DNA from: Tabrizicola flagellatus
GTDB lineage: Bacteria > Pseudomonadota > Alphaproteobacteria > Rhodobacterales > Rhodobacteraceae
NCBI RefSeq assembly: GCF_008271465.1
Contig: NZ_VMDU01000002.1
Location: 124,001 to 188,000, forward strand
Length of the DNA stretch: 64,000 nucleotides
Direction: 5' to 3'
Shown here: positions 1 to 64,000 of the stretch, piece after piece
Position numbering within the stretch: position 1 is the first letter of the stretch
Layout of the letters: every line of letters starts with the position of its first letter
Program-made: the position numbers and the translations under genes
The notes under the pieces: model-generated
Told to the model about the DNA's origin: nothing
The model's input: only the letters and a program-made list of their open reading frames with translations
The model's database searches: none

Positions 1-92
1 AACATACGGTGGGCCTGATCGCCGCCCGGCGTGATCCGCAGACGCCAGTGCTGCAGGCGCTGATCGACGAGGCCGTGCGGCTGTTTCGATAG
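1..92 (+). CDS. 3' end of a probable LysR-type transcriptional regulator (partial)
   Basis: Only the last 29 codons lie in the window, read in the frame starting at base 3 and ending at TAG 90-92. The tail (ending in LQALIDEAVRLFR) has the look of the C-terminal helix of a LysR-type effector domain. LysR regulators are commonly found beside fds formate dehydrogenase operons, and this one ends about 90 bases before fdsG on the same strand. The family call therefore rests partly on context. The DNA-binding part is outside the window. Confidence 0.45.
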   Translation, partial: HTVGLIAARRDPQTPVLQALIDEAVRLFR

Positions 93-140
93 GCTGGGCC
101 TATCAAGCAACGGTATATCGAAATTGAGATTCCTATCAAT
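88..140 (+). promoter_or_regulatory. Candidate regulatory region of the fds operon with stacked symmetric elements
   Basis: The short gap before fdsG carries a perfect 7-bp inverted repeat, GATAGGC (88-94) and GCCTATC (98-104), overlapping the stop codon of the upstream gene. The octamer CCTATCAA occurs twice, at 99-106 and 132-139, 33 bases apart, about three helical turns. ATTGA (123-127) and TCAAT (136-140) form a further arm pair. LysR regulators bind short dyads of this kind, so operator function is plausible. The first dyad could instead act as a small hairpin. Confidence 0.4.
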
Positions 141-179
141 CGGCGTATACATGTGCATGCAAGCCAGAGGTATGCCCGC

Positions 180-638
180 ATGCTCGATTCCCACGCCCAG
201 ACCGACCGGATCGCCGAGATCCTTCAGGCCCATCAGGGGCTGGAGGGTCCGCTCTTGCCGATCCTTCACGCGATCCAGGAGTCCTTCGGTTACATCCCCG
301 AAGCTGCCGTGCCGCAGATCGCCAAGGCGCTGATGCTGTCAAAGGCTGAAGTGCATGGGGTCATCAGCTTCTACCACGATTTCCGCAACAAGCCGTCCGG
401 CCGGCATGTGCTGAAGCTCTGCCGGGCCGAGGCCTGCCAGACAGTTGGTGCGGATGCGGTGGCCGACCGGATCCGGCGCGCCCTGGGCATCGACTGGCAC
501 GAGACCACGCCGGATGGCCGCGTGACGCTGGAGCCGGTGTTCTGCCTTGGCCTCTGCGCCTGCGGGCCGGCGGCGATGGTCGATGGCCGGCTGGTCGGCC
601 GGGTGGACGAGGGCGTGCTGGCGGAGGTGGCGAAATGA
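180..638 (+). CDS. fdsG: NAD-dependent formate dehydrogenase gamma subunit
   Basis: A 152-residue thioredoxin-like [2Fe-2S] protein related to NuoE. It passes electrons within the cytoplasmic formate dehydrogenase that oxidises formate to CO2 with NAD+. Four cysteines fit the family cluster ligands: C81 and C86 (LCRAEAC) and C122 and C126 (FCLGLCACG). I prefer ATG 180, which has AGAGG at 166-170 in front of it. An in-frame GTG at 153 would add nine residues. The stop overlaps the fdsB start as ATGA, and the gene order fdsG-B-A-C-D is the canonical operon. Confidence 0.93.
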   Translation: MLDSHAQTDRIAEILQAHQGLEGPLLPILHAIQESFGYIPEAAVPQIAKALMLSKAEVHGVISFYHDFRNKPSGRHVLKLCRAEACQTVGADAVADRIRRALGIDWHETTPDGRVTLEPVFCLGLCACGPAAMVDGRLVGRVDEGVLAEVAK

Positions 639-2140
639 AGCTCTATGTTCCGCTGGACAGCGCCGCCGTGGCGCTGGGCGCCGACCGCATCGCCCAGGCG
701 ATCCGGGACGAGGCCGCCGCGCGCGGGGTGGCGGTGGAGATCATCCGCAACGGCAGCCGCGGCATGGTCTGGCTGGAGCCGCTGGTCGAGGTGGTGACGG
801 ACGCGGGCCGCATCGGCTTTGGCCCGATGACCCCGGCTGATGTGCCGGGGCTGTTCGGCGATCTTGCCTCGCATCCCAGGGCGCTGGGGCTGGTCGAGGA
901 TCTGCCCTGGATGAAGGGGCAGACCCGGCTGACCTTTGCCCGCGTCGGCGTCATCGACCCGCTGTCGCTGGACGACTACCGCGCGCACGGCGGGCTTGCG
1001 GGGCTGGAGCGCGCGAGGGGGATGAGCAAGGCGGAGATCGTCGCCGAAGTGACGGAGTCCGGCCTGCGGGGCCGGGGCGGCGCGGGTTTCCCGACCGGGA
1101 TAAAGTGGAAGACGGTCTCCGAGGCCCCCGGCGCGCAGAAATACATCGTCTGCAACGCGGATGAAGGGGACAGCGCCACCTTCGCCGACCGCATGTTGAT
1201 GGAGGGCGATCCCTTCTGCCTGATCGAGGGCATGGCGATTGCCGGGCTCGCCTGCGGGGCGAGCAAGGGCTATGTCTATCTGCGCTCGGAATACCCGGTG
1301 GCGATCCGCATCATGCGCGAGGCCGTGCGCATTGCCCGCGCCGCCGGCATCCTGGGCCCGGAATTCGACATGGAAATCCGCGTCGGCGCCGGGGCTTATG
1401 TCTGCGGCGAGGAAACGAGCCTCCTCAACAGCCTGGAAGGCAAGCGCGGCATCGTCCGCGCCAAGCCGCCGCTGCCGGCGCTGCAAGGCTTCCTGGGTCG
1501 ACCGACCGTGGTGAACAACGTGATCTCGCTGGCCTCGGTGCCGGTGATCATGGCCAGGGGCGCGGCCTTCTACAAGGACTTCGGCCTTGGCCGGAGCCGC
1601 GGGACGATCCCGCTGCAGATCGCCGGCAATGTCCGCTTCGGCGGGCTTTACGAATGTGCGTTCGGTTTGACGCTTGGCCAGATCGTGAACGAGATCGGCG
1701 GTGGCACCGCCTCGGGCCGTCCGGTCAAGGCGGTGCAGGTGGGCGGCCCTCTGGGCGCGTGGTTCCCGCCGGCGCTGTTCGACACCCCCTTCGGCTATGA
1801 GGAGTTCGGCGCGCAGGACGGGCTGATCGGCCATGCCGGGCTGACGGTGGCCGACGACACGGTGGACATGCTGCAAATGGCGCGCTTCGCCATGGAGTTC
1901 TGCGCCATCGAAAGCTGCGGCAAGTGCACCCCCTGCCGCATCGGATCGACCCGCGGGGTCGAAACCATCGACCGGCTGGCCCGCGGCGACGCTTCGGCGC
2001 TGCCGATCCTGACCGATCTCTGCAACACCATGAAATTCGGCTCGCTCTGCGCGCTGGGGGGCTTCACCCCCTATCCGGTGCTGAGCGCGCTGACCCATTT
2101 CCCCGATGACTTCGCCCGCGCGAAGGAGGCCGCAGAATGA
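635..2140 (+). CDS. fdsB: NAD-dependent formate dehydrogenase beta subunit (NADH-binding)
   Basis: 501 residues. An N-terminal thioredoxin-like region of about 120 residues is fused to a NuoF-like FMN/NAD(H)-binding module. The glycine-rich FMN/NAD motif GRGGAGFPTG lies near residues 146-156. The 4Fe-4S ligands start at C428, C431 and C434 (ESCGKCTPCR), with the fourth in the later FGSLC motif. The subunit takes electrons from the FdsA/FdsG clusters and reduces NAD+. The gene overlaps fdsG by four bases and fdsA by four bases (ATGA), implying translational coupling. Confidence 0.95.
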   Translation: MKLYVPLDSAAVALGADRIAQAIRDEAAARGVAVEIIRNGSRGMVWLEPLVEVVTDAGRIGFGPMTPADVPGLFGDLASHPRALGLVEDLPWMKGQTRLTFARVGVIDPLSLDDYRAHGGLAGLERARGMSKAEIVAEVTESGLRGRGGAGFPTGIKWKTVSEAPGAQKYIVCNADEGDSATFADRMLMEGDPFCLIEGMAIAGLACGASKGYVYLRSEYPVAIRIMREAVRIARAAGILGPEFDMEIRVGAGAYVCGEETSLLNSLEGKRGIVRAKPPLPALQGFLGRPTVVNNVISLASVPVIMARGAAFYKDFGLGRSRGTIPLQIAGNVRFGGLYECAFGLTLGQIVNEIGGGTASGRPVKAVQVGGPLGAWFPPALFDTPFGYEEFGAQDGLIGHAGLTVADDTVDMLQMARFAMEFCAIESCGKCTPCRIGSTRGVETIDRLARGDASALPILTDLCNTMKFGSLCALGGFTPYPVLSALTHFPDDFARAKEAAE

Positions 2141-5013
2141 AGGACTTCATCATCCCCGACCGCGATTTCGGCACCCCTGCCGCCAAATCGAAACAGATGG
2201 TCACATTGACCATCGACGGCTTCGACGTGACTGTCCCGGAAGGCACCAGCATCATGCGCGCGGCGGCAGAGATCGGGATCTCGGTCCCGAAGCTTTGCGC
2301 CACCGACAGCCTGGATGCCTTCGGATCCTGCCGGCTGTGCCTGGTCGAGATCGAGGGCCGTGCCGGCACCCCGGCTTCCTGCACCACCCCGGTTGCGCCG
2401 GGGCTGAAGGTCCACACCCAGACCGGCAAGCTCAAGCAGCTTCGCCGCGGGGTGATGGAGCTCTACATCTCGGACCACCCGCTGGACTGCCTGACCTGCG
2501 CGGCGAACGGCGACTGCGAATTGCAGGACATGGCCGGCGCCGTGGGCCTGCGCGACGTCCGCTACGAGGCCGTGGAAACCCATTTCCGCCCGCGCAACAC
2601 CAGCGGCGAGGCCAATCCGCAATGGCTGCCAAAGGACGATTCCAACCCTTATTTCACCTATGATCCGTCCAAGTGCATCGTCTGCAGCCGCTGCGTGCGC
2701 GCCTGCGAGGAAGTGCAGGGCACCTTCGCCCTGACGATCGAGGGGCGCGGCTTCGACAGCCGGGTGTCCTTCGGCGCGCGGGGTGACAATGCGCTGGCGT
2801 CCGACTGCGTGTCCTGCGGCGCCTGCGTGCAGGCCTGCCCGACTGCGACGCTTCAAGAGAAGTCGGTCATCGAGATCGGCACGCCCGACCGGTCGATCAT
2901 CACCACCTGCGCCTATTGCGGCGTTGGTTGCAGTTTCAAGGCCGAAATGCGGGGCGATGAGCTTGTCCGCATGACGCCCTACAAGCATGGCAAGGCCAAC
3001 CGGGGCCATTCCTGCGTCAAGGGCCGCTTCGCTTATGGCTATGCCACGCACAAGGACCGCATCCTGAAGCCGATGATCCGCGAGACGATCACCGAACCGT
3101 GGCGCGAGGTGTCCTGGGCCGAGGCGATGGAGTTCGCGGCCAGCCGCATGAAGGCGATCCAGGCGAAATACGGCCGCAACTCGGTGGGGGTGATCACCTC
3201 CAGCCGCTGCACGAACGAGGAAACCTATCTCGTGCAGAAACTGGCCCGCGCGGTGTTCCGGAACAACAATACGGATACCTGTGCGCGGGTCTGCCATTCG
3301 CCCACCGGCTATGGCCTCGGGCAGACCTTCGGCACCAGCGCCGGGACGCAGGATTTCGACTCGGTCGAGGAAGCCGATGTCATCATGGTGATCGGTGCGA
3401 ACCCGCATGCCGGCCACCCGGTCTTTGCCAGCCGGATGAAGAAGCGGCTGCGGCAGGGCGCGAAGCTGATCGTCGTCGATCCTCGGCGGACCGAGACGGT
3501 GGAAGGTCCGCATTTCAAGGCGGCGCATCACCTGGCGCTGACGCCGGGGACGAACGTCGCCGTCGTCTCTGCCATGGCGCATGTGATCGTGACCGAGAAG
3601 CTCTACAACGAGGCCTTCATCCGCACCCGCTGCGACTGGGACGAGTTCGAGGATTATGCCGAGTTCATCAGCGACCCGCGCCACAGCCCCGAGGCGGTGC
3701 AGATGGTCACCGGTGTCCCGGCCCAGGAAATCCGCGCCGCCGCCCGGCTTTACGCCACCGGCGGCAACGCGGCGATCTACTACGGGCTGGGCGTGACCGA
3801 ACATTCGCAGGGCTCGACCACGGTGATCGGGATTGCGAACCTGGCCATGCTGACCGGCAACATCGGCCGGCGCGGCGTGGGGGTGAACCCGCTGCGCGGG
3901 CAGAACAACGTGCAGGGGTCGTGCGACATGGGGTCGTTCCCGCATGAACTGCCGGGCTACCGGCATGTGAAGAACCCCGAGGTCCGCGCGATCTATGAGA
4001 AGGCCTGGGGCGTGACGCTGGATCCGGAACCCGGCCTGCGCATCCCGAACATGCTGGACGCCGCCGTGGAGGGCACGTTCAAGGGGCTCTACTGCCAGGG
4101 CGAGGACATCCTGCAATCCGACCCCGACACCCACCACGTCGCGGCGGGCCTTGCAGCGATGGAATGTGTCATCGTCCACGACCTGTTCCTGAACGAGACC
4201 GCGAACTACGCGCATGTGTTCTTCCCTGGCTCCAGCTTTCTGGAGAAGGACGGCACCTTCACCAACGCCGAACGCCGGATCAACATGGTCCGCAAGGTGA
4301 TGGCGCCGAAACAGGGCTATGCCGACTGGGAAGTGACCCAGATGTTCGCGAACGCGATGGGGGCCAACTGGTCCTACACCCACCCGTCGCAGATCATGGA
4401 AGAGATCGCCATGACCACGCCGTCCTTCGCCGGTGTGACCTATGAGAAGCTGGAAACGATGGGTTCGGTCCAGTGGCCATGCAACGAGAAGGCGCCCGAG
4501 GGGACTCCGCTGATGCACATCGACGGGTTCGTGCGCGGCAAGGGCAAGTTCATCCGCACCGAATATGTCGCGACGGACGAAAAGACCGGCCCGCGCTTCC
4601 CGCTGTTGCTGACCACGGGGCGTATACTGTCGCAATACAACGTCGGCGCGCAGACCCGGCGGACGGCGAACGTGGTCTGGCACAGCGAGGACGTGCTGGA
4701 GATCCACCCGCACGACGCCGAGAACCGGGGCATCCGCGAGGGCGACCTGGTGCGGCTGGCCAGCCGGTCTGGAGAGACGACCCTGCGCGCGACGATCACC
4801 GACAAGGTGTCGCCGGGCGTGGTCTATACGACCTTCCACTTCCCCGGGACGCAAGCCAACGTCATCACGACGGACTTCTCCGACTGGGCGACCAACTGCC
4901 CGGAATACAAGGTGACGGCGGTGCAGGTCAGCCCGTCGAACGGGCCGACCGAGTGGCAGAAGGAATACGAGGCCCAGGCTGCCCTGTCGCGTCGTATCCT
5001 GGCCGCGGAATGA
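2137..5013 (+). CDS. fdsA: NAD-dependent formate dehydrogenase alpha subunit, Mo-bis-MGD catalytic
   Basis: 958 residues, the usual FdsA length. An N-terminal [2Fe-2S] ferredoxin-like domain, NuoG-like and 4Fe-4S ferredoxin cysteine sets (residues about 50-245) and a further 4Fe-4S site (CAYCGVGCSFK) precede the molybdopterin domain. The Mo ligand is cysteine, not selenocysteine: C386 in RVCHSPTG, followed by H387. R587 sits in PLRGQNN. These are the active-site positions I recall for the R. capsulatus enzyme, with identical numbering. The enzyme works in formate detoxification and C1 energy metabolism. A 983-residue antisense reading frame across this gene is a GC-rich shadow. Confidence 0.97.
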   Translation: MKDFIIPDRDFGTPAAKSKQMVTLTIDGFDVTVPEGTSIMRAAAEIGISVPKLCATDSLDAFGSCRLCLVEIEGRAGTPASCTTPVAPGLKVHTQTGKLKQLRRGVMELYISDHPLDCLTCAANGDCELQDMAGAVGLRDVRYEAVETHFRPRNTSGEANPQWLPKDDSNPYFTYDPSKCIVCSRCVRACEEVQGTFALTIEGRGFDSRVSFGARGDNALASDCVSCGACVQACPTATLQEKSVIEIGTPDRSIITTCAYCGVGCSFKAEMRGDELVRMTPYKHGKANRGHSCVKGRFAYGYATHKDRILKPMIRETITEPWREVSWAEAMEFAASRMKAIQAKYGRNSVGVITSSRCTNEETYLVQKLARAVFRNNNTDTCARVCHSPTGYGLGQTFGTSAGTQDFDSVEEADVIMVIGANPHAGHPVFASRMKKRLRQGAKLIVVDPRRTETVEGPHFKAAHHLALTPGTNVAVVSAMAHVIVTEKLYNEAFIRTRCDWDEFEDYAEFISDPRHSPEAVQMVTGVPAQEIRAAARLYATGGNAAIYYGLGVTEHSQGSTTVIGIANLAMLTGNIGRRGVGVNPLRGQNNVQGSCDMGSFPHELPGYRHVKNPEVRAIYEKAWGVTLDPEPGLRIPNMLDAAVEGTFKGLYCQGEDILQSDPDTHHVAAGLAAMECVIVHDLFLNETANYAHVFFPGSSFLEKDGTFTNAERRINMVRKVMAPKQGYADWEVTQMFANAMGANWSYTHPSQIMEEIAMTTPSFAGVTYEKLETMGSVQWPCNEKAPEGTPLMHIDGFVRGKGKFIRTEYVATDEKTGPRFPLLLTTGRILSQYNVGAQTRRTANVVWHSEDVLEIHPHDAENRGIREGDLVRLASRSGETTLRATITDKVSPGVVYTTFHFPGTQANVITTDFSDWATNCPEYKVTAVQVSPSNGPTEWQKEYEAQAALSRRILAAE

Positions 5014-5822
5014 AGGGCGCACGGGCCACGCCCCGGCTGGTCTTCGGTCCCTCGGTGATTCCGGGGGCCCAACCTGGCCAGCGTGTGCTGCCCGAGGAGG
5101 TGGCCGTCGCGCTGTCCTTCAACGGGACGACCCAGGCGGTGATGATGGCGACGCCGGCGGATCTGGAGGACTTCGGGGTGGGTTTCGCGCTGACGGAGGG
5201 GATCGCCCGGCCCGAGGAGATCCTGTCGGTCGAGGTGGTCGAGGTCGCGCGTGGCATGGACGTGCAGGTCTGGCTGCGTCCCGAGGCCGAGGCGCGGCTC
5301 AAGGCGCGGCGGCGGGTGATGGTGGGGCCGGTGGGCTGCGGGCTCTGCGGCATCGACTCGATCGACCAGGCGCTGCGTGAGGTTCCGGTGGTGGCGCCCT
5401 CGCGGTTCCGGATGACGCCCGCGCAGGTGCTGGCGGCGGTGGCGGCGCTTCCGGGGGAGCAGCGGCTGCACGATGCGACCCGGGCGGTGCATGGCGCGGC
5501 GTTCTGGAACGGGCGGGTGCTGCTTTCGCGCGAGGATGTTGGCCGGCACAACGCGCTGGACAAGCTGGTGGGCGGGATGGTCCGCGAGGGCATCCGGCCG
5601 GAGGGCGCGGTGGTGCTGACCTCGCGCGTCTCGACCGACATGGTGCAGAAGGTCGCCATGCTGGGGGCGCCGATGGTGATTGCCGTCTCGGCCCCGACGG
5701 TCGCCGCGGTGGAGTTGGCGGAGGCCTCGGGGATCACCCTGGTGGCGCTCGCGAAGGGGGACCGGTTCGAGGTCTTCTCGCATACGGATCGGATTCTGAC
5801 GGAGGTGCCGCATGTCGGTTGA
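5010..5822 (+). CDS. fdsC: Formate dehydrogenase maturation sulfurtransferase FdsC/FdhD
   Basis: 270 residues of the FdhD family. These proteins bind bis-MGD and help insert the sulfurated molybdenum cofactor into formate dehydrogenase. The family cysteine pair is visible as C110 and C113 in GCGLCGID. The conserved stretch SREDVGRHNALDKLVG follows in the C-terminal half. ATG 5010 overlaps the fdsA stop (ATGA), which fixes the start; a longer frame reaching back to 4473 lies inside fdsA and is not real. The end overlaps fdsD by 11 bases. Confidence 0.93.
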   Translation: MKGARATPRLVFGPSVIPGAQPGQRVLPEEVAVALSFNGTTQAVMMATPADLEDFGVGFALTEGIARPEEILSVEVVEVARGMDVQVWLRPEAEARLKARRRVMVGPVGCGLCGIDSIDQALREVPVVAPSRFRMTPAQVLAAVAALPGEQRLHDATRAVHGAAFWNGRVLLSREDVGRHNALDKLVGGMVREGIRPEGAVVLTSRVSTDMVQKVAMLGAPMVIAVSAPTVAAVELAEASGITLVALAKGDRFEVFSHTDRILTEVPHVG

Positions 5823-6039
5823 AAAGATCACGCGGATGGCGAACGACATCGCCAAGTTCATGGAATCGAAGCCGCATGACGAGGGGGCGGCCCTGCTCGC
5901 CGCCCATATCAACGACTTCTGGGATCCCCGGATGCGGCGGCAGCTGTTCGAGATCATCGACGCGGGCGGGGCGGGGCTGCGGCCGCTGGTGCTCGACGCG
6001 GCCAGCGCGATCCGGCGGCCGGTGGCCGAGGCGGCGTGA
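5812..6039 (+). CDS. fdsD: NAD-dependent formate dehydrogenase delta subunit
   Basis: A small 75-residue protein matching the FdsD family in size and position, as the last gene of fdsGBACD. It is acidic to neutral and has no cysteine, so it does not bind a cluster. The family is needed for a stable or active FdsABG complex. Its start lies inside the last codons of fdsC, an 11-base overlap. A 15-base dyad follows the stop at 6043-6057. Confidence 0.88.
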   Translation: MSVEKITRMANDIAKFMESKPHDEGAALLAAHINDFWDPRMRRQLFEIIDAGGAGLRPLVLDAASAIRRPVAEAA

Positions 6040-6042
6040 GGC

Positions 6043-6057
6043 TGTCCACGGTGGACA
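6043..6057. promoter_or_regulatory. Perfect 7-bp dyad after fdsD
   Basis: TGTCCAC and GTGGACA are separated by one base, just after the fdsD stop and about 95 bases before the next gene. It is too short for a strong terminator and has no T-run. It could be an operator for the downstream proC-like gene or a chance palindrome. Confidence 0.3.
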
Positions 6058-6152
6058 AAGTCTGAGACACCAGACTTTTCAATGACTTGGTCGCGGACGT
6101 TCAGGGTTTCTTAACCTCGTTCAGCATGCGCCTGGAGCGGGGGGAGAGCGCC

Positions 6153-6899
6153 GTGCGGCTGGGGTTCATCGGGACGGGAAACATCACCGCGGCGATGGTC
6201 GAAGGGCTGGGCGGCGGGGTGGTCCTGTCGCCGCGCGGCGCTGCGATGGCGGCGGACCTGGCCCGGCGGTTCCCCGATGTGACGGTGGCCGAGAGCAATC
6301 AGGCCGTCGTCGATCAGAGCGACATGGTGGTGCTGGCGATCCGGCCGCAGGTGGCGGAGGAAGTCGTGCGCGCGCTGCGGTTCCGGGCCGGGCAGAAGCT
6401 GCTGAGCCTGGTCGCGGCAACGCCGGTCGAGGTGATCCGGGGCTGGATCGGGCTTGATCTGCCGGTGATCCGGGCGATCCCGCTGCCCTTCGTGGCCGAC
6501 CGGCGCTGCGTGACGCCGATCATTCCGCCGGACGTGGAGGTAGCGGCGCTGTTCGACCGGCTGGGGCAAGCGGTGTAGTGTCAGAGCCAGGCCGAGTTCG
6601 ATCTGCTGGCGGTCGGCTCGGCGCTGATGGGGAGCTACTTCGGCCTCCTGGAGCTGGCCGAGGGCTGGCTGGTGGAGAGCGGTCTGCCGGAGGCGACGGC
6701 GAGGGACTACATGGCGGGGCTGTTCGCGAACCTGGGCCGGGTGGCGGAAGACTCGGAGAAGGCGTTCGGCGCGCTGCGCAAGGAGTATTCGACGAAGGGC
6801 GGGCTGAACGAGCAGGTGTTCCGGGTGTTCGTCGAGGCCGGCGGGGTCAAGGCGCTGCGCCTGGCCTTGGATCAGGTGCTGGAGCGGGTGCGTGGGTGA
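6153..6899 (+). pseudogene. proC-like pyrroline-5-carboxylate reductase family gene interrupted by an in-frame TAG
   Basis: The first segment (to 6578) starts with a Rossmann nucleotide-binding motif, RLGFIGTGNITAAM, and has the ProC-type stretch AIRPQVAEEVV. The second segment (about 6579-6899) is in the same frame and has the helical dimerisation part of the family (LMGSYFGLLELAEGWLVESG). The only break is TAG at 6576-6578, codon 142 from GTG 6153. Reading through gives about 248 residues, near the family length. A C-to-T change in a CAG codon would explain it; sequencing error is also possible. GGAG at 6143-6146 supports GTG 6153. An NAD(P)-binding protein after fdsD is common in related genomes, as I recall. 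The substrate is unknown. Confidence 0.7.
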
Positions 6900-6904
6900 C
6901 AGGT

Positions 6905-6960
6905 CGCCCCCACCCCCTTCCCCTCCCCACGGAGGGGGAGGGGAGGCGCGGGGCGCGGCG
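6905..6960 (+). repeat. GC-rich palindromic intergenic repeat, family 2, copy 1
   Basis: A C-run arm and a G-run arm around CCCCACGGAGGGG, followed by the tail GGCGCGGGGCGCGGCG. A close copy lies at 22912-22970 with the same tail, and a diverged copy lies at 49132-49180 inside xdhC. This copy sits directly after the proC-like pseudogene, where its hairpin could also end transcription. Confidence 0.75.
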
Positions 6961-6983
6961 GCGGTGCGGAACAGGACGCGGTG

Positions 6984-7047
6984 GCGCCGGCCGCGGCGTT
7001 GGAGCCTCCGGCGGGAGTATTTGGAAAAGGGCAAATGGCCTGGGCGG
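6984..7047 (+). repeat. Dispersed repeat, family 1 (AGTATTTGG subtype), copy E
   Basis: A GC-rich imperfect hairpin followed by GGGAGTATTTGG and AAAGGGCAAATG. It matches the copy at 29571-29636 most closely, and more loosely the three copies at 31971, 47597 and 54565, which carry GATATTT and ACAGATGAAAG. All five lie on the plus strand. The repeat is in the gap between the proC-like pseudogene and the convergent rfbA. Confidence 0.65.
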
Positions 7048-7063
7048 GTGCCTGGGCCAGGCG

Positions 7064-7954
7064 TCAGCGTTTCGGGGCGGAGTGGTCCTTGAGGACGCTG
7101 GCGAGGTGGATGCCGTAGCTCGACTTGCCGAAGACCTGGGCCTGGCGTTCCATCCCGGCGCGGTCGATCCAGCCCATCTGGAAGGCGATCTCGTCCGGGG
7201 AGCCGACCTGCATGCCCTGGCGGTCCTGTAGCGTGCGGACGAAGTTGCCGGCGTCGAGGAGGCTGCCGGGCGTGCCGGTATCCAGCCAGGCAAAGCCGCG
7301 GCCCATGCGTTCGACCTGGAGCGAGCCTTCGGCGCGGTAGTGTTCTAGGACATCGACGATTTCGAGCTCTCCCCTCGGGGAGGGTTTGATCTGGGCGGCG
7401 ATGTCGGGGGCGCGGCCATCAAGGAAGTAAAGGCCGGTGATGGCGAAGCTGGAGGGAGGGTTCTTCGGCTTTTCGATGATCTGGGTGACGCGGCCATCGG
7501 CATCGAAGGCGGCGACGCCGTAACGCTCGGGATCGGCGACATGGTAGCCGAAGACCGTGCCGCCCGTGGGCTGCTGGTCGGCGCGCTTCAGCATCTCGGG
7601 CAGGCCGTGGCCGAAGAAGATGTTATCGCCGAGGACCATGGCCGAGGGCGCGCCGGCGAGGAAATCGCGGGCGAGGAGATAGGCCTGGGCGAGGCCTTCG
7701 GGTTTCTCCTGCACGATCCAGGTGAAGGACAGCCCCCACTGGCGACCGTCGCCGAGGAGGCGCTGGAACTGCGGCTGGTCCTCGGGCGTGGTGATCAGCG
7801 CGATGTCGCGGATGCCGGCGAGCATCAGGACCGAGATCGGATAGTAGATCATCGGCTTGTCGTAGATCGGCAGAAGCTGCTTAGAGACGCCCAGCGTGAT
7901 CGGCCAGAGGCGCGAGCCGGTGCCTCCGGCGAGGACGATGCCTTTGCGGGTCAT
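7064..7954 (-). CDS. rfbA: Glucose-1-phosphate thymidylyltransferase
   Basis: 296 residues. It makes dTDP-glucose from glucose 1-phosphate and dTTP, the first step of dTDP-L-rhamnose synthesis. The nucleotide-binding signature GGTGSRLWP is at residues 10-18, followed by the sugar-binding stretch KQLLPIYDKPMIYYP and the GDNIFFG metal-site region. I chose ATG at 7954 because it overlaps the rfbD stop (ATGA on the minus strand). It is the last gene of rfbCBDA. Confidence 0.95.
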   Translation of the reverse strand: MTRKGIVLAGGTGSRLWPITLGVSKQLLPIYDKPMIYYPISVLMLAGIRDIALITTPEDQPQFQRLLGDGRQWGLSFTWIVQEKPEGLAQAYLLARDFLAGAPSAMVLGDNIFFGHGLPEMLKRADQQPTGGTVFGYHVADPERYGVAAFDADGRVTQIIEKPKNPPSSFAITGLYFLDGRAPDIAAQIKPSPRGELEIVDVLEHYRAEGSLQVERMGRGFAWLDTGTPGSLLDAGNFVRTLQDRQGMQVGSPDEIAFQMGWIDRAGMERQAQVFGKSSYGIHLASVLKDHSAPKR

Positions 7955-8796
7955 GGGCGCAACTCCTGCACTATGGCGGCGAGACCCGCGCGCCAGTCGG
8001 GGCGCGGGATGCCGAATGCTGCCGTGAATGAACTGCAATCGAGGCGGGAATTCAGCGGTCTCTGGGCCGGGGTGGGGTATTCGCTGGTCGGGATGTCGTT
8101 GATCCGGCAGGGAAGGCCGGCCTCGGCCATGATCGCGCGGGCGAAATCGGCCCAGCTGGTGTCGGGGCTGCCCGAGAAGTGATGCGTGCCGCCGGGCGCG
8201 CCGTCAGTCATGGCCTTGGCAGCGATGAGGAGCGCGTCGGCGATCGCGGCGGCCGGGGTGGGGCCGCCGATCTGGTCGGCGACGACGTTCAGGCTTTCAC
8301 GCTCGGCCCCAAGGCGGAGCATGGTCTTGACGAAATTCGTGCCGTGGGCGGAGACGACCCAGGAGGTGCGCAGGATGAGGTGGGGGCCGCCCGCCGCGCG
8401 GATGCCTTGCTCCCCGGCCAGTTTCGACCGGCCGTAGGCGTTCAGCGGCGCGGTCGGGTGGTCGGGGGCGAAGGGCTGGCTGCCCGTGCCGTCGAAGACA
8501 TAATCGGTGGAGAGGTGCAGGAAGGGGATGCCCTTTGCGGCGGCGGCTTTCGCCATGGCGGCGGGGGCCTCGCCGTTCACGGTGGTGGCGGCGGCTTCCT
8601 CGGTTTCCGCCTTGTCGACGGCGGTCCATGCGGCGGCGTTGATGATTGCGTCGGCGTCATGGGCCGCGATGGCGGCGGCGCAGGCGGCGGGGTTGAGGAG
8701 GTCGGCATCCTCACGCCCGAGGAAGGTGGCGTCGGAGGCGAGGCGCTGAAGCTCGCGCGCGACCTGGCCGGTTTTGCCGAAGACGAGGAGTTTCAT
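7951..8796 (-). CDS. rfbD: dTDP-4-dehydrorhamnose reductase
   Basis: 281 residues of the short-chain dehydrogenase fold. It reduces dTDP-4-keto-L-rhamnose to dTDP-L-rhamnose. The N-terminal FGKTGQVA loop replaces the usual GxxGxxG, as is normal for Rfb[11 protein letters not shown] is at residues 94-103 and the catalytic Y121-x3-K125 in YGRSK. The start at 8796 overlaps the rfbB stop by four bases, so the four rfb genes look translationally coupled. Confidence 0.95.
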
Positions 8797-9830
8797 GCCT
8801 TGCCCAACCGTTCGCCCACCCCTTTGCGATCGAGGAGGGGGCGCCACCAGGATTCGTTGTCGAGATACCAGCGGACGGTGCGGCGCAGGCCCTCCTCGAC
8901 GGTGACGGAGGGGCGCCAGCCGAGTTCCTGCCGGATGCGGCTGGGGTCGATGGCGTAGCGGGCATCATGGCCGGGGCGGTCGGTGACGAAAGTGATCTGG
9001 TCCGCGTAGGGGGTGGGTTTGGGGGCCATCTCGTCGAGCAGCGCGCAGATCGTGCGGACGAGGTCGATGTTGCGCCGTTCGTTCTCGCCTCCGATGTTGT
9101 AGCTGCGCCCCAGGGCGCCCTTTTCCAGGACGAGGAGCAGGGCGTCGGAGTGGTCCTCGACGTAGAGCCAGTCCCGCACGTTCTCGCCCGTGCCATAGAC
9201 CGGGATGGGCTTGCCGTGGAGGGCGTTCAGGATGACGACGGGGATCAGCTTTTCGGGGAAGTGGAAGGGCCCGTAGTTGTTCGAGCAATTGGTGAGGACC
9301 ACCGGCAGGCCGTAGGTTTCGTGCCAGGCCCGGACGAGGTGATCGGAGGCGGCCTTGGACGCGGAATAGGGCGAGCGCGGGTCGTAGGGGGTTTCCTCGG
9401 TGAACTGGCCGGTGGGGCCGAGCGAGCCGAAGACCTCGTCGGTGGAGATGTGGTGAAAGCGGAAGCCCGCGGGCTTGCCCTGTCTTGTCCAGTGGGCGCG
9501 GGCGGCTTCCAGCAGGTTGAAGGTGCCGGTGATGTTGGTGTCGATGAAGTCCGAGGGGCCGTCGATCGACCGGTCCACATGGCTTTCGGCGGCGAGGTGC
9601 ATCACCGCATCGGGGGCATGGGTGGCGAAGATCCGGTCCAGCGCGGCGCGGTCGCGGATGTCGGCCTGTTCGAAGCGGTAGAGCGGCGAGTCCGCGACCA
9701 TGGCAACATTGGCCGGGTTCGCGGCATAGGTCAGGGCATCGAGGTTCACCACCTGATGTCCGCGCGAGACGGCCAGGCGGACGACGGCGGAACCGATGAA
9801 ACCGCAGCCTCCGGTGACGAGAAGTTTCAT
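8793..9830 (-). CDS. rfbB: dTDP-glucose 4,6-dehydratase
   Basis: 345 residues. It converts dTDP-glucose to dTDP-4-keto-6-deoxyglucose. The NAD+-binding GGCGFIG is at residues 7-13. The catalytic T130-D131-E132 triad (HISTDEVFG) and Y155/K159 of YSASK are present. [14 protein letters not shown] and [12 protein letters not shown] are further family blocks. It overlaps rfbC and rfbD by four bases each. Confidence 0.97.
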
Positions 9831-10387
9831 GTGGCCTCCCGGCGGAAGGGGGTGCCGATCTCGGCCAGGAGCGGCGCGCGGGCGTCCTTGTCGGACAGGA
9901 TCGGGGCCGAGATGCCCCAGTCGATGCCGAGGGCCGGATCGTCCCAGCGCACGGCGCCGTCATGGTCGGGGCTGTAGAAGTCGGTGCATTTGTATTGCAC
10001 CTCGGTGTCGTCGGTCAGGGTGACAAAGCCGTGCAGGAAGCCCTTGGGCACCAGAAGCTGGCGGCCGTTGTCGGCCGTCAGTTCCACCGCGACCCAGCGG
10101 CCGTAGGTGGGAGAGCCGTCGCGGATGTCCACCGCAACATCGAGGATCGCCCCGCGCGAGCAGCGGATCAGCTTGTCCTGCGCGCGGGGCGGACGCTGGA
10201 AATGCAGGCCGCGCAGGGTGCCTTTCGCGGCCGAGAAGGAATGGTTGTCCTGGACGAAGGTCAGGTCCAGCCCGGCCTCGGCCATGCGGGAGGCGTTCCA
10301 GGTCTCGGTGAACCAGCCGCGCGCATCGCCGAAGCGGCGGGGGGTCAGGATCACGACATCGGCCAGACTTGTCGGGACTAGATCCAT
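9827..10387 (-). CDS. rfbC: dTDP-4-dehydrorhamnose 3,5-epimerase
   Basis: 186 residues of the RmlC cupin family. The catalytic His is H62 in LRGLHFQ, and the C-terminal YKCTDFYSP region supplies the tyrosine and substrate contacts. ATG 10387 and GTG 10390 are both possible starts behind a GAAGGGG stretch. It is the first gene of the rfbCBDA unit and lies 94 bases after the GT61 gene on the same strand. L-rhamnose probably goes into lipopolysaccharide or an exopolysaccharide. Confidence 0.95.
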
Positions 10388-10481
10388 CACGCGTGCACCC
10401 CTTCTTCCGCTGGATCACAGATGCCGAAGGACGGCAGCGGATGCAATGGTGTTCCGACCCAGCCGGCGTGGCGCCACCGGT

Positions 10482-11675
10482 TCAGGCGGTCTCGCGCAGG
10501 GTGAAGCGCCGGCGGGCCGCGATCAGGGCCAGCGAGCGGGCATCGAGCGCCAGGTCGGGCCGGGGGATGCGGCCTGTGCGCTCTCCCGAGGCGGACAGCC
10601 AGCCGGTCAGCCGGTCGCGCGGTGTGCCGACCGGCTGGGGGTCATCGTGGAAACCGCCGTCGCGCAGGGCGGCCCAGACCGCGGGCATGTCGAGCACCCC
10701 GACGGTCGCGCCGGGCCTGCCGGGGCTGCTGAGGTCCGCCAGGCCGAAGTCGAGGAAAACCGGCTTCGGCGACCCGGCCGACCGGAACCACGCCTGGAAA
10801 TGGCGATACGGCGGCCGACGCAGGATCACTGCCGCCCGTGAGTCCGGCCTTGCGAAGAGCGACCAGAGATGCGCGGCGGAGCCGTCGGCGAAGATGATCC
10901 GCCGGGCGGCCCGGTAGCGCCGGATCTGTTCGCCGATCGGGACCGTTTCCGGGTGGAAGATCGAATAGCCGTTGCGGCGCAGGGCTGTCTCGAGGACGTT
11001 TTCCTCGAGGAACTGGCCCAGATCGAGGCCCAACGCGCCGCGGCTGACGTAGAGATCCTCGCCGCCTGAGGCGTCGGGCTGGCCGCGGAAGCGGTCGAGC
11101 CAGCGGCGGTAGGCGGTAGCGACGCAGGGCCTGCGTTCCAGATTGCACAGGTCCTGGGGCAGGATAAGCGCCTCGCAGCGCGTCGAGGCGCCGACGAGTT
11201 GCACCGGATTCCGGATGCCGAGATGGGCCAGAAGCTCGAGGAAATAGCCCGGCAGGGCGTCGAAGCCGATCTGTTCGGCAATGAATACAAGCCGCGCCTC
11301 GGGAAAGCGGTCGCAGGCCGTCAGCCGCCCGAGGGACTGGGTGACGAGATGGCCGAACTGGGGCCCCGCGATGCCACCGAAGATCGACAGGCCGTCCAGC
11401 GTGGCGGCAGGCTGCGGAAGCGGCGCGGTCGTGTCCGGCTGAAGCAATCTGTTCCGATACGAACTGCCGCCATGCCTGATGCCGCTGCCGTCGGCGCAGC
11501 GGACACCCTGGCCGCGGAGGTTGATCCTGTCGGGCCGGTCGGTGCCGTCGCGGTTCGCCGCGGCATCCAGTCCGGCCACCAGGATCGCGTCCCGGATCAG
11601 CACGCAGCCGGGCGGCATGGGCTGCGCGAGCATCACCGGGCCTGACTTGCGGGGATCTTGCGGGCTCTGGGGCAT
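10482..11675 (-). CDS. Glycosyltransferase family 61 (DUF563) protein
   Basis: About 397 residues from ATG 11675; ATG 11633 is an alternative start, and a longer frame back to 12071 runs under the opposite gene. The family features are the central block with EALILPQDL, then GEDLYVSR near the middle, and a C-terminal block with RIIFADGSAAHLWSLFA, typical of bacterial GT61 capsule or LPS transferases. Donor and acceptor cannot be told from sequence. It lies just upstream of the dTDP-rhamnose genes on the same strand, so a role in the same surface glycan is a reasonable inference. No ribosome-binding site stands out. Confidence 0.75.
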   Translation of the reverse strand: MPQSPQDPRKSGPVMLAQPMPPGCVLIRDAILVAGLDAAANRDGTDRPDRINLRGQGVRCADGSGIRHGGSSYRNRLLQPDTTAPLPQPAATLDGLSIFGGIAGPQFGHLVTQSLGRLTACDRFPEARLVFIAEQIGFDALPGYFLELLAHLGIRNPVQLVGASTRCEALILPQDLCNLERRPCVATAYRRWLDRFRGQPDASGGEDLYVSRGALGLDLGQFLEENVLETALRRNGYSIFHPETVPIGEQIRRYRAARRIIFADGSAAHLWSLFARPDSRAAVILRRPPYRHFQAWFRSAGSPKPVFLDFGLADLSSPGRPGATVGVLDMPAVWAALRDGGFHDDPQPVGTPRDRLTGWLSASGERTGRIPRPDLALDARSLALIAARRRFTLRETA

Positions 11676-11792
11676 GGCGCCGGTGACGTTCGCGGATTCG
11701 CCGCCCCCGTGCAAGCAGGTCGGCTTTTTGGGTCTGGTCGCGGCCACGGGTTCTGGTATCTGGATCCGACCGGTGAAAAGAGGACGACAGCC

Positions 11793-12842
11793 ATGACGCA
11801 TCTCTGGGTGCGGGCCGAGCAACGGCCGAACGAGGAGCGGGTGGGCATCACCCCCGAAGGCGCGGCGGCGCTGATCCGGGCGGGGATCCGGGTGACGGTC
11901 GAGGAGTCCTCGGTCCGCGCCATTCCGATCGACGGCTACCGCGCGGCGGGCTGCGAGATCGCGGGAGAGAACCTGTGGCCACAGGCCCCGGCGGATGCGA
12001 TCATCTTCGGGCTGAAGGAGTTGCCCGAGGACGGCACGCCGCTTGTCCACCGGCACATCATGTTCGGCCATGCCTACAAGGGCCAGCCGGCGGGGCGGGT
12101 GCTTTTGCAGCGATTCAAGGGCGGGGGCGGGGTGCTTTACGACCTGGAGTATCTGGTGGACGAGACCGGCCGGCGCGTCGCCGCCTTCGGCTACTGGGCG
12201 GGCTATGCCGGCGCGGCGGTTTCACTGAAGGTCTGGGCGGCGCAACAGCGCGGCGGGATCGCAGGGCCAGTGCGCAAGGTGGCGTCGAAGGATGCGCTGC
12301 TGGCGGAGTTGGGCAAGGAGCTTCAGGGCCTGGGCCGGCCGCGCGCGATCATCATCGGGGCGCTTGGCCGGGTGGGCACGGGTGCGGCCGATCTTTGCGG
12401 GGCGATGGGCGTCGCGGTCACGAAATGGGACATGGCCGAGACCGCGAGCGGCGGACCGTTCCCGGAGATCCTGGAACACGAGATCTTCCTGAACTGCATC
12501 CTCGCGCGACCGGGCTGCCCGGTGTTCGTGCCGGCCAGCGCCAAGACCGATGCGCGCAAGCTGACGGTGATCGGCGACATCGCCTGCGATCCGACCAGTG
12601 ATTTCTCGCCGATCAAGGTCTATGACCGGGTGACGGACTGGGATGCGCCGGCGCTGCGCGTGGCCGAGAACCCGCCGCTGGACGTGACCGCGATCGACAA
12701 CCTGCCGAGCCTGATGCCGGTGGAATCCTCGCAGGACTATGCGGCGCAGCTTTTGCCGTCGCTGTTGACGCTGACTGACCTGGGGTCGGGCGTCTGGGGT
12801 CGGGCGAAGGTGGAATTCGACAGGCACGTCGCGGGCGTGTGA
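11793..12842 (+). CDS. Saccharopine dehydrogenase (NAD+, L-lysine-forming type)
   Basis: 349 residues of the alanine dehydrogenase/PNT-like fold, as in fungal LYS1. The N-terminus RAEQRPNEERVGITPEGA is the family start, and a Rossmann segment IIIGALGRVGTGA lies near residues 183-195. The enzyme interconverts saccharopine with lysine and 2-oxoglutarate. AGAGG upstream supports ATG 11793; a longer frame from 11658 overlaps the opposite gene. The next gene is the matching saccharopine reductase, so the pair runs a saccharopine route, in this group more likely for lysine breakdown. Confidence 0.88.
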   Translation: MTHLWVRAEQRPNEERVGITPEGAAALIRAGIRVTVEESSVRAIPIDGYRAAGCEIAGENLWPQAPADAIIFGLKELPEDGTPLVHRHIMFGHAYKGQPAGRVLLQRFKGGGGVLYDLEYLVDETGRRVAAFGYWAGYAGAAVSLKVWAAQQRGGIAGPVRKVASKDALLAELGKELQGLGRPRAIIIGALGRVGTGAADLCGAMGVAVTKWDMAETASGGPFPEILEHEIFLNCILARPGCPVFVPASAKTDARKLTVIGDIACDPTSDFSPIKVYDRVTDWDAPALRVAENPPLDVTAIDNLPSLMPVESSQDYAAQLLPSLLTLTDLGSGVWGRAKVEFDRHVAGV

Positions 12843-12848
12843 GCGGGG

Positions 12849-12895
12849 GCAAATTTCTTCGAAGAAATTTGCCAAGAATTTTCGAAAATTCTTGG
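12849..12895. repeat. Two abutting perfect AT-rich palindromes
   Basis: A perfect 24-bp palindrome centred on CTTCGAAG (12849-12872) is followed with a one-base overlap by a second perfect 24-bp palindrome centred on TTTTCGAAAA (12872-12895). Both are AT-rich in very GC-rich DNA. They fill the gap between the two saccharopine genes. A degenerate relative of the second palindrome lies at 48897-48923. The pair may be a mobile-type repeat, an RNA hairpin pair or a protein-binding site. Confidence 0.8.
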
Positions 12896-12927
12896 TCCCG
12901 CATGGGCCAAGCGGAGGGGATGAAGAA

Positions 12928-14079
12928 ATGACGATCCATTGGTGCGGCACGGGGCTGTCGTCGATACCGGGGCTGCGGCGGCTTCTGGAGGCGGGGCATC
13001 CCGTCACCGTCTGGAACCGCACGGTCGAGAAGGCGCGGGCCGAAGTGGGCGACCTGACCGACGACATCCGCCCCTTCACCCTCGAGGGACTGGCCGAGGC
13101 GTTGAAGCCCGGCGACATCACGGTGTCGATGCTGCCGGCCGATCAGCATGTGGCCATCGCGAAACTGTGCCTGGAAAAGGGGGCGAATTTCTGTTCCTCC
13201 AGCTACATCGCCCCCGAGATGCGGGCGCTGGATCAGCACTTCCGCGAGAAGGGCCTGGTTTCGATCAACGAGGTTGGCCTCGACCCCGGCATCGACCACC
13301 TGATGGCGCATGACCTGGTGGCGCGCTATCGCGCCTCGAAGGCCTACGACAACGAGAATGTCCTGAGCTTCACCAGCTACTGCGGTGGGGTTCCGAAGGA
13401 GGCGAATGCCTTCCGCTACAAGTTCAGCTGGGCCCCGGCGGGGGTGCTGAAGGCGCTGCGGTCGCCCTCGCGCAGCCTGCGGCATTTCACCGAACTGCGG
13501 GTGGCGCGGCCCTGGGAGGCAATCACCCGCTATGATGCGCCCTTGCCGGTGCCGGAAAGCTTCGAGGTCTATCCGAACCGCGACAGCTATCCGTTCATGG
13601 AGGAATACCGCTTCGAGAAGCACTGGAAGGTGAAGGATTTCGTCCGGGGCACGATCCGGCTGAACGGCTGGGCCGATGCCTGGGCGCCGATCTTCCGCGA
13701 GATCGAGGCACTGGAGGGCAAGCCCCTGGCCGAGATCAACGCCGCGCTCGAGGCGCGGGCGGCGGCGCTGCTGAAGGACAATTCCTATGCCGAGGGTGAG
13801 CCGGACCGGGTGCTGCTGTTCGTGTCGCTGAAGGCCGAACGCGACGGCAAGCCCGTGTTCCACGAGACCTGGGCGATGGATGCCTGGGGCGACGTGCGCG
13901 GCACGGCGATGGGGCGGCTGGTCTCGGTGCCGGTCTCGCTGGCCATCGAGGCGGTGCTGAACCGCGAGATCCCGGCCGGGGTGCATGGCGCGCCGCATGA
14001 TCCGAGGCTGGTGGCGCGCTGGCTGGACCAGGTCGGCCACCTGGCGCAGTTCATGCGGCGGATCGACCACCTGGCCTGA
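12928..14079 (+). CDS. Saccharopine reductase/dehydrogenase (L-glutamate-forming type)
   Basis: 383 residues of the saccharopine dehydrogenase family (LYS9-like). The Rossmann start is WCGTGLSSIPGLRRLLEAG. The stretches SSSYIAPEMRALD and NEVGLDPGIDHLMA are conserved family blocks near residues 90-130, the latter a substrate-site signature. It interconverts saccharopine with glutamate and aminoadipate semialdehyde. GGAGGGG before ATG 12928 supports the start. It follows the lysine-forming saccharopine dehydrogenase, separated only by the paired palindromes. Confidence 0.9.
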   Translation: MTIHWCGTGLSSIPGLRRLLEAGHPVTVWNRTVEKARAEVGDLTDDIRPFTLEGLAEALKPGDITVSMLPADQHVAIAKLCLEKGANFCSSSYIAPEMRALDQHFREKGLVSINEVGLDPGIDHLMAHDLVARYRASKAYDNENVLSFTSYCGGVPKEANAFRYKFSWAPAGVLKALRSPSRSLRHFTELRVARPWEAITRYDAPLPVPESFEVYPNRDSYPFMEEYRFEKHWKVKDFVRGTIRLNGWADAWAPIFREIEALEGKPLAEINAALEARAAALLKDNSYAEGEPDRVLLFVSLKAERDGKPVFHETWAMDAWGDVRGTAMGRLVSVPVSLAIEAVLNREIPAGVHGAPHDPRLVARWLDQVGHLAQFMRRIDHLA

Positions 14080-14100
14080 CAGCTCCTCGTTCGGCATCGC

Positions 14101-14125
14101 CTCCTCGTCGCGGGTCGGCGAGGAG
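14101..14125. terminator. CTCCTCG/CGAGGAG hairpin after the saccharopine genes
   Basis: Arms CTCCTCG (14101-14107) and CGAGGAG (14119-14125) enclose an 11-base loop 22 bases after the stop. No U-run follows, so it is either a factor-dependent terminator or a repeat. Similar CTCCTCG-containing hairpins occur near 24021 and 37355. Confidence 0.4.
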
Positions 14126-14209
14126 TGACGAAGTCATCGACGAGCCCGGCGCAATTGCCTATCATCCCGCCATGATCCGGGGGAACCGGACAGGCAGGCG
14201 AGGCAGGGC

Positions 14210-15943
14210 GTGGGCGGCACCGGCATCAGGTCTGGACGTTTCGACCGGCTGGCCGACCGGCTGGCTCTCCTGGCGGCGCGGCGTGCGCCGGTGGCCGGCG
14301 GCTTCGTCGCTCAGCCCGAGCCGCGCTCCATCGGGACACTCTCGCGCGGGCGGCAGCTGGTGGAGGGCACGGTCCTCTTTGCAGGCCATCTGGCCGAGAT
14401 CGGCGGCGGTTCGATCTGGGATGTGGCGGTGCCCGATCGCGCCTTCGCCGAAGAGATCCACGGGTTTGCCTGGCTGGACGACCTGGCGGCGCTGGGCACC
14501 AGGGAGGCGCGGGCGCGCGCCCAGGCCTGGACCTGGGACTGGATCGCGCGCTACGGCGCCGGGCGCGGCCCCGGCTGGACGCCGGACCTGACAGGGCGGC
14601 GGATCATCCGCTGGATCCACCATGCCACGCTGCTCTTGGCCGCCCGCGCGCCATCCGAGGCCGAGGCCTTCTATCGCGCGTTGTCGCGGCAGGCGGGCTA
14701 TCTGGCCCGGCGCTGGCAGGGCGCGGCCAAGGGCCTGCCGCGGTTCGAGGCGCTGACGGGCCTCGTCTATGCCGGGATCTCGCTGATCGGGATGGAGGCG
14801 CTGGCCGACCCGGCGACCGAGGCGCTGGCGGCGGCCTGCGATGCCGACATCGACGCCGAAGGCGGCATCCCGTCGCGGAACCCGGAGGAACTGCTGGAGG
14901 TGCTGACGCTGCTGACCTGGTCGGCGAGCGCGATGACCGAGGCCGGGTTGACCGTGCCGCAACCGGTGCAGGAGGCGATCGTGCGGATCGCCCCGGCGCT
15001 GCGCACGCTGCGCCACGCGGATGGCGAACTGGCCCGGTTTCACGGCGGGGGCAGGGGCGCCGAGGGGCGGCTCGACCAGGCGCTGGCGGCGGCCGGGGGC
15101 CGGGGCGACAGACCCCCGGTGATCGCTATGGGATATGCCCGTCTGGCGGGTGGGCGGACCACGGTGATCGTGGACGCCGCGACACCTCCGGGCGGGCGGG
15201 CGGCCGAGACCGCGCATGCCTCGACGGCGGCCTTCGAGCTGACCTCGGGTCGGCGGCCGGTGGTCGTGAACTGCGGATCGGGCCTGACCTTCGGGCCGAT
15301 GTGGCGGCTGGCGGCGCGGGCGACCGAGTGCCATTCGGTGCTGGCGATGGACCGCGTCTCGTCCTCGCGCCTGTATCCGACCGGCGAGGCGCTGGAGCAT
15401 CGCGCCGCCGTCACCGCCTCGCGCATGACCACGGGCAGCGAGGGCACGGACCTCTACCTGGCGCATGACGGCTGGCTGCGCACGCACGGGCTGACCGCGA
15501 GCCGCAGCCTGACGCTGAGCCATGACGGGCGGCGGCTGTCGGGGGTCGAGGCGCTGACCGCGCTGAAGGCCGAGGCGCGCAAGCGGTTCGAGGATGTGAT
15601 GACCGCCTCGGCCATGCAGGCGGGGCGCTTTGCGGTGCGCTTCCACCTGCACCCCGATGTCGATGCGACGCTGGACATGGGGGGCGCGGCGGTGTCGCTG
15701 GTTCTGCGCAGCGGCGAGATCTGGATCTTCCGCTTCACCGGGCCGGCCGAACTGTCGCTGGATCCTTCGGCCTACCTGGAAAAAGGGCGTTTGCACCCCC
15801 GGCCAAGCCTGCAGATCGTGCTGCGCGGCGAGGCGCGGGGCTTCGAGACACGCTTGGGCTGGACCTTGGCGAAGGCAAAGGATACTCCGCTGGCCATCCG
15901 GGATCTGGAGGCCGCCGAGCCCGAGGATCCCCTGGCAGAGTGA
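14210..15943 (+). CDS. Heparinase II/III family protein
   Basis: 577 residues. An N-terminal alpha-helical toroid-like region (about 1-290) is followed by a heparinase II/III C-terminal beta domain, with GRRPVVVNCGSG and the tract around ATECHSVLAMD typical of the family. The domain includes polysaccharide lyases, but many proteobacterial members, including those found just upstream of purH in related genomes, have no proven substrate. GTG 14210 is the start, behind a purine-rich GGCGAGGCAGGG. No signal peptide is evident. It ends 12 bases before purH. Confidence 0.85.
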   Translation: MGGTGIRSGRFDRLADRLALLAARRAPVAGGFVAQPEPRSIGTLSRGRQLVEGTVLFAGHLAEIGGGSIWDVAVPDRAFAEEIHGFAWLDDLAALGTREARARAQAWTWDWIARYGAGRGPGWTPDLTGRRIIRWIHHATLLLAARAPSEAEAFYRALSRQAGYLARRWQGAAKGLPRFEALTGLVYAGISLIGMEALADPATEALAAACDADIDAEGGIPSRNPEELLEVLTLLTWSASAMTEAGLTVPQPVQEAIVRIAPALRTLRHADGELARFHGGGRGAEGRLDQALAAAGGRGDRPPVIAMGYARLAGGRTTVIVDAATPPGGRAAETAHASTAAFELTSGRRPVVVNCGSGLTFGPMWRLAARATECHSVLAMDRVSSSRLYPTGEALEHRAAVTASRMTTGSEGTDLYLAHDGWLRTHGLTASRSLTLSHDGRRLSGVEALTALKAEARKRFEDVMTASAMQAGRFAVRFHLHPDVDATLDMGGAAVSLVLRSGEIWIFRFTGPAELSLDPSAYLEKGRLHPRPSLQIVLRGEARGFETRLGWTLAKAKDTPLAIRDLEAAEPEDPLAE

Positions 15944-15955
15944 CAGGGTAGCCCC

Positions 15956-17542
15956 ATGACCAACCTCGTCCCCATCGGCCGCGCGCTGATTTCCGTTTCC
16001 GACAAGACCGGTCTTCTGGACCTGGCGCGCGCCTTGGCGGGATACGGGGTGGAACTGATCTCGACCGGTGGCACCAGCGGCATGCTGCGGGCGGCGGGGC
16101 TGGCGGTGCGGGATGTCAGCGACGTGACCGGGTTCCCCGAGATGATGGACGGCCGGGTCAAGACGCTGCATCCGAACGTGCATGGCGGGCTTCTGGCCCT
16201 GCGCGACGATGACGAGCATCTGGTGGCGATGGCCGCGCACGGGATCGAGCCGATCGACCTTCTGATCGTGAACCTTTACCCGTTCGAGGAGACGGTGGCC
16301 AAGGGCGCCGACCACGCCACCTGCATCGAGAACATCGACATCGGCGGGCCGGCGATGATCCGCGCGGCGGCGAAGAACCACCGGTTCGTCACCGTTGTGA
16401 CGGACCCGGCGGATTACGCCGCGCTCCTTGATCAGTTGAAGGCGCATGACGGGGCGACGACGATGGCCTTCCGGCAGAAGCTGGCCTTGACCGCCTATTC
16501 CCGCACTGCTGCCTATGACACCGCCGTTTCAACCTGGCTTGCGGACCAGATCGGCGAGGCGACGCCACGGTATCGCAGCCTTGCCGGGAAACTGGCGCAG
16601 CCCCTGCGCTATGGCGAGAATCCGCATCAGGCGGCGGCTTTCTATGTGGACGGCAGCCACCGGCCCGGCGTGGCGACGGCGCGGCAGTGGCAGGGGAAAG
16701 AGCTGTCCTACAACAACATCAACGACACTGATGCCGCTTTCGAACTTGTGGCCGAATTCGGCGGGCGCGCCCCGGCCTGCGCGATCATCAAGCACGCCAA
16801 CCCCTGCGGCGTCGCCACCGCAGCGACCCTGACCGAGGCCTACATCCGTGCCTACCAGTGCGACCAGACCTCGGCCTTCGGCGGGATCGTGGCGCTGAAC
16901 CAGGTGCTGGACGGGGCGACGGCGGAAGAGATCGTGAAGATCTTCACCGAGGTCGTCATCGCCCCCGACGCGACCGACGAGGCGAAGGCGATCTTTGCCG
17001 CGAAGAAGAACCTGCGGCTTCTGACCACGGGCGCGCTGCCGGACCCGAAGGCGAAAGGCCTGGCCTTCCGGCAGGTGGCGGGCGGCTTCCTGGTGCAGGA
17101 CCGGGATTCCGCGAATGTCTCGACCGCCGACCTGAAGGTGGTGACGAAGCGCGCCCCGACCGAGGCGGAACTGCGCGACCTGATGTTCGCCTGGACCGTG
17201 GCCAAGCATGTGAAGTCGAACGCGATCATCTACGTCAGGGACGGCGCCACGGTGGGCGTGGGCGCGGGGCAGATGAGCCGCGTCGATTCCACCCGCATCG
17301 CCGCGCGCAAGGCGCAGGACATGGCCGAGGCGCTGGGCCTGCCCGGGCCGCTGACGCAAGGCTCGGTCGTGGCGTCGGATGCCTTCTTCCCCTTCGCCGA
17401 CGGTCTGATCACCGCCGCCGAGGCCGGGGCCACGGCGATCATCCAGCCGGGCGGGTCGATGCGCGACGACGAGGTGATCGCGGCGGCGGACGAGCGGGGT
17501 CTCGCCATGGTCTTCACCGGCCAGCGGCATTTCCGGCACTGA
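15956..17542 (+). CDS. purH: Bifunctional AICAR transformylase/IMP cyclohydrolase
   Basis: 528 residues, the normal length. It catalyses the last two steps of IMP synthesis. The N-terminal cyclohydrolase domain has the [13 protein letters not shown] start and [10 protein letters not shown]. The C-terminal transformylase has [15 protein letters not shown], the catalytic Lys-His in IIKHANPCG, and [10 protein letters not shown]. The stop TGA shares its final A with the lspA start (TGATG). Confidence 0.98.
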
Positions 17543-18051
17543 TGATGCGGCGGTTCTGGATCACGGCGGCGGCGACCTTCGGGCTGGACCAGCTGACGAA
17601 GCTTGCCGTCGTGCATGGCCTGGACCTGATCACCCGGCACGAGATCGACGTGCTGCCGCCCTTCGTCAACTTCCGCATGGCCTGGAACTACGGCATCAAC
17701 TTCGGCCTCCTGGCGCATGGGTCGGACCTGGCGCGCTGGGGGCTTATCGCGGTGGCGCTGGCGATTTCGGCCTGGGTGGTCTGGTGGATGCGGCGCGAAG
17801 GCGGCAACTGGAAGGCCCAGCTTTCGGGCGGGCTTCTGATCGGTGGCGCCCTCGGCAATGTCGTTGACCGGGCGCTTTACGGTGCGGTGGCGGATTTCCT
17901 GAACATGTCCTGCTGCGGGATCGAGAACCCCTATGCCTTCAACGTGGCCGATATCGCGATCTTCGCCGGGGCGGCCGGGCTGGTGGTCTTTGCCAAGGGC
18001 GAGGCGAAGGATGCAGCAACAGACGGCAAACCCAAGCGCAAGGCGCGCTAA
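17542..18051 (+). CDS. lspA: Lipoprotein signal peptidase (signal peptidase II)
   Basis: 169 residues, integral membrane aspartyl protease cleaving prolipoprotein signal peptides at the inner membrane. The family blocks are FGLDQLTK near the start, NYGINFGL, and the two catalytic aspartates in [10 protein letters not shown] and FNVADIAI. Four hydrophobic segments are visible, with a basic tail (KPKRKAR). The double ATG at 17542/17545 overlaps the purH stop. It sits before several lipoprotein or exported-protein genes. Confidence 0.96.
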
Positions 18052-18113
18052 TCGGGCGTGACGACCGCACGGCTTTAGGCTAAGACGAGCACGAGACGAT
18101 GTCGGAGGCAGGG

Positions 18114-18644
18114 ATGCGGGCAGGACAAGGCAGGGCGGTCATCGCGTTTGCGACGATGATCACGCTGGCGGCCTGCGGCGGCAAGGGCGATCCCCAGTTG
18201 ATGAACCTGCGGTCCGGCCCCGGACCTGACGAATTCGCCATCGTGCCGCCCAAGCCTTTGGAAATGCCGGAAAACCTGTCCGAGTTGCCGGAGCCCACCC
18301 CGGGCGGGTTCAACCGCACCGACCGTGACCCCGAGGCCGAAGCCGCTATCGCCCTCGGCGGTCGGCCCTCGGCCGCGGGCGGCATCCCGGCGGCGGATTC
18401 GGCGCTTTATGGCCATGCCGCCCGCTTTGGTGTGGATCGGGCCATCCGGTCCACGCTGGCTTCGGAAGACCTGGAATGGCGGCGCGACAATAACGGCCGC
18501 ATTCTGGAACGGCTGTTCAATGTGAACGTCTATTACAAGGCCTACCGCAAGCAGCGGCTTGACCAGCAGGCCGAACTGGAGCGCTGGCGCGCCCTTGGGG
18601 TGCGCAACCCCTCGGCCCCTCCCCGCAAGCAGGGCGAGGAGTAA
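18114..18644 (+). CDS. DUF3035 (BamF-like) lipoprotein
   Basis: 176 residues. A basic N-terminus and hydrophobic stretch end in the lipobox LAAC, so it should be a lipidated envelope protein. The region after the cysteine ([14 protein letters not shown]) is the hallmark of DUF3035, a family often annotated in alphaproteobacteria as the BamF component of the outer-membrane protein assembly complex. ATG 18114 with GGAGG five bases upstream is preferred over ATG 18099. The BamF role is from family annotation, not visible in the sequence. Confidence 0.8.
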
Positions 18645-18738
18645 CAAGCGCGTGGACCGCGCCTGCCCGGGCTTGATTGTCCGGGCATCGCGCCGCAGGT
18701 TCCTGCGCAAGACGTCACCACTTGACCTGGAGTAGCCG

Positions 18739-20088
18739 ATGTTCGGACGAATTGGCGCCGGCCTGGCCCTTGCTCTGACCCTGGCGCTGGCAGCCAGGGC
18801 AGAGGTGCCGGTCACGACCTTCACGCTGGACAATGGCCTTGACGTGGTGGTGATCGAGGATCATCGCGCCCCGGTCGTGGTGCAGATGATCTGGTATCGC
18901 GTGGGCGCGGCGGACGAACCGCCGGGACATTCCGGCATCACCCATTTCCTGGAACACCTGATGTTCAAGGGCACCGAGAAGGTGGCGCCCAATGCCTTCT
19001 CCGGCATCGTCGAGGCACAGGGCGGCGACGACAACGCATTCACGTCCTGGGATTACACGGCCTATTTCCAGCGCATCGCCGCCGACCGGCTGGACCTGGT
19101 GATGGAAATGGAAGCCGACCGGATGCGCAACCTGCGTCTGACCGAGGAGGACGTGGCGACCGAACGCCAGGTCATCCTCGAGGAACGCGCCCAGCGCACC
19201 GACAGCGACCCCAGCGCGCTTCTGATCGAACAGATGCGGGCCGCGCAGTTCCAGAACAGCCCCTACGGCACCCCCGTGATCGGCTGGCGGCACGAGATGG
19301 AGACCCTGTCGCGCGCCGACGCGCTGCGCCACTACGAACGCTTCTATGCGCCGAACAACGCAACACTGATCGTTGCCGGCGACGTGACGCCCGAGCGGGT
19401 GCGCGAACTGGCCGAGCGCCACTATGGCCCGCTGAAGCCCTCGGACGGCATCGGCCCGCGCCTGCGCCCGCAGGAACCGCCGCACCTGGCCGAGCGCCGG
19501 ATCTCGATGGCGGACGAGAGGGTTTCGGATCCTTATGTCTTCCGCACCTACCTGGCCCCTGAACGCGACCCGGGCGACCAGAAGACGGCGGCGGCGTTGA
19601 CGGTCCTGGCCGAGCTTCTGGGCGGCAATGGCCAGACCTCGGTCCTGGCGCGGGCCCTGCAGTTCGACAGGAAGGTGGCGGTATATACCTCGGCCTTCTA
19701 CGACGGCACCAGCATCGACGACGCTACCTTCGGTCTGGCGGTGGTGCCCGCCCCGGGCATCAGCCTTGAGGCGGTGGAGGCCGATCTTGACCGGGTGCTG
19801 GCGGATTTCCTGGAGACGGGCCCCGATCCTGCGGCTCTGGAGCGGATCCGCACCCAGGTTCGCGCGGGCGAGATCTACGCTCGCGACAGCGTGGAAAACC
19901 TGGCGCACCGCTATGGTCAGGGGCTGAGTGTCGGGCTGACGGTCGCGGACATCGAGGGCTGGGACGACGCGTTGGCCGCGGTGAGCGAGGCGGACGTCAT
20001 GGAGGCCGCGCGTCTGGTGCTGGACCGGCGCAACGCGGTGACGGGCTGGCTGACGCGGCCCGCCTCGGAAGGGGAGGCCAAGCCATGA
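18739..20088 (+). CDS. M16 family zinc metallopeptidase, catalytic partner
   Basis: 449 residues. A signal peptide (about 1-20, ending AARA) directs export to the periplasm. The inverted zinc motif HxxEH is present as HFLEH in SGITHFLEHLMFKGT, so this copy should be active. Two M16 domains span the protein. It overlaps the next gene, a second M16 protein without the motif, by four bases; such pairs form heterodimeric pitrilysin-type proteases. The substrate is unknown. Confidence 0.9.
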   Translation: MFGRIGAGLALALTLALAARAEVPVTTFTLDNGLDVVVIEDHRAPVVVQMIWYRVGAADEPPGHSGITHFLEHLMFKGTEKVAPNAFSGIVEAQGGDDNAFTSWDYTAYFQRIAADRLDLVMEMEADRMRNLRLTEEDVATERQVILEERAQRTDSDPSALLIEQMRAAQFQNSPYGTPVIGWRHEMETLSRADALRHYERFYAPNNATLIVAGDVTPERVRELAERHYGPLKPSDGIGPRLRPQEPPHLAERRISMADERVSDPYVFRTYLAPERDPGDQKTAAALTVLAELLGGNGQTSVLARALQFDRKVAVYTSAFYDGTSIDDATFGLAVVPAPGISLEAVEADLDRVLADFLETGPDPAALERIRTQVRAGEIYARDSVENLAHRYGQGLSVGLTVADIEGWDDALAAVSEADVMEAARLVLDRRNAVTGWLTRPASEGEAKP

Positions 20089-21380
20089 TCCGCGCCCTGT
20101 TTGTCGCGTTCCTGGCTGTCGCGTTGCCGGCCAGGGCCGAAATCCCGATCCGCGAGGTCGTCTCTCCCGGCGGCATCACCGCCTGGCTGGTCGAGGATCA
20201 CAACATCCCCTTCGCGGCGCTGGAAATCCAGTTCAAGGGTGGCACCGCGCTGGATGCTCCGGGCAAGCGCGGGGCGGTCAACCTGATGACGGCGACGCTG
20301 GAGGAGGGCGCGGGCGAGATGGACAGCCGCGCCTTCGCCGAGGCGCGCGAGGCGCTGGCGGCGAACATCCGCTTTGACGCGGGCAGCGATTCGGTTTCGG
20401 TCTCGGTGAAGTTCCTGACCGAGAACCGCGACCAGGTGATCGACCTCTTGCGCGAGGCGCTGGTCAACCCGCGCTTCGACCAGGACGCGGTGGACCGGGT
20501 GCGCGAACAGGTGTTGTCGAACCTGCGCGCGAACGCGAAGGACCCGGGCACCATTGCCGCGGAGAAATTCGACGCCATGGCCTTCGGCGACCATCCCTAT
20601 GCCTCGTCAGGAGATGGCACCATCGAGACCGTGACGGCGCTGACCCGCGACGATGTGGTGGCCGCGCACAAGGCGGCGCTGGCGCGGGACCGGGTCCATG
20701 TCGCGGCAAGCGGCGACATCACGGCCGAGGATCTGGGGGTGCTCATGGACCGGCTTCTGGGCGACCTGCCCGCGACCGGGGCACCGTTGCCCGACGAAGC
20801 GCCATGGCTGTTGTCGGGCGGCGTGACCGTGGTCGATTTCCCGACCCCGCAGGCCACGGTGTTCTTCGGCCAGCGCGGGATCTCGCGTGACGATCCGGAT
20901 TTCTTTCCGGCCTTCGTGCTGAACGAGCTTGTCGGCGGCGGCCGCTTTACCGCGCGGCTGATGACCGAGGTGCGGGAAAAGCGCGGCCTGACCTACGGGA
21001 TCGGCACCTACATCGTGAACATGGACCATGCCGACATGATCCTGGGCCAGTTCGCCGCCTCGAACGACAAGGTGGCCGAGGCGATCAAGGTGGTGAAGGA
21101 GGAATGGGGCCGCCTGGCCCGAGAGGGCGTGACGCCGGAAGAACTGGAGGCGACCAAGACCTATCTCACGGGGTCCTATCCGCTGCGCTTTGACGGCAAC
21201 GGGCCGATCGCCAGCATCCTGGTGGGGATGCAGATGGACGGGATGCCGATCGACTATGTGACCACTCGCAACGCGAAGGTCGAGGCAGTGACGATGGAGG
21301 ACATCCGCCGCGTCGCCGAGCGGCTGTTCAAGGCGGACGAGTTGCAGTTCGTGGTGGTTGGCCAGCCGACGGGGCTTTAG
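20085..21380 (+). CDS. M16 family peptidase-like protein, non-catalytic partner
   Basis: 431 residues with an N-terminal signal peptide ending near LPARAE. The region that would hold the zinc motif reads GAVNLMTATLEEGAG and lacks both histidines, so it is probably inactive. The C-terminal M16 half is well kept, with TRLMTEVREKRGLTYG-like spacing (FTARLMTEVREKRGLTYGI region). It is coupled to the upstream active M16 gene by ATGA overlap, matching the usual active plus inactive subunit pair. Confidence 0.9.
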   Translation: MIRALFVAFLAVALPARAEIPIREVVSPGGITAWLVEDHNIPFAALEIQFKGGTALDAPGKRGAVNLMTATLEEGAGEMDSRAFAEAREALAANIRFDAGSDSVSVSVKFLTENRDQVIDLLREALVNPRFDQDAVDRVREQVLSNLRANAKDPGTIAAEKFDAMAFGDHPYASSGDGTIETVTALTRDDVVAAHKAALARDRVHVAASGDITAEDLGVLMDRLLGDLPATGAPLPDEAPWLLSGGVTVVDFPTPQATVFFGQRGISRDDPDFFPAFVLNELVGGGRFTARLMTEVREKRGLTYGIGTYIVNMDHADMILGQFAASNDKVAEAIKVVKEEWGRLAREGVTPEELEATKTYLTGSYPLRFDGNGPIASILVGMQMDGMPIDYVTTRNAKVEAVTMEDIRRVAERLFKADELQFVVVGQPTGL

Positions 21381-21479
21381 CGCGGGGCCTGCAGGGCTGG
21401 CGCAAGTGCGACACCAACAGGGCGGAAACGGACGCACAAGCCCCTTCCCCCTGTCCGACCCATGGTCTACCAATCCATC

Positions 21480-22145
21480 ATGATCTGGACGATCCCGAAC
21501 ACGCTGACCGTGCTTCGTCTGCTGGCTGCGCCCGGCGTGGCGATCATGTTCCTGTATTTCCACCGCCCCTGGGCCGACTGGCTGGCGCTGACCCTGTTCG
21601 TAGGTGCGGCGATCACCGACTGGTTCGACGGCTACCTTGCCCGGCTGTGGAAGCAGGAGTCGAAATTCGGCGCCATGCTGGACCCGATCGCCGACAAGGC
21701 GATGGTGGTGATCGCGATCATGGTCCTGACCGGCTACAACGGGATGAACCCCTGGCTGATCCTGCCCGCGACCGTGATCCTGTTCCGCGAGGTCTTCGTC
21801 GGCGGTCTGCGCGAATACCTGGGCACGAAAAGCGGCCAGCTGAGGGTGACGAAGCTGGCCAAGTGGAAGACCACGGCGCAGATGATCGCGATTGCCGTCC
21901 TCTTCCTCGGCACCGGCTTCGAATATCTGAATGGCGTGGCGATGCAGGGGATGACCACCGAAGAATATGTGCAGGCGGTGATCGCGGGCGAGGCCGACCC
22001 GATCCGCGCCTGCGGCAAGCGCGACTGCGCTTCGTACGCGAACCTCGTCGGTATCTGGCTGCTCTGGGTGGCAGCCCTGCTGACCGTGGTCACGGGCTGG
22101 GAATACTTCGTCAAGTCCCTGCCCTTCCTGCGGGAGGACAAGTGA
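21480..22145 (+). CDS. pgsA: CDP-diacylglycerol-glycerol-3-phosphate 3-phosphatidyltransferase
   Basis: 221 residues, an integral membrane enzyme making phosphatidylglycerol phosphate. The CDP-alcohol phosphotransferase signature DG-x2-AR-x8-G-x3-D-x3-D is complete in the segment FDGYLARLWKQESKFG followed by AMLDPIADK. ATG 21480 gives the family start MIWTIPNTLTVLRLLAAPG; ATG 21462 would add six residues. There is no clear ribosome-binding site for either. The stop overlaps moaD (TGATG). Confidence 0.93.
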   Translation: MIWTIPNTLTVLRLLAAPGVAIMFLYFHRPWADWLALTLFVGAAITDWFDGYLARLWKQESKFGAMLDPIADKAMVVIAIMVLTGYNGMNPWLILPATVILFREVFVGGLREYLGTKSGQLRVTKLAKWKTTAQMIAIAVLFLGTGFEYLNGVAMQGMTTEEYVQAVIAGEADPIRACGKRDCASYANLVGIWLLWVAALLTVVTGWEYFVKSLPFLREDK

Positions 22146-22390
22146 TGGAAGTTCTGTACTTCGCCTGGGTGCGGGAACGGATCGGCCTGCCGCGCGAGCG
22201 GGTGGAGACGCAGGCCGCCACTGTGGCCGAGCTGGTCGAGGAGCTGCGCGCGCGGGAGGACCGCTATGCCGCGGCCTTCGCCGACCTGACCGCGCTGCGG
22301 GTTGCGCTGGATCAGGAACTGGCCAACTTCGACGCGCCGCTGGCGGGGGTGCGCGAGGTCGCCTTCTTCCCGCCGATGACCGGGGGCTGA
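22145..22390 (+). CDS. moaD: Molybdopterin synthase small subunit
   Basis: 81 residues, ubiquitin-like, ending in the Gly-Gly tail (PPMTGG) that is thiocarboxylated to carry sulfur for molybdopterin. The start overlaps the pgsA stop, and moaE follows after one base. The pair supplies the pterin cofactor needed by both Mo enzymes in this window, formate dehydrogenase and xanthine dehydrogenase. Confidence 0.95.
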   Translation: MEVLYFAWVRERIGLPRERVETQAATVAELVEELRAREDRYAAAFADLTALRVALDQELANFDAPLAGVREVAFFPPMTGG

Positions 22391-22391
22391 G

Positions 22392-22832
22392 ATGCGGATC
22401 GCGGTCCAGTCCGAGGCCTTCGACCTGGGCGCCGAGGTCTCGGCCTTCGCGGCGGAGGTGCGGGGGGCGGGCGCGGTGGTCAGCTTTACCGGCCTCGTCC
22501 GGGACGAGGGCGGCCGGTTGTCGGCGATGGAGATCGAGCATTACCCCGGGATGACCGAGAAGGCGATCGCCGGTATCGTGGAAAAGGCCGCGCGGCGCTG
22601 GTCGCTGGCAGACGCGCTGGTGATCCACCGCCACGGGCGGCTGGAGCCGGGCGAGGCGATCATGATGGTCGCCACCGCCGCGCCGCACCGGGCCGATGCC
22701 TTCGCGGCGGCGGAATTCCTGATGGACTACCTGAAATCCCGCGCGCCGTTCTGGAAGAAGGAGATCGGCGCGGACGGGGCGGAATGGGTCGCAGCGAAGG
22801 ATGCCGACGAGGACGCGCTGAACCGCTGGTAG
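22392..22832 (+). CDS. moaE: Molybdopterin synthase catalytic subunit
   Basis: 146 residues. With MoaD it converts cyclic pyranopterin monophosphate to molybdopterin. Family blocks: SFTGLVRDE, MEIEHYPGMTEKAI, HRHGRLEPGE and the catalytic lysine region KSRAPFWKKE. It lies one base after moaD. Confidence 0.96.
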   Translation: MRIAVQSEAFDLGAEVSAFAAEVRGAGAVVSFTGLVRDEGGRLSAMEIEHYPGMTEKAIAGIVEKAARRWSLADALVIHRHGRLEPGEAIMMVATAAPHRADAFAAAEFLMDYLKSRAPFWKKEIGADGAEWVAAKDADEDALNRW

Positions 22833-22836
22833 CGTC

Positions 22837-22866
22837 CACGCTGGGCGTGTCGCTTTATTTAAGCGA
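22837..22866 (+). terminator. Tandem short hairpins after moaE
   Basis: CACGC/GCGTG (22837-22849, 3-base loop) is followed directly by TCGCTT/AAGCGA (22850-22866) with loop TATTT. They lie within 35 bases of the moaE stop in an AT-richer patch, where transcription from pgsA-moaDE probably ends. Confidence 0.45.
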
Positions 22867-22911
22867 AATCAATGAGTTGGCTTTGGGCGTTCACCTGATG
22901 TCAACCGTGGT

Positions 22912-22970
22912 GCCACCCACCCTCTCCCTCCCCCACGGAGGGGGGAGGGAAGCGCGGGGCGCGGCGTGCG
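22912..22970 (+). repeat. GC-rich palindromic intergenic repeat, family 2, copy 2
   Basis: C-rich arm, CCCCCACGGAGGGGGG centre and the tail GCGCGGGGCGCGGCG, the same as in the copy at 6905-6960. It lies between the convergent moaE and P1 peptidase genes and ends about 15 bases before the peptidase stop. Confidence 0.75.
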
Positions 22971-22984
22971 GTCGCCCTTGCGGG

Positions 22985-23980
22985 TCAGCGGATGCCGGCG
23001 AAGCGGGTGGTCCAGGTCGGTTGCAGGTCCTGCGGGCCGGGGCGGGCGAAGTAGATCGCGCGGGCGATGGCGCGGGCGAGGCAGGTCGCAGCGGCGTGGC
23101 CGAGCTGGAAGCTGTCGGTCAGTGGGTCTTGCAGCGGTCTCGCGCCGGTGGCGACGGAGAATATGAGGTCTCCGTCAAGGGGCGTGTGTGACGGGACAAG
23201 GGCGCGGGCCATGCCGTCGTGGGCGGCTGTGGCCATGCGCTGCGCCTCGGCCTTGGTGAGCGCGGCATCGGTGGCGACGATGGCTATGGTGGTCGCCTCG
23301 CCCAGCCGCTTGCGCGGCAGGGGGGCCTCCTGCGGGATGCGGGGCGCGGGGCCGAGGCCGCCGAACTCGGCGCCCTCTTCCCAGGGCGCGGCCCAGAAGT
23401 GGGGGGTCTCGCCGACGGTGGCCTGGCCGAGGGCGTTGACGACGACCAGCGCGCCGACGGTCAGGCCGGAGGGGAGGACGCAGGAGGCCGACCCTAGCCC
23501 GCCCTTGAGGTTGCCCGTCATGGCGCCATAGCCGGCCCCGGCGGTGCCGAGGGCGAAGTCGCAGGCGGCTGCGTCGAAGGCCCGGCGGCCCAGGTCGGGG
23601 TAGGGGCTGGTCTGCCAGTCCTTCTCGCCGCCGTTCAGGAGGTCGAAGACAATGGCTCCGGGGACGATGGGCACGGCGACGGGGCCGACGACGAAGCCGC
23701 GCCCGGCCTCGCGCAGGGCCTGCATGATGCCGGTTCCCGCATCGAGCCCGAAGGCGGAGCCTCCCGAAAGGAAGATCGCGTCCACCTCCTGCACCATGCG
23801 GTCGGGGGCGAGGAGGTCGGTTTCGCGCGTGCCGGGGGCGCCGCCCATGACATGGACGGCGGCCACGAAGGGGCGGTCGGCGGTCAGGACGGTGACGCCG
23901 GAACAGAGCCGCGCATCATCGGCATTGCCGACCCGCAGGCCGGGGACATCGGTGATGAGGTTCAGGGGACCGGGGCGCAT
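22985..23980 (-). CDS. P1 (S58/DmpA) family peptidase
   Basis: 331 residues. The family opens with LITDVPGLRVGNA and has the FLSGGSAFGLDA block. The self-cleaving Ntn-hydrolase type region is GGLGSASCVLPSG near residues 160-175, where cleavage before the Ser would create the nucleophile. Family members are aminopeptidases acting on D- or beta-amino acid peptides; the substrate here is unknown. No signal peptide is seen, so it is cytoplasmic. It lies downstream of the zinc-ribbon gene, separated by a hairpin. Confidence 0.85.
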   Translation of the reverse strand: MRPGPLNLITDVPGLRVGNADDARLCSGVTVLTADRPFVAAVHVMGGAPGTRETDLLAPDRMVQEVDAIFLSGGSAFGLDAGTGIMQALREAGRGFVVGPVAVPIVPGAIVFDLLNGGEKDWQTSPYPDLGRRAFDAAACDFALGTAGAGYGAMTGNLKGGLGSASCVLPSGLTVGALVVVNALGQATVGETPHFWAAPWEEGAEFGGLGPAPRIPQEAPLPRKRLGEATTIAIVATDAALTKAEAQRMATAAHDGMARALVPSHTPLDGDLIFSVATGARPLQDPLTDSFQLGHAAATCLARAIARAIYFARPGPQDLQPTWTTRFAGIR

Positions 23981-24020
23981 TGCCCAAGGCTAACCTGCTG
24001 CGGGCCGGGCGCAAGGGGCT

Positions 24021-24084
24021 GCTCCTCGTGCGCCGTCGGCGCGTCGTCGCGGGGCTGCGACGAGCGGCGCAGCCGACGAGGAGC
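24021..24084 (-). terminator. Long hairpin GCTCCTCGT/ACGAGGAGC
   Basis: Nine-base arms at 24021-24029 and 24076-24084 enclose further pairing around GCGCC/GGCGC. It lies between the zinc-ribbon gene and the P1 peptidase gene, both minus strand, seven bases after the zinc-ribbon stop. A terminator is likely. It belongs with the CTCCTCG hairpins at 14101 and 37355. Confidence 0.5.
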
Positions 24085-24090
24085 CTTTGG

Positions 24091-24420
24091 TCAGAAGTCG
24101 AACAGGTCGCTCAGGAAGCTGTCCTTGCGCTTCTTGCGGTAGCCATACTTGTAGTCGTCGTCGTCCTTGTAGCGACGGCGGTCGTCATGGCCGCGCGGCT
24201 CGGGCTGATAGACCGGCGCCGTCTGGGGGGCGACGTGGTGCTGCGTGGCGGCCTGCGGTGTCGGGGCCGGCGCGGCATGGGAACCGCCAAGCGAGCGGTC
24301 GATGATCTTGTCGAGTTCCCCCCGGTCCAGCCAGACGCCACGACATTTCGGGCAATAGTCGATCTCGACCCCCGAACGGTCGGTCATCACCAGGGTCTCG
24401 CCATCCACCGGGCAGCGCAT
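24091..24420 (-). CDS. TFIIB-type zinc-ribbon (zf-TFIIB) protein
   Basis: 109 residues. The N-terminal 45 residues are the zf-TFIIB module, with CPVDG at the start, then GVEIDYCPKCRGVWLDRGELD. The rest is low complexity, rich in His, Pro, Ala and then Arg, Asp, Tyr and Lys (repeated DDD/YKY-like), ending in SFLSDLFDF. The family is widespread and of unknown function. The basic and acidic tail may bind nucleic acid or protein; that is inference. Confidence 0.85.
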   Translation of the reverse strand: MRCPVDGETLVMTDRSGVEIDYCPKCRGVWLDRGELDKIIDRSLGGSHAAPAPTPQAATQHHVAPQTAPVYQPEPRGHDDRRRYKDDDDYKYGYRKKRKDSFLSDLFDF

Positions 24421-24602
24421 TCACGTCTCCATCCTTGTGTCGAAGGATAGATGGGGTCGCAAACCGGCCGTGCAAGGGTCGGAAACGGTCTTGCGCGAAA
24501 GGCCGCGCGGGCGCAGGAAGGGGGCGAGCCGTGGCGATGGCGTCGCCGCAGGGGTGAACACCCCGACGCTTGCGGGTAACCCCCGCTTCCGTCCTGTACG
24601 CC

Positions 24603-24620
24603 GGGACCTTCCGGGGTCCC
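24603..24620 (+). other. Hairpin in the creatinase upstream region
   Basis: GGGACC (24603-24608) and GGTCCC (24615-24620) with loop TTCCGG, about 38 bases before the creatinase ATG. The whole gap 24421-24658 shows no open gene and no riboswitch that I recognise. The hairpin may be a leader structure. Confidence 0.35.
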
Positions 24621-24658
24621 GTGGCACATGGCCGGACCCCTGCACACGAGGTCTGGAC

Positions 24659-25873
24659 ATGTCGTTGAACCGTCCCGAGATGTACCGCTTTCACAATGGC
24701 GGCAAGAAGGACACCCTGCCCTTCGCCGATCAGGAATACCATGATCGCCTGGCGGGCCTGCGCGAGATCATGGAGATGCACGAGCTGGACGCGGTCGTCC
24801 TGACCTCGATGCACAACGTGGCCTATTACTCGGGCTTCCTCTATTGCAGCTTCGGGCGGCCCTATGCCTGCGTCGTGACGAAAACCCAGTGCGTGACGAT
24901 CAGCGCCGGGATCGACGCGGGCCAGCCCTGGCGCCGCAGCATCGAGGACAACATCACCTATACCGACTGGACCCGCGACAATTTCTGGCGCGCGGTGGTC
25001 TCGGTGGTGGGGACCGGCAAGGCGGTGGGTTGCGAGGCCGACCATCTGACGCTGGAGCGGGCCGAGAAGTTCAACAGCTTCCTGAAGCCGAAGCGGGGGG
25101 TCGATGTGGCCCCGGCGACGATGCACCAGCGGATGCGGAAATCTCCGGCCGAGATCGCGCTGATCAAGCACGGGGCGAATGTGGCCGACGTGGGCGGCTA
25201 TGCGATCCGCGACGCGATCAAGGTCGGCGCGACGGAGCTTGAAGTGTCCATCGCCGGACGGGATGCCATGGAGCGCGAGATCGCCAAGCGTTTTCCCGAC
25301 GCCGAATACCGCGACACCTGGGTCTGGTTCCAGTCGGGGATCAATACCGACGGCGCGCACAACCCGGTGACGAACCGCAAGCTGAAGCATGGCGACATCC
25401 TGAGCCTGAACTGCTTTCCGATGATCTCGGGCTATTACACCGCGCTGGAGCGGACGCTCTTTGTGGGCGAGGTGGACGAGGCCAGCATGAAGGTCTGGCA
25501 GACCAACATCGACAGCCATGAATTCGGGATGAAGCTGCTGCGCCCCGGCATGTCCTGCGCCGAGATCACGCGGCAGATCAACGAGTTCCTGGCCGAGCGG
25601 CAGATGCTGCAATATCGCACCTTCGGCTACGGGCACAGCTTCGGGATCCTGTCGCACTACTATGGCCGCGAGGCGGCGCTGGAGCTGCGCGAGGACATCG
25701 ACACGGTGCTGGAGCCTGGGATGGTCATCAGCATGGAGCCGATGCTGACGATCCCCGAGGGCATGCCGGGGGCGGGCGGCTACCGCGAGCACGACATCTT
25801 TGTCGTGACCGAGGACGAGCCCGAGGACATCACGCATTACCCCTACGGCCCCGCCTTCAACGTGGTGGGCTGA
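24659..25873 (+). CDS. Creatinase (creatine amidinohydrolase)
   Basis: 404 residues, against about 403 for Pseudomonas creatinase. It hydrolyses creatine to sarcosine and urea. Long blocks agree with the recalled Pseudomonas sequence: DFLYCSFGRPYA-like (FLYCSFGRPYA), WFQSGINTDGAHNPVT with the catalytic His at residue 234, GDILSLNCFPMI, YYTALERTLF and QYRTFGYGHSFG. It has the aminopeptidase P (pita-bread) fold. ATG 24659 has AGG eight bases upstream; the longer frame from 24437 adds low-quality residues. No creatininase or sarcosine oxidase gene is adjacent. Confidence 0.93.
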   Translation: MSLNRPEMYRFHNGGKKDTLPFADQEYHDRLAGLREIMEMHELDAVVLTSMHNVAYYSGFLYCSFGRPYACVVTKTQCVTISAGIDAGQPWRRSIEDNITYTDWTRDNFWRAVVSVVGTGKAVGCEADHLTLERAEKFNSFLKPKRGVDVAPATMHQRMRKSPAEIALIKHGANVADVGGYAIRDAIKVGATELEVSIAGRDAMEREIAKRFPDAEYRDTWVWFQSGINTDGAHNPVTNRKLKHGDILSLNCFPMISGYYTALERTLFVGEVDEASMKVWQTNIDSHEFGMKLLRPGMSCAEITRQINEFLAERQMLQYRTFGYGHSFGILSHYYGREAALELREDIDTVLEPGMVISMEPMLTIPEGMPGAGGYREHDIFVVTEDEPEDITHYPYGPAFNVVG

Positions 25874-25908
25874 GGGATCGGGCCGGGGGATGCCCCGGCC
25901 CGTCCGCT

Positions 25909-26163
25909 TCAGGCGCGCTTGATGACACGGATCAGGAGCAGGAGGATCACCGCGCCGAGGGTGGCGGCGATGATCGCGCCGACAATGCCGCCGCCGAACG
26001 AAAGGCCGGCATAGGGCAGGATCAGCCCCGCGATGAAGGCGCCGACGATGCCGACGACGATGTTGCCGATCAGGCCGAAGCCGTAGCCCTTGACGATCTG
26101 TCCGGCCAGCCAGCCGGCGATTGCGCCGATGACGAGCGTGACGATGAGTGCCTGGCTGGCCAT
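25909..26163 (-). CDS. GlsB/YeaQ/YmgE family stress-response membrane protein
   Basis: 84 residues, three hydrophobic segments rich in Gly/Ala/Ile, matching the transglycosylase-associated family: GAIAGWLAGQIVKGYGFGLIGNI-type start, IVGAFIAGLILP and a C-terminal ILLLLIRVIKRA. The ribosome-binding site AAAGGAG lies six bases before ATG 26163; the longer frame is not needed. An EcfG-type promoter motif lies upstream at the right distance. In other alphaproteobacteria such genes respond to general stress. Confidence 0.9.
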   Translation of the reverse strand: MASQALIVTLVIGAIAGWLAGQIVKGYGFGLIGNIVVGIVGAFIAGLILPYAGLSFGGGIVGAIIAATLGAVILLLLIRVIKRA

Positions 26164-26208
26164 GCGGTTCTCCTTTTCAGCCGCTTCCTTCCGGAGCGGT
26201 GCAGATCC

Positions 26209-26233
26209 AACGCGCGAGAATCCGCCGGGTTCC
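26209..26233 (-). promoter_or_regulatory. EcfG-like general stress promoter, GGAAC-N16-CGTT
   Basis: On the minus strand, GGAAC (26233-26229) and CGTT (26212-26209) are separated by exactly 16 bases, fitting the alphaproteobacterial EcfG consensus GGAAC-N16/17-CGTT. Transcription would start near 26202, giving a leader of about 40 bases before the GlsB-type gene. Seen directly: the motif and spacing. Inferred: recognition by an EcfG sigma factor. Confidence 0.6.
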
Positions 26234-26446
26234 CGGTCCAGACCGCTAGATATGGACGAATTCCCGAGCCACGCGCTGAATATGCGATCCGGCGGGTCCG
26301 CGCGGACCGCACAGAATCGAACAGGCCCCGGCCGCGAGGGCAGCTTCGGTCGGGAAGATTCGGAAAAGCCTGCATTTTTGGTCTTGACGCATCGGCGCGA
26401 CCGTGGCGCAAGTGGCGGAAGCTGCCCTTGAAACCGAGTCTGCCAA

Positions 26447-27331
26447 GTGACCCTGCTTCCTGCCCGGATCCTTGCGATCCTCGCCCTTCCCGTGCTTGCC
26501 GCCTGCGCCAGCACCCCGAAATCGCAAGAGCCGGCGGGTGTGCCCGGCTATGAAGGCATCCAGGACGGAGCCTTCTTCATCGAGCCGGTGCCGGAGCAGT
26601 ATCTGTTCGAGGGCAACCGCCGGACCGAGGTCGCCTATGCCGGCGACGAGGCGCCGGGGACGGTGGTCGTCGATACCTATGCGCGCAAGCTCTATCTGGT
26701 GGGCGAGGGCGGGACGGCGACCCGCTATCCGATCGCGGTCGGGCGCGAGGGGCTGTCGTTCCGCGGCAACGGCGTCGTGGGGCGCAAGGCGGAATGGCCG
26801 TCGTGGCAACCGACCGCCAACATGATCCGCACCCGGCCCGACCTTTACGCGGCCTATGCCGGTGGCCTGCCGGGCGGCCTGCAGAACCCGCTGGGTGCGC
26901 GGGCGCTGTATCTCTATCGCGGCGGACGCGACACGATGTTCCGCATCCATGGCACGTCCGACGCGGCGTCGATCGGGCATGCGACCAGCGCGGGCTGCAT
27001 CCGTCTGTTCAACCAGGATGCCATCGACCTTTACAACCGCGTGCCGGTCGGCACCCCCGTCAAGGTCCGGTCCGAGGCGGAAAGCCTGGCGCTGGAAGGG
27101 CCGCAGATGATCGACGCCTACGGCAGGCTGGTGCCGGAGACGCCGGAGAACATCGCCAAGAAGGAACGCGACCTGGCTGCGATCGCCCGTCAGGAGGCGA
27201 AGGACCGCGCCGCCGCCGAGAAGGCCGAGCGCAAGCGGCTGGCCGCCTGCGACCGCCGCGGCATCGCCCCCGAGGAATGCCCGCGTCCGGTGGTCTCGGG
27301 CACCTCGGTGACGGTGGGAACCCGCGGCTAA
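26447..27331 (+). CDS. L,D-transpeptidase (YkuD family) lipoprotein
   Basis: 294 residues. The hydrophobic N-terminus ends in the lipobox LAAC (LPVLAACAS), so it is probably membrane-anchored in the periplasm. The YkuD domain has the catalytic signature with HGTSD, then [12 protein letters not shown], with C184 as nucleophile. It forms 3-3 crosslinks in peptidoglycan or attaches proteins to it. The C-terminal 60 residues are charged and alanine-rich. The start is GTG 26447. The stop overlaps the convergent cupin gene by four bases. Confidence 0.88.
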
Positions 27332-27669
27332 AGCCGGATCACATAGTCCTTGAGGGTGGTCTGCACGACCTCCCAGGTCCCCTCGAAGCCCGGGCGGATG
27401 ATCAGGCTGTCGCCCGGGTGCAACTGGGTGACGCTGCCGTCCGCCCCGGTCAGGATCGAATAGCCCGACAGGATGCGGAAATATTCCCATTCCGAATAGC
27501 TCACGCGCCACTTCCCGGGGGTAGACTGCCAAAGCCCGCAGTAAAGGCCGTCGCGGTCCTCGAGGTTCCAGGTGGTATGGACCGGGTTGCCCGAGAGGAG
27601 ACGGTCGGGGGCCGGGCCGCCGATCTCGGGGGTGATGCCGTCACGGCTGACGCGCTGGATGAGGGTCAT
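27328..27669 (-). CDS. Cupin domain protein (DUF861/EutQ-like)
   Basis: 113 residues, a single beta-barrel cupin. The two cupin halves are recognisable around [18 protein letters not shown] and [19 protein letters not shown]; the usual histidines are mostly replaced, as in the DUF861 group. AAAGGAGAAG before ATG 27669 is a near-perfect ribosome-binding site. The ligand or reaction is unknown. It is convergent with the L,D-transpeptidase. Confidence 0.85.
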
Positions 27670-27825
27670 GGGCTTCTCCTTTCGGCGCATTCAGGCCGCG
27701 CGGCACCGGCGCGTCAACCCCGTGACGCTGCGACCGGCGGTGCTGCGCTGCGGCGCAAATTTGTTGCGGCGGCCTTCCGCTTGTGCCCATATGGCGGGCA
27801 GAATGTGACTTGCGCGGAGGCATCC

Positions 27826-28662
27826 ATGAGCGCCACGTCCCCTGTCAGGCCCGTGCTGCCCCCCGACATCCGCGCCCGCAAGGGCGGTGCGCCGCTGGTA
27901 GTGCTGACGGCCTACTCCACCCCTGTCGCCCGGCTGGTCGATGCGCATTGCGACATCGTTCTGGTGGGCGACAGCGTGGGGATGGTGATCCACGGCCTGC
28001 CTTCGACCCTGGGCGTCACGCTGGAGATGATGATCCTGCATGGCCGTGCCGTGGTTCGGGGTGCACAGCGCGCGATGCCGGTGATCGACATGCCCTTCGG
28101 ATCCTACGAGGAGGGACCGGAGCAGGCCTTCCGCAATGCCAGTCGGCTGATGGCGGAAACCGGCGCTCCGGCGGTGAAGCTGGAGGGCGGGCAGCACATG
28201 GCCGAGACCATCGCCTTCCTGACCCAGCGCGGCGTGCCGGTGATGGCGCATGTCGGCCTGACCCCGCAGTCGGTCAACACCCTGGGCGGCTACAAGGTGG
28301 TGGGCCGCGATGCCGAGGCGGCGAAGGTGATGGCCGATGCCAAGGCGGTGGAAGCGGCCGGGGCCTTCTCGGTCGTGCTGGAGAAGGTGCCTTCGGGTCT
28401 GGCCGGCAAGGTGACGCGGGCGCTGGCGATTCCGACCATCGGCATCGGCGCCGGTGTGGATTGCGACGGTCAGGTTCTGGTGGTGGATGACATGCTGGGC
28501 CTGTTCACCGATTTCCGTCCGAAGTTCGTGAAGCGCTATGCCGAACTGGGCCGCGCCGCGGACGAGGCGATCGCGGCCTATGCGGCAGAGGTGCGCGCGC
28601 GCGCCTTTCCTGCGGCAGAGCACAGCTTTCCGGACGTGCTGCCGTCGAAGGAGAAGAAATGA
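27826..28662 (+). CDS. panB: 3-methyl-2-oxobutanoate hydroxymethyltransferase
   Basis: 278 residues. It makes ketopantoate from 2-oxoisovalerate and methylene-tetrahydrofolate in pantothenate synthesis. Family blocks: [24 protein letters not shown] with metal-binding Asp, [15 protein letters not shown] and TIGIGAG. GCGGAGG eight bases upstream supports ATG 27826. It overlaps panC by four bases. Confidence 0.97.
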
Positions 28663-29498
28663 TCCCGATCCTGCGGACGGTGGCCGAACTGCGCGCCCTG
28701 TCAGGCGGCTGGAAGGCGCGGAACGAGGTGGTGGGCGTGGTCCCCACCATGGGCGCACTGCACGACGGGCACCTGTCCCTTGCCCGGCGCGCGCGGGCGG
28801 AGTGCGACCGGGTCATCACCACGATCTTCGTGAACCCCAAGCAGTTCAACAACCCCGAGGACCTGAAGAAATACCCCCGCAGCGAGGATGCCGACGCGGC
28901 CCTGCTAGCGACGGTGCCGGTCGATGCGATCTTTGCCCCGCCGGTCGAGGAGGTCTATCCCGACGGCTTCATCACCACGGTCAGCATGGGCGGCGTCGCG
29001 CAGCCGCTGGAAGGGCACATGCGGCCCGGTCACTTCGACGGGGTGGCGACGGTGGTCACCAAGCTGTTCGGGATGAGCCTGGCCGACAGGGGCTATTTCG
29101 GCCACAAGGACTGGCAGCAGTTGCAGGTGGTGCTGCGGCTGGTGCGCGACCTGAACATTCCCGTGCAGGTCGTCGGATGCGAGACGATCCGCGAGCCGGA
29201 CGGGCTGGCCATGTCCAGCCGCAACGTGCGCCTGACGGCGGAGGGGCGGGCCAAGGCACCGATCCTTTACGCCGCGATCACCCGCGCCGCCGAGGACATC
29301 CGCGCCGGCCATGCCGACCGCATGGCCATCCGCGAGGCGGCCGAGACGATGCGGAAGGCGGGGTTCGAGCGGGTGGAATACATCGAGTTGCGCGATGCCG
29401 AGACGCTGATGCCCTCGGACGACCCGCGCCGCCCGCGCCGGATGCTGGCGGCGGCCTGGATCGACGGGGTGCGGCTGATCGACAACATTCCCGTCTGA
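28659..29498 (+). CDS. panC: Pantothenate synthetase
   Basis: 279 residues. It ligates pantoate and beta-alanine with ATP. The nucleotidyltransferase HxGH motif lies in [31 protein letters not shown], the [13 protein letters not shown] block, [10 protein letters not shown] and SSRNVRLT follow in order. The ATGA overlap with panB indicates coupled translation. Confidence 0.97.
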
Positions 29499-29570
29499 GG
29501 GGCGGGTATTGAAAGGAGCGCTGGCGCGCGCGCCTTTTGTCTCGTCGTCGGGCTGCGCCTCCTCCTCGGG

Positions 29571-29636
29571 TGATGGGGGCGCTTCGCCCCCCATGCCCCC
29601 CGAGAGTATTTGTCAAAGGGCAAATGCAGGGGGCGG
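29571..29636 (+). repeat. Dispersed repeat, family 1, copy D
   Basis: A perfect hairpin GGGGGCG-CTT-CGCCCCC followed by CATGCCCCCCGAGAGTATTTG and AAAGGGCAAATG. The hairpin is identical to the one in the xdhB copy (47597-47656), while the tail matches the copy at 6984-7047. It lies 70 bases after panC. Confidence 0.75.
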
Positions 29637-29653
29637 GATTCCGCGCTTGGCGG

Positions 29654-29685
29654 ACGGGGGAACTTGCTGCAAGACTTCCCCCCGT
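29654..29685 (+). terminator. Strong GC hairpin between panC and the unknown cluster
   Basis: ACGGGGGAA (29654-29662) pairs with TTCCCCCCGT (29676-29685), and inside it CTTG pairs with CAAG. No U-run follows. It probably ends panBC transcription, or it is a leader structure of the downstream cluster. Confidence 0.5.
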
Positions 29686-29713
29686 GACGGGTCCGATCAA
29701 TCGGGGCCGGGAT

Positions 29714-29745
29714 GATGTAATTCGCTGTTACATCACTATGTGATG
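29714..29745 (+). promoter_or_regulatory. Two adjacent dyads, candidate operator of the unknown cluster
   Basis: GATGTAA (29714-29720) and TTACATC (29728-29734) form a 7-bp dyad with a 7-base spacer. CATCAC (29731-29736) and GTGATG (29740-29745) form a second dyad overlapping the first. They sit 25 to 57 bases before the first cluster gene (ATG 29771), where a repressor or activator would bind. The patch is AT-rich for this genome. Confidence 0.5.
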
Positions 29746-29770
29746 CAGATGTGGTTCAACGGAGGGTCGG

Positions 29771-30841
29771 ATGGCCGATTTCGAGACGCAGATCAAGGAA
29801 AGCCAGGCTCAGGTCGCGCAGGCGCAGGCGAAGATCAGCGAGATCACCAGCCGGATCGAGGCGGCGCGGTCGAAGCTGGACCAGGGTGTGGAGCTGGACG
29901 TCGAGAACGCCACGCTTGAGGATGTGGCCAAGCACACCGAGCTGATGAACGCGAACATCGCGGAACTCATCATGGGGCTGGACGACGTGACTGCCGGATT
30001 CTCGAAGGAATTCAGCGAGATGCGGTCGAAGACCGGGATGGAGTCCTTCATCGGCATCTTCTCGCCGGCGAAGGCGGAATCGATGCGGCAGGAGCGGATG
30101 CGCGCTGCCACCATCGACGACAAGTTGCAGGACCTGATTTCCAAGTCGGACGTGATCGTTAAGCTGTTGCAGGGGCAGCTGGACCTGCTGAACACCCAGA
30201 AGACGCGGGTGGAGGGGAACCTGGCCTCGACCCTGACGGAGCGGGAAGAGACGGTGGCGGCCTTGGAAGCGGTGCGGAAGGAAGTCGCCGCCCTGGACCC
30301 GAAGATCATCGAGCTGGAGAACAAGATCAGCGTCGAACAGGACGCGGCGGCGCGGACCAAACTGGAGACGGAGCTGGCGACGCTGAATGCGAAATACAAC
30401 GCGCTGGTGCAGGACGAGCAGGTGAAGCTGGCGAAGTCGCAGACGCTGGAGCGGTATATCGAGAAGGGCAAGACCTGGGTCGACAGCCTGCAGAACCAGG
30501 CGGCGACGCAGCTGGTGCTGATCAACAAGCTGCAGACGGATACCAAGCAGCGGGTGGTGCTGTACGACGCGCTGACCTCCAGCTTGAAGACCGCGCAGCA
30601 GCAGGACGTGGCGCACCGGATCAACGAGATCGGGGTGAAGACCGACCAGGAGGCCCAGACCGCGATGGCGGCGATCGGGGCGGCGACGAACGACAAGATG
30701 GCCGACATGCTGGAAGCGCATGAGGGGCACATGGTGTTCGCGCGCCAGATCCTGGAGCAGAAGGCGAAGGCGGATGAACGCTTTGCGCGCAGGTTCGCGG
30801 CGATTGTCGAGAAACACGACAAGAACGCGTATGGGGAATAA
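29771..30841 (+). CDS. Long alpha-helical coiled-coil protein, first gene of an uncharacterised cluster
   Basis: 356 residues, almost entirely predicted helix with heptad-like spacing, no cysteine, no signal peptide and no membrane segment. Glutamine-, lysine- and alanine-rich repeats open the protein (KESQAQVAQAQAKI). A short non-helical break lies near residues 85-105 (GMESFIGIFSPAKAES). The layout is faintly like TelA/KlaA toxic-anion-resistance proteins or other membrane-remodelling coiled coils; this is a weak inference from pattern, not homology. Ribosome-binding site GGAGGG precedes ATG 29771. The next gene begins at the base after its stop. Confidence 0.75.
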   Translation: MADFETQIKESQAQVAQAQAKISEITSRIEAARSKLDQGVELDVENATLEDVAKHTELMNANIAELIMGLDDVTAGFSKEFSEMRSKTGMESFIGIFSPAKAESMRQERMRAATIDDKLQDLISKSDVIVKLLQGQLDLLNTQKTRVEGNLASTLTEREETVAALEAVRKEVAALDPKIIELENKISVEQDAAARTKLETELATLNAKYNALVQDEQVKLAKSQTLERYIEKGKTWVDSLQNQAATQLVLINKLQTDTKQRVVLYDALTSSLKTAQQQDVAHRINEIGVKTDQEAQTAMAAIGAATNDKMADMLEAHEGHMVFARQILEQKAKADERFARRFAAIVEKHDKNAYGE

Positions 30842-31963
30842 GTGGCCGACGTAAAGGACGTCCTCACCTCGGACCATCACGAGCTCTACGACACGCTCAC
30901 GGCCCGGCGCTACTTTGCCAAGTTCAACCGGATCACCGGGCATCTGGGCCGGGTGGCGGCGGAAGTGGAGACGGAGGGGAAGCTGACGCGAACCGAGGCG
31001 CGGGTGCTGGGGCGGTATCTGGCGGCGGTGGCGGGGACGTTCCGGGCGCTGTCGAACAAGTATCTGATGACCGGGCGAGGCGAGGCGGCTCCGCGCCTGA
31101 CCATCGACCGGCATGAGAGCGGGTTTCCGGTGGCTCAGGAGCTGATGACCATGGCGGTCGATGCCCAGCAGGCGGCGAAGCATCTGGCCGGGATGCCCTC
31201 GGAAGCGGAACTCAAGGACCGGATGGTGCGGCAGATCGTGGGGGACCTGACGATCCCCACGGCGCTGCAGTTCGCGCTGTCGCAGCGGTATTACTACGAG
31301 GCGCTGCTGGCGGGCGGCATCTTCTGGGCGCGGAACGACCCGGATGCGCAGTGGATCCAGGACCTGGGCGAGCGGCGGCATTTCCTGGTGCATTGGGCGG
31401 TCTGGGACACGCAGAGCAACTTGCCGGTGGTCTATCTGATGGACGTGGAGGACTCGGGCAAGCGGCCGATCCTGAACGATGCCTATCGCTGGCCGCAGGC
31501 GCAGGCGGCGCTGATGGCGCAGTCGGTGGGCGGGCTGAAGCTTTTGACGATCGCCACGGGCTTCGACAAGGATTTCGACGACCTGCATCCGAAACGGCTG
31601 CGGCGGATCATCCTGGGGCCGATGTATTCGGCGAGCTTCACGCTGCAATCCGGCCCGATCTCGAAGGTCCTGGAAGGGGCGAAGGCGCCGGAGGGCGAGG
31701 ACTGGGCGCTGGTCTGGACGGTGGAGGATCTGGTCAGCGACCGCGAGGAGGTGGTGAAGGACGGGTGGTTTTCCTCGTCGCTGCGGCAGGTCTACAGGCT
31801 TGACCCGGTCGTCGGGGCGGAGATCGGGGCCACGCGGCAGGACCGGATGATCATCCTGCCGGAACGGCCCTATCAGGTGCTGGTCGAGCAGAATCCGGCG
31901 GGGCTGCGGGCCTACCGGAAATTCGTGGTGGGGGCCGGGGGAAGACTCATCCCGACGTTGTGA
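30842..31963 (+). CDS. Uncharacterised 373-residue protein, cluster gene 2
   Basis: I do not recognise a family. It starts with GTG 30842 directly after the upstream stop, behind TATGGGGAATAA. The N-terminal half is helical (YFAKFNRITGHLGRVAAEVE), followed by a mixed alpha/beta middle with aromatic residues (QRYYYEALLAGGIFWARND, HFLVHWAVWDTQ), and a C-terminal part ending in GGRLIPTL. It has no signal peptide or transmembrane stretch. Tight spacing to gene 1 and the shared strand suggest a partner of the coiled-coil protein and the AAA+ ATPase downstream. Confidence 0.7.
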   Translation: MADVKDVLTSDHHELYDTLTARRYFAKFNRITGHLGRVAAEVETEGKLTRTEARVLGRYLAAVAGTFRALSNKYLMTGRGEAAPRLTIDRHESGFPVAQELMTMAVDAQQAAKHLAGMPSEAELKDRMVRQIVGDLTIPTALQFALSQRYYYEALLAGGIFWARNDPDAQWIQDLGERRHFLVHWAVWDTQSNLPVVYLMDVEDSGKRPILNDAYRWPQAQAALMAQSVGGLKLLTIATGFDKDFDDLHPKRLRRIILGPMYSASFTLQSGPISKVLEGAKAPEGEDWALVWTVEDLVSDREEVVKDGWFSSSLRQVYRLDPVVGAEIGATRQDRMIILPERPYQVLVEQNPAGLRAYRKFVVGAGGRLIPTL

Positions 31964-31970
31964 GTGCTGA

Positions 31971-32025
31971 ACCCCCGGGGGCGCTGCCCCCGGACCCCCG
32001 GGATATTTGTGGACAGATGAAAGGG
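31971..32025 (+). repeat. Dispersed repeat, family 1, copy A
   Basis: CCCCCGGGGGCGCTGCCCCCGG hairpin-like core (GGGGGC-GCT-GCCCCC), then ACCCCCGGGATATTTG and GGACAGATGAAAGGG. The terminal AAAGGG lies about nine bases before the AAA+ gene ATG and may act as its ribosome-binding site. Closest relatives: the copies at 47597 and 54565. Confidence 0.75.
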
Positions 32026-32033
32026 TTGGCCGG

Positions 32034-33962
32034 ATGAGCACGCGCGACACGATAGAGCTGAAGGAAGAGACGATCCGGGCGCAGTACGAGGCGGCGCTGG
32101 GGATGGTCTTCGGCTTCGATCACGCGCCGCGGTTGGCGAAGGCTTTGGTTTCGGCTCCGATGGCGGAGCGGTCGCCGGGCATCGGGACGCGGCCGACATT
32201 CCGCTCGACTGTGCCGGGGATGGCGGCGCGGTCCACGGCGCGGCCGGGCGGAGTGCGGCTGGCCGAGCGGATCGAGGGGCTGGGGGATGGGCTGGTCAGC
32301 CCGGTGCAAGCGGCGGTGCTGAATGCGCTGCGGCGGGCGTTGGCGATTGCGCTGGCGATGGGGGAGACATTCTCGGCCCAGTCGGGGCTGGCCGAGTTGA
32401 AGAAGGCGAACCTGGAGGGGCGGGTGCCCGATGCCCGGCGGGCCGAGTTCGGAGAGCTGTTGCAGGGCGAGGCGCTGGTGGTTCTGTTCACCTTTGCCAA
32501 TGCGCTGGCCTATCTGATTGCGCCGCACGTCGGGCCGGGGACGGTGGAGCTGGGCGAGGTGGAGGAGGTGCTGACCGACAATGCTCCGCTGGCCTTGCAG
32601 GGGGCGCTGTGGGAGCTTGATCAGGACATCGGGGCTCTGGCGACCGATGATGCGCGCCTGGTGGCGGTGGTGTCGGCCTTTGCCGAGGCCCTGATGAAGA
32701 AGGTGCAGATCCGGGCGGAGAACGGGGCGCGGGTGTCTGTTTTTACCGGCGCCTCGTGGAAGGTGGAGGCAGATGGCCTCACCATCGCGGGGTTCAAGCC
32801 GGCGAAGGCGGCGAAGGGCGGCATGATCGCCATGGCCTTCAAGAAACCGCATGAGGTGGTGGGGAACCACATCGCCAAGTACCAGTCGCTGCGGCTGGCG
32901 AAGATGCTGATGGCCTATGATTTCGAGCGGCGGCTGAACCCGTTCGCCGAACTGGGCGGGTTCATCTTCACCTTCATGGGGGATGGCAAGCCCGGGACGG
33001 GGAAAACCACGCTGATCCAGATGATGGCGGGATTGCTGAACGATTACTGCAAGGTGGCGGGGTACCCGTTTCGGTATCAGAACTTCTCCATCGACCAGAT
33101 CGACAGCTATCAGGGCAAATCGGGGCAGAACGCCAAGGCCTTCATCGACGCGATCCTCGACCCTTCGGTCATCGGCTTCGGGACCATCGACGACATCGAC
33201 CAGGTGGCGGGGAAGCGGGGGGACCGGCAGTCCTCGGCCGGCCAGCAAGAGGTGACGGCGGTCTTCATGCAGGCCTTCGCCGGGGCGGGGACGGTGGTGC
33301 GGGGGAACTGCACCTTCGGGATGTTCAGCAACTTCCCGGAGAACGTGGACGACGCCCTGCGCCAGCGCGCCGGGGCGCGGTTCCTGGTGGACGGGCCGCA
33401 GACGAGGGAGGATTACATCGACATCCTCAGCCTGCTTCTGGGGAAGAACCATTCCATTCCTGTGGGGGATCACCAGCTGTTCGCGGCGCAGGAGATCAGG
33501 AAGGCCGTTGCCGCGTCCTTCGAGGGCCATTCGAAGCCGCATGAGGAGGGGCTCCTGAAGGTCTGGGACCGGGTGTCGCGGGAGATCGGGAAGCTTGATA
33601 CCCTGGCGAAGATCGGGGCCTACCTGAAGGCGATCCAAGAGGCGGATGAAAGGTTCACAGGCCGCGCGATCAAGAACATCACCGATGCGGTGAAGGTCCG
33701 GGCGATGGACTTCGAGCTGCCGGATGAGTGGATGGCGGAGCCGGACCTCTTCCTCTTCAAGCCCTATGACGAGAAGCTGGCGATGATCAAAGGGCTGATG
33801 ACGCCGATCACGGTGGAGATGGTGATCCAGGAGATCAACCGCTACGCCGATTCCGAGTTCCGCTATGCCGACAAGTCGGACGAGGTGGCCATCGAGGCGA
33901 TGGTGCGCGACTTCGGCCGGACGGAAGAGGCGAAGCGGCGGTATCTGGAGGGGAAGGGGTGA
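32034..33962 (+). CDS. AAA+ ATPase of the uncharacterised cluster
   Basis: 642 residues. A helical N-terminal region of about 300 residues precedes a single AAA+ module. Walker A is GKPGTGKTT with K324. Walker B is FGTIDDID with D386 and D387. The sensor-1 and arginine-finger region reads FGMFSNFPENVDDALRQRAGARF, as in FtsH/Vps4-like AAA proteins. About 200 C-terminal residues follow. ATG 32034 is preferred; TTG 32007 lies inside the repeat. It probably remodels a partner, with the coiled-coil protein or the small membrane proteins as candidates. Confidence 0.85.
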   Translation: MSTRDTIELKEETIRAQYEAALGMVFGFDHAPRLAKALVSAPMAERSPGIGTRPTFRSTVPGMAARSTARPGGVRLAERIEGLGDGLVSPVQAAVLNALRRALAIALAMGETFSAQSGLAELKKANLEGRVPDARRAEFGELLQGEALVVLFTFANALAYLIAPHVGPGTVELGEVEEVLTDNAPLALQGALWELDQDIGALATDDARLVAVVSAFAEALMKKVQIRAENGARVSVFTGASWKVEADGLTIAGFKPAKAAKGGMIAMAFKKPHEVVGNHIAKYQSLRLAKMLMAYDFERRLNPFAELGGFIFTFMGDGKPGTGKTTLIQMMAGLLNDYCKVAGYPFRYQNFSIDQIDSYQGKSGQNAKAFIDAILDPSVIGFGTIDDIDQVAGKRGDRQSSAGQQEVTAVFMQAFAGAGTVVRGNCTFGMFSNFPENVDDALRQRAGARFLVDGPQTREDYIDILSLLLGKNHSIPVGDHQLFAAQEIRKAVAASFEGHSKPHEEGLLKVWDRVSREIGKLDTLAKIGAYLKAIQEADERFTGRAIKNITDAVKVRAMDFELPDEWMAEPDLFLFKPYDEKLAMIKGLMTPITVEMVIQEINRYADSEFRYADKSDEVAIEAMVRDFGRTEEAKRRYLEGKG

Positions 33963-33980
33963 GCGGACAGTCGGGCACCA

Positions 33981-34036
33981 CCCCGGGCTTGACCCGGGGT
34001 CTCGGGTTCAGGGAGGCCCCGGATCGGGTCCGGGGC
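33981..34036 (+). repeat. Double hairpin CCCGGGCTTGACCCGGG-type repeat
   Basis: CCCCGGG-CTTGA-CCCGGGG (33981-33999) and GCCCCGGA-TCGGG-TCCGGGGC (34016-34036) lie in the 97-base gap after the AAA+ gene. The first is the motif found repeated between genes in many alphaproteobacteria. It could lower expression of the downstream genes by attenuation or stabilise the upstream mRNA. Confidence 0.65.
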
Positions 34037-34059
34037 GGGAGAGCCTTGGAGCAAGCCGC

Positions 34060-34446
34060 GTGAACGAGCCGCTGACCCTTACCTTCGGGAACTCGATCCT
34101 GCCGCTGGCGGGGTTGTGTGCGTTGGTGGCGTGGCTGCCGGGGTGGTTGGTGGGGCGGGGGAACCTGTCTCAACGGGTGCTTGCGCGGGCGGTGGGGGTG
34201 ACGGCTGTGGTGGCGCTGGTCGTGGGGGCCGTGCTGGCGGCCGGGCTTTATGCGGCGATCAACGAGGGGGTCTGGGCGGGGATCCTCAAGGCTCCGCTGG
34301 AGCGGGCGGGGTTCTTCCTCGGCCGCTCGGCGCTGTTCGCGCTGTTGTGGGGGCCGGTCTTGGGGTTCGTCTGGCTGGTGAAGGCGCAGGAGCTGAACCG
34401 GCGGTTGGGGATGCGGATGGTGGATAGTGAAGGGGGGAAGGGGTGA
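34060..34446 (+). CDS. Small membrane protein, cluster gene 4
   Basis: 128 residues with three hydrophobic segments (about 10-30, 45-68, 85-110) and a charged C-terminus (KAQELNRRLGMRMVDSEGGKG). No known family recognised. The start is GTG 34060 with GGAG eight bases upstream. The stop overlaps the next gene by four bases (GTGA). It probably anchors the cluster products at the inner membrane. Confidence 0.7.
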   Translation: MNEPLTLTFGNSILPLAGLCALVAWLPGWLVGRGNLSQRVLARAVGVTAVVALVVGAVLAAGLYAAINEGVWAGILKAPLERAGFFLGRSALFALLWGPVLGFVWLVKAQELNRRLGMRMVDSEGGKG

Positions 34447-35024
34447 GCGAAGGTCTGCAAAACTTCTCGACGGTAATCACCACACTAGCGGCAGTCGGAG
34501 CGGTTTATATTGGATGGATGGGCTTGAGCACATGGAAGGCTCAAATCCAATGGGAGCAGGGACGGGGGCTGGCGAAAGCATTGCTAATGTCTGCCAATAA
34601 GGTAAGAACCAAGGCACGAGCTGTAAGATCCGAATTCTTCTTTCAACGCGACCAGAACGTTCCACCGCAAGCGCAAATGGAACGTCATAGCGTCCTTCAA
34701 GAGCGTGTACTGAAGTATGTCGCGAGCTTCGATGAAGCAGTGGACGACTTTGAACAGTATACTGTGGAAGCGAAACTACTCTGGAAGGCGTCCTTTGACG
34801 AACCTCTTTCGGAGCTTCGAGATGTTGCTCATACAGTACGGTCATACCTCTACAGTGGATTGGGATCAGTCAGTCCGCTGGCAAAGGAATTGGAGCGCAA
34901 ACAGTCAGCCAGCGTGCATACGGACTTTCACCCTCAAATTTTCCACCATGACAACATTTATGTGAAGCTCGACGCGGCAATTCTTAAGATCGAGAAAACC
35001 GTCGCTGAGATGCTGCCGAGGTAA
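34443..35024 (+). CDS. Low-GC membrane-anchored orphan protein inside the cluster
   Basis: 193 residues of unknown family. One N-terminal transmembrane segment (about 8-28, VITTLAAVGAVYIGWMG) is followed by a long helical soluble part. Base composition is about 50% GC across three sampled 60-base lines, against roughly two thirds in its neighbours, with A/T-ending codons common. This points to recent acquisition. GTG 34443 overlaps the upstream stop, and the next gene starts three bases after its stop, so it is fitted neatly into the operon. Confidence 0.65.
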   Translation: MSEGLQNFSTVITTLAAVGAVYIGWMGLSTWKAQIQWEQGRGLAKALLMSANKVRTKARAVRSEFFFQRDQNVPPQAQMERHSVLQERVLKYVASFDEAVDDFEQYTVEAKLLWKASFDEPLSELRDVAHTVRSYLYSGLGSVSPLAKELERKQSASVHTDFHPQIFHHDNIYVKLDAAILKIEKTVAEMLPR

Positions 35025-35027
35025 AGA

Positions 35028-36383
35028 ATGAAACGCCTCATCCAACGCGGCCTCATGTTCGGGAACCTGATCGAGGTCTCCTCGCCCGCCCTTGTCGAAC
35101 GCTACAACCGGGCGCTCAAGCACCTTACCGGCAAGACGACCAAGCTCGACGATTTCCACATCGACCTGTCCGGCTATTCGCCCGAGATCGGCGACGAACT
35201 CAATGACCACCTCTACCTCAACCCCAACGGGGCGAACCGGCAGTTCATCCTGCTGACCACGGCGCAGAAGGATGCGCCTCTGCTCAACATCAAGTTCTCC
35301 ACCAGCAGGGGGATCCTGACGCAGTTCATCGAGAAGAACGAGGCGCAGCTCTTTGCCCTGACGGCGCGGGATGCGGTGGCGGGGGAGTTGCAGAACTCGG
35401 TCTACGCCTTCGACACGCCGGCCAAGCTGTTCGACATACGGCAGGTGACGGTCGAGGCGGATACGATCGGCGGGCATGTGGCGGATGCGGGGAAGCTGGC
35501 GAAGCTGATCGAGCGGTTCCGGCAGGAGCCGGACGGCTGGCGCGATGATGTGCTGATCGCCGAGATGATCGGGCTGGCGAAGAAGACGGGCGACGTGACG
35601 CGGGTGCCGATCTCGCTTCCGGCGATGACCTTCAGTCAGGCGAACTTCTGGACCAGCCATTTCGGCGGCATCTACATCTTCCAGGGGGTGCGCTATCCGG
35701 CGGCCATCTCGACGCTGGACTGGCTCAGCCTGGGCGAGGTGCCGATCGCGCAGGTCATGGACCTGACCCACCGCAACCAGATCGCCGACTGGCTGGAGCG
35801 GAACGGGCTGGTGGAACCCATCGTGCAGGCGCGGGGGGCGGATGCGGCGGCGATCCTGCGGCAGAAGATGGATTTCATCCTGGTCGATGCCGCCGACCGG
35901 CTGGGGATCGAGGTCGGGGATGCGCGGCGGACGGAGCTGCGCAAGGTCGCCTACAGGCTGGGCACCGCGCTGCCGGAGGAGTTCCTGGGGCTGGCGGCGC
36001 TCCTCCGCTGGGTCGAGGCCGGGGGGCCCTGGCCGAAGATCACCTCGGAGCATCCGGCCTATTTCTATACGTTAAGGGGCAAGGGGCCGGACCGGGACCT
36101 GGTGAACATGCTTCTGTCGGAGCTCTCGCCCATGGACGTGCGGCAGATGTTCATCGTCCACAAGGAGCTGTTCTACGCCCAGTATGCCACCTGGTCCGAG
36201 GCCAAGAAGACCTATGTGGCGGATTTCCTGGCGCGGGAGTATCAGGTGGACCGCGAGGGCGCGCGCACCGCGCTGTTCGGGCCGGAGCCGAGCATGGACG
36301 AATTGCACCGCCCGCAGATGGTCGAGGGCCCGAGGCCGGTGCGGCCGCCCGTGGTGGGGCCCTGGGGAACGGGGAGACGGTAG
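35028..36383 (+). CDS. DUF6638-like protein, cluster gene 6
   Basis: 451 residues. From memory it resembles the DUF6638 family, which has no known function. No signal peptide or transmembrane segment. Conserved-looking tracts are RGLMFGNLIEVSSPALVERY at the N-terminus, FWTSHFGGIYIFQGVRYP in the middle and HPAYFYTLRGKGPDRDLVN. The C-terminal tail is proline- and arginine-rich (GPRPVRPPVVGP). It starts three bases after the low-GC gene and abuts the next gene. Confidence 0.7.
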   Translation: MKRLIQRGLMFGNLIEVSSPALVERYNRALKHLTGKTTKLDDFHIDLSGYSPEIGDELNDHLYLNPNGANRQFILLTTAQKDAPLLNIKFSTSRGILTQFIEKNEAQLFALTARDAVAGELQNSVYAFDTPAKLFDIRQVTVEADTIGGHVADAGKLAKLIERFRQEPDGWRDDVLIAEMIGLAKKTGDVTRVPISLPAMTFSQANFWTSHFGGIYIFQGVRYPAAISTLDWLSLGEVPIAQVMDLTHRNQIADWLERNGLVEPIVQARGADAAAILRQKMDFILVDAADRLGIEVGDARRTELRKVAYRLGTALPEEFLGLAALLRWVEAGGPWPKITSEHPAYFYTLRGKGPDRDLVNMLLSELSPMDVRQMFIVHKELFYAQYATWSEAKKTYVADFLAREYQVDREGARTALFGPEPSMDELHRPQMVEGPRPVRPPVVGPWGTGRR

Positions 36384-36662
36384 ATGGGTTGGCTGCGCCT
36401 TGCGTTCTTCATGTATGTCTTCCTGACGATCGCCTATTTCCTGACCTCGATCTACTCGCGCAGCGTGCGGCGCGAGAAGCTGGAGAAGGAATGGGACACC
36501 GATCCCGCGCGCGAGGGGCTGACCGAACAGGAACGCCGCGCCTTCATCGAGGCGGGGATGGTGCGTTACGACAAGGGGCTGAAACGGCGGCTGTTGTGGC
36601 TTATCTACATCCTGCCGACCATCGGCTTTCTGGTCACGATCTACTTCATCAACTGGTACTGA
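36384..36662 (+). CDS. Small two-helix membrane protein, cluster gene 7
   Basis: 92 residues. Transmembrane segments lie near 4-22 (LRLAFFMYVFLTIAYFLTS) and 70-90, with a charged 45-residue loop between them that would be cytoplasmic (REKLEKEWDTDPAREGLTEQ). The start ATG follows the upstream stop directly. No family recognised. It may be a partner of the DUF1523 protein 12 bases downstream. Confidence 0.75.
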   Translation: MGWLRLAFFMYVFLTIAYFLTSIYSRSVRREKLEKEWDTDPAREGLTEQERRAFIEAGMVRYDKGLKRRLLWLIYILPTIGFLVTIYFINWY

Positions 36663-36674
36663 AAGGACGCCTCC

Positions 36675-37346
36675 ATGTGGAACAAGGTCAAGTGGGGCAT
36701 CCGCATCCTTCTGGTGCTGATCGTCGGGCTGTTCCTGCACTACACCCTGCCGCAGCGCGACGTGGTGCAGATCATCAACACCTACAACCGCATCACCCAG
36801 ATCGGCGGCAACTGGATGTTCTATTCGATCGAGGACACCGGCACCGGGGCCGAGACCTCGACGACCTCGCGCGATATCCGATACATCGACGCGGTCTTCG
36901 ATGGCGGCAAGACGATGACCTACCGCAACGAGGATACGGGCTGGTTCTGGCCGCCGTATTTCAAATGGAATTCCAGCACCTTGCAGGCCGAGGCGACCAA
37001 TGCCGCGCGCACGCCGGGGCAATGGGTCGCCGTGACGCATTACGGCTGGCGGCTGCCGATCTTTTCCATCTTTCCGAACGCGGTATCGATCCGCCCGGTC
37101 GAGGGGCCGGACGTGACGCTGATCCCCTGGGTCAACATCGTCATCCTCGGTTTCCTGGCCTTCCTGGCCTTCATGATCCGCAAGATGTGGTTGCAATTCC
37201 GCGAGCGGATGGTCGATCCGGCCCTGGCCGATGTGGGCGAGACCTTCGATGCGGCGGGTGCGAAGGTCGAGGCCGCAAGGAAGGAGGCGCGGGGCTTCTT
37301 CGGCCGGATCGGGGCCTGGCTGAACACCTGGAAGGCGAAGAAGTAG
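36675..37346 (+). CDS. DUF1523 family membrane protein, cluster gene 8
   Basis: 223 residues. An N-terminal transmembrane segment (about 8-24), then a periplasmic beta-rich domain with QIINTYNRITQIGGNWMFY and WFWPPYFKWNSS, then a second transmembrane segment (about 155-175), and a basic amphipathic tail. This is the DUF1523 pattern, a family of unknown function common in Rhodobacterales. It is the last gene of the plus-strand cluster, with a hairpin shared with the convergent pheT after the stop. Confidence 0.8.
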   Translation: MWNKVKWGIRILLVLIVGLFLHYTLPQRDVVQIINTYNRITQIGGNWMFYSIEDTGTGAETSTTSRDIRYIDAVFDGGKTMTYRNEDTGWFWPPYFKWNSSTLQAEATNAARTPGQWVAVTHYGWRLPIFSIFPNAVSIRPVEGPDVTLIPWVNIVILGFLAFLAFMIRKMWLQFRERMVDPALADVGETFDAAGAKVEAARKEARGFFGRIGAWLNTWKAKK

Positions 37347-37354
37347 TTCCCCGA

Positions 37355-37432
37355 GACCGCTCGTCGTCGCACTTCGTGCGCTCCTCGCTGGGATAGCGAA
37401 GAGCGGCCGAAGGCAAGCGATGAGCAGCGGTC
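37355..37432. terminator. Bidirectional hairpin between the cluster and pheT
   Basis: The outer arms GACCGCTCGTCGTCGC (37355-37370) and GCGATGAGCAGCGGTC (37417-37432) pair imperfectly, with an inner GCGCACTTCGTGCGC-like hairpin. It lies between convergent stops, the expected place for a shared terminator. It contains the CTCCTCG element seen at 14101 and 24021. Confidence 0.5.
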
Positions 37433-39848
37433 AGGCGCGGAGCGTCCCGCCGGTGGCCTTGGTGACCTTCTCGATGATCTTGGCCGACACGGCCTCGATC
37501 TCGGCTTCGGTGAGCGTCTTGTCCTGCGGTTGCAGGCGGACGGTCAGGGCGATGGACTTCTTGCCCGCGCCCATCTGCGCCTCGGCCTTTTCGCCGGTGA
37601 ACTGGTCGAAGACGCGCACCGACTCGATCAGCGCCTTGTCGGCCCCCTGCGCGGCATTGACGGCGGTCAGCGCCTCGACCCGGGCATCCACCACGAAGGC
37701 GAAATCGCGCTCGACCGCCTGCAGGTCGCTGATCGCGAGCGCGGGGCGGGTGGGAGTCTTCACCTTGGGCGCGGGGATGTTGGCGATCAGGATTGTGAAG
37801 GCCACCGCGGGGCCTTTCACGTCCATGGTCTGCAGGACGCGCGGGTGAACCTCGCCGAAGGTGGCCAGGGTGTTGGGGCCGAGGCCGATCACGCCCGACC
37901 GGCCGGGGTGCCACCAGTCGGCGACCTTGCGGGTGATCTGGACGCGGGCGGGTGCGCCGAGGGCGGAGAGGACCGCTTCGGCGTCGGCCTTGGCGTCGAA
38001 GACATCGACCATCCGGCGGGACCCATGCGGGTCACGCGGGGCGGCGGCGCCGACCAGAAGGCCGGCGGCTTGCAGGTGCTGGTCGCCGGGTTCGCCGCCG
38101 TGGAAGGCGGGCCCGATCTCGAACAGCGCGAGGTCCATGAAGCCGCGCGCCTGGTTGCGGGCGGCGGCGGCAAGGAGGCCGGGAAGGAGGTCGGGGCGCA
38201 GGTGCGTCATCTCGGAGGAGATGGGGTTTTCGACGCGGACGGCTTCGGTCCCGCCGCCGAAGAGCGTGGCGGCCTTCGCGTCGATGAAGCTGTAGGTCAC
38301 GCATTCGTTGTAGCCCAAGGCCGCGATGGTGCGGCGGGCGGTGCGTTCGCGGACCTGGAGGGGAGTCAGGACCGGACGCGGCACGCCCGGTTGGGTGCGG
38401 GCCATCGGCGCGCCCTGCAGTTTCGTCAGGCTCGCGATGCGGGCGACTTCCTCGACCAGGTCGGCGTCGCCGAGGATGTCGGGGCGCCAGCTGGGCGGGG
38501 TCACGGCATTGCCGTTCAGGGTGAAGCCCAGCGCCTGAAGCGTGGCGCGCTGGGTGGCCTCGGGGATGTCCATGCCGACGAGGCTGACCACGCGGGCGGG
38601 GTCCAGCTGGTAGCTGCGCGCGGTGTCGATGGGGGCGCCGTCCTGGACCACCGTCCCGGCCTCGCCGCCGCAGAGGTCGAGGATCATCCGTGTGGCGAGT
38701 TCCAGGCCCGGGAGCGTGAAGGCCGGATCCACCCCGCGTTCAAAGCGGTAGCGGGCGTCGGAGTTGATCTTCAGCGCGCGCCCCGTGGCGGCGATGGTGA
38801 TCGGGTCCCAGAAGGCGGATTCGAGAAAGACATCGGTGGTGTCCGGCGTGCAGCCCGAGGCCTCGCCGCCCATGATCCCGGCAAGCGATTCCGGGCCGTG
38901 GTCGTCGGCGATGACCATCTGGCCCGGGGACAGGGTGTAGGTCTTGCCGTCGAGCGCGAGGAGGCTCTCGCCCGCTCTCGCGGGGCGGATCACCAGGTCG
39001 CCCTTGACCTTCGCGGCGTCGAAGACGTGCAGCGGGCGGTTCAGGCCGAAGGTGAAGTAGTTGGTGATGTCCACCAGCGCCGAGATCGGGCGCAGGCCGA
39101 TGGCCTTGAGGCGGGCCTGCATCCAGTCGGGCGAGGGGCCATTCCTGACGCCGCGGATCAGTCGGCCGGCGAAATGCGGGCAGCCCTTCGCCTTCAGCGC
39201 GGGGTCGATCTTCACGCCGATCGGGGTCGGGAAGCTACCCGCGACCGGGGTCACGGTGACGGGTTTCAGGGTGCCCAAGCCCCGCGCGGCGAGGTCTCGC
39301 GCGATGCCGTGCACGCCCAGGGCATCTGGGCGGTTGGGGGTGACCTTGATCTCGATCACCGGGTCGTTCAGCCCGCGATAGTCGATGAAGCGCACACCGA
39401 GGGGCGCGTCGGCGGGCAGTTCGATGATGCCGTCATGGTTGTCCGACAGCATGAGTTCGCGTTCGGAACAGAGCATCCCGTTGGAATCGACGCCACGGAT
39501 GTTGCCGGGTTTCAGGTCCACGCCCGTTCCGGGCACATGCGTTCCGGGGGGCGCGAAGACGCCGATCAGGCCGGTTTTCGCGTTCGGTGCACCGCAGACG
39601 ACCTGGACTTCCTCCGACCGGCCGCCGGGGCCGTCGGGGAAGGTTTCGACGCGGCAGACGCGGAGGCGGTCGGCGTTGGGGTGCTGGACGGCCTCGATCA
39701 CCCGGCAGATGCGGAACGGCCCCAGCGCGACGGCGGGGTCCTCGACGCCCTCGACTTCGAGGCCGAGGTCGGTCAGCGCCTCGGCGATGGCCTCGACGGT
39801 GGCCTCGGTGTCGAGGTGATCCTTCAGCCAGGACAGGGTGAACTTCAT
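37431..39848 (-). CDS. pheT: Phenylalanyl-tRNA synthetase beta subunit
   Basis: 805 residues, normal length. The start MKFTLSWLKDHL is the family N-terminus and fixes ATG 39848. Domains in order: EMAP-like tRNA-binding domain (about 40-150, with VCGAPNAKTG), the B3/B4 domain with VTPNRPDALG and the editing site, the B5 domain, the core synthetase-like fold, and the C-terminal anticodon-binding FDX-ACB domain ending TGGTLRA. The catalytic alpha subunit gene pheS is not adjacent and not in the window. Confidence 0.97.
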   Translation of the reverse strand: MKFTLSWLKDHLDTEATVEAIAEALTDLGLEVEGVEDPAVALGPFRICRVIEAVQHPNADRLRVCRVETFPDGPGGRSEEVQVVCGAPNAKTGLIGVFAPPGTHVPGTGVDLKPGNIRGVDSNGMLCSERELMLSDNHDGIIELPADAPLGVRFIDYRGLNDPVIEIKVTPNRPDALGVHGIARDLAARGLGTLKPVTVTPVAGSFPTPIGVKIDPALKAKGCPHFAGRLIRGVRNGPSPDWMQARLKAIGLRPISALVDITNYFTFGLNRPLHVFDAAKVKGDLVIRPARAGESLLALDGKTYTLSPGQMVIADDHGPESLAGIMGGEASGCTPDTTDVFLESAFWDPITIAATGRALKINSDARYRFERGVDPAFTLPGLELATRMILDLCGGEAGTVVQDGAPIDTARSYQLDPARVVSLVGMDIPEATQRATLQALGFTLNGNAVTPPSWRPDILGDADLVEEVARIASLTKLQGAPMARTQPGVPRPVLTPLQVRERTARRTIAALGYNECVTYSFIDAKAATLFGGGTEAVRVENPISSEMTHLRPDLLPGLLAAAARNQARGFMDLALFEIGPAFHGGEPGDQHLQAAGLLVGAAAPRDPHGSRRMVDVFDAKADAEAVLSALGAPARVQITRKVADWWHPGRSGVIGLGPNTLATFGEVHPRVLQTMDVKGPAVAFTILIANIPAPKVKTPTRPALAISDLQAVERDFAFVVDARVEALTAVNAAQGADKALIESVRVFDQFTGEKAEAQMGAGKKSIALTVRLQPQDKTLTEAEIEAVSAKIIEKVTKATGGTLRA

Positions 39849-39907
39849 CGCGCGGGCCTCCAAACTTCGGGCTTCCGATTAGCGGAAAGCGGGGGGAAGG
39901 GGAAGCG

Positions 39908-40639
39908 TCAGGAGGCGAGGCGGGCGTAGAGGTTGAAAAGGCCGAAGAGGATCGGCTGGTGGACGAGGTAGATGATGAGCGAATGGCGGCCGGGGAAGGT
40001 GAGCGCGCGCATGAGCGGCGAGGGTGCTGCGCCGCGCCAGAGGTCGAGGCGCAGGGCCTTGGCCGTGGCGAGCCCCGCAAGCGCCGGGGCGGCCCAGGGG
40101 ACGAGGGGGACGTAATCGCCCATCATCGGCCGGCTTTCGGCAAGGCCGGTCCAGACCAGCCAGATCGGGTCGAGCGCGGCGAAGCGCGGGCCCCAGGCGG
40201 CGGCGAAGATCGCCAGGGCGAGGGCGAGCGTCACCGGCCAGGGCAGGCGCAGGGCGAGAAGGCCGAGGAAGGCGGTGGCCGCCATGGCATGCAGGATGCC
40301 GAACCAGATCGGCCCGCCCGGCACCAGCCAGATCGAGGCCGTGGTGACGATCGCGGCGGCGGCAGCCAGCTTGATCCAGCGCTTCCAGAAGGCGGGCCAG
40401 CGGATGCCACGGCCATGCGCGATCCAGAGGCTGATGCCCGAGAGGAACAGGAAGCTGCCCGCGATCATCCGGGCGAAGTAGTACCAGAAGGGCTGGCCCA
40501 TCGTGCCGCGGTCGATGTAGCCGAAGAGCGCCAGGTCGAAGGTGAAGTGGAAGATCACCATGCAGACGACGGCCAGGGTCCGCGCCAGGTCGAGCGAGGT
40601 CAGGCGGCCGGGCGGAAGCAGGTCGGGCGTTGCGGACAT
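39908..40639 (-). CDS. DUF1624 (acyltransferase-like) membrane protein
   Basis: 243 residues, seven or eight hydrophobic segments. The N-terminus SLDLARTLAVVCMVIFHFTFDL matches the DUF1624/heparan-alpha-glucosaminide acetyltransferase-like family, where the conserved histidine in FHFTFD is the likely acyl-transfer residue. The C-terminal HSLIIYLVHQPI is also typical. The substrate is unknown. It lies between dnaE and pheT on the same strand. Confidence 0.85.
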   Translation of the reverse strand: MSATPDLLPPGRLTSLDLARTLAVVCMVIFHFTFDLALFGYIDRGTMGQPFWYYFARMIAGSFLFLSGISLWIAHGRGIRWPAFWKRWIKLAAAAAIVTTASIWLVPGGPIWFGILHAMAATAFLGLLALRLPWPVTLALALAIFAAAWGPRFAALDPIWLVWTGLAESRPMMGDYVPLVPWAAPALAGLATAKALRLDLWRGAAPSPLMRALTFPGRHSLIIYLVHQPILFGLFNLYARLAS

Positions 40640-40711
40640 GGCGCGAAGGTGACGCGGAATGGCCGGCGCCGCAAGGCCGGGCAGGCGCTGCCGGCGGAGG
40701 GGTGCGCGGGA

Positions 40712-43700
40712 TCAGATCTCTTCGATGGCAAGGACGCCCTGCATCGCCTTGATCGCGCCCTTGATCTGCGGGGTCACGGGATAGCTGTCGGGGAGCGCGA
40801 TGTCGATCTCGCGCCCGTCGGGATCGGTGACGCAGAGGGTGATCGCGGCGCGGCTGCGGCCCTCGACCCGGGACAGGAGCGCGGCGAGCGAAGCCACGGC
40901 CTCGGGGCGCGAGAGGTGGATGCGCAGGTCCTGCGCGCCGGCCTGGGCGGCGACGCTGTCGATGGGAGCGACCGACTGGGCGAGGAGCTTGAGCGTGTCG
41001 CCTTCCAGTTCGGCCTTGACGGTCAGGACGACATTCGACCCGGCATCGAGGAAATCGCGGGAAGCCTCGAGCACCTCGGAGAAGCAGGTGACTTCGTAAA
41101 GCCCGGTCGGGTCGGAGAGCTGGACGAAGGCATAGCGGTTGCCCTTGGCGGACTTGCGTTCCTGGCGCGAGGCGACGCTGCCCGCGAGCTTGGCGATGCA
41201 GGGGCCGCGCTCGGCCTTCTGCGTGACCTGGGCGAGGGTCTCGACGCCCTTCTTGCGCAGCGCGGACATGTAGTCGTCAAGCGGGTGGCCGGAGAGGTAG
41301 AAGCCTACGGCCTGGTGTTCCTGGGCGAGGCGTTCGGTGGGCAGCCAGTCGTCGCGGAACGGCAGGCGCGGCTCGGGGATGTCGGCGCCCGCGCTGCCGA
41401 AGAGCGAGTTCTGGGCGGAAGCGGCGGCCTCGTGGATGGCGGCGGAATAGGCGACGAGGGCGTCGAGCGCCTCGAAGACGCGGGCGCGGTTGGGGTCGAG
41501 TTGGTCGAAGGCACCGGCGCGGGCGAGCATTTCCAGCGGGCGCTTGCCGATGCGTTTGAGGTCCACGCGGCGGGCGAAGTCGAAGAGGGTCTTGAAGGGA
41601 TGGTCCTCGTGGCCCTCCTCAAGCCTTGCGGCTTTCGTCGTGCCCTCGTCCCTTGACCGGCGCGCCTGGACGATGAGGTTCATCGCCTCGACGCCGACAT
41701 TCTTCAGCGCGCCGAGGCCATAGACGATGGCGCCGTCGCGGACGGTGAAGGTGGCAAGCGAGGCGTTGACGCAGGGCGCGACGGTCCTGATCCCCAGCTT
41801 GTCCACCTCGCGCTTGTAGATCGCGAGCTTGTCGGTGAGGTGGATGTCGCAGTTCATCACCGCCGCCATGAACTCGGCCGGGTAATTCGCTTTCAGGTAG
41901 GCCGTCTGGTAGCTGACCACGGCGTAGGCGGCGGCGTGGGACTTGTTGAAGCCGTAGTTGGCGAATTTCTCCAGCAGGTCGAAGACCTCGCCCGCCTTCT
42001 TGGCGTCGATCCCGTGGGTGGCCTTGCAGCCCTCGATGAACTTGGGCCGCTCCTTCGCCATTTCCTCGGGGATCTTCTTGCCCATCGCGCGGCGGAGAAG
42101 GTCGGCGCCGCCGAGCGAGTAGCCCGCCATGACCTGCGCGATCTGCATCACCTGTTCCTGATAGACGATGATGCCCTGGGTTTCCTTCAGGATGTGGTCG
42201 ATGGTGGGATGGATCGACTCGATCTCGCGCAGGCCGTTCTTGACCTCGCAATAGACCGGGATGTTCTCCATCGGGCCGGGGCGGTAGAGCGCCACGAGGG
42301 CGACGATGTCCTCGATGCAGGTGGGTTTCATGCGCCTGAGCGCGTCCATCATGCCCGAACTTTCGACCTGGAACACCGCGACGGTCTTCGCGCTGGCGTA
42401 GAGGTCGTAGGTCGCCTTGTCGTCGAGCGGGATAAGGTTGATGTCGAACTCGATGCCCCGCAGCTTCAACAGGTCCATTGCGTTCTGGATCACGGTCAGG
42501 GTCTTGAGGCCGAGGAAGTCGAACTTCACCAGACCCGCCGCCTCGACCCATTTCATGTTGAATTGGGTCGCGGGCATGTCGGACCGGGGGTCGCGGTAGA
42601 GCGGCACCAGCTGGTCCAGCGGGCGATCGCCGATCACGACGCCGGCGGCATGGGTCGAGGCGTTGCGGTAGAGGCCTTCGATCTTGGCGGCGTAGTCCAG
42701 AAGGCGGCCGACGACTTCCTCTTTCGCGGCCTCGCGCAGGCGGGGCTCGTCGGCGAGCGCCTTGGTGATGCTGACGGGCTTCACGCCCTCAACAGGGATC
42801 ATCTTCGACAGCTTGTCGACCTGGCCGTAGGACATCTGCAAGACCCGGCCCACGTCGCGCACGGCGGCCTTCGACAGAAGCGCGCCGAAGGTGATGATCT
42901 GGGCCACCTTGTCGCGGCCGTACTTCTCTTGCACGTATTGGATCACCTCTTCCCGGCGATCCATGCAGAAGTCGATGTCGAAGTCGGGCATCGAGACCCG
43001 CTCGGGGTTCAGGAAGCGTTCGAACAGCAACTGATAGCGCAGCGGATCGAGGTCGGTGATCGTCAGCGCATAGGCGACAAGGCTGCCCGCGCCCGAGCCC
43101 CGGCCCGGACCGACCGGGATGCCATGGTCCTTGGCCCATTTGATGAAGTCGGCCACGATCAGGAAGTAGCCGGGGAAGCCCATCTTCTCGATGATCCCAA
43201 GCTCGAAATCGAGGCGTTCCTGGTATTCCTCGGGCGTCGCCGAATGGGGGATGACCTTCAGGCGGGCCTGGAGCCCCTCGTTGGCCTGGCGGCGGAGTTC
43301 CTGCACCTCGTCGTCGGCGAATTTCGGCAGGATCGGCTTGCGCTTGGTCGCGGCATAGGCGCAGCGGCGGGCGATCTCGACGGTGTTCTCCAGCGCCTCG
43401 GGGAGGTCGGCGAAGAGCGCGACCATCTCGGCTTCGGATTTGAAATAGTGCTGCGGGGTCAGGCGGCGGCGGGGCTGCGGCTGATCGACATAGGCGCCTT
43501 CGGCGATGCAGAGCAGGGCGTCGTGCGCTTCGTAGAGGTCGGGCTTGGGGAAATAGACATCGTTGGTGGCGACGATGGGCAGGCCGAGTTCATAGGCGAG
43601 GTCGATGGCGCCGCGTTCGGCCAGCGCCTCCTGTTCTGGCAGTGCGCCACCGGGGCCGGGGTGACGCTGCAACTCGACGTAGAGGCGGTTCGGATAGGTC

Positions 43701-44209
43701 GCGGCGAGGCGTTCGAGGATGGCGCGGGCCTTGGCCTGCTGGCCGGTGGCGTGGAAGCGGCCAAGCGGGCCTTCGGGGCCGCCGGTCAGGCAGATCAGGC
43801 CCTCGGAGTGCTGCGCGAGTTCGTCGAGGGTGACCTGCGGGAGATTGGCCGAGCCGCACATCGCGCCCTCGATGTAGAGGAGCGTGTTGAGCCGCATCAG
43901 GTTCATGTAGCCCTTTTCGTTCTGGGCCAGAAGGACGATGGGCGCGGGGTTTCGCGGCTTTTCACCCGGTTGGGCCGGGTCATGGGCGATGCTGAACTGG
44001 CAGCCGACGATGGGCTGGACGCCTGCGCCCATGGCGGTGACGGAAAACTCCAGCGCCGCGAACATGTTGTTGGTGTCGGTCACGGCCACGGCGGGCATGT
44101 TCTGTGCCGTGCAGAGGCCGATCAGCTTCTTCACCGGCACCGCGCCTTCCAGAAGCGAATGTTCGGTATGGGTGCGAAGGTGGATGAAACGGGGATTTGC
44201 GCCAGGCAT
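40712..44209 (-). CDS. dnaE: DNA polymerase III alpha subunit
   Basis: 1165 residues, the replicative C-family polymerase. An N-terminal PHP domain starts with FIHLRTHTEHSLLEGA. The palm metal site is PDFDIDF, with D411 and D413 corresponding to the E. coli catalytic pair. A PNPase-like fingers and helix-hairpin-helix region and a C-terminal OB fold (ARGPCIAKLAGSVASRQ) follow. The start MPGANPRF at 44209 has no strong competitor. Gene intact, no intein. Confidence 0.98.
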   Translation of the reverse strand: MPGANPRFIHLRTHTEHSLLEGAVPVKKLIGLCTAQNMPAVAVTDTNNMFAALEFSVTAMGAGVQPIVGCQFSIAHDPAQPGEKPRNPAPIVLLAQNEKGYMNLMRLNTLLYIEGAMCGSANLPQVTLDELAQHSEGLICLTGGPEGPLGRFHATGQQAKARAILERLAATYPNRLYVELQRHPGPGGALPEQEALAERGAIDLAYELGLPIVATNDVYFPKPDLYEAHDALLCIAEGAYVDQPQPRRRLTPQHYFKSEAEMVALFADLPEALENTVEIARRCAYAATKRKPILPKFADDEVQELRRQANEGLQARLKVIPHSATPEEYQERLDFELGIIEKMGFPGYFLIVADFIKWAKDHGIPVGPGRGSGAGSLVAYALTITDLDPLRYQLLFERFLNPERVSMPDFDIDFCMDRREEVIQYVQEKYGRDKVAQIITFGALLSKAAVRDVGRVLQMSYGQVDKLSKMIPVEGVKPVSITKALADEPRLREAAKEEVVGRLLDYAAKIEGLYRNASTHAAGVVIGDRPLDQLVPLYRDPRSDMPATQFNMKWVEAAGLVKFDFLGLKTLTVIQNAMDLLKLRGIEFDINLIPLDDKATYDLYASAKTVAVFQVESSGMMDALRRMKPTCIEDIVALVALYRPGPMENIPVYCEVKNGLREIESIHPTIDHILKETQGIIVYQEQVMQIAQVMAGYSLGGADLLRRAMGKKIPEEMAKERPKFIEGCKATHGIDAKKAGEVFDLLEKFANYGFNKSHAAAYAVVSYQTAYLKANYPAEFMAAVMNCDIHLTDKLAIYKREVDKLGIRTVAPCVNASLATFTVRDGAIVYGLGALKNVGVEAMNLIVQARRSRDEGTTKAARLEEGHEDHPFKTLFDFARRVDLKRIGKRPLEMLARAGAFDQLDPNRARVFEALDALVAYSAAIHEAAASAQNSLFGSAGADIPEPRLPFRDDWLPTERLAQEHQAVGFYLSGHPLDDYMSALRKKGVETLAQVTQKAERGPCIAKLAGSVASRQERKSAKGNRYAFVQLSDPTGLYEVTCFSEVLEASRDFLDAGSNVVLTVKAELEGDTLKLLAQSVAPIDSVAAQAGAQDLRIHLSRPEAVASLAALLSRVEGRSRAAITLCVTDPDGREIDIALPDSYPVTPQIKGAIKAMQGVLAIEEI

Positions 44210-44250
44210 GGGGTAGAGTTACCCGGCCCGGCGCGATGGGGGAAGCCCCC

Positions 44251-44787
44251 TCAGGCGAGGCGCGGCAGCGGGCGCAGCGTGGCCAGGGCCGCCATGACGA
44301 GCACCGCCGCCAGACCCACGAGGACGCCGAAGTCGCTCCAGCCGGGTTTTGTCACCATCAGGAAGACGATGGCGAACTGGATGGAGTAGTCGATCGCCGC
44401 AAGACGCTGGACCCGCCGCATCAGCGGCAGCGCGGCTTCGGGGCCGGCGGTTTCCTCGAGTTTCAGCACACGCTCGCAGGAGGGGCCAAGAATGAGCGCG
44501 CCGAAGCCCGCAGTGAACAGCACTCCGGCAAGACCGAGGACGGTGAAGGGCTGCCAGCCCCAGCCCGCCAGGAACAGCAGCGCGACGCCCGTGGCGAGGG
44601 TGAAGACGCTGATCGGCATGAAGAGCCGCGGGGCCATGAGGACGGTGGCGCGCACCACCGCCATCTGCGCTTGGGCACCGGCGTGGCGGGACATGAGGAC
44701 CGTGGCGAGGATCATCGCAAAACCGCCGCCGACCCAGAGGACGGCGGCGAGAACGTGTGCGAATTTGAGGTAGGTGATGTAGTCCAT
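44251..44787 (-). CDS. DUF2269 family integral membrane protein
   Basis: 178 residues with five hydrophobic segments. The start YLKFAHVLAAVLWVGGGFAM, with a histidine and W-V-G-G-G, is the pattern of DUF2269 and the related CopD-like membrane proteins. A heme or copper role has been suggested for relatives; nothing in this sequence proves it. It is divergent from xdhA across a 293-base region holding a dyad. Confidence 0.8.
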   Translation of the reverse strand: MDYITYLKFAHVLAAVLWVGGGFAMILATVLMSRHAGAQAQMAVVRATVLMAPRLFMPISVFTLATGVALLFLAGWGWQPFTVLGLAGVLFTAGFGALILGPSCERVLKLEETAGPEAALPLMRRVQRLAAIDYSIQFAIVFLMVTKPGWSDFGVLVGLAAVLVMAALATLRPLPRLA

Positions 44788-44852
44788 GGTGAAATCCGGT
44801 TTTCTTGATCAAATGGTCAGGGGCGTATAATCGGGGCCGTGGTCGGCAGCGA

Positions 44853-44868
44853 GTAAGGATTACCTTAC
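44853..44868. promoter_or_regulatory. GTAAGG-ATTA-CCTTAC dyad in the divergent xdhA region
   Basis: Six-base arms with a 4-base centre, in the 44788-45080 gap between the DUF2269 gene (minus) and xdhA (plus). The position, 66 bases upstream of the DUF2269 start and about 212 upstream of xdhA, suits an operator. The rest of the gap has an AT-rich stretch (44920-44960) and a box at 44970-44989 resembling one at 57631-57649. Confidence 0.4.
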
Positions 44869-45080
44869 GTCAATGTCAGCCTGAAATCGCGGCGAGGCGG
44901 CTGGAATTTTCGGCAAAACCGTAAAACAGCTTCGCCTTTTGCCAAGGAAATAACTGTTGCCTTGAATCGGCCCTGCTTGCTTGATGAATGGACAACAAGA
45001 AGGGGCGCGAGGACTGCTTTACGCCGCATCGGGCGGCCTCGCATTCTGCCCCAAACGGGGAGACCGCGGCGGACAGACGG

Positions 45081-46457
45081 ATGAACGTAGCGTTTCTGTT
45101 GAACGGAACGCCGGTTCGCGTGGAGGGGGAAACCCCGACGCGGACCCTGCTGGATTGGCTGCGCGAGGTGCGCGGCATGAAGGGCACCAAGGAAGGCTGC
45201 AACGAGGGCGACTGCGGGGCCTGCACCGTGATGGTGACGGATGCCGAGGGCTCGCGGGCGCTGAACGCCTGCATCCTGTTCCTGCCGCAACTGCACGGCA
45301 AGGCAGTGCGGACGGTCGAGGGGATCTCGGGTCCGCAGGGCGAGATGCACCCGGTGCAGGCGGCGATGGTGGCGCATCATGGCAGCCAGTGCGGCTTTTG
45401 CACGCCGGGCTTCGTGGTCAGCATGGCGGTGGCGCATCTGAACGGCGACCGCGCGCATGACGATGCTCTGGCTGGCAACCTGTGCCGCTGCACGGGTTAT
45501 GCGCCCATCGTGCGGGCGGCGGAGGCGGCAGCGTCGGAGCCGGTGCCTGAGTGGATGCGCGCCGACCGCGAGGCGGTGAAAGCCTTTGCTGCGGGCGAGG
45601 CGGGCGTGTTCCGGCCATCGGATTCCGATGCCCTGGCGGACTGGTATCTGGCCAACCCCGACGCGGTTCTGGTGGCGGGGGCGACGGATGTCGGCCTCTG
45701 GGTCACGAAACAGCTGCGCGAGTTGCGGCCGGTGGCGTTTCTGAACGGTGTCGAGGACCTGAAGGGGATCGAGGTGCGGGGCGGCAGCCTGCATGTGGGC
45801 GCCTGCGTGACGATCAGCGCCCTGCGCGAGGCGGTGGCGGAGCGGTTGCCGTCGTTCGGTGAGCTGCTGCGGCGCTATGCGTCGGTGCAGGTGCGGAATG
45901 CGGCAACCATCGGGGGGAACATCGCCAACGGCTCGCCCATCGGCGACGGGCCGCCGGCGCTGATCGCGCTGGGCGCGACGCTCCACCTGCGGCGCGGCGA
46001 CGAGATGCGGTCGATGCCGCTGGAGGATTTCTTCCTGGAGTATCGCAGGCAGGACCGCAGGCCGGGCGAGTTCGTGGCGGGGGTGTCCTTCCCGGAGAAG
46101 GCCCCTGCCCTGCGCTGCTACAAGATCTCCAAGCGGTTCGATCAGGACATTTCGGCCGTCTGCGGCTGTTTCAACGTGGTCGTCGAGGGGGGCGTGGTGA
46201 CCTCGGCCCGGATCGCCTTCGGCGGCATGGCGGGGGTGCCGAAGCGGGCGACGCTGGCCGAGGCGGCGCTGACCGGCAGGGCCTGGTCGGAAGCGACGGT
46301 GGAGGCGGCCGCGGAGGCGATGGCGGGGGATTTCACGCCCCTGTCGGACATGCGGGCCTCGGCCGCCTACCGGATGCTGACGGCGCAGAACCTGCTGCGG
46401 CGCTATTTCCATGACCTGAACGGCGTGCCGGTGCAGGTGCTGGAGGTGGCGCCATGA
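45081..46457 (+). CDS. xdhA: Xanthine dehydrogenase small subunit (Fe-S/FAD)
   Basis: 458 residues. Two [2Fe-2S] domains: ligands C40, C45, C48 and C64 for the plant-type cluster, and C104, C107, C135 and C137 for the second ([19 protein letters not shown]). The FAD domain has [11 protein letters not shown] and [20 protein letters not shown]. It passes electrons from the Mo site in XdhB to NAD+. The R. capsulatus protein begins similarly, which favours ATG 45081 over ATG 44988. The stop overlaps xdhB by four bases. Confidence 0.95.
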
Positions 46458-48877
46458 GCATGGGCAAGCCCCTGCCGCACGACGCGGCTCCGCTGCATGT
46501 GACGGGTCAGGCGCGGTATGTCGATGACCTGCCCATCGCCAATGCGCTGCATCTGGCCTTCGGTCTGTCCACGGTCGCGCATGGCGAGATCACGGGGATG
46601 GACCTGTCGGCGGTGAAGTCGGCTCCTGGGGTCGTCGCCGTGCTGTCGGCGGCGGATTTCGACGACATGCCGGATTGCAGCCCTTCGGCGCATGACGAGC
46701 CGCTTCTGGCGGTGGGCAAGGTGCATTACGTCGGCCAGCCGGTGTTTCTGGTCATCGCAGAAAGCCATCTCGCGGCGCGGAAGGCGGCGCGGCTGGGCAA
46801 GATCAGCTATCGCGAGTTGCCGGCGCTTCTGACCGTGGATGACGCCCTGGCCGCGAACAGCCGGTTCGAGCAGGGGCCGGTCATCTGGGCCAAGGGGGAT
46901 GCGGCGCGGGCCATCGAGAAGGCCCCTCGGCTGGTCGAGGGGTCGTTCGAGGTCGGCGGGCAGGAGCATTTCTACCTTGAAGGCCAGGTCGCGGCGGCGG
47001 TGCCGCAGGAGGGGGGCGACATGGTCGTCCATTCCTCGACCCAGCATCCGACCGAGGTGCAGCACAAGGTGGCGCATGCGCTGCATCTGCCGATGAGTGC
47101 GGTGCGGGTGGAAGTTCGCCGGATGGGCGGCGGGTTCGGCGGCAAGGAATCGCAAGGCAACGCCCTGGCGATTGCCTGCGCGGTGGCGGCGCGCCTGACC
47201 GGGCGGCCGTGCCGGATGCGCTACGACCGGGATGACGACATGGTCATCACGGGCAAGCGGCACGACCTGCGAATTCTCTACCGGGCCGGAGTGGACGACG
47301 AGGGCCGCATCCTGGGGCTGGAATTCACGCATCTGTTCCGCTGCGGCTGGTCTCAGGACCTGAGCCTGCCGGTCGCGGACCGGGCGATGCTGCATGCGGA
47401 CAACTGCTATCACCTGCCCAATATCCGCATCGAGAGCCACCGGCTGCGGACCAATACCCAGAGCGCCACGGCCTATCGCGGGTTCGGCGGCCCGCAGGGG
47501 ATGGTGGGGATCGAGCGGGTCATGGATCATGTGGCCTTCGTCGTGGGACGCGAGCCGCTGGAGGTGCGCAAGGCCAACTTCTATCGCGGGATGGCGGCCC
47601 CCGGGGGCGCTTCGCCCCCCGGACCCCCCGAGGATATTTCCGGACAGATGAAAGCCGGAAGCGACGCGGTGGACCTGACCTCTCTTGGCGCGGCGGCCCG
47701 GGTCGGGTCGTATGATCCAGCGGCGTACGGCCGGGTGCAGACCACTCCCTATCACATGCCGGTTGAGGATTTCATCGGGCATGAGCTGGTGGCGGAGCTG
47801 GAGCGGACCTCGGATTACCGGGCGCGGAAGGCGGCGATCGCGGAGTGGAACGCGCGCAGCCCGGTGCTGAAGCGGGGGATCGCACTGACGCCGGTGAAGT
47901 TCGGGATCTCGTTCACCTTGACCTGGCTGAACCAGGCGGGGGCGCTGGTGCATGTCTACCAGGACGGGTCGATCGCGCTGAACCATGGCGGGACCGAGAT
48001 GGGACAGGGGCTGTTCCAGAAGGTCGCGCAGGTGACGGCGTCGGTCTTTGGCCTGGATGTGGGCATGGTGAAGATCACCGCGACGGATACCGGGAAGGTG
48101 CCGAATACGTCTGCGACGGCGGCCTCGTCGGGGAGCGACCTGAACGGGATGGCGGCGAAGGCGGCGGCGGAGACGATCCGCGGGCGGCTGGCGGAGTTCA
48201 TTGCCGAGAAGCATCAGGTGAAGCCGTCCTCTGTGCGGTTCGTGGACGGGACGGTGAAGGTCGCGGGCGAGGTCTATGACTGGGCGCGGGTGGTGGCCTG
48301 GGCCTATCAGGCGCGGGTCAGCCTGTCGTCCACTGGCTACTACGCGACGCCGAAGATCATCTGGGACCGGGTGAAGGGGACGGGGCGGCCCTTCTACTAC
48401 TTCGCCTACGGCGCGGCGGTGACCGAGGTGGTGATCGACCGGCTGACCGGAGAGAACCGGATCCTGCGGGCGGACCTATTGCATGACACGGGGACCTCGC
48501 TGAACCCGGCCCTGGATATCGGGCAGGTCGAGGGCGCCTATGTGCAGGGCGCGGGCTGGCTGACGACGGAGGAACTGGTCTGGGACGGGAAGGGGCGGCT
48601 TTCGACGCATGCGCCCAGCACCTACAAGATCCCGGCCTGTTCGGACCGGCCCCGGGATTTCCGGGTGGCCTTGTGGGGCAAGCCCAATCGCGAGGACTCG
48701 GTCGGCAAGTCGAAGGCGGTGGGCGAGCCGCCGTTCATGCTGGGGATCTCGGCGCTGATGGCGCTGTCGGATGCGGTGGCGGCCTGTGGGGACGGGTCGG
48801 TCTATCCCGCGCTGGATGCGCCGGCGACGGCAGAGCGGGTGCTGATGGCGGTGCGCCGCGTGGAGGGTCGCACATGA
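46454..48877 (+). CDS. xdhB: Xanthine dehydrogenase large subunit (Mo cofactor), with an in-frame repeat insertion
   Basis: 807 residues, against 777 recalled for R. capsulatus. It holds the Mo-pterin site that hydroxylates hypoxanthine and xanthine. Active-site residues: E232 (GGKESQGN), R310 (in PVADRAML) and E758 in VGEPPFML. The first two have the R. capsulatus numbers; the last is E730 there, a shift of 28. The extra residues begin at about residue 381 ([18 protein letters not shown]) and are encoded by a copy of dispersed repeat family 1. The segment just before [12 protein letters not shown] is a surface linker in homologues, so activity may be kept. Confidence 0.95.
47597..47656 (+). 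repeat. Dispersed repeat, family 1, copy B, inside the xdhB coding sequence
   Basis: CCCCCGGGGGCGCTTCGCCCCC hairpin-like core (GGGGGCG-CTT-CGCCCCC), GGACCCCCCGAGGATATTT, then GGACAGATGAAAG. It is the same element as the intergenic copies at 31971 and 54565 and shares its hairpin with 29571. It is read in the xdhB frame without a stop. Confidence 0.85.
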
Positions 48878-48896
48878 TGCGCGCGCAACGCGGGGC

Positions 48897-48923
48897 CCAG
48901 GAACTTTCGGCGAGAATTCCTGG
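48897..48923. repeat. Degenerate palindrome between xdhB and xdhC
   Basis: CCAGGAACTTTC and GAGAATTCCTGG match at 10 of 12 positions around a GGC centre. It looks like a decayed copy of the perfect palindrome at 12872-12895. It ends eight bases before the preferred xdhC ATG and may affect its translation. Confidence 0.5.
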
Positions 48924-48931
48924 GGGTGCGG

Positions 48932-49891
48932 ATGTTTGATCGGGACGCATTGGCGGCGGCCCTGGCAAGGCATGGCCGTGTCGTCCGGGTGGTGATCGCG
49001 GGCGTGGAGGGGTCGTCTCCGCGCGAGGTCGGGGCGTCGATGCTGGTATGGGCGGATGGGCAATCCGGGACGATCGGCGGCGGGGCGCTGGAGTATGAGG
49101 CGGCGGCGAAGGCGCGCGGTCTGCTGGCGGGGAGGCCCCCCACCCCCTCCCTCCTCCACGGTGGGGGGAGGGAGGCGCGTCTGGTCGAGCGGATTGCTCT
49201 GGGACCGAGCCTTGGCCAGTGCTGCGGCGGGGCGGTGGTGCTTTGGACCGAGCTGTTCGAGGCGCTGCCGGAGGCCGAGGCCGGTATCGTGGCGCGGGGC
49301 GCGGGCGAGATGCCGCTGGCGGTGAAGCGGGTGCTGGCGGCGGCGCGGGGACAGGGAGTGAAGCCGGCGCCGGGGCTGGTCTCGGGCTGGCTGGTGGAGC
49401 CGGTCGCGGAGGCGGAGCGGCAGGTCTGGGTCTGGGGCGCGGGGCATGTGGGCCGCGCGCTGGTGTCGGTCCTGGCCCCCTTGCCGGGGATCGCGGTGAC
49501 CTGGGTGGACGTGTCCCCGGAGCGGTTTCCGGACGTGGTGCCGGAGAGCGTGACGGTGGTGCCGAGCCGCGACCCGGCGCTGCTGGCGGATCATGCGCCC
49601 GTCGGCGCGGAGCATCTGGTGCTGACCTTTTCTCACGCGCTGGACCTGGAACTGTGCCACCGGCTGCTCAAGCGCGGCTTCCGGTCCTGCGGGCTGATCG
49701 GGTCGGCGACGAAATGGGGGCGCTTCCGGTCGCGGCTGGCGGCACTGGGGCATGAGGCGGCGCAGATCGGGCGGATCCGCTGCCCGATCGGGGACCCGGC
49801 CCTGGGCAAGCATCCGCAGGCGATCGCGGTGGGCGTGGTGGCGGAGCTTCTGCGCGCGCCGCAGGGGATGGCGAAGGAGAAGCGGGCATGA
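48932..49891 (+). CDS. xdhC: Xanthine dehydrogenase accessory protein, with a short repeat-derived insertion
   Basis: 319 residues. XdhC binds and sulfurates the Mo cofactor and delivers it to XdhB. Family blocks: GVEGSSPREVGASML, GTIGGGALEYEAA, LGPSLGQCCGGAVV with the conserved cysteines, and the Rossmann-like VWGAGHVGRALVSVL. Between LLAG and VERIALGP about 15 extra residues (RPPTPSLLHGGGREARL) are encoded by a copy of repeat family 2. ATG 48932 is preferred; GTG 48926 is also possible. The stop overlaps the ABC ATPase gene (ATGA). Confidence 0.92.
   Translation: MFDRDALAAALARHGRVVRVVIAGVEGSSPREVGASMLVWADGQSGTIGGGALEYEAAAKARGLLAGRPPTPSLLHGGGREARLVERIALGPSLGQCCGGAVVLWTELFEALPEAEAGIVARGAGEMPLAVKRVLAAARGQGVKPAPGLVSGWLVEPVAEAERQVWVWGAGHVGRALVSVLAPLPGIAVTWVDVSPERFPDVVPESVTVVPSRDPALLADHAPVGAEHLVLTFSHALDLELCHRLLKRGFRSCGLIGSATKWGRFRSRLAALGHEAAQIGRIRCPIGDPALGKHPQAIAVGVVAELLRAPQGMAKEKRA
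49132..49180 (+). repeat. GC-rich palindromic repeat, family 2, copy 3, inside the xdhC coding sequence
   Basis: CCCCCCACCCCCTCCCTCC, CACGGTGGGGGGAGGG and GAGGCGCG follow the order of the intergenic copies at 6905 and 22912; the GC-rich tail is lost or diverged after GGCGCG. It is translated in frame. Confidence 0.75.
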
Positions 49892-51417
49892 CCAGGCCGG
49901 AACTGTTGCGGGTCGAAGGCATCACCAAGGCCTATCCGGGGGTGGTGGCGAATTCGGATGTGTCGTTCTCCATCGGCGAGGGCGAGGTCCATGCCCTGCT
50001 GGGCGAGAACGGGGCGGGCAAGTCGACCATGGTCAAGATGATCTATGGCCTGGTGCGCCCCGACAGCGGGACGATGACGCTGCGGGGGGCGGCCTACCAG
50101 CCGTCAAAGCCGGCAGAGGCGCGGCGGCTGGGCGTGGCGATGGTGTTCCAGCACTTCAGCCTGTTCGAGGCGCTGAACGTGGCCGAGAACGTGGCCCTGG
50201 GGATGGAGAACCCGCCGCCGATGCGGGAGCTTGCCGCGCGGATCCGGGCGGTTTCGGAGGAGTATGGGCTGCCGCTGGACCCATCCCGGATGGTGGGCGA
50301 CCTGAGCGCGGGGGAACGGCAGCGGGTGGAGATCATCCGGTGCCTGTTGCAGGACCCGAAACTGCTCATCATGGACGAGCCGACATCGGTCCTGACCCCG
50401 CAGGAGGTGGAGATCCTGTTCAAGACGCTGCGCCAGTTGTCGCGCGAGGGGACAGCGATCCTGTACATCAGTCACAAGCTGGAAGAGATCAGAAGCCTCT
50501 GTGACGAGGCGACGATCCTGCGGCGGGGGAAGGTCGTGGCGACCTGCACCCCGCGAGAGCGGACGGCGCGAGAGATGGCTGAACTGATGGTGGGCACCAG
50601 CCTCAAGACGCCGGAGCGGCGGGTGGCGGAGAAAGGCGAGGTGGCGCTTGGGGTAAGCGACCTGTCGGCGGCCTCGCCGATTCCGTTCGGAACCAGCCTG
50701 AAAGGGATCAGTTTCACGGTGGCGAAGGGCGAGGTTCTTGGCATCGCCGGGGTGGCCGGGAATGGGCAAGACGAGCTTTTGCTCGCCTTGTCTGGAGAGT
50801 TGCGCGCGGCGCCGGACAAGGTGCGGGTGGTCGGGCAGCCGGTAGGCGATCTGGGGCCGGTGGAGCGGCGCCGGGCCGGGCTGGTGGCCGCGCCGGAGGA
50901 CCGCTATGGCCATGCGGCGGCGCCGGACATGTCGCTGGTGGAGAATGCCTTCCTGACGGCGGGGGTCCGCAAGGGGCTGACGAAGAACGGATTCGTGGAC
51001 TGGGCGGGGACGCGCAGGTTCGCCGAGGAGATCATCGCGGCCTATGACGTGCGCACCCCCGGCCCGGACGTGGCGGCGCGGGCCCTGTCGGGCGGGAACC
51101 TGCAGAAGTTCCTGATGGGGCGCGAGCTGATGCAGGGGGCATCGGTCATCGTCATCAACCAGCCGACCTGGGGGGTGGACGCGGCGGCGGCGGCGCAGAT
51201 CCGGCAGTCCATCCTCGACCGGGCCGGAGAGGGCGCGGCCGTGGTGGTCATCAGCCAGGACCTCGACGAGCTGCTGGAGGTCTCGGACAGTTTTGCGGTG
51301 CTGAACGAGGGGCGGCTGACGAAGCCGCGGCCGACCGAGGGGCTGACGATGGACGAGATCGGCCTGATGATGGGCGGCGCGCACGGGATGGAGGTCGCAC
51401 ACCATGCTGAGGCTTGA
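49888..51417 (+). CDS. ABC transporter ATP-binding protein, BMP-type nucleoside/purine importer
   Basis: 509 residues with two fused ABC domains, as in sugar and BMP-type nucleoside importers. Domain 1 Walker A is GENGAGKST (K45), with LSAGERQRVEI as the signature and LLIMDEPTSVLTPQE as Walker B. Domain 2 has the degenerate Walker A GVAGNGQDELL and signature LSGGNLQKFL. It energises uptake through the two permeases downstream. It overlaps xdhC and the first permease gene, so importer and xanthine dehydrogenase are probably co-expressed. Confidence 0.93.
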   Translation: MTRPELLRVEGITKAYPGVVANSDVSFSIGEGEVHALLGENGAGKSTMVKMIYGLVRPDSGTMTLRGAAYQPSKPAEARRLGVAMVFQHFSLFEALNVAENVALGMENPPPMRELAARIRAVSEEYGLPLDPSRMVGDLSAGERQRVEIIRCLLQDPKLLIMDEPTSVLTPQEVEILFKTLRQLSREGTAILYISHKLEEIRSLCDEATILRRGKVVATCTPRERTAREMAELMVGTSLKTPERRVAEKGEVALGVSDLSAASPIPFGTSLKGISFTVAKGEVLGIAGVAGNGQDELLLALSGELRAAPDKVRVVGQPVGDLGPVERRRAGLVAAPEDRYGHAAAPDMSLVENAFLTAGVRKGLTKNGFVDWAGTRRFAEEIIAAYDVRTPGPDVAARALSGGNLQKFLMGRELMQGASVIVINQPTWGVDAAAAAQIRQSILDRAGEGAAVVVISQDLDELLEVSDSFAVLNEGRLTKPRPTEGLTMDEIGLMMGGAHGMEVAHHAEA

Positions 51418-52483
51418 AAAGCGGCCGACGCCGAGCCGGTTCTGGCTGTATGCCACCCCGCCCGTCGCGGTGATCCTGACGATGATCGCGGGCGGCATCC
51501 TTTTCGCGGCGATGGGAAAGAACCCGTTCGAGGTGATCCGGACGATCTTCTGGGACCCGGTCTTCGGCGAATTCGCCTTCTACCTGCGCGGGCAGCTTCT
51601 GGTGAAGGCGGGGCCCCTGATCCTGATCGCCATCGGCCTGGCGCTGGGGTTCCGGGCGGGAATCTGGAACATCGGTGCCGAGGGGCAATACATCATGGGC
51701 GCCATCATCGGCGCGAGCGTGGGGCTTGCGGTCTTTCCGACCGAGAACCGGCTGATCTTTCCGGTCATGGTGATTGCCGGGGCCTTCGGCGGCTGGGCCT
51801 GGGCGATGATCCCGGCGATCCTGAAGACCCGGTTCAACACCAACGAGATCCTGGTCAGCCTGATGCTGGTCTATGTGGCGCAGACGATCCTGGCCAAGGC
51901 CTCGACCGGGTTCCTGAAGAACCCTGAAGGCATGGGCTTTCCCGGCAGCCGCAACTTTTCCAGCTATCCTGCGGCGCAGAATGCCGAACTGATCGCGGGC
52001 ACAGGGCTGCACTGGGGCGGCGTGGCGGCGCTGGTGACGGCGGTGTTGGCCTGGATCCTGCTGACGCGGCACCAGGCGGGGTTTCAGATCCGTCTGGCGG
52101 GACAGGCGCCGAGGGCGGCGCGGTTCCACGGCGTGTCGCCGGCGCGGCTGGTGGTGCTGTGCATGGGAATCTCGGGTGCGCTGGCAGGGATGGCGGGGCT
52201 GTTCGAGGTGACGGGGCCTGCCGGGCAGATCAGCATCGACTTCAACACGGGCTACGGCTTCACGGCGATCATCGTGGCCTTCCTCGGCCGGCTGAATCCG
52301 CTGGGGATCGTGCTGGCGGGGTTCCTGATGGCGCTGACCTATGTCGGCGGCGAGATGGCGGCAACGAACCTGGGCCTGCCTGCGGCGGCGATCCAGGTGT
52401 TCCAGGGGATGCTCTTGTTCTTCCTGCTCGCTGTGGACGTGCTGACGAATTACCGGTTCCGGCTGGCTGTGGGGGCGCATTGA
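51404..52483 (+). CDS. BMP-type ABC transporter permease 1
   Basis: 359 residues, nine or ten hydrophobic segments. It belongs to the BPD_transp_2 (LivHM-like) family, with GLALGFRAGIWNIGAEGQY as its typical block and RLAGQAPRAARFHGVSPARL as the cytoplasmic coupling region. It overlaps the ATPase gene by 14 bases and is followed after one base by the second permease. Confidence 0.93.
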   Translation: MLRLEKRPTPSRFWLYATPPVAVILTMIAGGILFAAMGKNPFEVIRTIFWDPVFGEFAFYLRGQLLVKAGPLILIAIGLALGFRAGIWNIGAEGQYIMGAIIGASVGLAVFPTENRLIFPVMVIAGAFGGWAWAMIPAILKTRFNTNEILVSLMLVYVAQTILAKASTGFLKNPEGMGFPGSRNFSSYPAAQNAELIAGTGLHWGGVAALVTAVLAWILLTRHQAGFQIRLAGQAPRAARFHGVSPARLVVLCMGISGALAGMAGLFEVTGPAGQISIDFNTGYGFTAIIVAFLGRLNPLGIVLAGFLMALTYVGGEMAATNLGLPAAAIQVFQGMLLFFLLAVDVLTNYRFRLAVGAH

Positions 52484-52484
52484 G

Positions 52485-53417
52485 ATGGACTTTGGCGGCA
52501 TCAATCCGGTCATCCTGATCGCAACGCTGATGGCCTCGGCCGTGCCGATCCTGCTGGCGGCGCTGGGCGAGACGGTGGTGGAGCGCGCGGGCGTGCTGAA
52601 CCTGGGCGTCGAAGGCATGATGATCATCGGGGCGCTCGGCGGATTCGTCGTCGCGGTGCAGACGGGAAGCCCGGTGCTGGGGTTCCTCGGCGGGGCGGTC
52701 GCGGGGGCGGCGCTGAGCCTGATCTTCGCGCTTCTCACCCAGGTGTTCCTGGCCAACCAGGTGGCGACAGGCCTGGCGCTGACGCTGTTCGGGCTGGGGG
52801 TCTCATCGCTTGGCGGGCAGGGCTACAACGGGATCAAGCCGCCGCCGACCGGGCCGCTTCTGCCCGATGCGCTGGCGGACCTGCCGGTGGTGGGGCCGAT
52901 CCTCTTCGGCCACGACTGGGTGGTCTATTTCAGCATCCTGATGACGGCGGTCCTGTGGTGGGTGCTGAAGGCGACGCGCGTGGGCCTGATCATCCGCGCG
53001 GTGGGCGAAAGCCACGAGGCGGCGCATGCGCTGGGCTACAAGGTCAACCGCATCCGGCTGGCCTGCATCGCCTTCGGCGGCGCGATGGCGGGGATGGGCG
53101 GGGCCTATGTGAGCCTTGCCCGGGTGCCGCAATGGGTGGACGGCATCACGGCCGGTGCCGGCTGGATCGCGCTGGCGATCGTGGTCTTCGCCAGCTGGAA
53201 GCCCTGGCGGGTGCTGATCGGCGCCTATCTTTTCGGCGGCATCACCGTCTTGCAGCTGAACCTTCAGGTCGCCGGCTCGGCGATCCCGGTCGAGTACTTG
53301 TCCATGGCCCCCTATCTGATAACCATCCTCGTGCTGGTCATCATGTCGGCCGGGCGGAAGGGCAAGGCGAGCGGGGCTCCGGCGAGCCTGGGCCAGAACT
53401 TTCACGCCTCGCGCTGA
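52485..53417 (+). CDS. BMP-type ABC transporter permease 2
   Basis: 310 residues, eight or nine hydrophobic segments. Family blocks: ETVVERAGVLNLGVEGMM near the N-terminus and RAVGESHEAAHALGYKVNRI as the coupling loop. It starts one base after permease 1. It is paired with permease 1 as in YufPQ/NupBC-type nucleoside importers. Confidence 0.93.
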   Translation: MDFGGINPVILIATLMASAVPILLAALGETVVERAGVLNLGVEGMMIIGALGGFVVAVQTGSPVLGFLGGAVAGAALSLIFALLTQVFLANQVATGLALTLFGLGVSSLGGQGYNGIKPPPTGPLLPDALADLPVVGPILFGHDWVVYFSILMTAVLWWVLKATRVGLIIRAVGESHEAAHALGYKVNRIRLACIAFGGAMAGMGGAYVSLARVPQWVDGITAGAGWIALAIVVFASWKPWRVLIGAYLFGGITVLQLNLQVAGSAIPVEYLSMAPYLITILVLVIMSAGRKGKASGAPASLGQNFHASR

Positions 53418-53469
53418 GGCAAACAACCGCGGGGCCGGAAAAGGCACCGCCACCAAGGGGAGTACGAGG

Positions 53470-54552
53470 ATGAAACGGAGAAATCTGCTGGCGACCGCCG
53501 CGATGGGGCTGATGCTGGCCTCGGGGGCCTTCGCGCAGGGCATGGACAAGGTGAAGGCCTGCTTCGTCTATGTCGGCCCGATCGGCGACGGCGGCTGGAC
53601 CTTCCAGCACCATGACGGCGCGATGCAGGTGAAGGCCGCCTATGGCGACAAGGTCGAGATCCAGTATCAGGAAAGCGTGCCGGAGGGCGCGGATGCCGAG
53701 CGCGTGCTGACCCAGATGGCGCTGGGCGGCTGCAACATCATCTTCACTACCTCGTTCGGCTACATGGACGCGACCAACGCAGTTGCCGCCAAGTTCCCCA
53801 ACGTGAAGTTCGAACATGCGACCGGCTTCAAGCGAGAGCATCCGAACGTTTCCACCTACAACGCCCGCTTCTACGAGGGTCGCGCGATCCAGGGCCATAT
53901 CGCGGGCAAGATGACCAAGACGAACAAGATCGGCTACATCGCATCCTTCCCGATCCCCGAGGTCATCATGGGGATCAACAGCTACTATCTGCACGCCAAG
54001 AAGGTGAACCCGGACGTGCAGCTGTCGGTGGTCTGGGCCTTCACCTGGTTCGACCCGGCGAAAGAGGCCGATTCGGCCAAGGCACTGATCGACCAGGGTG
54101 TCGATGTGATCGCGGCGCATACCGACTCGACCGCTCCGCTGGCCGAGGCCGCGAAGGTCGAGGGCGTGATCGGCTTTGGCCAGGCCTCGGACATGGCGGC
54201 CTACAAGGACGGGCCGCGGGTGACCTCGATCATCGACAACTGGGGGCCCTACTATGTGAAGCGCGTCGGCGCCCTGCTGGACGGGACCTACGAGCAGATC
54301 GACGCCTGGGAAGGGATCGCCGGCGGCGAGGTGCTGATCGGCGAGATCACCGACAAGGTGCCGGCCGATGTGAAGGCCGAGGCCGAGGCGATGCGCGACG
54401 CGATCGCGGCGGGGACCTATCACCCGTTCACCGGCCCGATCAACAAGCAGGACGGCAGCCCCTGGCTGGCCGAAGGACAGACCGCGCCGGATGGCGACCT
54501 TCTTGGGATGAACTTCTACGTCGAAGGGATCACCGGCGAGATCCCGAAGTGA
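53470..54552 (+). CDS. BMP family substrate-binding protein of the ABC importer
   Basis: 360 residues. A signal peptide of about 22 residues (MKRRNLLATAAMG start, AFA cleavage site) exports it to the periplasm; no lipobox. The BMP/PnrA-like fold is seen in VYVGPIGDGGWTFQHHDG, FEHATGFKREHPNVSTYNARF and EGRAIQGHIAGKM. Relatives bind purine nucleosides or bases. The position after xdhABC suggests xanthine, hypoxanthine, guanine or a nucleoside. GGGGAG lies upstream of ATG 53470. Confidence 0.93.
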   Translation: MKRRNLLATAAMGLMLASGAFAQGMDKVKACFVYVGPIGDGGWTFQHHDGAMQVKAAYGDKVEIQYQESVPEGADAERVLTQMALGGCNIIFTTSFGYMDATNAVAAKFPNVKFEHATGFKREHPNVSTYNARFYEGRAIQGHIAGKMTKTNKIGYIASFPIPEVIMGINSYYLHAKKVNPDVQLSVVWAFTWFDPAKEADSAKALIDQGVDVIAAHTDSTAPLAEAAKVEGVIGFGQASDMAAYKDGPRVTSIIDNWGPYYVKRVGALLDGTYEQIDAWEGIAGGEVLIGEITDKVPADVKAEAEAMRDAIAAGTYHPFTGPINKQDGSPWLAEGQTAPDGDLLGMNFYVEGITGEIPK

Positions 54553-54564
54553 CAGGCGGCAGAG

Positions 54565-54620
54565 CGGGGGTTTCACACCCCCGCACCCCCGTGGGATATT
54601 TGGAGACAGATGAAAGGGCA
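54565..54620 (+). repeat. Dispersed repeat, family 1, copy C
   Basis: GGGGGTTTCACACCCCC hairpin, GCACCCCCGTGGGATATTTGG, then ACAGATGAAAGGG. It directly follows the BMP gene and closely matches copies A (31971) and B (47597) in the second half. Confidence 0.75.
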
Positions 54621-54640
54621 TGGGGTCTCCGTGCCCTTTC
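54612..54640 (+). terminator. GAAAGGGCA/TGCCCTTTC hairpin after the BMP gene
   Basis: Perfect nine-base arms at 54612-54620 and 54632-54640 with an 11-base loop, followed by GTTTCGGG. It overlaps the end of repeat copy C. It would end the xdh-transporter transcript or act as an attenuator before the oxidase gene. Confidence 0.5.
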
Positions 54641-54659
54641 GTTTCGGGAGGGTTGAGGA

Positions 54660-55736
54660 TTGGACGCGGATTTCCTGATCATCGGCGGAGGCATTGCCGG
54701 GATCTCGGCGGCGGCCAGGCTGTCGGAACTGGGGCAGGTCATCCTGCTGGAGGCCGAGGACATGCTGGCGCATCATGCCTCGAGCCGTTCGGCCGCGCTT
54801 TACGAGCCGCGCTACGGGGCGCCGGCGGTGGTTGGGCTGTCGATGGCGTCCGAGGCGCATTTCCGTGAGCTCCCGGGCGTGCTGAGCCCGCGGGGCCTGC
54901 TGCTGGTCGGCAAGGCGGACCGGGCCGAGGCTTTTGAACACGACCTGCGGGAAATGGATTTCGACCGGATCAGCGTGGAGGAGGCGCGGGCGATCGTGCC
55001 GATCCTGAACCCCGGGACAGTGGCGATGGCGGGCTATGCCGCCCATGCCGAGGATGTGGACACCGACCTGCTGGTGCAGGGGTTCACCCGCGAGGCGAAA
55101 GGGCGCGGCGCCCGGGTGCTGACGAAGGCAAGGGTCACGGCCATCGCCCGGGATGGGGCGGGCTGGCGCGTCTCCAGCACGGCGGGAGAGGTCACGGGGC
55201 GGATGATCGTCAATGCGGCGGGGGCCTGGGTCGATCAGGTGGCGGCGCTGGCCGGGGTCCGGCCGCTGGGCTTCACGCCCTATCGCCGCTCGATGGCGCG
55301 GATCCCGGCGCCGGGCGGGCATGACGTCAGCCGCTGGCCGATGATGTTCGGGCCGGGCGAGGACTGGTACGCCAAGCCCGATGCCGGGGCGCTGATCGTC
55401 AGCCCGGCCGAGGAGGATCCGATGGAGCCGCACGACGCCTGGGCCGACGACATGGTGCTGGCCGAAGGCCTCGCGCGCTACGAGGAAATGGTGACCGAAC
55501 CGGTCACGCGGCTTCTGGCGAGCTGGGCGGGATTGCGCACCTTTGCGCCCGACCGGGTGCTGGTGATCGGGCCGGACCTGCGCGAGCCTTCGTTCTTCTG
55601 GCTGGCGGGGCAGGGCGGCTACGGGTTCCAGACCTGCCCGGCGGCGAGCCGGCTGGCGTCGGACCTGATCGGCGGCCGCGCGCCCGAGATCGGCGCGGAT
55701 CTGGTGGCGGCGTTGTCCCCGGCCCGGTTCGGTTGA
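54660..55736 (+). CDS. FAD-dependent DAO-family oxidoreductase
   Basis: 358 residues. The N-terminal FAD dinucleotide-binding motif is DFLIIGGGIAGISAAARL. The C-terminal block GQGGYGFQTCPAASRLASDL is typical of D-amino acid/glycine oxidase-like enzymes. The substrate cannot be told. The start is TTG 54660 behind GGGAGG; no ATG gives the full Rossmann motif. It may be co-transcribed with the importer, if the hairpin before it is leaky. Confidence 0.85.
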   Translation: MDADFLIIGGGIAGISAAARLSELGQVILLEAEDMLAHHASSRSAALYEPRYGAPAVVGLSMASEAHFRELPGVLSPRGLLLVGKADRAEAFEHDLREMDFDRISVEEARAIVPILNPGTVAMAGYAAHAEDVDTDLLVQGFTREAKGRGARVLTKARVTAIARDGAGWRVSSTAGEVTGRMIVNAAGAWVDQVAALAGVRPLGFTPYRRSMARIPAPGGHDVSRWPMMFGPGEDWYAKPDAGALIVSPAEEDPMEPHDAWADDMVLAEGLARYEEMVTEPVTRLLASWAGLRTFAPDRVLVIGPDLREPSFFWLAGQGGYGFQTCPAASRLASDLIGGRAPEIGADLVAALSPARFG

Positions 55737-55797
55737 CCTGCGTCAAGGCGGTCAATGCCGGGCGGTGCCATCCGGGGCACCGGCAAAGGAGGCCCCC

Positions 55798-56142
55798 ATG
55801 ACGCAAAGCTACAGCGAAAAGATCTCTGACATGCGGCGCGAGCTGCGCGCCCTCAATGCTCTGGTGCCCGAGACGGCAAAGGGCTTCGGCACCCTGTCGA
55901 AGGCAGTGAAGGACAATGGTCCGCTGAGCGTGAAGGAGAAGGAATACATCGCGCTGGGCATGTCCGTGATCCTGCGCTGCGAGCCCTGCATCAACTTCCA
56001 CGTCGAGGCGCTGATGAAGGCCGGCGCGACCCGCGAGGAGCTGGGCGACGTGCTGGCCATGGCGGTGCAGATGGGCGGCGGACCGGGGCTGATGTATGCC
56101 GGTCATGCGCTGGCCTGCTGGGACGAACTGGCCAAGGCTTGA
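55798..56142 (+). CDS. Carboxymuconolactone decarboxylase/AhpD-like protein
   Basis: 114 residues, all-helical CMD fold. The AhpD-type redox motif E-x-C-x2-C-x3-H is seen as C61, C64 and H68 (RCEPCINFHVEAL), so a peroxidase-like or disulfide role is more likely than decarboxylation. A near-perfect AAAGGAGG ribosome-binding site precedes ATG 55798. Confidence 0.88.
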   Translation: MTQSYSEKISDMRRELRALNALVPETAKGFGTLSKAVKDNGPLSVKEKEYIALGMSVILRCEPCINFHVEALMKAGATREELGDVLAMAVQMGGGPGLMYAGHALACWDELAKA

Positions 56143-56206
56143 CCGCGCGACGGAAACCGGGCATCGGAGCGTATGACAGTTGCAAACCTTCAAAGGAGTT
56201 TACCTG

Positions 56207-56650
56207 ATGAAACCGATCCTTGCAGCCGCGGCTCTCGCGCTCCTTGCGGCCGGCCCCTCGCTGGCCCAGCAGGGCAATCCCGGCCAGCACTTCCTGGAAC
56301 AGTGGGATGCCGATGCCGACGGCCGCGTGACGCCCGAGGAAGTCGCGTCCAAGCGGTCTGATGTCTTTGCGATGTTCGACCAGGACAGCGACCAGATCCT
56401 GTCGGCGGCCGAATGGGCGCTGGTGGAAGAGCACATGGCGCTGGAGATGGGCAACGGCGGTCAGGGCCACGGCATGAACATGGCCGCGCCCGGCAAGGCT
56501 GTGCACGAGGCGATGACGCCGAGCTTCAACGATGCCGATGGCAATGGCGAGGTGACAATGGCCGAGTTCGAGGCGGCCTCGGCCAAACTGTTCCCGATGA
56601 TGGACGCCGATGGCGATGGCGCCGTGACCACGGCCGATTTCGCGCGCTGA
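56207..56650 (+). CDS. Secreted EF-hand calcium-binding protein
   Basis: 147 residues. The signal peptide (about 1-20, LAAGPSLAQQ) sends it to the periplasm. Four EF-hand loops are visible: D34-E45 (DADADGRVTPEE), D58-E69, one around DADGNGEVTMAEFE and one around DADGDGAVTTADF. A Met/His-rich linker (GQGHGMNMAAPG) separates the pairs. AAAGGAG lies before ATG 56207. Function beyond calcium binding is unknown. Confidence 0.88.
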   Translation: MKPILAAAALALLAAGPSLAQQGNPGQHFLEQWDADADGRVTPEEVASKRSDVFAMFDQDSDQILSAAEWALVEEHMALEMGNGGQGHGMNMAAPGKAVHEAMTPSFNDADGNGEVTMAEFEAASAKLFPMMDADGDGAVTTADFAR

Positions 56651-56739
56651 CGATCGGCAGCCAGCCGCAACCCGCTTTGCGAAGGGCATGACAAGGCCGG
56701 GCTTGTCCTGCACACTCCTCTGAAAAACGGAGCGGAGTG

Positions 56740-57528
56740 ATGCGGGCAGGTCTGGCATTGATCGTGGCTGTAGTGCTGGCAGGCTGCGGTGGCACACGCG
56801 CACCGATGTCCGACCCGAAGGGCGACGAGGTTGTCGTGATGTCGTCGAACTTCGCTGATGCCAAGCCGACCGACTGGCCGGGACGCTCGCCCGACCGCTA
56901 TCCGGTGCATGGCATCGATCTGTCTCGGTTCCAGACCCAGGTGGACTGGCCCACGGCGCGGGCGAATGGAGTCAACTTCGCCTTCATCAAGGCGACCGAA
57001 GGCGGCGACATGGTGGACCCGATGTTCGAGAGCCATTGGCGCGGCGCGGGTGCTGCGGGGGTCAAGCGCGGGGCATATCATTTCTTCTATCATTGCAGAC
57101 CGGCGGCCGAGCAGGCGCGCTGGTTCATCCGGCATGTGCCGCGGACGCCGGGCGCCCTGCCGCCCGTCCTCGACATGGAATGGACGCCCTTCAGCCCCAC
57201 CTGCACCCTCCGCCGGGACGGCGCCACGATTCGCGAGGAAGCGCGGATCTTTCTCGACATCGTCGAGCGGCACTACGGGCAGCGGCCGATGATCTACACC
57301 ACCGTCGATTTCTTCCGGGACACCGAGCTGTGGCGGCTGAAAGGGGTGGAGTTCTGGCTGCGCTCGGTCGCGGATCATCCGCACGGGGTCTATGACGGAA
57401 CGGCCTGGACCTTCTGGCAATACACCTCGACCGGGCTGATCCCGGGCATCGCCGGCAAGGTCGACATCAACGTCTTCGCGGGGTCGCACCAGGCCTGGGC
57501 CGGCTGGCTGGCACAACGATCCCTATGA
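56740..57528 (+). CDS. Glycoside hydrolase family 25 lysozyme-like lipoprotein
   Basis: 262 residues. The lipobox LAGC (VVLAGCGG) makes it a probable lipoprotein. The GH25 barrel shows HGIDLSRFQ with the first catalytic Asp, FAFIKATEG, and VLDMEW with the catalytic Asp/Glu pair, then WTFWQYTSTG near the end. It cleaves peptidoglycan between MurNAc and GlcNAc in characterised relatives. ATG 56740 is preferred over GTG 56737. Confidence 0.9.
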   Translation: MRAGLALIVAVVLAGCGGTRAPMSDPKGDEVVVMSSNFADAKPTDWPGRSPDRYPVHGIDLSRFQTQVDWPTARANGVNFAFIKATEGGDMVDPMFESHWRGAGAAGVKRGAYHFFYHCRPAAEQARWFIRHVPRTPGALPPVLDMEWTPFSPTCTLRRDGATIREEARIFLDIVERHYGQRPMIYTTVDFFRDTELWRLKGVEFWLRSVADHPHGVYDGTAWTFWQYTSTGLIPGIAGKVDINVFAGSHQAWAGWLAQRSL

Positions 57529-57678
57529 CAGTTCCGGGCGCCTTGCCCTATATGTGGCGAAATCGGATACAATCTGTCGCCAAATGAGCACAGACCCGAC
57601 CCAGCATTTGACTTAAACTGCCTTAGTCCTGCCCTGCTTGCCGATGAATTATGGGACATCGAACATAGGACGCCCAAG

Positions 57679-57852
57679 ATGGATAAGACGATCCGCATTT
57701 TGAAGAAACTGGGTCTTGGCCGTGCTCGCAAGACCGAAGAGGATACGCCGTTCGAAAAGCGCCTGAAGAAGGTGACCCGCATCCGCGTGGTCAACCAGCA
57801 GGGGCTTGGCGGACCGGTGTTCAAAAGCCGACAGCCAGAGACGGAAATCTGA
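57679..57852 (+). CDS. Small basic protein of 57 residues, unknown
   Basis: An open frame of 57 codons encoding a Lys/Arg-rich protein (MDKTIRILKKLGLGRARK start, QPETEI end). AGGA at 57667-57670 lies eight bases before ATG 57679. Third codon positions are mostly G or C like real genes here. It runs convergent to mipZ and overlaps its last 32 bases. No family recognised. A candidate TACAAT -10-like box lies upstream near 57566. Confidence 0.5.
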   Translation: MDKTIRILKKLGLGRARKTEEDTPFEKRLKKVTRIRVVNQQGLGGPVFKSRQPETEI

Positions 57853-58630
57853 GGCCCGTCATCAGATCGCGCAGTTCCTGTCGTGCCGCGATGTTCGACA
57901 GGTTCAACTGATCGACCCCGGTGTCCTTCAGATCCAGAAGCGTGAGGCCGCGCGGAAACAGTTCGCGAAAGATCACGCGCTCGGAAAAGCCGTTCAGCAC
58001 GCGAAATCCGATGCGCCGCGACAGTTCTTCAAGCGCGGCGCCGACCTTCTTCTTGTTGTGCATCGCCTGCGTGCCAAGCCGGTTGCGGACGACGATCCAG
58101 TCGATAGGCGGCAAACCCGCCTGCGCCCGCATCTGCCGCGCGGCCCAGACCATCTCGGAATAGATCGATGGCCCCTTGATCCTGCCGGTCACACCATCCA
58201 TTCGCGCCAGCAGGTCGAAGTCCACGAAACTGTCGTTCAGAGGCGTGATCAGCGTATCGGCCATGGTATGGGCCAGCTGGGACAGCCGCGTGTGGCTGCC
58301 GGGACAGTCGATCACGATATAGTCCATCTCGGCATGCATCGCCTCCACCGCGCGCGACAGCCGCAGGTCCTGGGCCTTCTCGCTGTGGCCTATGGAGGCG
58401 GGATCGACCTCGGGCAGTTCACGATAATCCGGCGTGGGCAGGGTCAGCCCTGCCTGGGCCATGTAGGCGCGCCGGTTCTCGATATAGCGGCCGAAGCTCT
58501 TCTGCCGCAGGTCGAGATCCAGTGCACCGACCTTCTGGCCGAGGCGCGACAGCGCGGTGGCCACATGCATGCAGGTGGTGGATTTTCCCGAGCCGCCCTT
58601 TTCGTTCCCGACGACGATGATCCGCGCCAT
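57821..58630 (-). CDS. mipZ: Division-plane positioning ATPase MipZ
   Basis: 269 residues of the ParA/MinD superfamily. The deviant Walker A is NEKGGSGKST with K11 and K16. Blocks shared with Caulobacter MipZ as recalled: DLDLRQ, YIENRRAY, NDSFVDFDLL, VWAARQMRA-like, RNRLGT, FRELFPRGLTLLDL and AARQELRDLM. In Caulobacter it forms a gradient from the pole and inhibits FtsZ. ATG 58630 gives the family start. It follows rpmE after 142 bases. Confidence 0.95.
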   Translation of the reverse strand: MARIIVVGNEKGGSGKSTTCMHVATALSRLGQKVGALDLDLRQKSFGRYIENRRAYMAQAGLTLPTPDYRELPEVDPASIGHSEKAQDLRLSRAVEAMHAEMDYIVIDCPGSHTRLSQLAHTMADTLITPLNDSFVDFDLLARMDGVTGRIKGPSIYSEMVWAARQMRAQAGLPPIDWIVVRNRLGTQAMHNKKKVGAALEELSRRIGFRVLNGFSERVIFRELFPRGLTLLDLKDTGVDQLNLSNIAARQELRDLMTGLRFPSLAVGF

Positions 58631-58772
58631 GCTTTTCCCCGCCTTGCGTTCCGGGCGCTTTCTATGCGGGGGCAACGGCAGGGGAAAGCGGGATTTCGCC
58701 GATGATCGGCGGGCCGGAAAAGGAAAGGGCGCGTGTCGCCACGCGCCCCCTGTTCCGAAAGGATGAGCCGGA

Positions 58773-58994
58773 TCAGAACCCCAGGCCGGCGTACTTGTTC
58801 TTGAACTTCGACACGCGGCCGCCGGTGTCCATCAGCTTGGCCTGCTGGCCGGTCCAGGCCGGATGCGCCAGCGGGTCGATGTCGAGCGACATGGTGTCGC
58901 CTTCCTTGCCCCAGGTCGAACGGGTCAGGTAGGTCGTCCCATCGGTCATCTTGATGGTGATCGTGTGATAATCGGGATGGGTATCGGCTTTCAT
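58773..58994 (-). CDS. rpmE: 50S ribosomal protein L31
   Basis: 73 residues. The start [19 protein letters not shown] and the tail [14 protein letters not shown] fit L31. The protein has no cysteine, so it is the zinc-independent form. It lies 11 bases after rplS and is probably co-transcribed. Confidence 0.95.
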
Positions 58995-59005
58995 CGTCCC
59001 GCTCC

Positions 59006-59380
59006 TTACTCGGCTTTTTCTTTGTAGTTCGCGACTTCCGCGATCCGGGCCGACTTGCCGCGGCGCGCGCGCAGGTAATACAGCTTGGCGCGACGCACCT
59101 TGCCGCGGCGGACGACCTCGATCGAGTCGATGTTGGTCGAGTAGAGCGGGAAGACCCGTTCCACGCCTTCGCCGAAGGAAATCTTGCGCACGGTGAACGA
59201 GGCGCCGAGCGTCAGGCCGCCCTTGCGGCCGATGCAGACACCTTCATACGCCTGCACGCGCGAACGCGAGCCTTCGGTCACCTTGTAGCCGACGCGAATG
59301 GTGTCGCCGGCCTTGAAATCCGGGATGGTCTTGCCGAGCGAAGCGATCTGCTCGGCCTCGAGCTGCGCGATGAGGTTCAT
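59006..59380 (-). CDS. rplS: 50S ribosomal protein L19
   Basis: 124 residues. The start [12 protein letters not shown] and blocks [35 protein letters not shown] and the basic [23 protein letters not shown] are classical L19. ATG 59380 is fixed by family start and GGAG nearby. A long leader with its own promoter precedes it. Confidence 0.97.
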
Positions 59381-59401
59381 GCGCCATTCTCCAGTTCTGC
59401 C

Positions 59402-59419
59402 TGCGGTGGTTTCCGCAGA
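59402..59419 (-). other. Hairpin directly upstream of the rplS ribosome-binding site
   Basis: On the minus strand CTGCGG and CCGCAG pair around a six-base loop, ending about 22 bases before the rplS ATG. Together with the leader of roughly 200 bases it may be a translational control element, as is common for ribosomal proteins. Confidence 0.35.
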
Positions 59420-59591
59420 GGTGATGCCGCGCCAGAGCTTTCGGTCTTCGCCCGGGTCCCCCTTGCCTGACGCAAGAAGCCCGCCGCAGGTGGCGCCTGC
59501 TTTTTGCTTTGCCGTCCCCGTGCGATGACCCTGCGGAAGAAGGCAGGCAAAGGGAATCGGGTCCGGCGGGCTATCGGCCCCGGACCGGGCG

Positions 59592-59620
59592 CGTATAGGG
59601 GCAAGGGGCGCGCGGGTCAA
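59592..59620 (-). promoter_or_regulatory. Sigma-70-type promoter for rplS-rpmE
   Basis: On the minus strand TTGACC (59620-59615) and TATACG (59597-59592) are exactly 17 bases apart. Transcription would start near 59585, giving a leader of about 205 bases to the rplS ATG. It makes rplS-rpmE (and perhaps mipZ) independent of the rpsP-trmD transcript. Confidence 0.6.
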
Positions 59621-59646
59621 GGGGTGGGGAGGGATCGAAGTGCGCT

Positions 59647-60456
59647 CTAGCGCACCCTACGCTTGTCCCAAAGGTCCGGGCGGCGCGCCTGCGTCAGCTC
59701 TTCCGCCTTCTGGCGGCGCCACCTGGCGATCTCGGCATGGTTGCCCGATTGCAGGACGGCGGGAATCTCCTGGCCCTCCCACACGGCCGGCCGGGTGTAT
59801 TGCGGGTGTTCGAGGAGGCCGTCCGAGAAGCTTTCCTCCTCGGTCGAGGCGGCGTTGCCGAGGACGCCCGGGATCAGGCGGATGGTGGCGTCGAGGATGG
59901 CCTGGGCGGCAATTTCACCCCCGGTGAGGACGAAGTCGCCCAGGCTGATCTCCTCGACCTGGTGGTGGTCGAGGACCCGCTGGTCCACCCCCTCGAACCG
60001 GCCGCAAAGCAGCGTCAGCCCGGCCCCCTTCGCCAGTCGGCGGGCCGTGTCCTGCGTGAAGGGCGTCCCGCGGGGCGAGAGGTAGATCACCGGCCAGCGC
60101 GCCCGATCGACGGGAGTGCCGACCCGGGCGTGGCGCAAGGCGGCATCCACCACGTCGGGGCGCAGGACCATGCCGGCGCCGCCCCCGGCGGGGGTATCAT
60201 CGACATTGCGGTGCTTACCCTCGCCGAACTGGCGCAGGTCGATCGCCTCCAGCTGCCAGAGCCCGAAATCCAGCGCCTTGCCGGTCAGCGACAGGCCAAG
60301 GGTGCCCGGAAACGCTTCGGGAAAAAGGGTGATGACCTTGGCGGTGAAGGCATCCTTCACCAGCCGCGGTTCCTCCATGAGGTCGCGGGGCTGCAGCGTC
60401 GGCCGGACGTGGTAGCGGCCATGGCTTTTCATAGTGTTGGGGGCGTCGTCGGACAT
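59647..60456 (-). CDS. trmD: tRNA (guanine-N1-)-methyltransferase
   Basis: 269 residues of the SPOUT class, methylating G37 of tRNAs. Blocks: [46 protein letters not shown], and the trefoil-knot [16 protein letters not shown]. An N-terminal extension of about 40 residues before [11 protein letters not shown] is unusual for the family; internal ATGs at residues 9 and 27 could be the real start. Confidence 0.95.
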
Positions 60457-60499
60457 CCGCCGGAATTAGCGCGAATGGCCCGTCTGCGAAAGCCCCGGA

Positions 60500-61477
60500 T
60501 CAGGCCCGGCGCACGCTGCGCTGGCGGAAGGGGACGGGTTCGGCCCTTGCCGGCGGGTCCACCTCGTCTGTCGCGGTGCCGGAGGCCACCGCGACGGCCC
60601 GCGCCAATGCCCGCAGGCCTTCGCGCAGGTCGGCTTGCAGATGCGCGGGCAGGTCCGAGTCCGGTGCCGCCTCTGCCGCCGCGCGCAATTCGGCCGGCGA
60701 CGGGAAGTCATCGGCGCGGTTCGGAAACGCAGCGATCAGGGCCATCGCGCGGGGAACGTAAAGGCGCAGCAGGTCGAGATTGCCGGCGGCGATCGCGAAG
60801 GCCTTTGCCATCGAGCCCGAAACCTGACCCGGCGCGACGATCTCGGGCTCGGTCGCCCAAAGCAGCAAGCCTCGGCGCAGGGCGGCGTGGCTGCGGTCGG
60901 GCTTTGCCAGCGCCGCAGTCAGCGCGTCCAGCCGCAATTCGGCGGTGGGCACGTCGAGGACCTTCGCGACGGCTTCGGTGACCTCGGCGTCGCTGGCGCT
61001 GTCGGGAAGGTTCAGCAGCGGGATGACCGCCATCGCCGCCATGCCCACCGCATTCTCGGCATGGGCCGATTCGGCCTCCTCGTCGAGGAAGTAGCCCAAG
61101 CTGGCAGCCTCGCGCGAATCCCACAGCATGCGGCAGAGCGGAATCGCGATGAACGAGATCGACAGCGGCAGGATCGGATTGACTGCAACGGCATTGATGC
61201 CCGCAAGCCCGCCAAGCCCGCTGCCGATGCCGAAAAGCAGCGCCACGAGGACGATCTGCGACAGCACCTGGGCGAGGGCGGCAAGCAACGCGCTGCCGGT
61301 CAGCCATTCCTCGGGCGAAGAGGGCCATTGTTCCGGCCGGAGCACCATGAGCCAGACGACGAAGATCGCGGTGAATGGGGCAACCATGGTCCAGCCGAAG
61401 CCGCAAAGCCCGGCGACCAGCGGCCCGAGGTAGAGAAGTGCCGTCGCACCCTTCACAAGGCGCATGCGCGTGAACAT
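60500..61477 (-). CDS. Uncharacterised membrane protein in the ribosomal-protein operon
   Basis: 325 residues, family not recognised. Three or four hydrophobic segments lie in the first 125 residues (LLYLGPLVAGLCGFGWTM, IVLVALLFGIGSGLGG, ILPLSISFIAIPL), followed by a soluble helical C-terminal half. AAAGGG before ATG 61477 supports that start over 61516. It lies between rimM and trmD with gaps of 48 and 43 bases, the place where many bacteria have no gene. Confidence 0.75.
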   Translation of the reverse strand: MFTRMRLVKGATALLYLGPLVAGLCGFGWTMVAPFTAIFVVWLMVLRPEQWPSSPEEWLTGSALLAALAQVLSQIVLVALLFGIGSGLGGLAGINAVAVNPILPLSISFIAIPLCRMLWDSREAASLGYFLDEEAESAHAENAVGMAAMAVIPLLNLPDSASDAEVTEAVAKVLDVPTAELRLDALTAALAKPDRSHAALRRGLLLWATEPEIVAPGQVSGSMAKAFAIAAGNLDLLRLYVPRAMALIAAFPNRADDFPSPAELRAAAEAAPDSDLPAHLQADLREGLRALARAVAVASGTATDEVDPPARAEPVPFRQRSVRRA

Positions 61478-61525
61478 GTCCCACCCTTTCCTGCGTGCCG
61501 GCCCCGGTTGGGCCACGCTGACCGA

Positions 61526-62029
61526 TCACTCGGACTCGTCAGGCAGATCGACAACAATGCGCCCTGCTGCCAAGTCGACATTGGGGACGATTGCCGCGGT
61601 AAAGGGCAAAAGCAGGGCCGATTTATGACGGTTGGTCGATATTTCCAGAATGTCGCCCGCCCCATGGTTGTAGATGGCGGTGACCTTGCCGATCAGCTCT
61701 CCGCCCGTGTCGAAGGCGGAAAGGCCAATCAGATCGGCATGGTAGAACTCGTCGTCAGGCAGCGAGGGCAGCCGGTCTCGGGCCACGAACAGGCTGGTGC
61801 CGCGCAGGGCGTCGGCCTGTTCCTTTGTAGCGATTCCCCGGATGCGCGCGGCGAATCCGCCCGTGATCGGTCTGGTCAGGGTGATGTGGAACTCTTGCCG
61901 GCCGTCCTCCGACGACAGGGGGCCGTAGCTGGCGATGTCGCTGGGTTCGGAACAGAAGGACTTCAGCCGCACCTCTCCGGTGACCCCGAAGGCGCCAGCA
62001 ATGGCACCGATGCAGATGCGATCGGACAT
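61526..62029 (-). CDS. rimM: 16S rRNA processing protein RimM
   Basis: 167 residues. The N-terminal RimM domain starts with ICIGAIAGAFGVTGEVRLKSF, and the C-terminal PRC barrel has FYHADLIGL and AIYNHGAGDILEI with the family LLPFT and IVVDLPDE ends. It assists 30S head maturation with S19. ATG 62029 is separated from bluB by one base. Confidence 0.95.
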   Translation of the reverse strand: MSDRICIGAIAGAFGVTGEVRLKSFCSEPSDIASYGPLSSEDGRQEFHITLTRPITGGFAARIRGIATKEQADALRGTSLFVARDRLPSLPDDEFYHADLIGLSAFDTGGELIGKVTAIYNHGAGDILEISTNRHKSALLLPFTAAIVPNVDLAAGRIVVDLPDESE

Positions 62030-62030
62030 C

Positions 62031-62663
62031 TCAGCGTATCTCCAGATGCAGGGACGGGGATCGCGACTCCCACCCTGCACGTTCCAGTTCGGGCACGGTA
62101 TCCTCCTCTTCGGGCCAGCCGATGCAGAGATAGCCGATGAAACGCCAGCCGTCCGGCACGTCAAGATCGCGGGCCAGCCGGTGCGGATCGAGGATCGAGA
62201 CCCAGCCGAGGCCGAGGCCCTCGGCCCGCAGCGCGAGCCAGAGATGGATGATCGCGCCGACAACTGAATAGGCGCGGGTCTCGGGCATGGACGCAGCGCC
62301 GAGGCCCGCGCCCTTAGCCGTCGTTTCGTCGCAGAAGACCGCCAGATGGATCGGAGCCTCGACCATGCCTGACAGTTTCAGCCGGCCGTAGGTCGCGGCG
62401 CGGTCGCCTTCGTAGCCCTCCAGCGCCCGCGCATTGCAGTCGCGGAAGTTGGCCAGACAGGCGGCGCGACGCTCCGGGCTGTCCACCCGCAGCAGGCGCC
62501 AGGGTTCCGAAAGGCCCACCGAGGGCGCCAGTCCAAAGGCCCGCAGGCCGCGGGCCAGCAGGTCTTCGGGCACCGGATCGGTGCGAAAGCGGCGCACGTC
62601 GCGCCGCCAGCGCATGAGCGCGGCCAGTTCGTCCCGGAAGGCGGGGCTGAACTGGCCGCGCAT
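62031..62663 (-). CDS. bluB: 5,6-dimethylbenzimidazole synthase
   Basis: 210 residues of the nitroreductase fold. BluB breaks down FMNH2 with oxygen to make the lower ligand of vitamin B12. Recognisable blocks: MRWRRDVRRFRTDPVPEDLL, GLAPSVGLSEPWR and GLGLGWVSILDP with the serine typical of the family. ATG 62663 is preferred over the longer frame from 62726. It is placed between rpsP and rimM with gaps of four and one bases. Confidence 0.93.
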   Translation of the reverse strand: MRGQFSPAFRDELAALMRWRRDVRRFRTDPVPEDLLARGLRAFGLAPSVGLSEPWRLLRVDSPERRAACLANFRDCNARALEGYEGDRAATYGRLKLSGMVEAPIHLAVFCDETTAKGAGLGAASMPETRAYSVVGAIIHLWLALRAEGLGLGWVSILDPHRLARDLDVPDGWRFIGYLCIGWPEEEDTVPELERAGWESRSPSLHLEIR

Positions 62664-62667
62664 CGGA

Positions 62668-63033
62668 TCACTCGGCAGCCGGTTCGGCGGCCGGGGCGGC
62701 AGAACGGGCGGCCTTCTTGGCGGCACGCTCGGCCATCGCCTTGCCGGGGGTGCCGGCCTTGGGGTTGTTGCGGACGGTCTTCGGACGGGCGCCGGCGGCT
62801 TCCAGGAAGCGGGCGACGCGGTCGGTCGGCTGGGCGCCCTGGCTCAGCCAGTGCTGCACGCGCTCCATGTTCATGACGACGCGCTTTTCGTCGTCCTTGG
62901 CGAGAAGCGGGTTATAGGTGCCCAGCTTCTCGATGAAGCGGCCGTCGCGCGGCATACGCGAATCGGCGGCGACGATCGAGTAGAACGGGCGCTTCTTGGA
63001 ACCACCGCGCGCGAGACGGATCTTCATAGCCAT
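62668..63033 (-). CDS. rpsP: 30S ribosomal protein S16
   Basis: 121 residues. The start [36 protein letters not shown]-type block (about residues 1-35) is classical S16. A C-terminal Ala/Lys/Glu-rich extension of about 25 residues ([16 protein letters not shown]) is typical of alphaproteobacteria. GAAGGAG precedes ATG 63033. Confidence 0.97.
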
Positions 63034-63075
63034 TGCATTTCTCCTTCAGATGGCTGTTGACGGGGCAAGCCCCTG

Positions 63076-63372
63076 TTATTTCTGCAGTTTCTCGTGATGC
63101 CTGATGACTTCGCTGATGATGAAGGCCAGGAATTTCTTGGCGAGATCGGGGTCGAGGTCGGCCTCGGAGGCCAGCTGCTCCAGCCGCGCCATCTGCCGCG
63201 CCTCGCGATCGGGGTCCGAGGGCGGCAGGCCGTGCTCGGCCTTCAGCCGACCAACGGCCTGGGTGTGCTTGAACCGCTCGGCCAGCGTATAGACCAGGAT
63301 CGCGTCCAGCCGGTCGATGGATTCGCGGTGCCCTTTCAGAAGCGTGGCGGCGCGGGTGATGGCGTCGGTCAT
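63076..63372 (-). CDS. Chorismate mutase (AroQ type)
   Basis: 98 residues, all-helical. It converts chorismate to prephenate. The N-terminal RESIDRLDAILVYTLAERF, AVGRLKAEHGLPPSDPDRE and the C-terminal KKFLAFIISEVIRHHEKLQ follow the AroQ pattern with catalytic Arg and Lys. ATG 63372 overlaps the GNAT stop (ATGA). The position before rpsP is common in this group. Confidence 0.92.
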   Translation of the reverse strand: MTDAITRAATLLKGHRESIDRLDAILVYTLAERFKHTQAVGRLKAEHGLPPSDPDREARQMARLEQLASEADLDPDLAKKFLAFIISEVIRHHEKLQK

Positions 63373-63941
63373 CGGGCGGTCTCCGGCAGGTGGCGATAGA
63401 CAAGGCAATCGTGGCCGATCGCGGCCTCGGCGACCGGGTCGCGGCTGGCGCCGAGGCGTTCCGCGACGGCGACCGAGGCGGTGTTGTCCGGGTCGATGTA
63501 GGAGACCAGGCTGGAAAACCCCTGCGTGGCGAAGAGCCAGGCGCGGGCGGCGCGGGCGGCTTCGGTGGCGATGCCCCGGCCTTCCGCGCCCTTGGCCACG
63601 ACCCAGCCGAGTTCGACCTCGGGGTCGCCGTATTCGTGATTCACCGCCACCCCGCCGACCACCCGGCCCTCGCGGTCCTCGACCGTCCAGGGGCCGATGC
63701 CGCGCAAGGGCCACGAGGCGAGAAGCTGGCAGAAGTCGAGCCAGGCGGCCTCGCGGTCGTCGTCGGTCACCTCAGGCAGGTCGTCGTCGCAGAGAAAGCG
63801 GGCGAAGACCGGGAAGTCGCCGATGCGGGGCGCCCGCAGGCGCAGCCGTTCGGTCTCGATCACCGGGACCAGGGCGGCAAAGCGGTCGGCCCGGACAGAG
63901 CGCGGACCGGTGGCGGGCGCGATTTCCCAGGGGCGGGTCAT
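63369..63941 (-). CDS. GNAT family N-acetyltransferase
   Basis: 190 residues of the RimJ/RimL-like GNAT group. Blocks: ETERLRLRAPRIGDFPVFARFL at residues 30-50, VVGGVAVNHEYGDPEVELGWVV, and the acetyl-CoA loop GRGIATEAARAARAWLF. The acceptor is unknown. The start at 63941 overlaps the upstream stop and the end overlaps the chorismate mutase start. Confidence 0.88.
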   Translation of the reverse strand: MTRPWEIAPATGPRSVRADRFAALVPVIETERLRLRAPRIGDFPVFARFLCDDDLPEVTDDDREAAWLDFCQLLASWPLRGIGPWTVEDREGRVVGGVAVNHEYGDPEVELGWVVAKGAEGRGIATEAARAARAWLFATQGFSSLVSYIDPDNTASVAVAERLGASRDPVAEAAIGHDCLVYRHLPETAR

Positions 63942-64000
63942 GCGATCACCCCCCGGCCGTGCCGCCAGACCTGGGTCGCATCGCCATAGGGGTTGGCCGC
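63938..64000 (-). CDS. C-terminal fragment of an unidentified protein (partial)
   Basis: The last 20 codons of a minus-strand gene that continues beyond the window; visible residues include NPYGDATQVWRHGRGVIA. Its stop overlaps the GNAT start as ATGA, showing it belongs to the same transcript. The fragment is too short to name; a second acetyltransferase is possible from context only. Confidence 0.5.
   Translation of the reverse strand, partial: AANPYGDATQVWRHGRGVIA

Follow-up and report, generated by a model that had tools for sequence, protein, structure and literature searches.

REPINs, which are among the known systems closest to the element analysed here, are inverted doublets of REP sequences tied to RAYTs, with singlets seen as remnants (PMC3116915). 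REPs are also known in frame within genes, as described for different REPs near one recB site in two Xanthomonas species, and the same source describes the Rickettsia palindromic elements (RPEs) (PMC3733652). The insertion that we analyse here is itself a known kind of event, and in-frame palindromic repeats in bacterial genes have been described before. The unusual part is that one protein loop has undergone 8–11 changes of repeat content within a genus, with repeat DNA near the family consensus. Among the open-licence papers listed, we found none on this element in Tabrizicola or Rhodobacterales, and neither Rhodobacter nor Paracoccus occurs as a term in the available text of PMC12306157.

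The window is a 64,000-nt stretch of the Tabrizicola flagellatus genome (G000; contig NZ_VMDU01000002.1, positions 124,001–188,000). Its xdhC gene (48926–49891, + strand) encodes a xanthine dehydrogenase accessory protein of 321 amino acids; the frame is uninterrupted and was identified as XdhC by TIGR02964 (261.8 bits, cut-off 161.6), PF02625 and PF13478. A palindromic repeat of the C-run/G-run type, similar to subtype A of its family, lies in frame within the gene at 49135–49179 (45 nt, + strand; read as ..RPPTPSLLHGGGREA..), inside a covariance-model match at 49132–49184 in window terms (60.0 bits). The first-pass annotation had placed such a palindrome at 49132–49180 and recognized it also at 6905–6960 and 22912–22970. 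Both further copies (6906–6960 and 22912–22966, + strand) align with the xdhC copy and lie outside any scored coding frame. A 36-nt element pattern, allowing up to three mismatches, matched the window twice (22921 and 49144), compared with no match in 100 dinucleotide shuffles.

In the protein, 17 residues, RPPTPSLLHGGGREARL, separate LLAG from VERIALGP, close to the about 15 added residues without a stop that had been noted there. The loop measures 21 residues versus 8 in the shortest sister loops, a net gain of 13 residues. This corresponds to 39 nt, compared with 44–45 nt for the element, and no clean empty-site footprint can be drawn. RPPTPSLLHGGGRE starts at residue 70, the QCCGG motif is at residue 98, and the insert lies 14 residues ahead of this motif. 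In Rhodobacter capsulatus, XdhC binds Mo-MPT and interacts with XdhB, and its Cys82 is conserved in almost all XdhC-like proteins (PMC2997495). This cysteine is probably one of the two in QCCGG. A weak AlphaFold2 model of XdhC, built from 19 sequences (mean pLDDT 64), places the insert in a low-confidence loop between a helix (53–69) and a strand (87–91), and this modelled position would fit a permissive loop, which is probably exposed. The open frame and conserved flanks speak for RPE-like translation, so that XdhC with the insert would be both made and working. The insert is probably tolerated because the element is stop-free in six frames and the loop accepts extra Pro/Gly-rich residues.

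Using a covariance model built from 29 copies, we obtained at least 68 matches in the 3.6-Mb genome at E up to 0.1 and at least 62 at E up to 0.001; copy counts are lower bounds throughout, with 150 first-look candidates scored per genome. Counting two overlapping opposite-strand matches once gives at least 67 non-overlapping copies, which comprise subtypes A (..CCCCATCCCTCCCCC..) and B (..CCCCCATCCCCTCCCC..). Among these 67, 26 form 13 close doublets, all of them inverted and 11 in the +/− order of the XdhC pairs described below. All 29 aligned copies are free of stops in six frames over 44 nt, compared with 24% of 5000 random 44-mers from the window. The xdhC copy ranks 33rd of the at least 68 model matches and is therefore not specially fresh. 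A BLAST search of phage and plasmid records with 22905–22966 gave no match, although the low-complexity filter may mask a query of this kind.

Mapping the family and counting its coding copies, as the first-pass annotation had proposed, placed at least 11 of the 67 copies in frame inside 9 ORFs, as judged by a simple codon score for which six window genes served as the training set. Adding a borderline copy in a P-type ATPase ORF and the second member of the pair in the NAD(P)H-hydrate dehydratase ORF brings this to 13 copies in 10 ORFs. Besides XdhC, the in-frame hosts by Pfam are PhnI, an alpha/beta hydrolase, an AMP-binding enzyme, NAD(P)H-hydrate dehydratase, an RNA methyltransferase (RsmE), an amidase, CobN and HrpB, with the Pfam families covering the insert or adjoining it. 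In-frame insertion is thus seen in several genes, of which xdhC is one. The eight further ORFs are L156, L167, L178, L179, L035, L219, L223 and L225, and three of the ORFs hold pairs. Family DNA is also found outside genes, and the remaining 56 of the 67 copies were not scored in a coding frame, in keeping with REPs in general, which lie mostly outside genes.

The family resembles REPINs in its inverted doublets of short palindromes (13 of 13 close doublets here, and six xdhC genes), its less conserved spacer, its singlets beside doublets, its varying copy number among related genomes and the occurrence of homologous sites that lack only the doublet (PMC3116915, PMC8049555). It differs from them in lacking a RAYT match and a GTAG tag, and in the share of copies within coding frames. 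At the palindrome ends of the 29 aligned copies, GTAG occurs in none and CGTC in two. Y1_Tnp (PF01797), the sole Pfam model used for RAYTs, had no match in G000, and none of the 32 genus genomes gave a match over its cut-off; two fell below it, in G018 (3 family copies) and G030 (0 copies). On the strength of this one model, we rejected a RAYT as the mover, and we do not claim REPIN membership for the element, the organisation being alike with no Y1_Tnp match. This raises the question of how a REPIN-like family spreads without a RAYT. As in the intragenic GTAG/CGTC REPs described in PMC3733652, in-frame palindromes occur within genes as singles and dimers; unlike in that description, one slot is here followed over 30 genomes through empty, single, paired, swapped and remnant states, and neither tag marks the element. 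The putative translation of palindromic elements within ORFs of an alphaproteobacterium is shared with the Rickettsia RPEs (PMC3733652), and the repeat lies in frame within conserved genes (xdhC and eight further ORFs). The host and base composition differ from those of the RPEs, to which the element is likened by description and not by sequence.

We give a probability of about 0.7 to the reading that the xdhC insert is a copy of a REPIN-like element, in frame, in a permissive and recurrent slot of the XdhC loop. A dispersed REPIN-like palindrome of about 44 nt, with two subtypes and often present as an inverted pair, would have entered the loop in frame. The slot would then have been repeatedly filled, doubled, swapped or emptied within the genus, and filled mostly where the family is abundant. 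The loop looks like a tolerated recurring landing site, not an ancient protein sequence or an RNA switch.

Of the 32 same-genus (Tabrizicola-like) genomes, 30 were readable at the XdhC loop; named loci in this group are from Tabrizicola thermarum, T. aquatica, Rhodobacter calidifons and Rhodobacter sp. SY28-1. We left out G028, whose best match is 28% identical and was taken as no orthologue, and G011, where xdhC is a fragment with an in-frame TAG (G011:C131:7182-7565). Twelve of the 30 genes carry an A-type repeat, as one copy in G000, G003, G024, G026 and G031, one copy plus a spacer in G007, and an inverted pair in G002, G004, G006, G013, G015 and G021. Three (G008, G009 and G010) carry a variant subfamily, read as LTPxLSPGGER and a diverged form. 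The loop is empty in ten (G005, G012, G014, G018, G019, G020, G022, G025, G029 and G030), with 8 residues in all except G025 (11 residues), and intermediate, at 12–17 residues, in five (G001, G016, G017, G023 and G027). In G023, the C-run arm is kept and the hairpin is gone. The permissive region that the first-pass annotation had suggested is supported by this distribution, in which the loop is empty in 10 of 30 genes and filled in 15, scattered over the tree. As a comparison gene, rsmE matched in 30 genomes, of which 29 were covered at the site (all but L233, whose match is 36 nt shorter than that of G000), and holds the insert in 2 of the 29 genomes read (G000 and G003).

It is very improbable that XdhC owes the Pro/Gly-rich peptide to ancestry or to selection for function. 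All forward copies do use the same frame (PPTPSLPHGGGRE and variants), and the spacers keep lengths divisible by three, as a protein role would favour; yet conservation within the repeat extends to third codon positions, copies of this DNA also lie outside genes, and half of the genus lacks the peptide. Outside the genus, where the first-pass annotation had named a shared peptide as the finding that would overturn an insertion, neither repeat nor peptide appeared in any of the 39 XdhC genes read, among the matches listed. These came from 164 matching genomes, from which we took 40 genes: 20 were picked by eye as overly long and 20 for their high scores, and one of the 40 (L129) was unreadable. 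Four named outgroup loci, from Defluviimonas and Maritimibacter, lack the peptide as well. The outgroup loop has 9 residues, near the 8 common to many empty genes. A single loop of a maturation protein is found in single, paired, swapped, remnant and empty states across 30 related species with an empty outgroup, so that gain, loss and renewal of elements become measurable at one protein site.

The repeat is predicted to form a 12-bp hairpin with a 6-nt loop (49146–49175, + strand) in its minimum free energy structure, and selection for RNA hairpins within the transcript had been the other suggestion of the first-pass annotation. We consider it unlikely that selection maintains the hairpin in the xdh RNA, be it for stability, attenuation or translation control. 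Conservation of the repeat DNA does go further than the protein would require, one helix pair is altered on both sides in three xdhC sequences, and helix covariation is 0.138, which 1 of 500 shuffles reaches (0.114 in shuffles). However, the three double changes all belong to one subfamily, and sliding the helix by one still gives 0.129. The share of paired cells over 19 distinct xdhC copies (88.9%) is only slightly above that in shuffles (88.0%), 57 of 500 of which reach it. In stability, the fold does not exceed dinucleotide shuffles (energy z −0.62), a severe control for such C/G runs, and an Rfam search of 48900–49400 at E up to 1 gave no match. Moreover, 15 of the 30 sister genes do without the repeat, and the right arm of the G031 repeat is altered without compensation. 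Fold energy and pair counts thus lend little or nothing to RNA-helix selection, and this part of the first-pass annotation was not upheld.

To follow the history of the slot, we used a tree built from xdhB, xdhC and the downstream gene without the loop (34 rows, 15 of 31 inner branches starred; the downstream gene is missing in G013 and partial in G020). This tree requires 9 changes for the A-type copy and 11 for any repeat, and an xdhC-only tree requires 8 for any repeat. A single clade of all 15 repeat bearers was rejected (p-AU 1.3e-27). Two sets can be told apart among the pair spacers. Those of G002, G006, G013 and G021 (set I; 42 nt) share 23–29 identical positions (55–69%, z 2.9–6.9), and those of G004 and G015 (set II; 45 nt) share 26 (z 4.6); the G007 spacer is weakly like set II (z 2.0 and 1.0). 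Members of a set are distant on the tree although their spacers are homologous, which indicates that the pairs were inherited or exchanged, and not each freshly inserted. A mobile unit that includes the spacer was rejected, as the only match to a strict G013 spacer pattern in 32 genomes was the xdhC of G013 itself; the test is a weak one, for the homologous spacers in G002, G006 and G021 likewise escaped the pattern.

These spacers bear on a rather unlikely alternative, in which an inverted pair inserted once, early in the genus, or filled loops passed between species by allelic exchange, and losses and decay followed. Gene conversion from other genomic copies would then keep the repeats close to the consensus, and the site would have seen no repeated insertion. 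Spacer homology across distant lineages in both sets is what this history would leave, and G023 looks like a remnant without the hairpin. However, two unrelated spacer sets, both in distant lineages, would require at least two origins or added exchange, and many independent deletions would hardly restore empty loops of 8 residues, so near the 9 of the outgroup. A single clade of the four set-I pairs was rejected (2.7e-4), also with xdhC alone (0.0077); the latter argues against transfer of xdhC as a whole, whereas exchange of a short tract would still agree with it.

Compared with the spacers, the repeats themselves have changed little. Right-hand repeats are 87–100% identical, versus 44–69% at four-fold sites elsewhere in xdhC (15 comparisons, which are not independent; Fisher p 2e-3 to 1e-9). 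Next to drifting spacers and four-fold sites, this identity suggests that the repeats are renewed, by conversion or re-insertion, or are constrained as DNA. We infer that renewal probably draws on other copies through conversion, or else takes the form of re-insertion into the slot. In seven genomes, the xdhC copy ranks among the top five model matches: G002 (2nd of 46), G004 (4th of 61), G013 (2nd or 3rd of 26), G015 (5th of 49), G021 (4th of 29), G024 (3rd or 4th of 37) and G026 (1st of 7). In G003, G006, G007 and G031, it is not among the matches listed.

Genus genomes hold between 0 and 92 copies each at E up to 0.001 (lower bounds), and XdhC loop occupancy tends to follow genome-wide copy density. 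Computed without the xdhC copies, median density is 10.8 copies per Mb in the 12 genomes with an A-type copy versus 2.75 in the 15 without a repeat (p 9e-5; 4.5e-5 when the three variant genomes are counted as without a repeat). With kinship controlled by independent pairs, on average 5.5 of 7 pairs agree and none disagree (median p 0.031, range 0.031–0.125), at a cut of 20 copies that we chose ourselves. Exceptions are G026, filled with 7 copies in the genome, and G016 (37 copies) and G020 (27 copies), both without a repeat. G007 (2.6 Mb, 80% complete) is the densest of the genus, with 92 copies, and G030 has none.

We also tried the idea that the subfamily in the loop mirrors the stock of the genome, which holds for G009 (15 variant-subfamily matches) but not for G010 (1, its own) or G008 (0). 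Pattern matches to a related subfamily, CCCCTCACCCCxxCCCTCTCCCC, number 10–15 in G009, G020 and G028 and 0–4 in the other 29 genus genomes. Tentatively, and at somewhat less than even odds, we propose that the XdhC loop is a preferred and persistent slot for a RAYT-less element. Its content would be rewritten towards the consensus, also between subfamilies, by conversion from other copies or by replacement insertion, while the spacer drifts. If so, a single protein loop would mirror the condition of a population of selfish sequences within the genome.

The neighbouring gene had been noted to hold a different repeat, and xdhB indeed carries an unrelated one (families D4 and D19) in frame at 47603–47654 (+ strand). 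The corresponding xdhB loop is itself variable, which also fits a permissive region. Between NFYR and TTPY (window 47590–47700), this loop ranges from 12 to 69 residues among complete genus loops, and the Defluviimonas xdhB loops have 20 and 51 residues.
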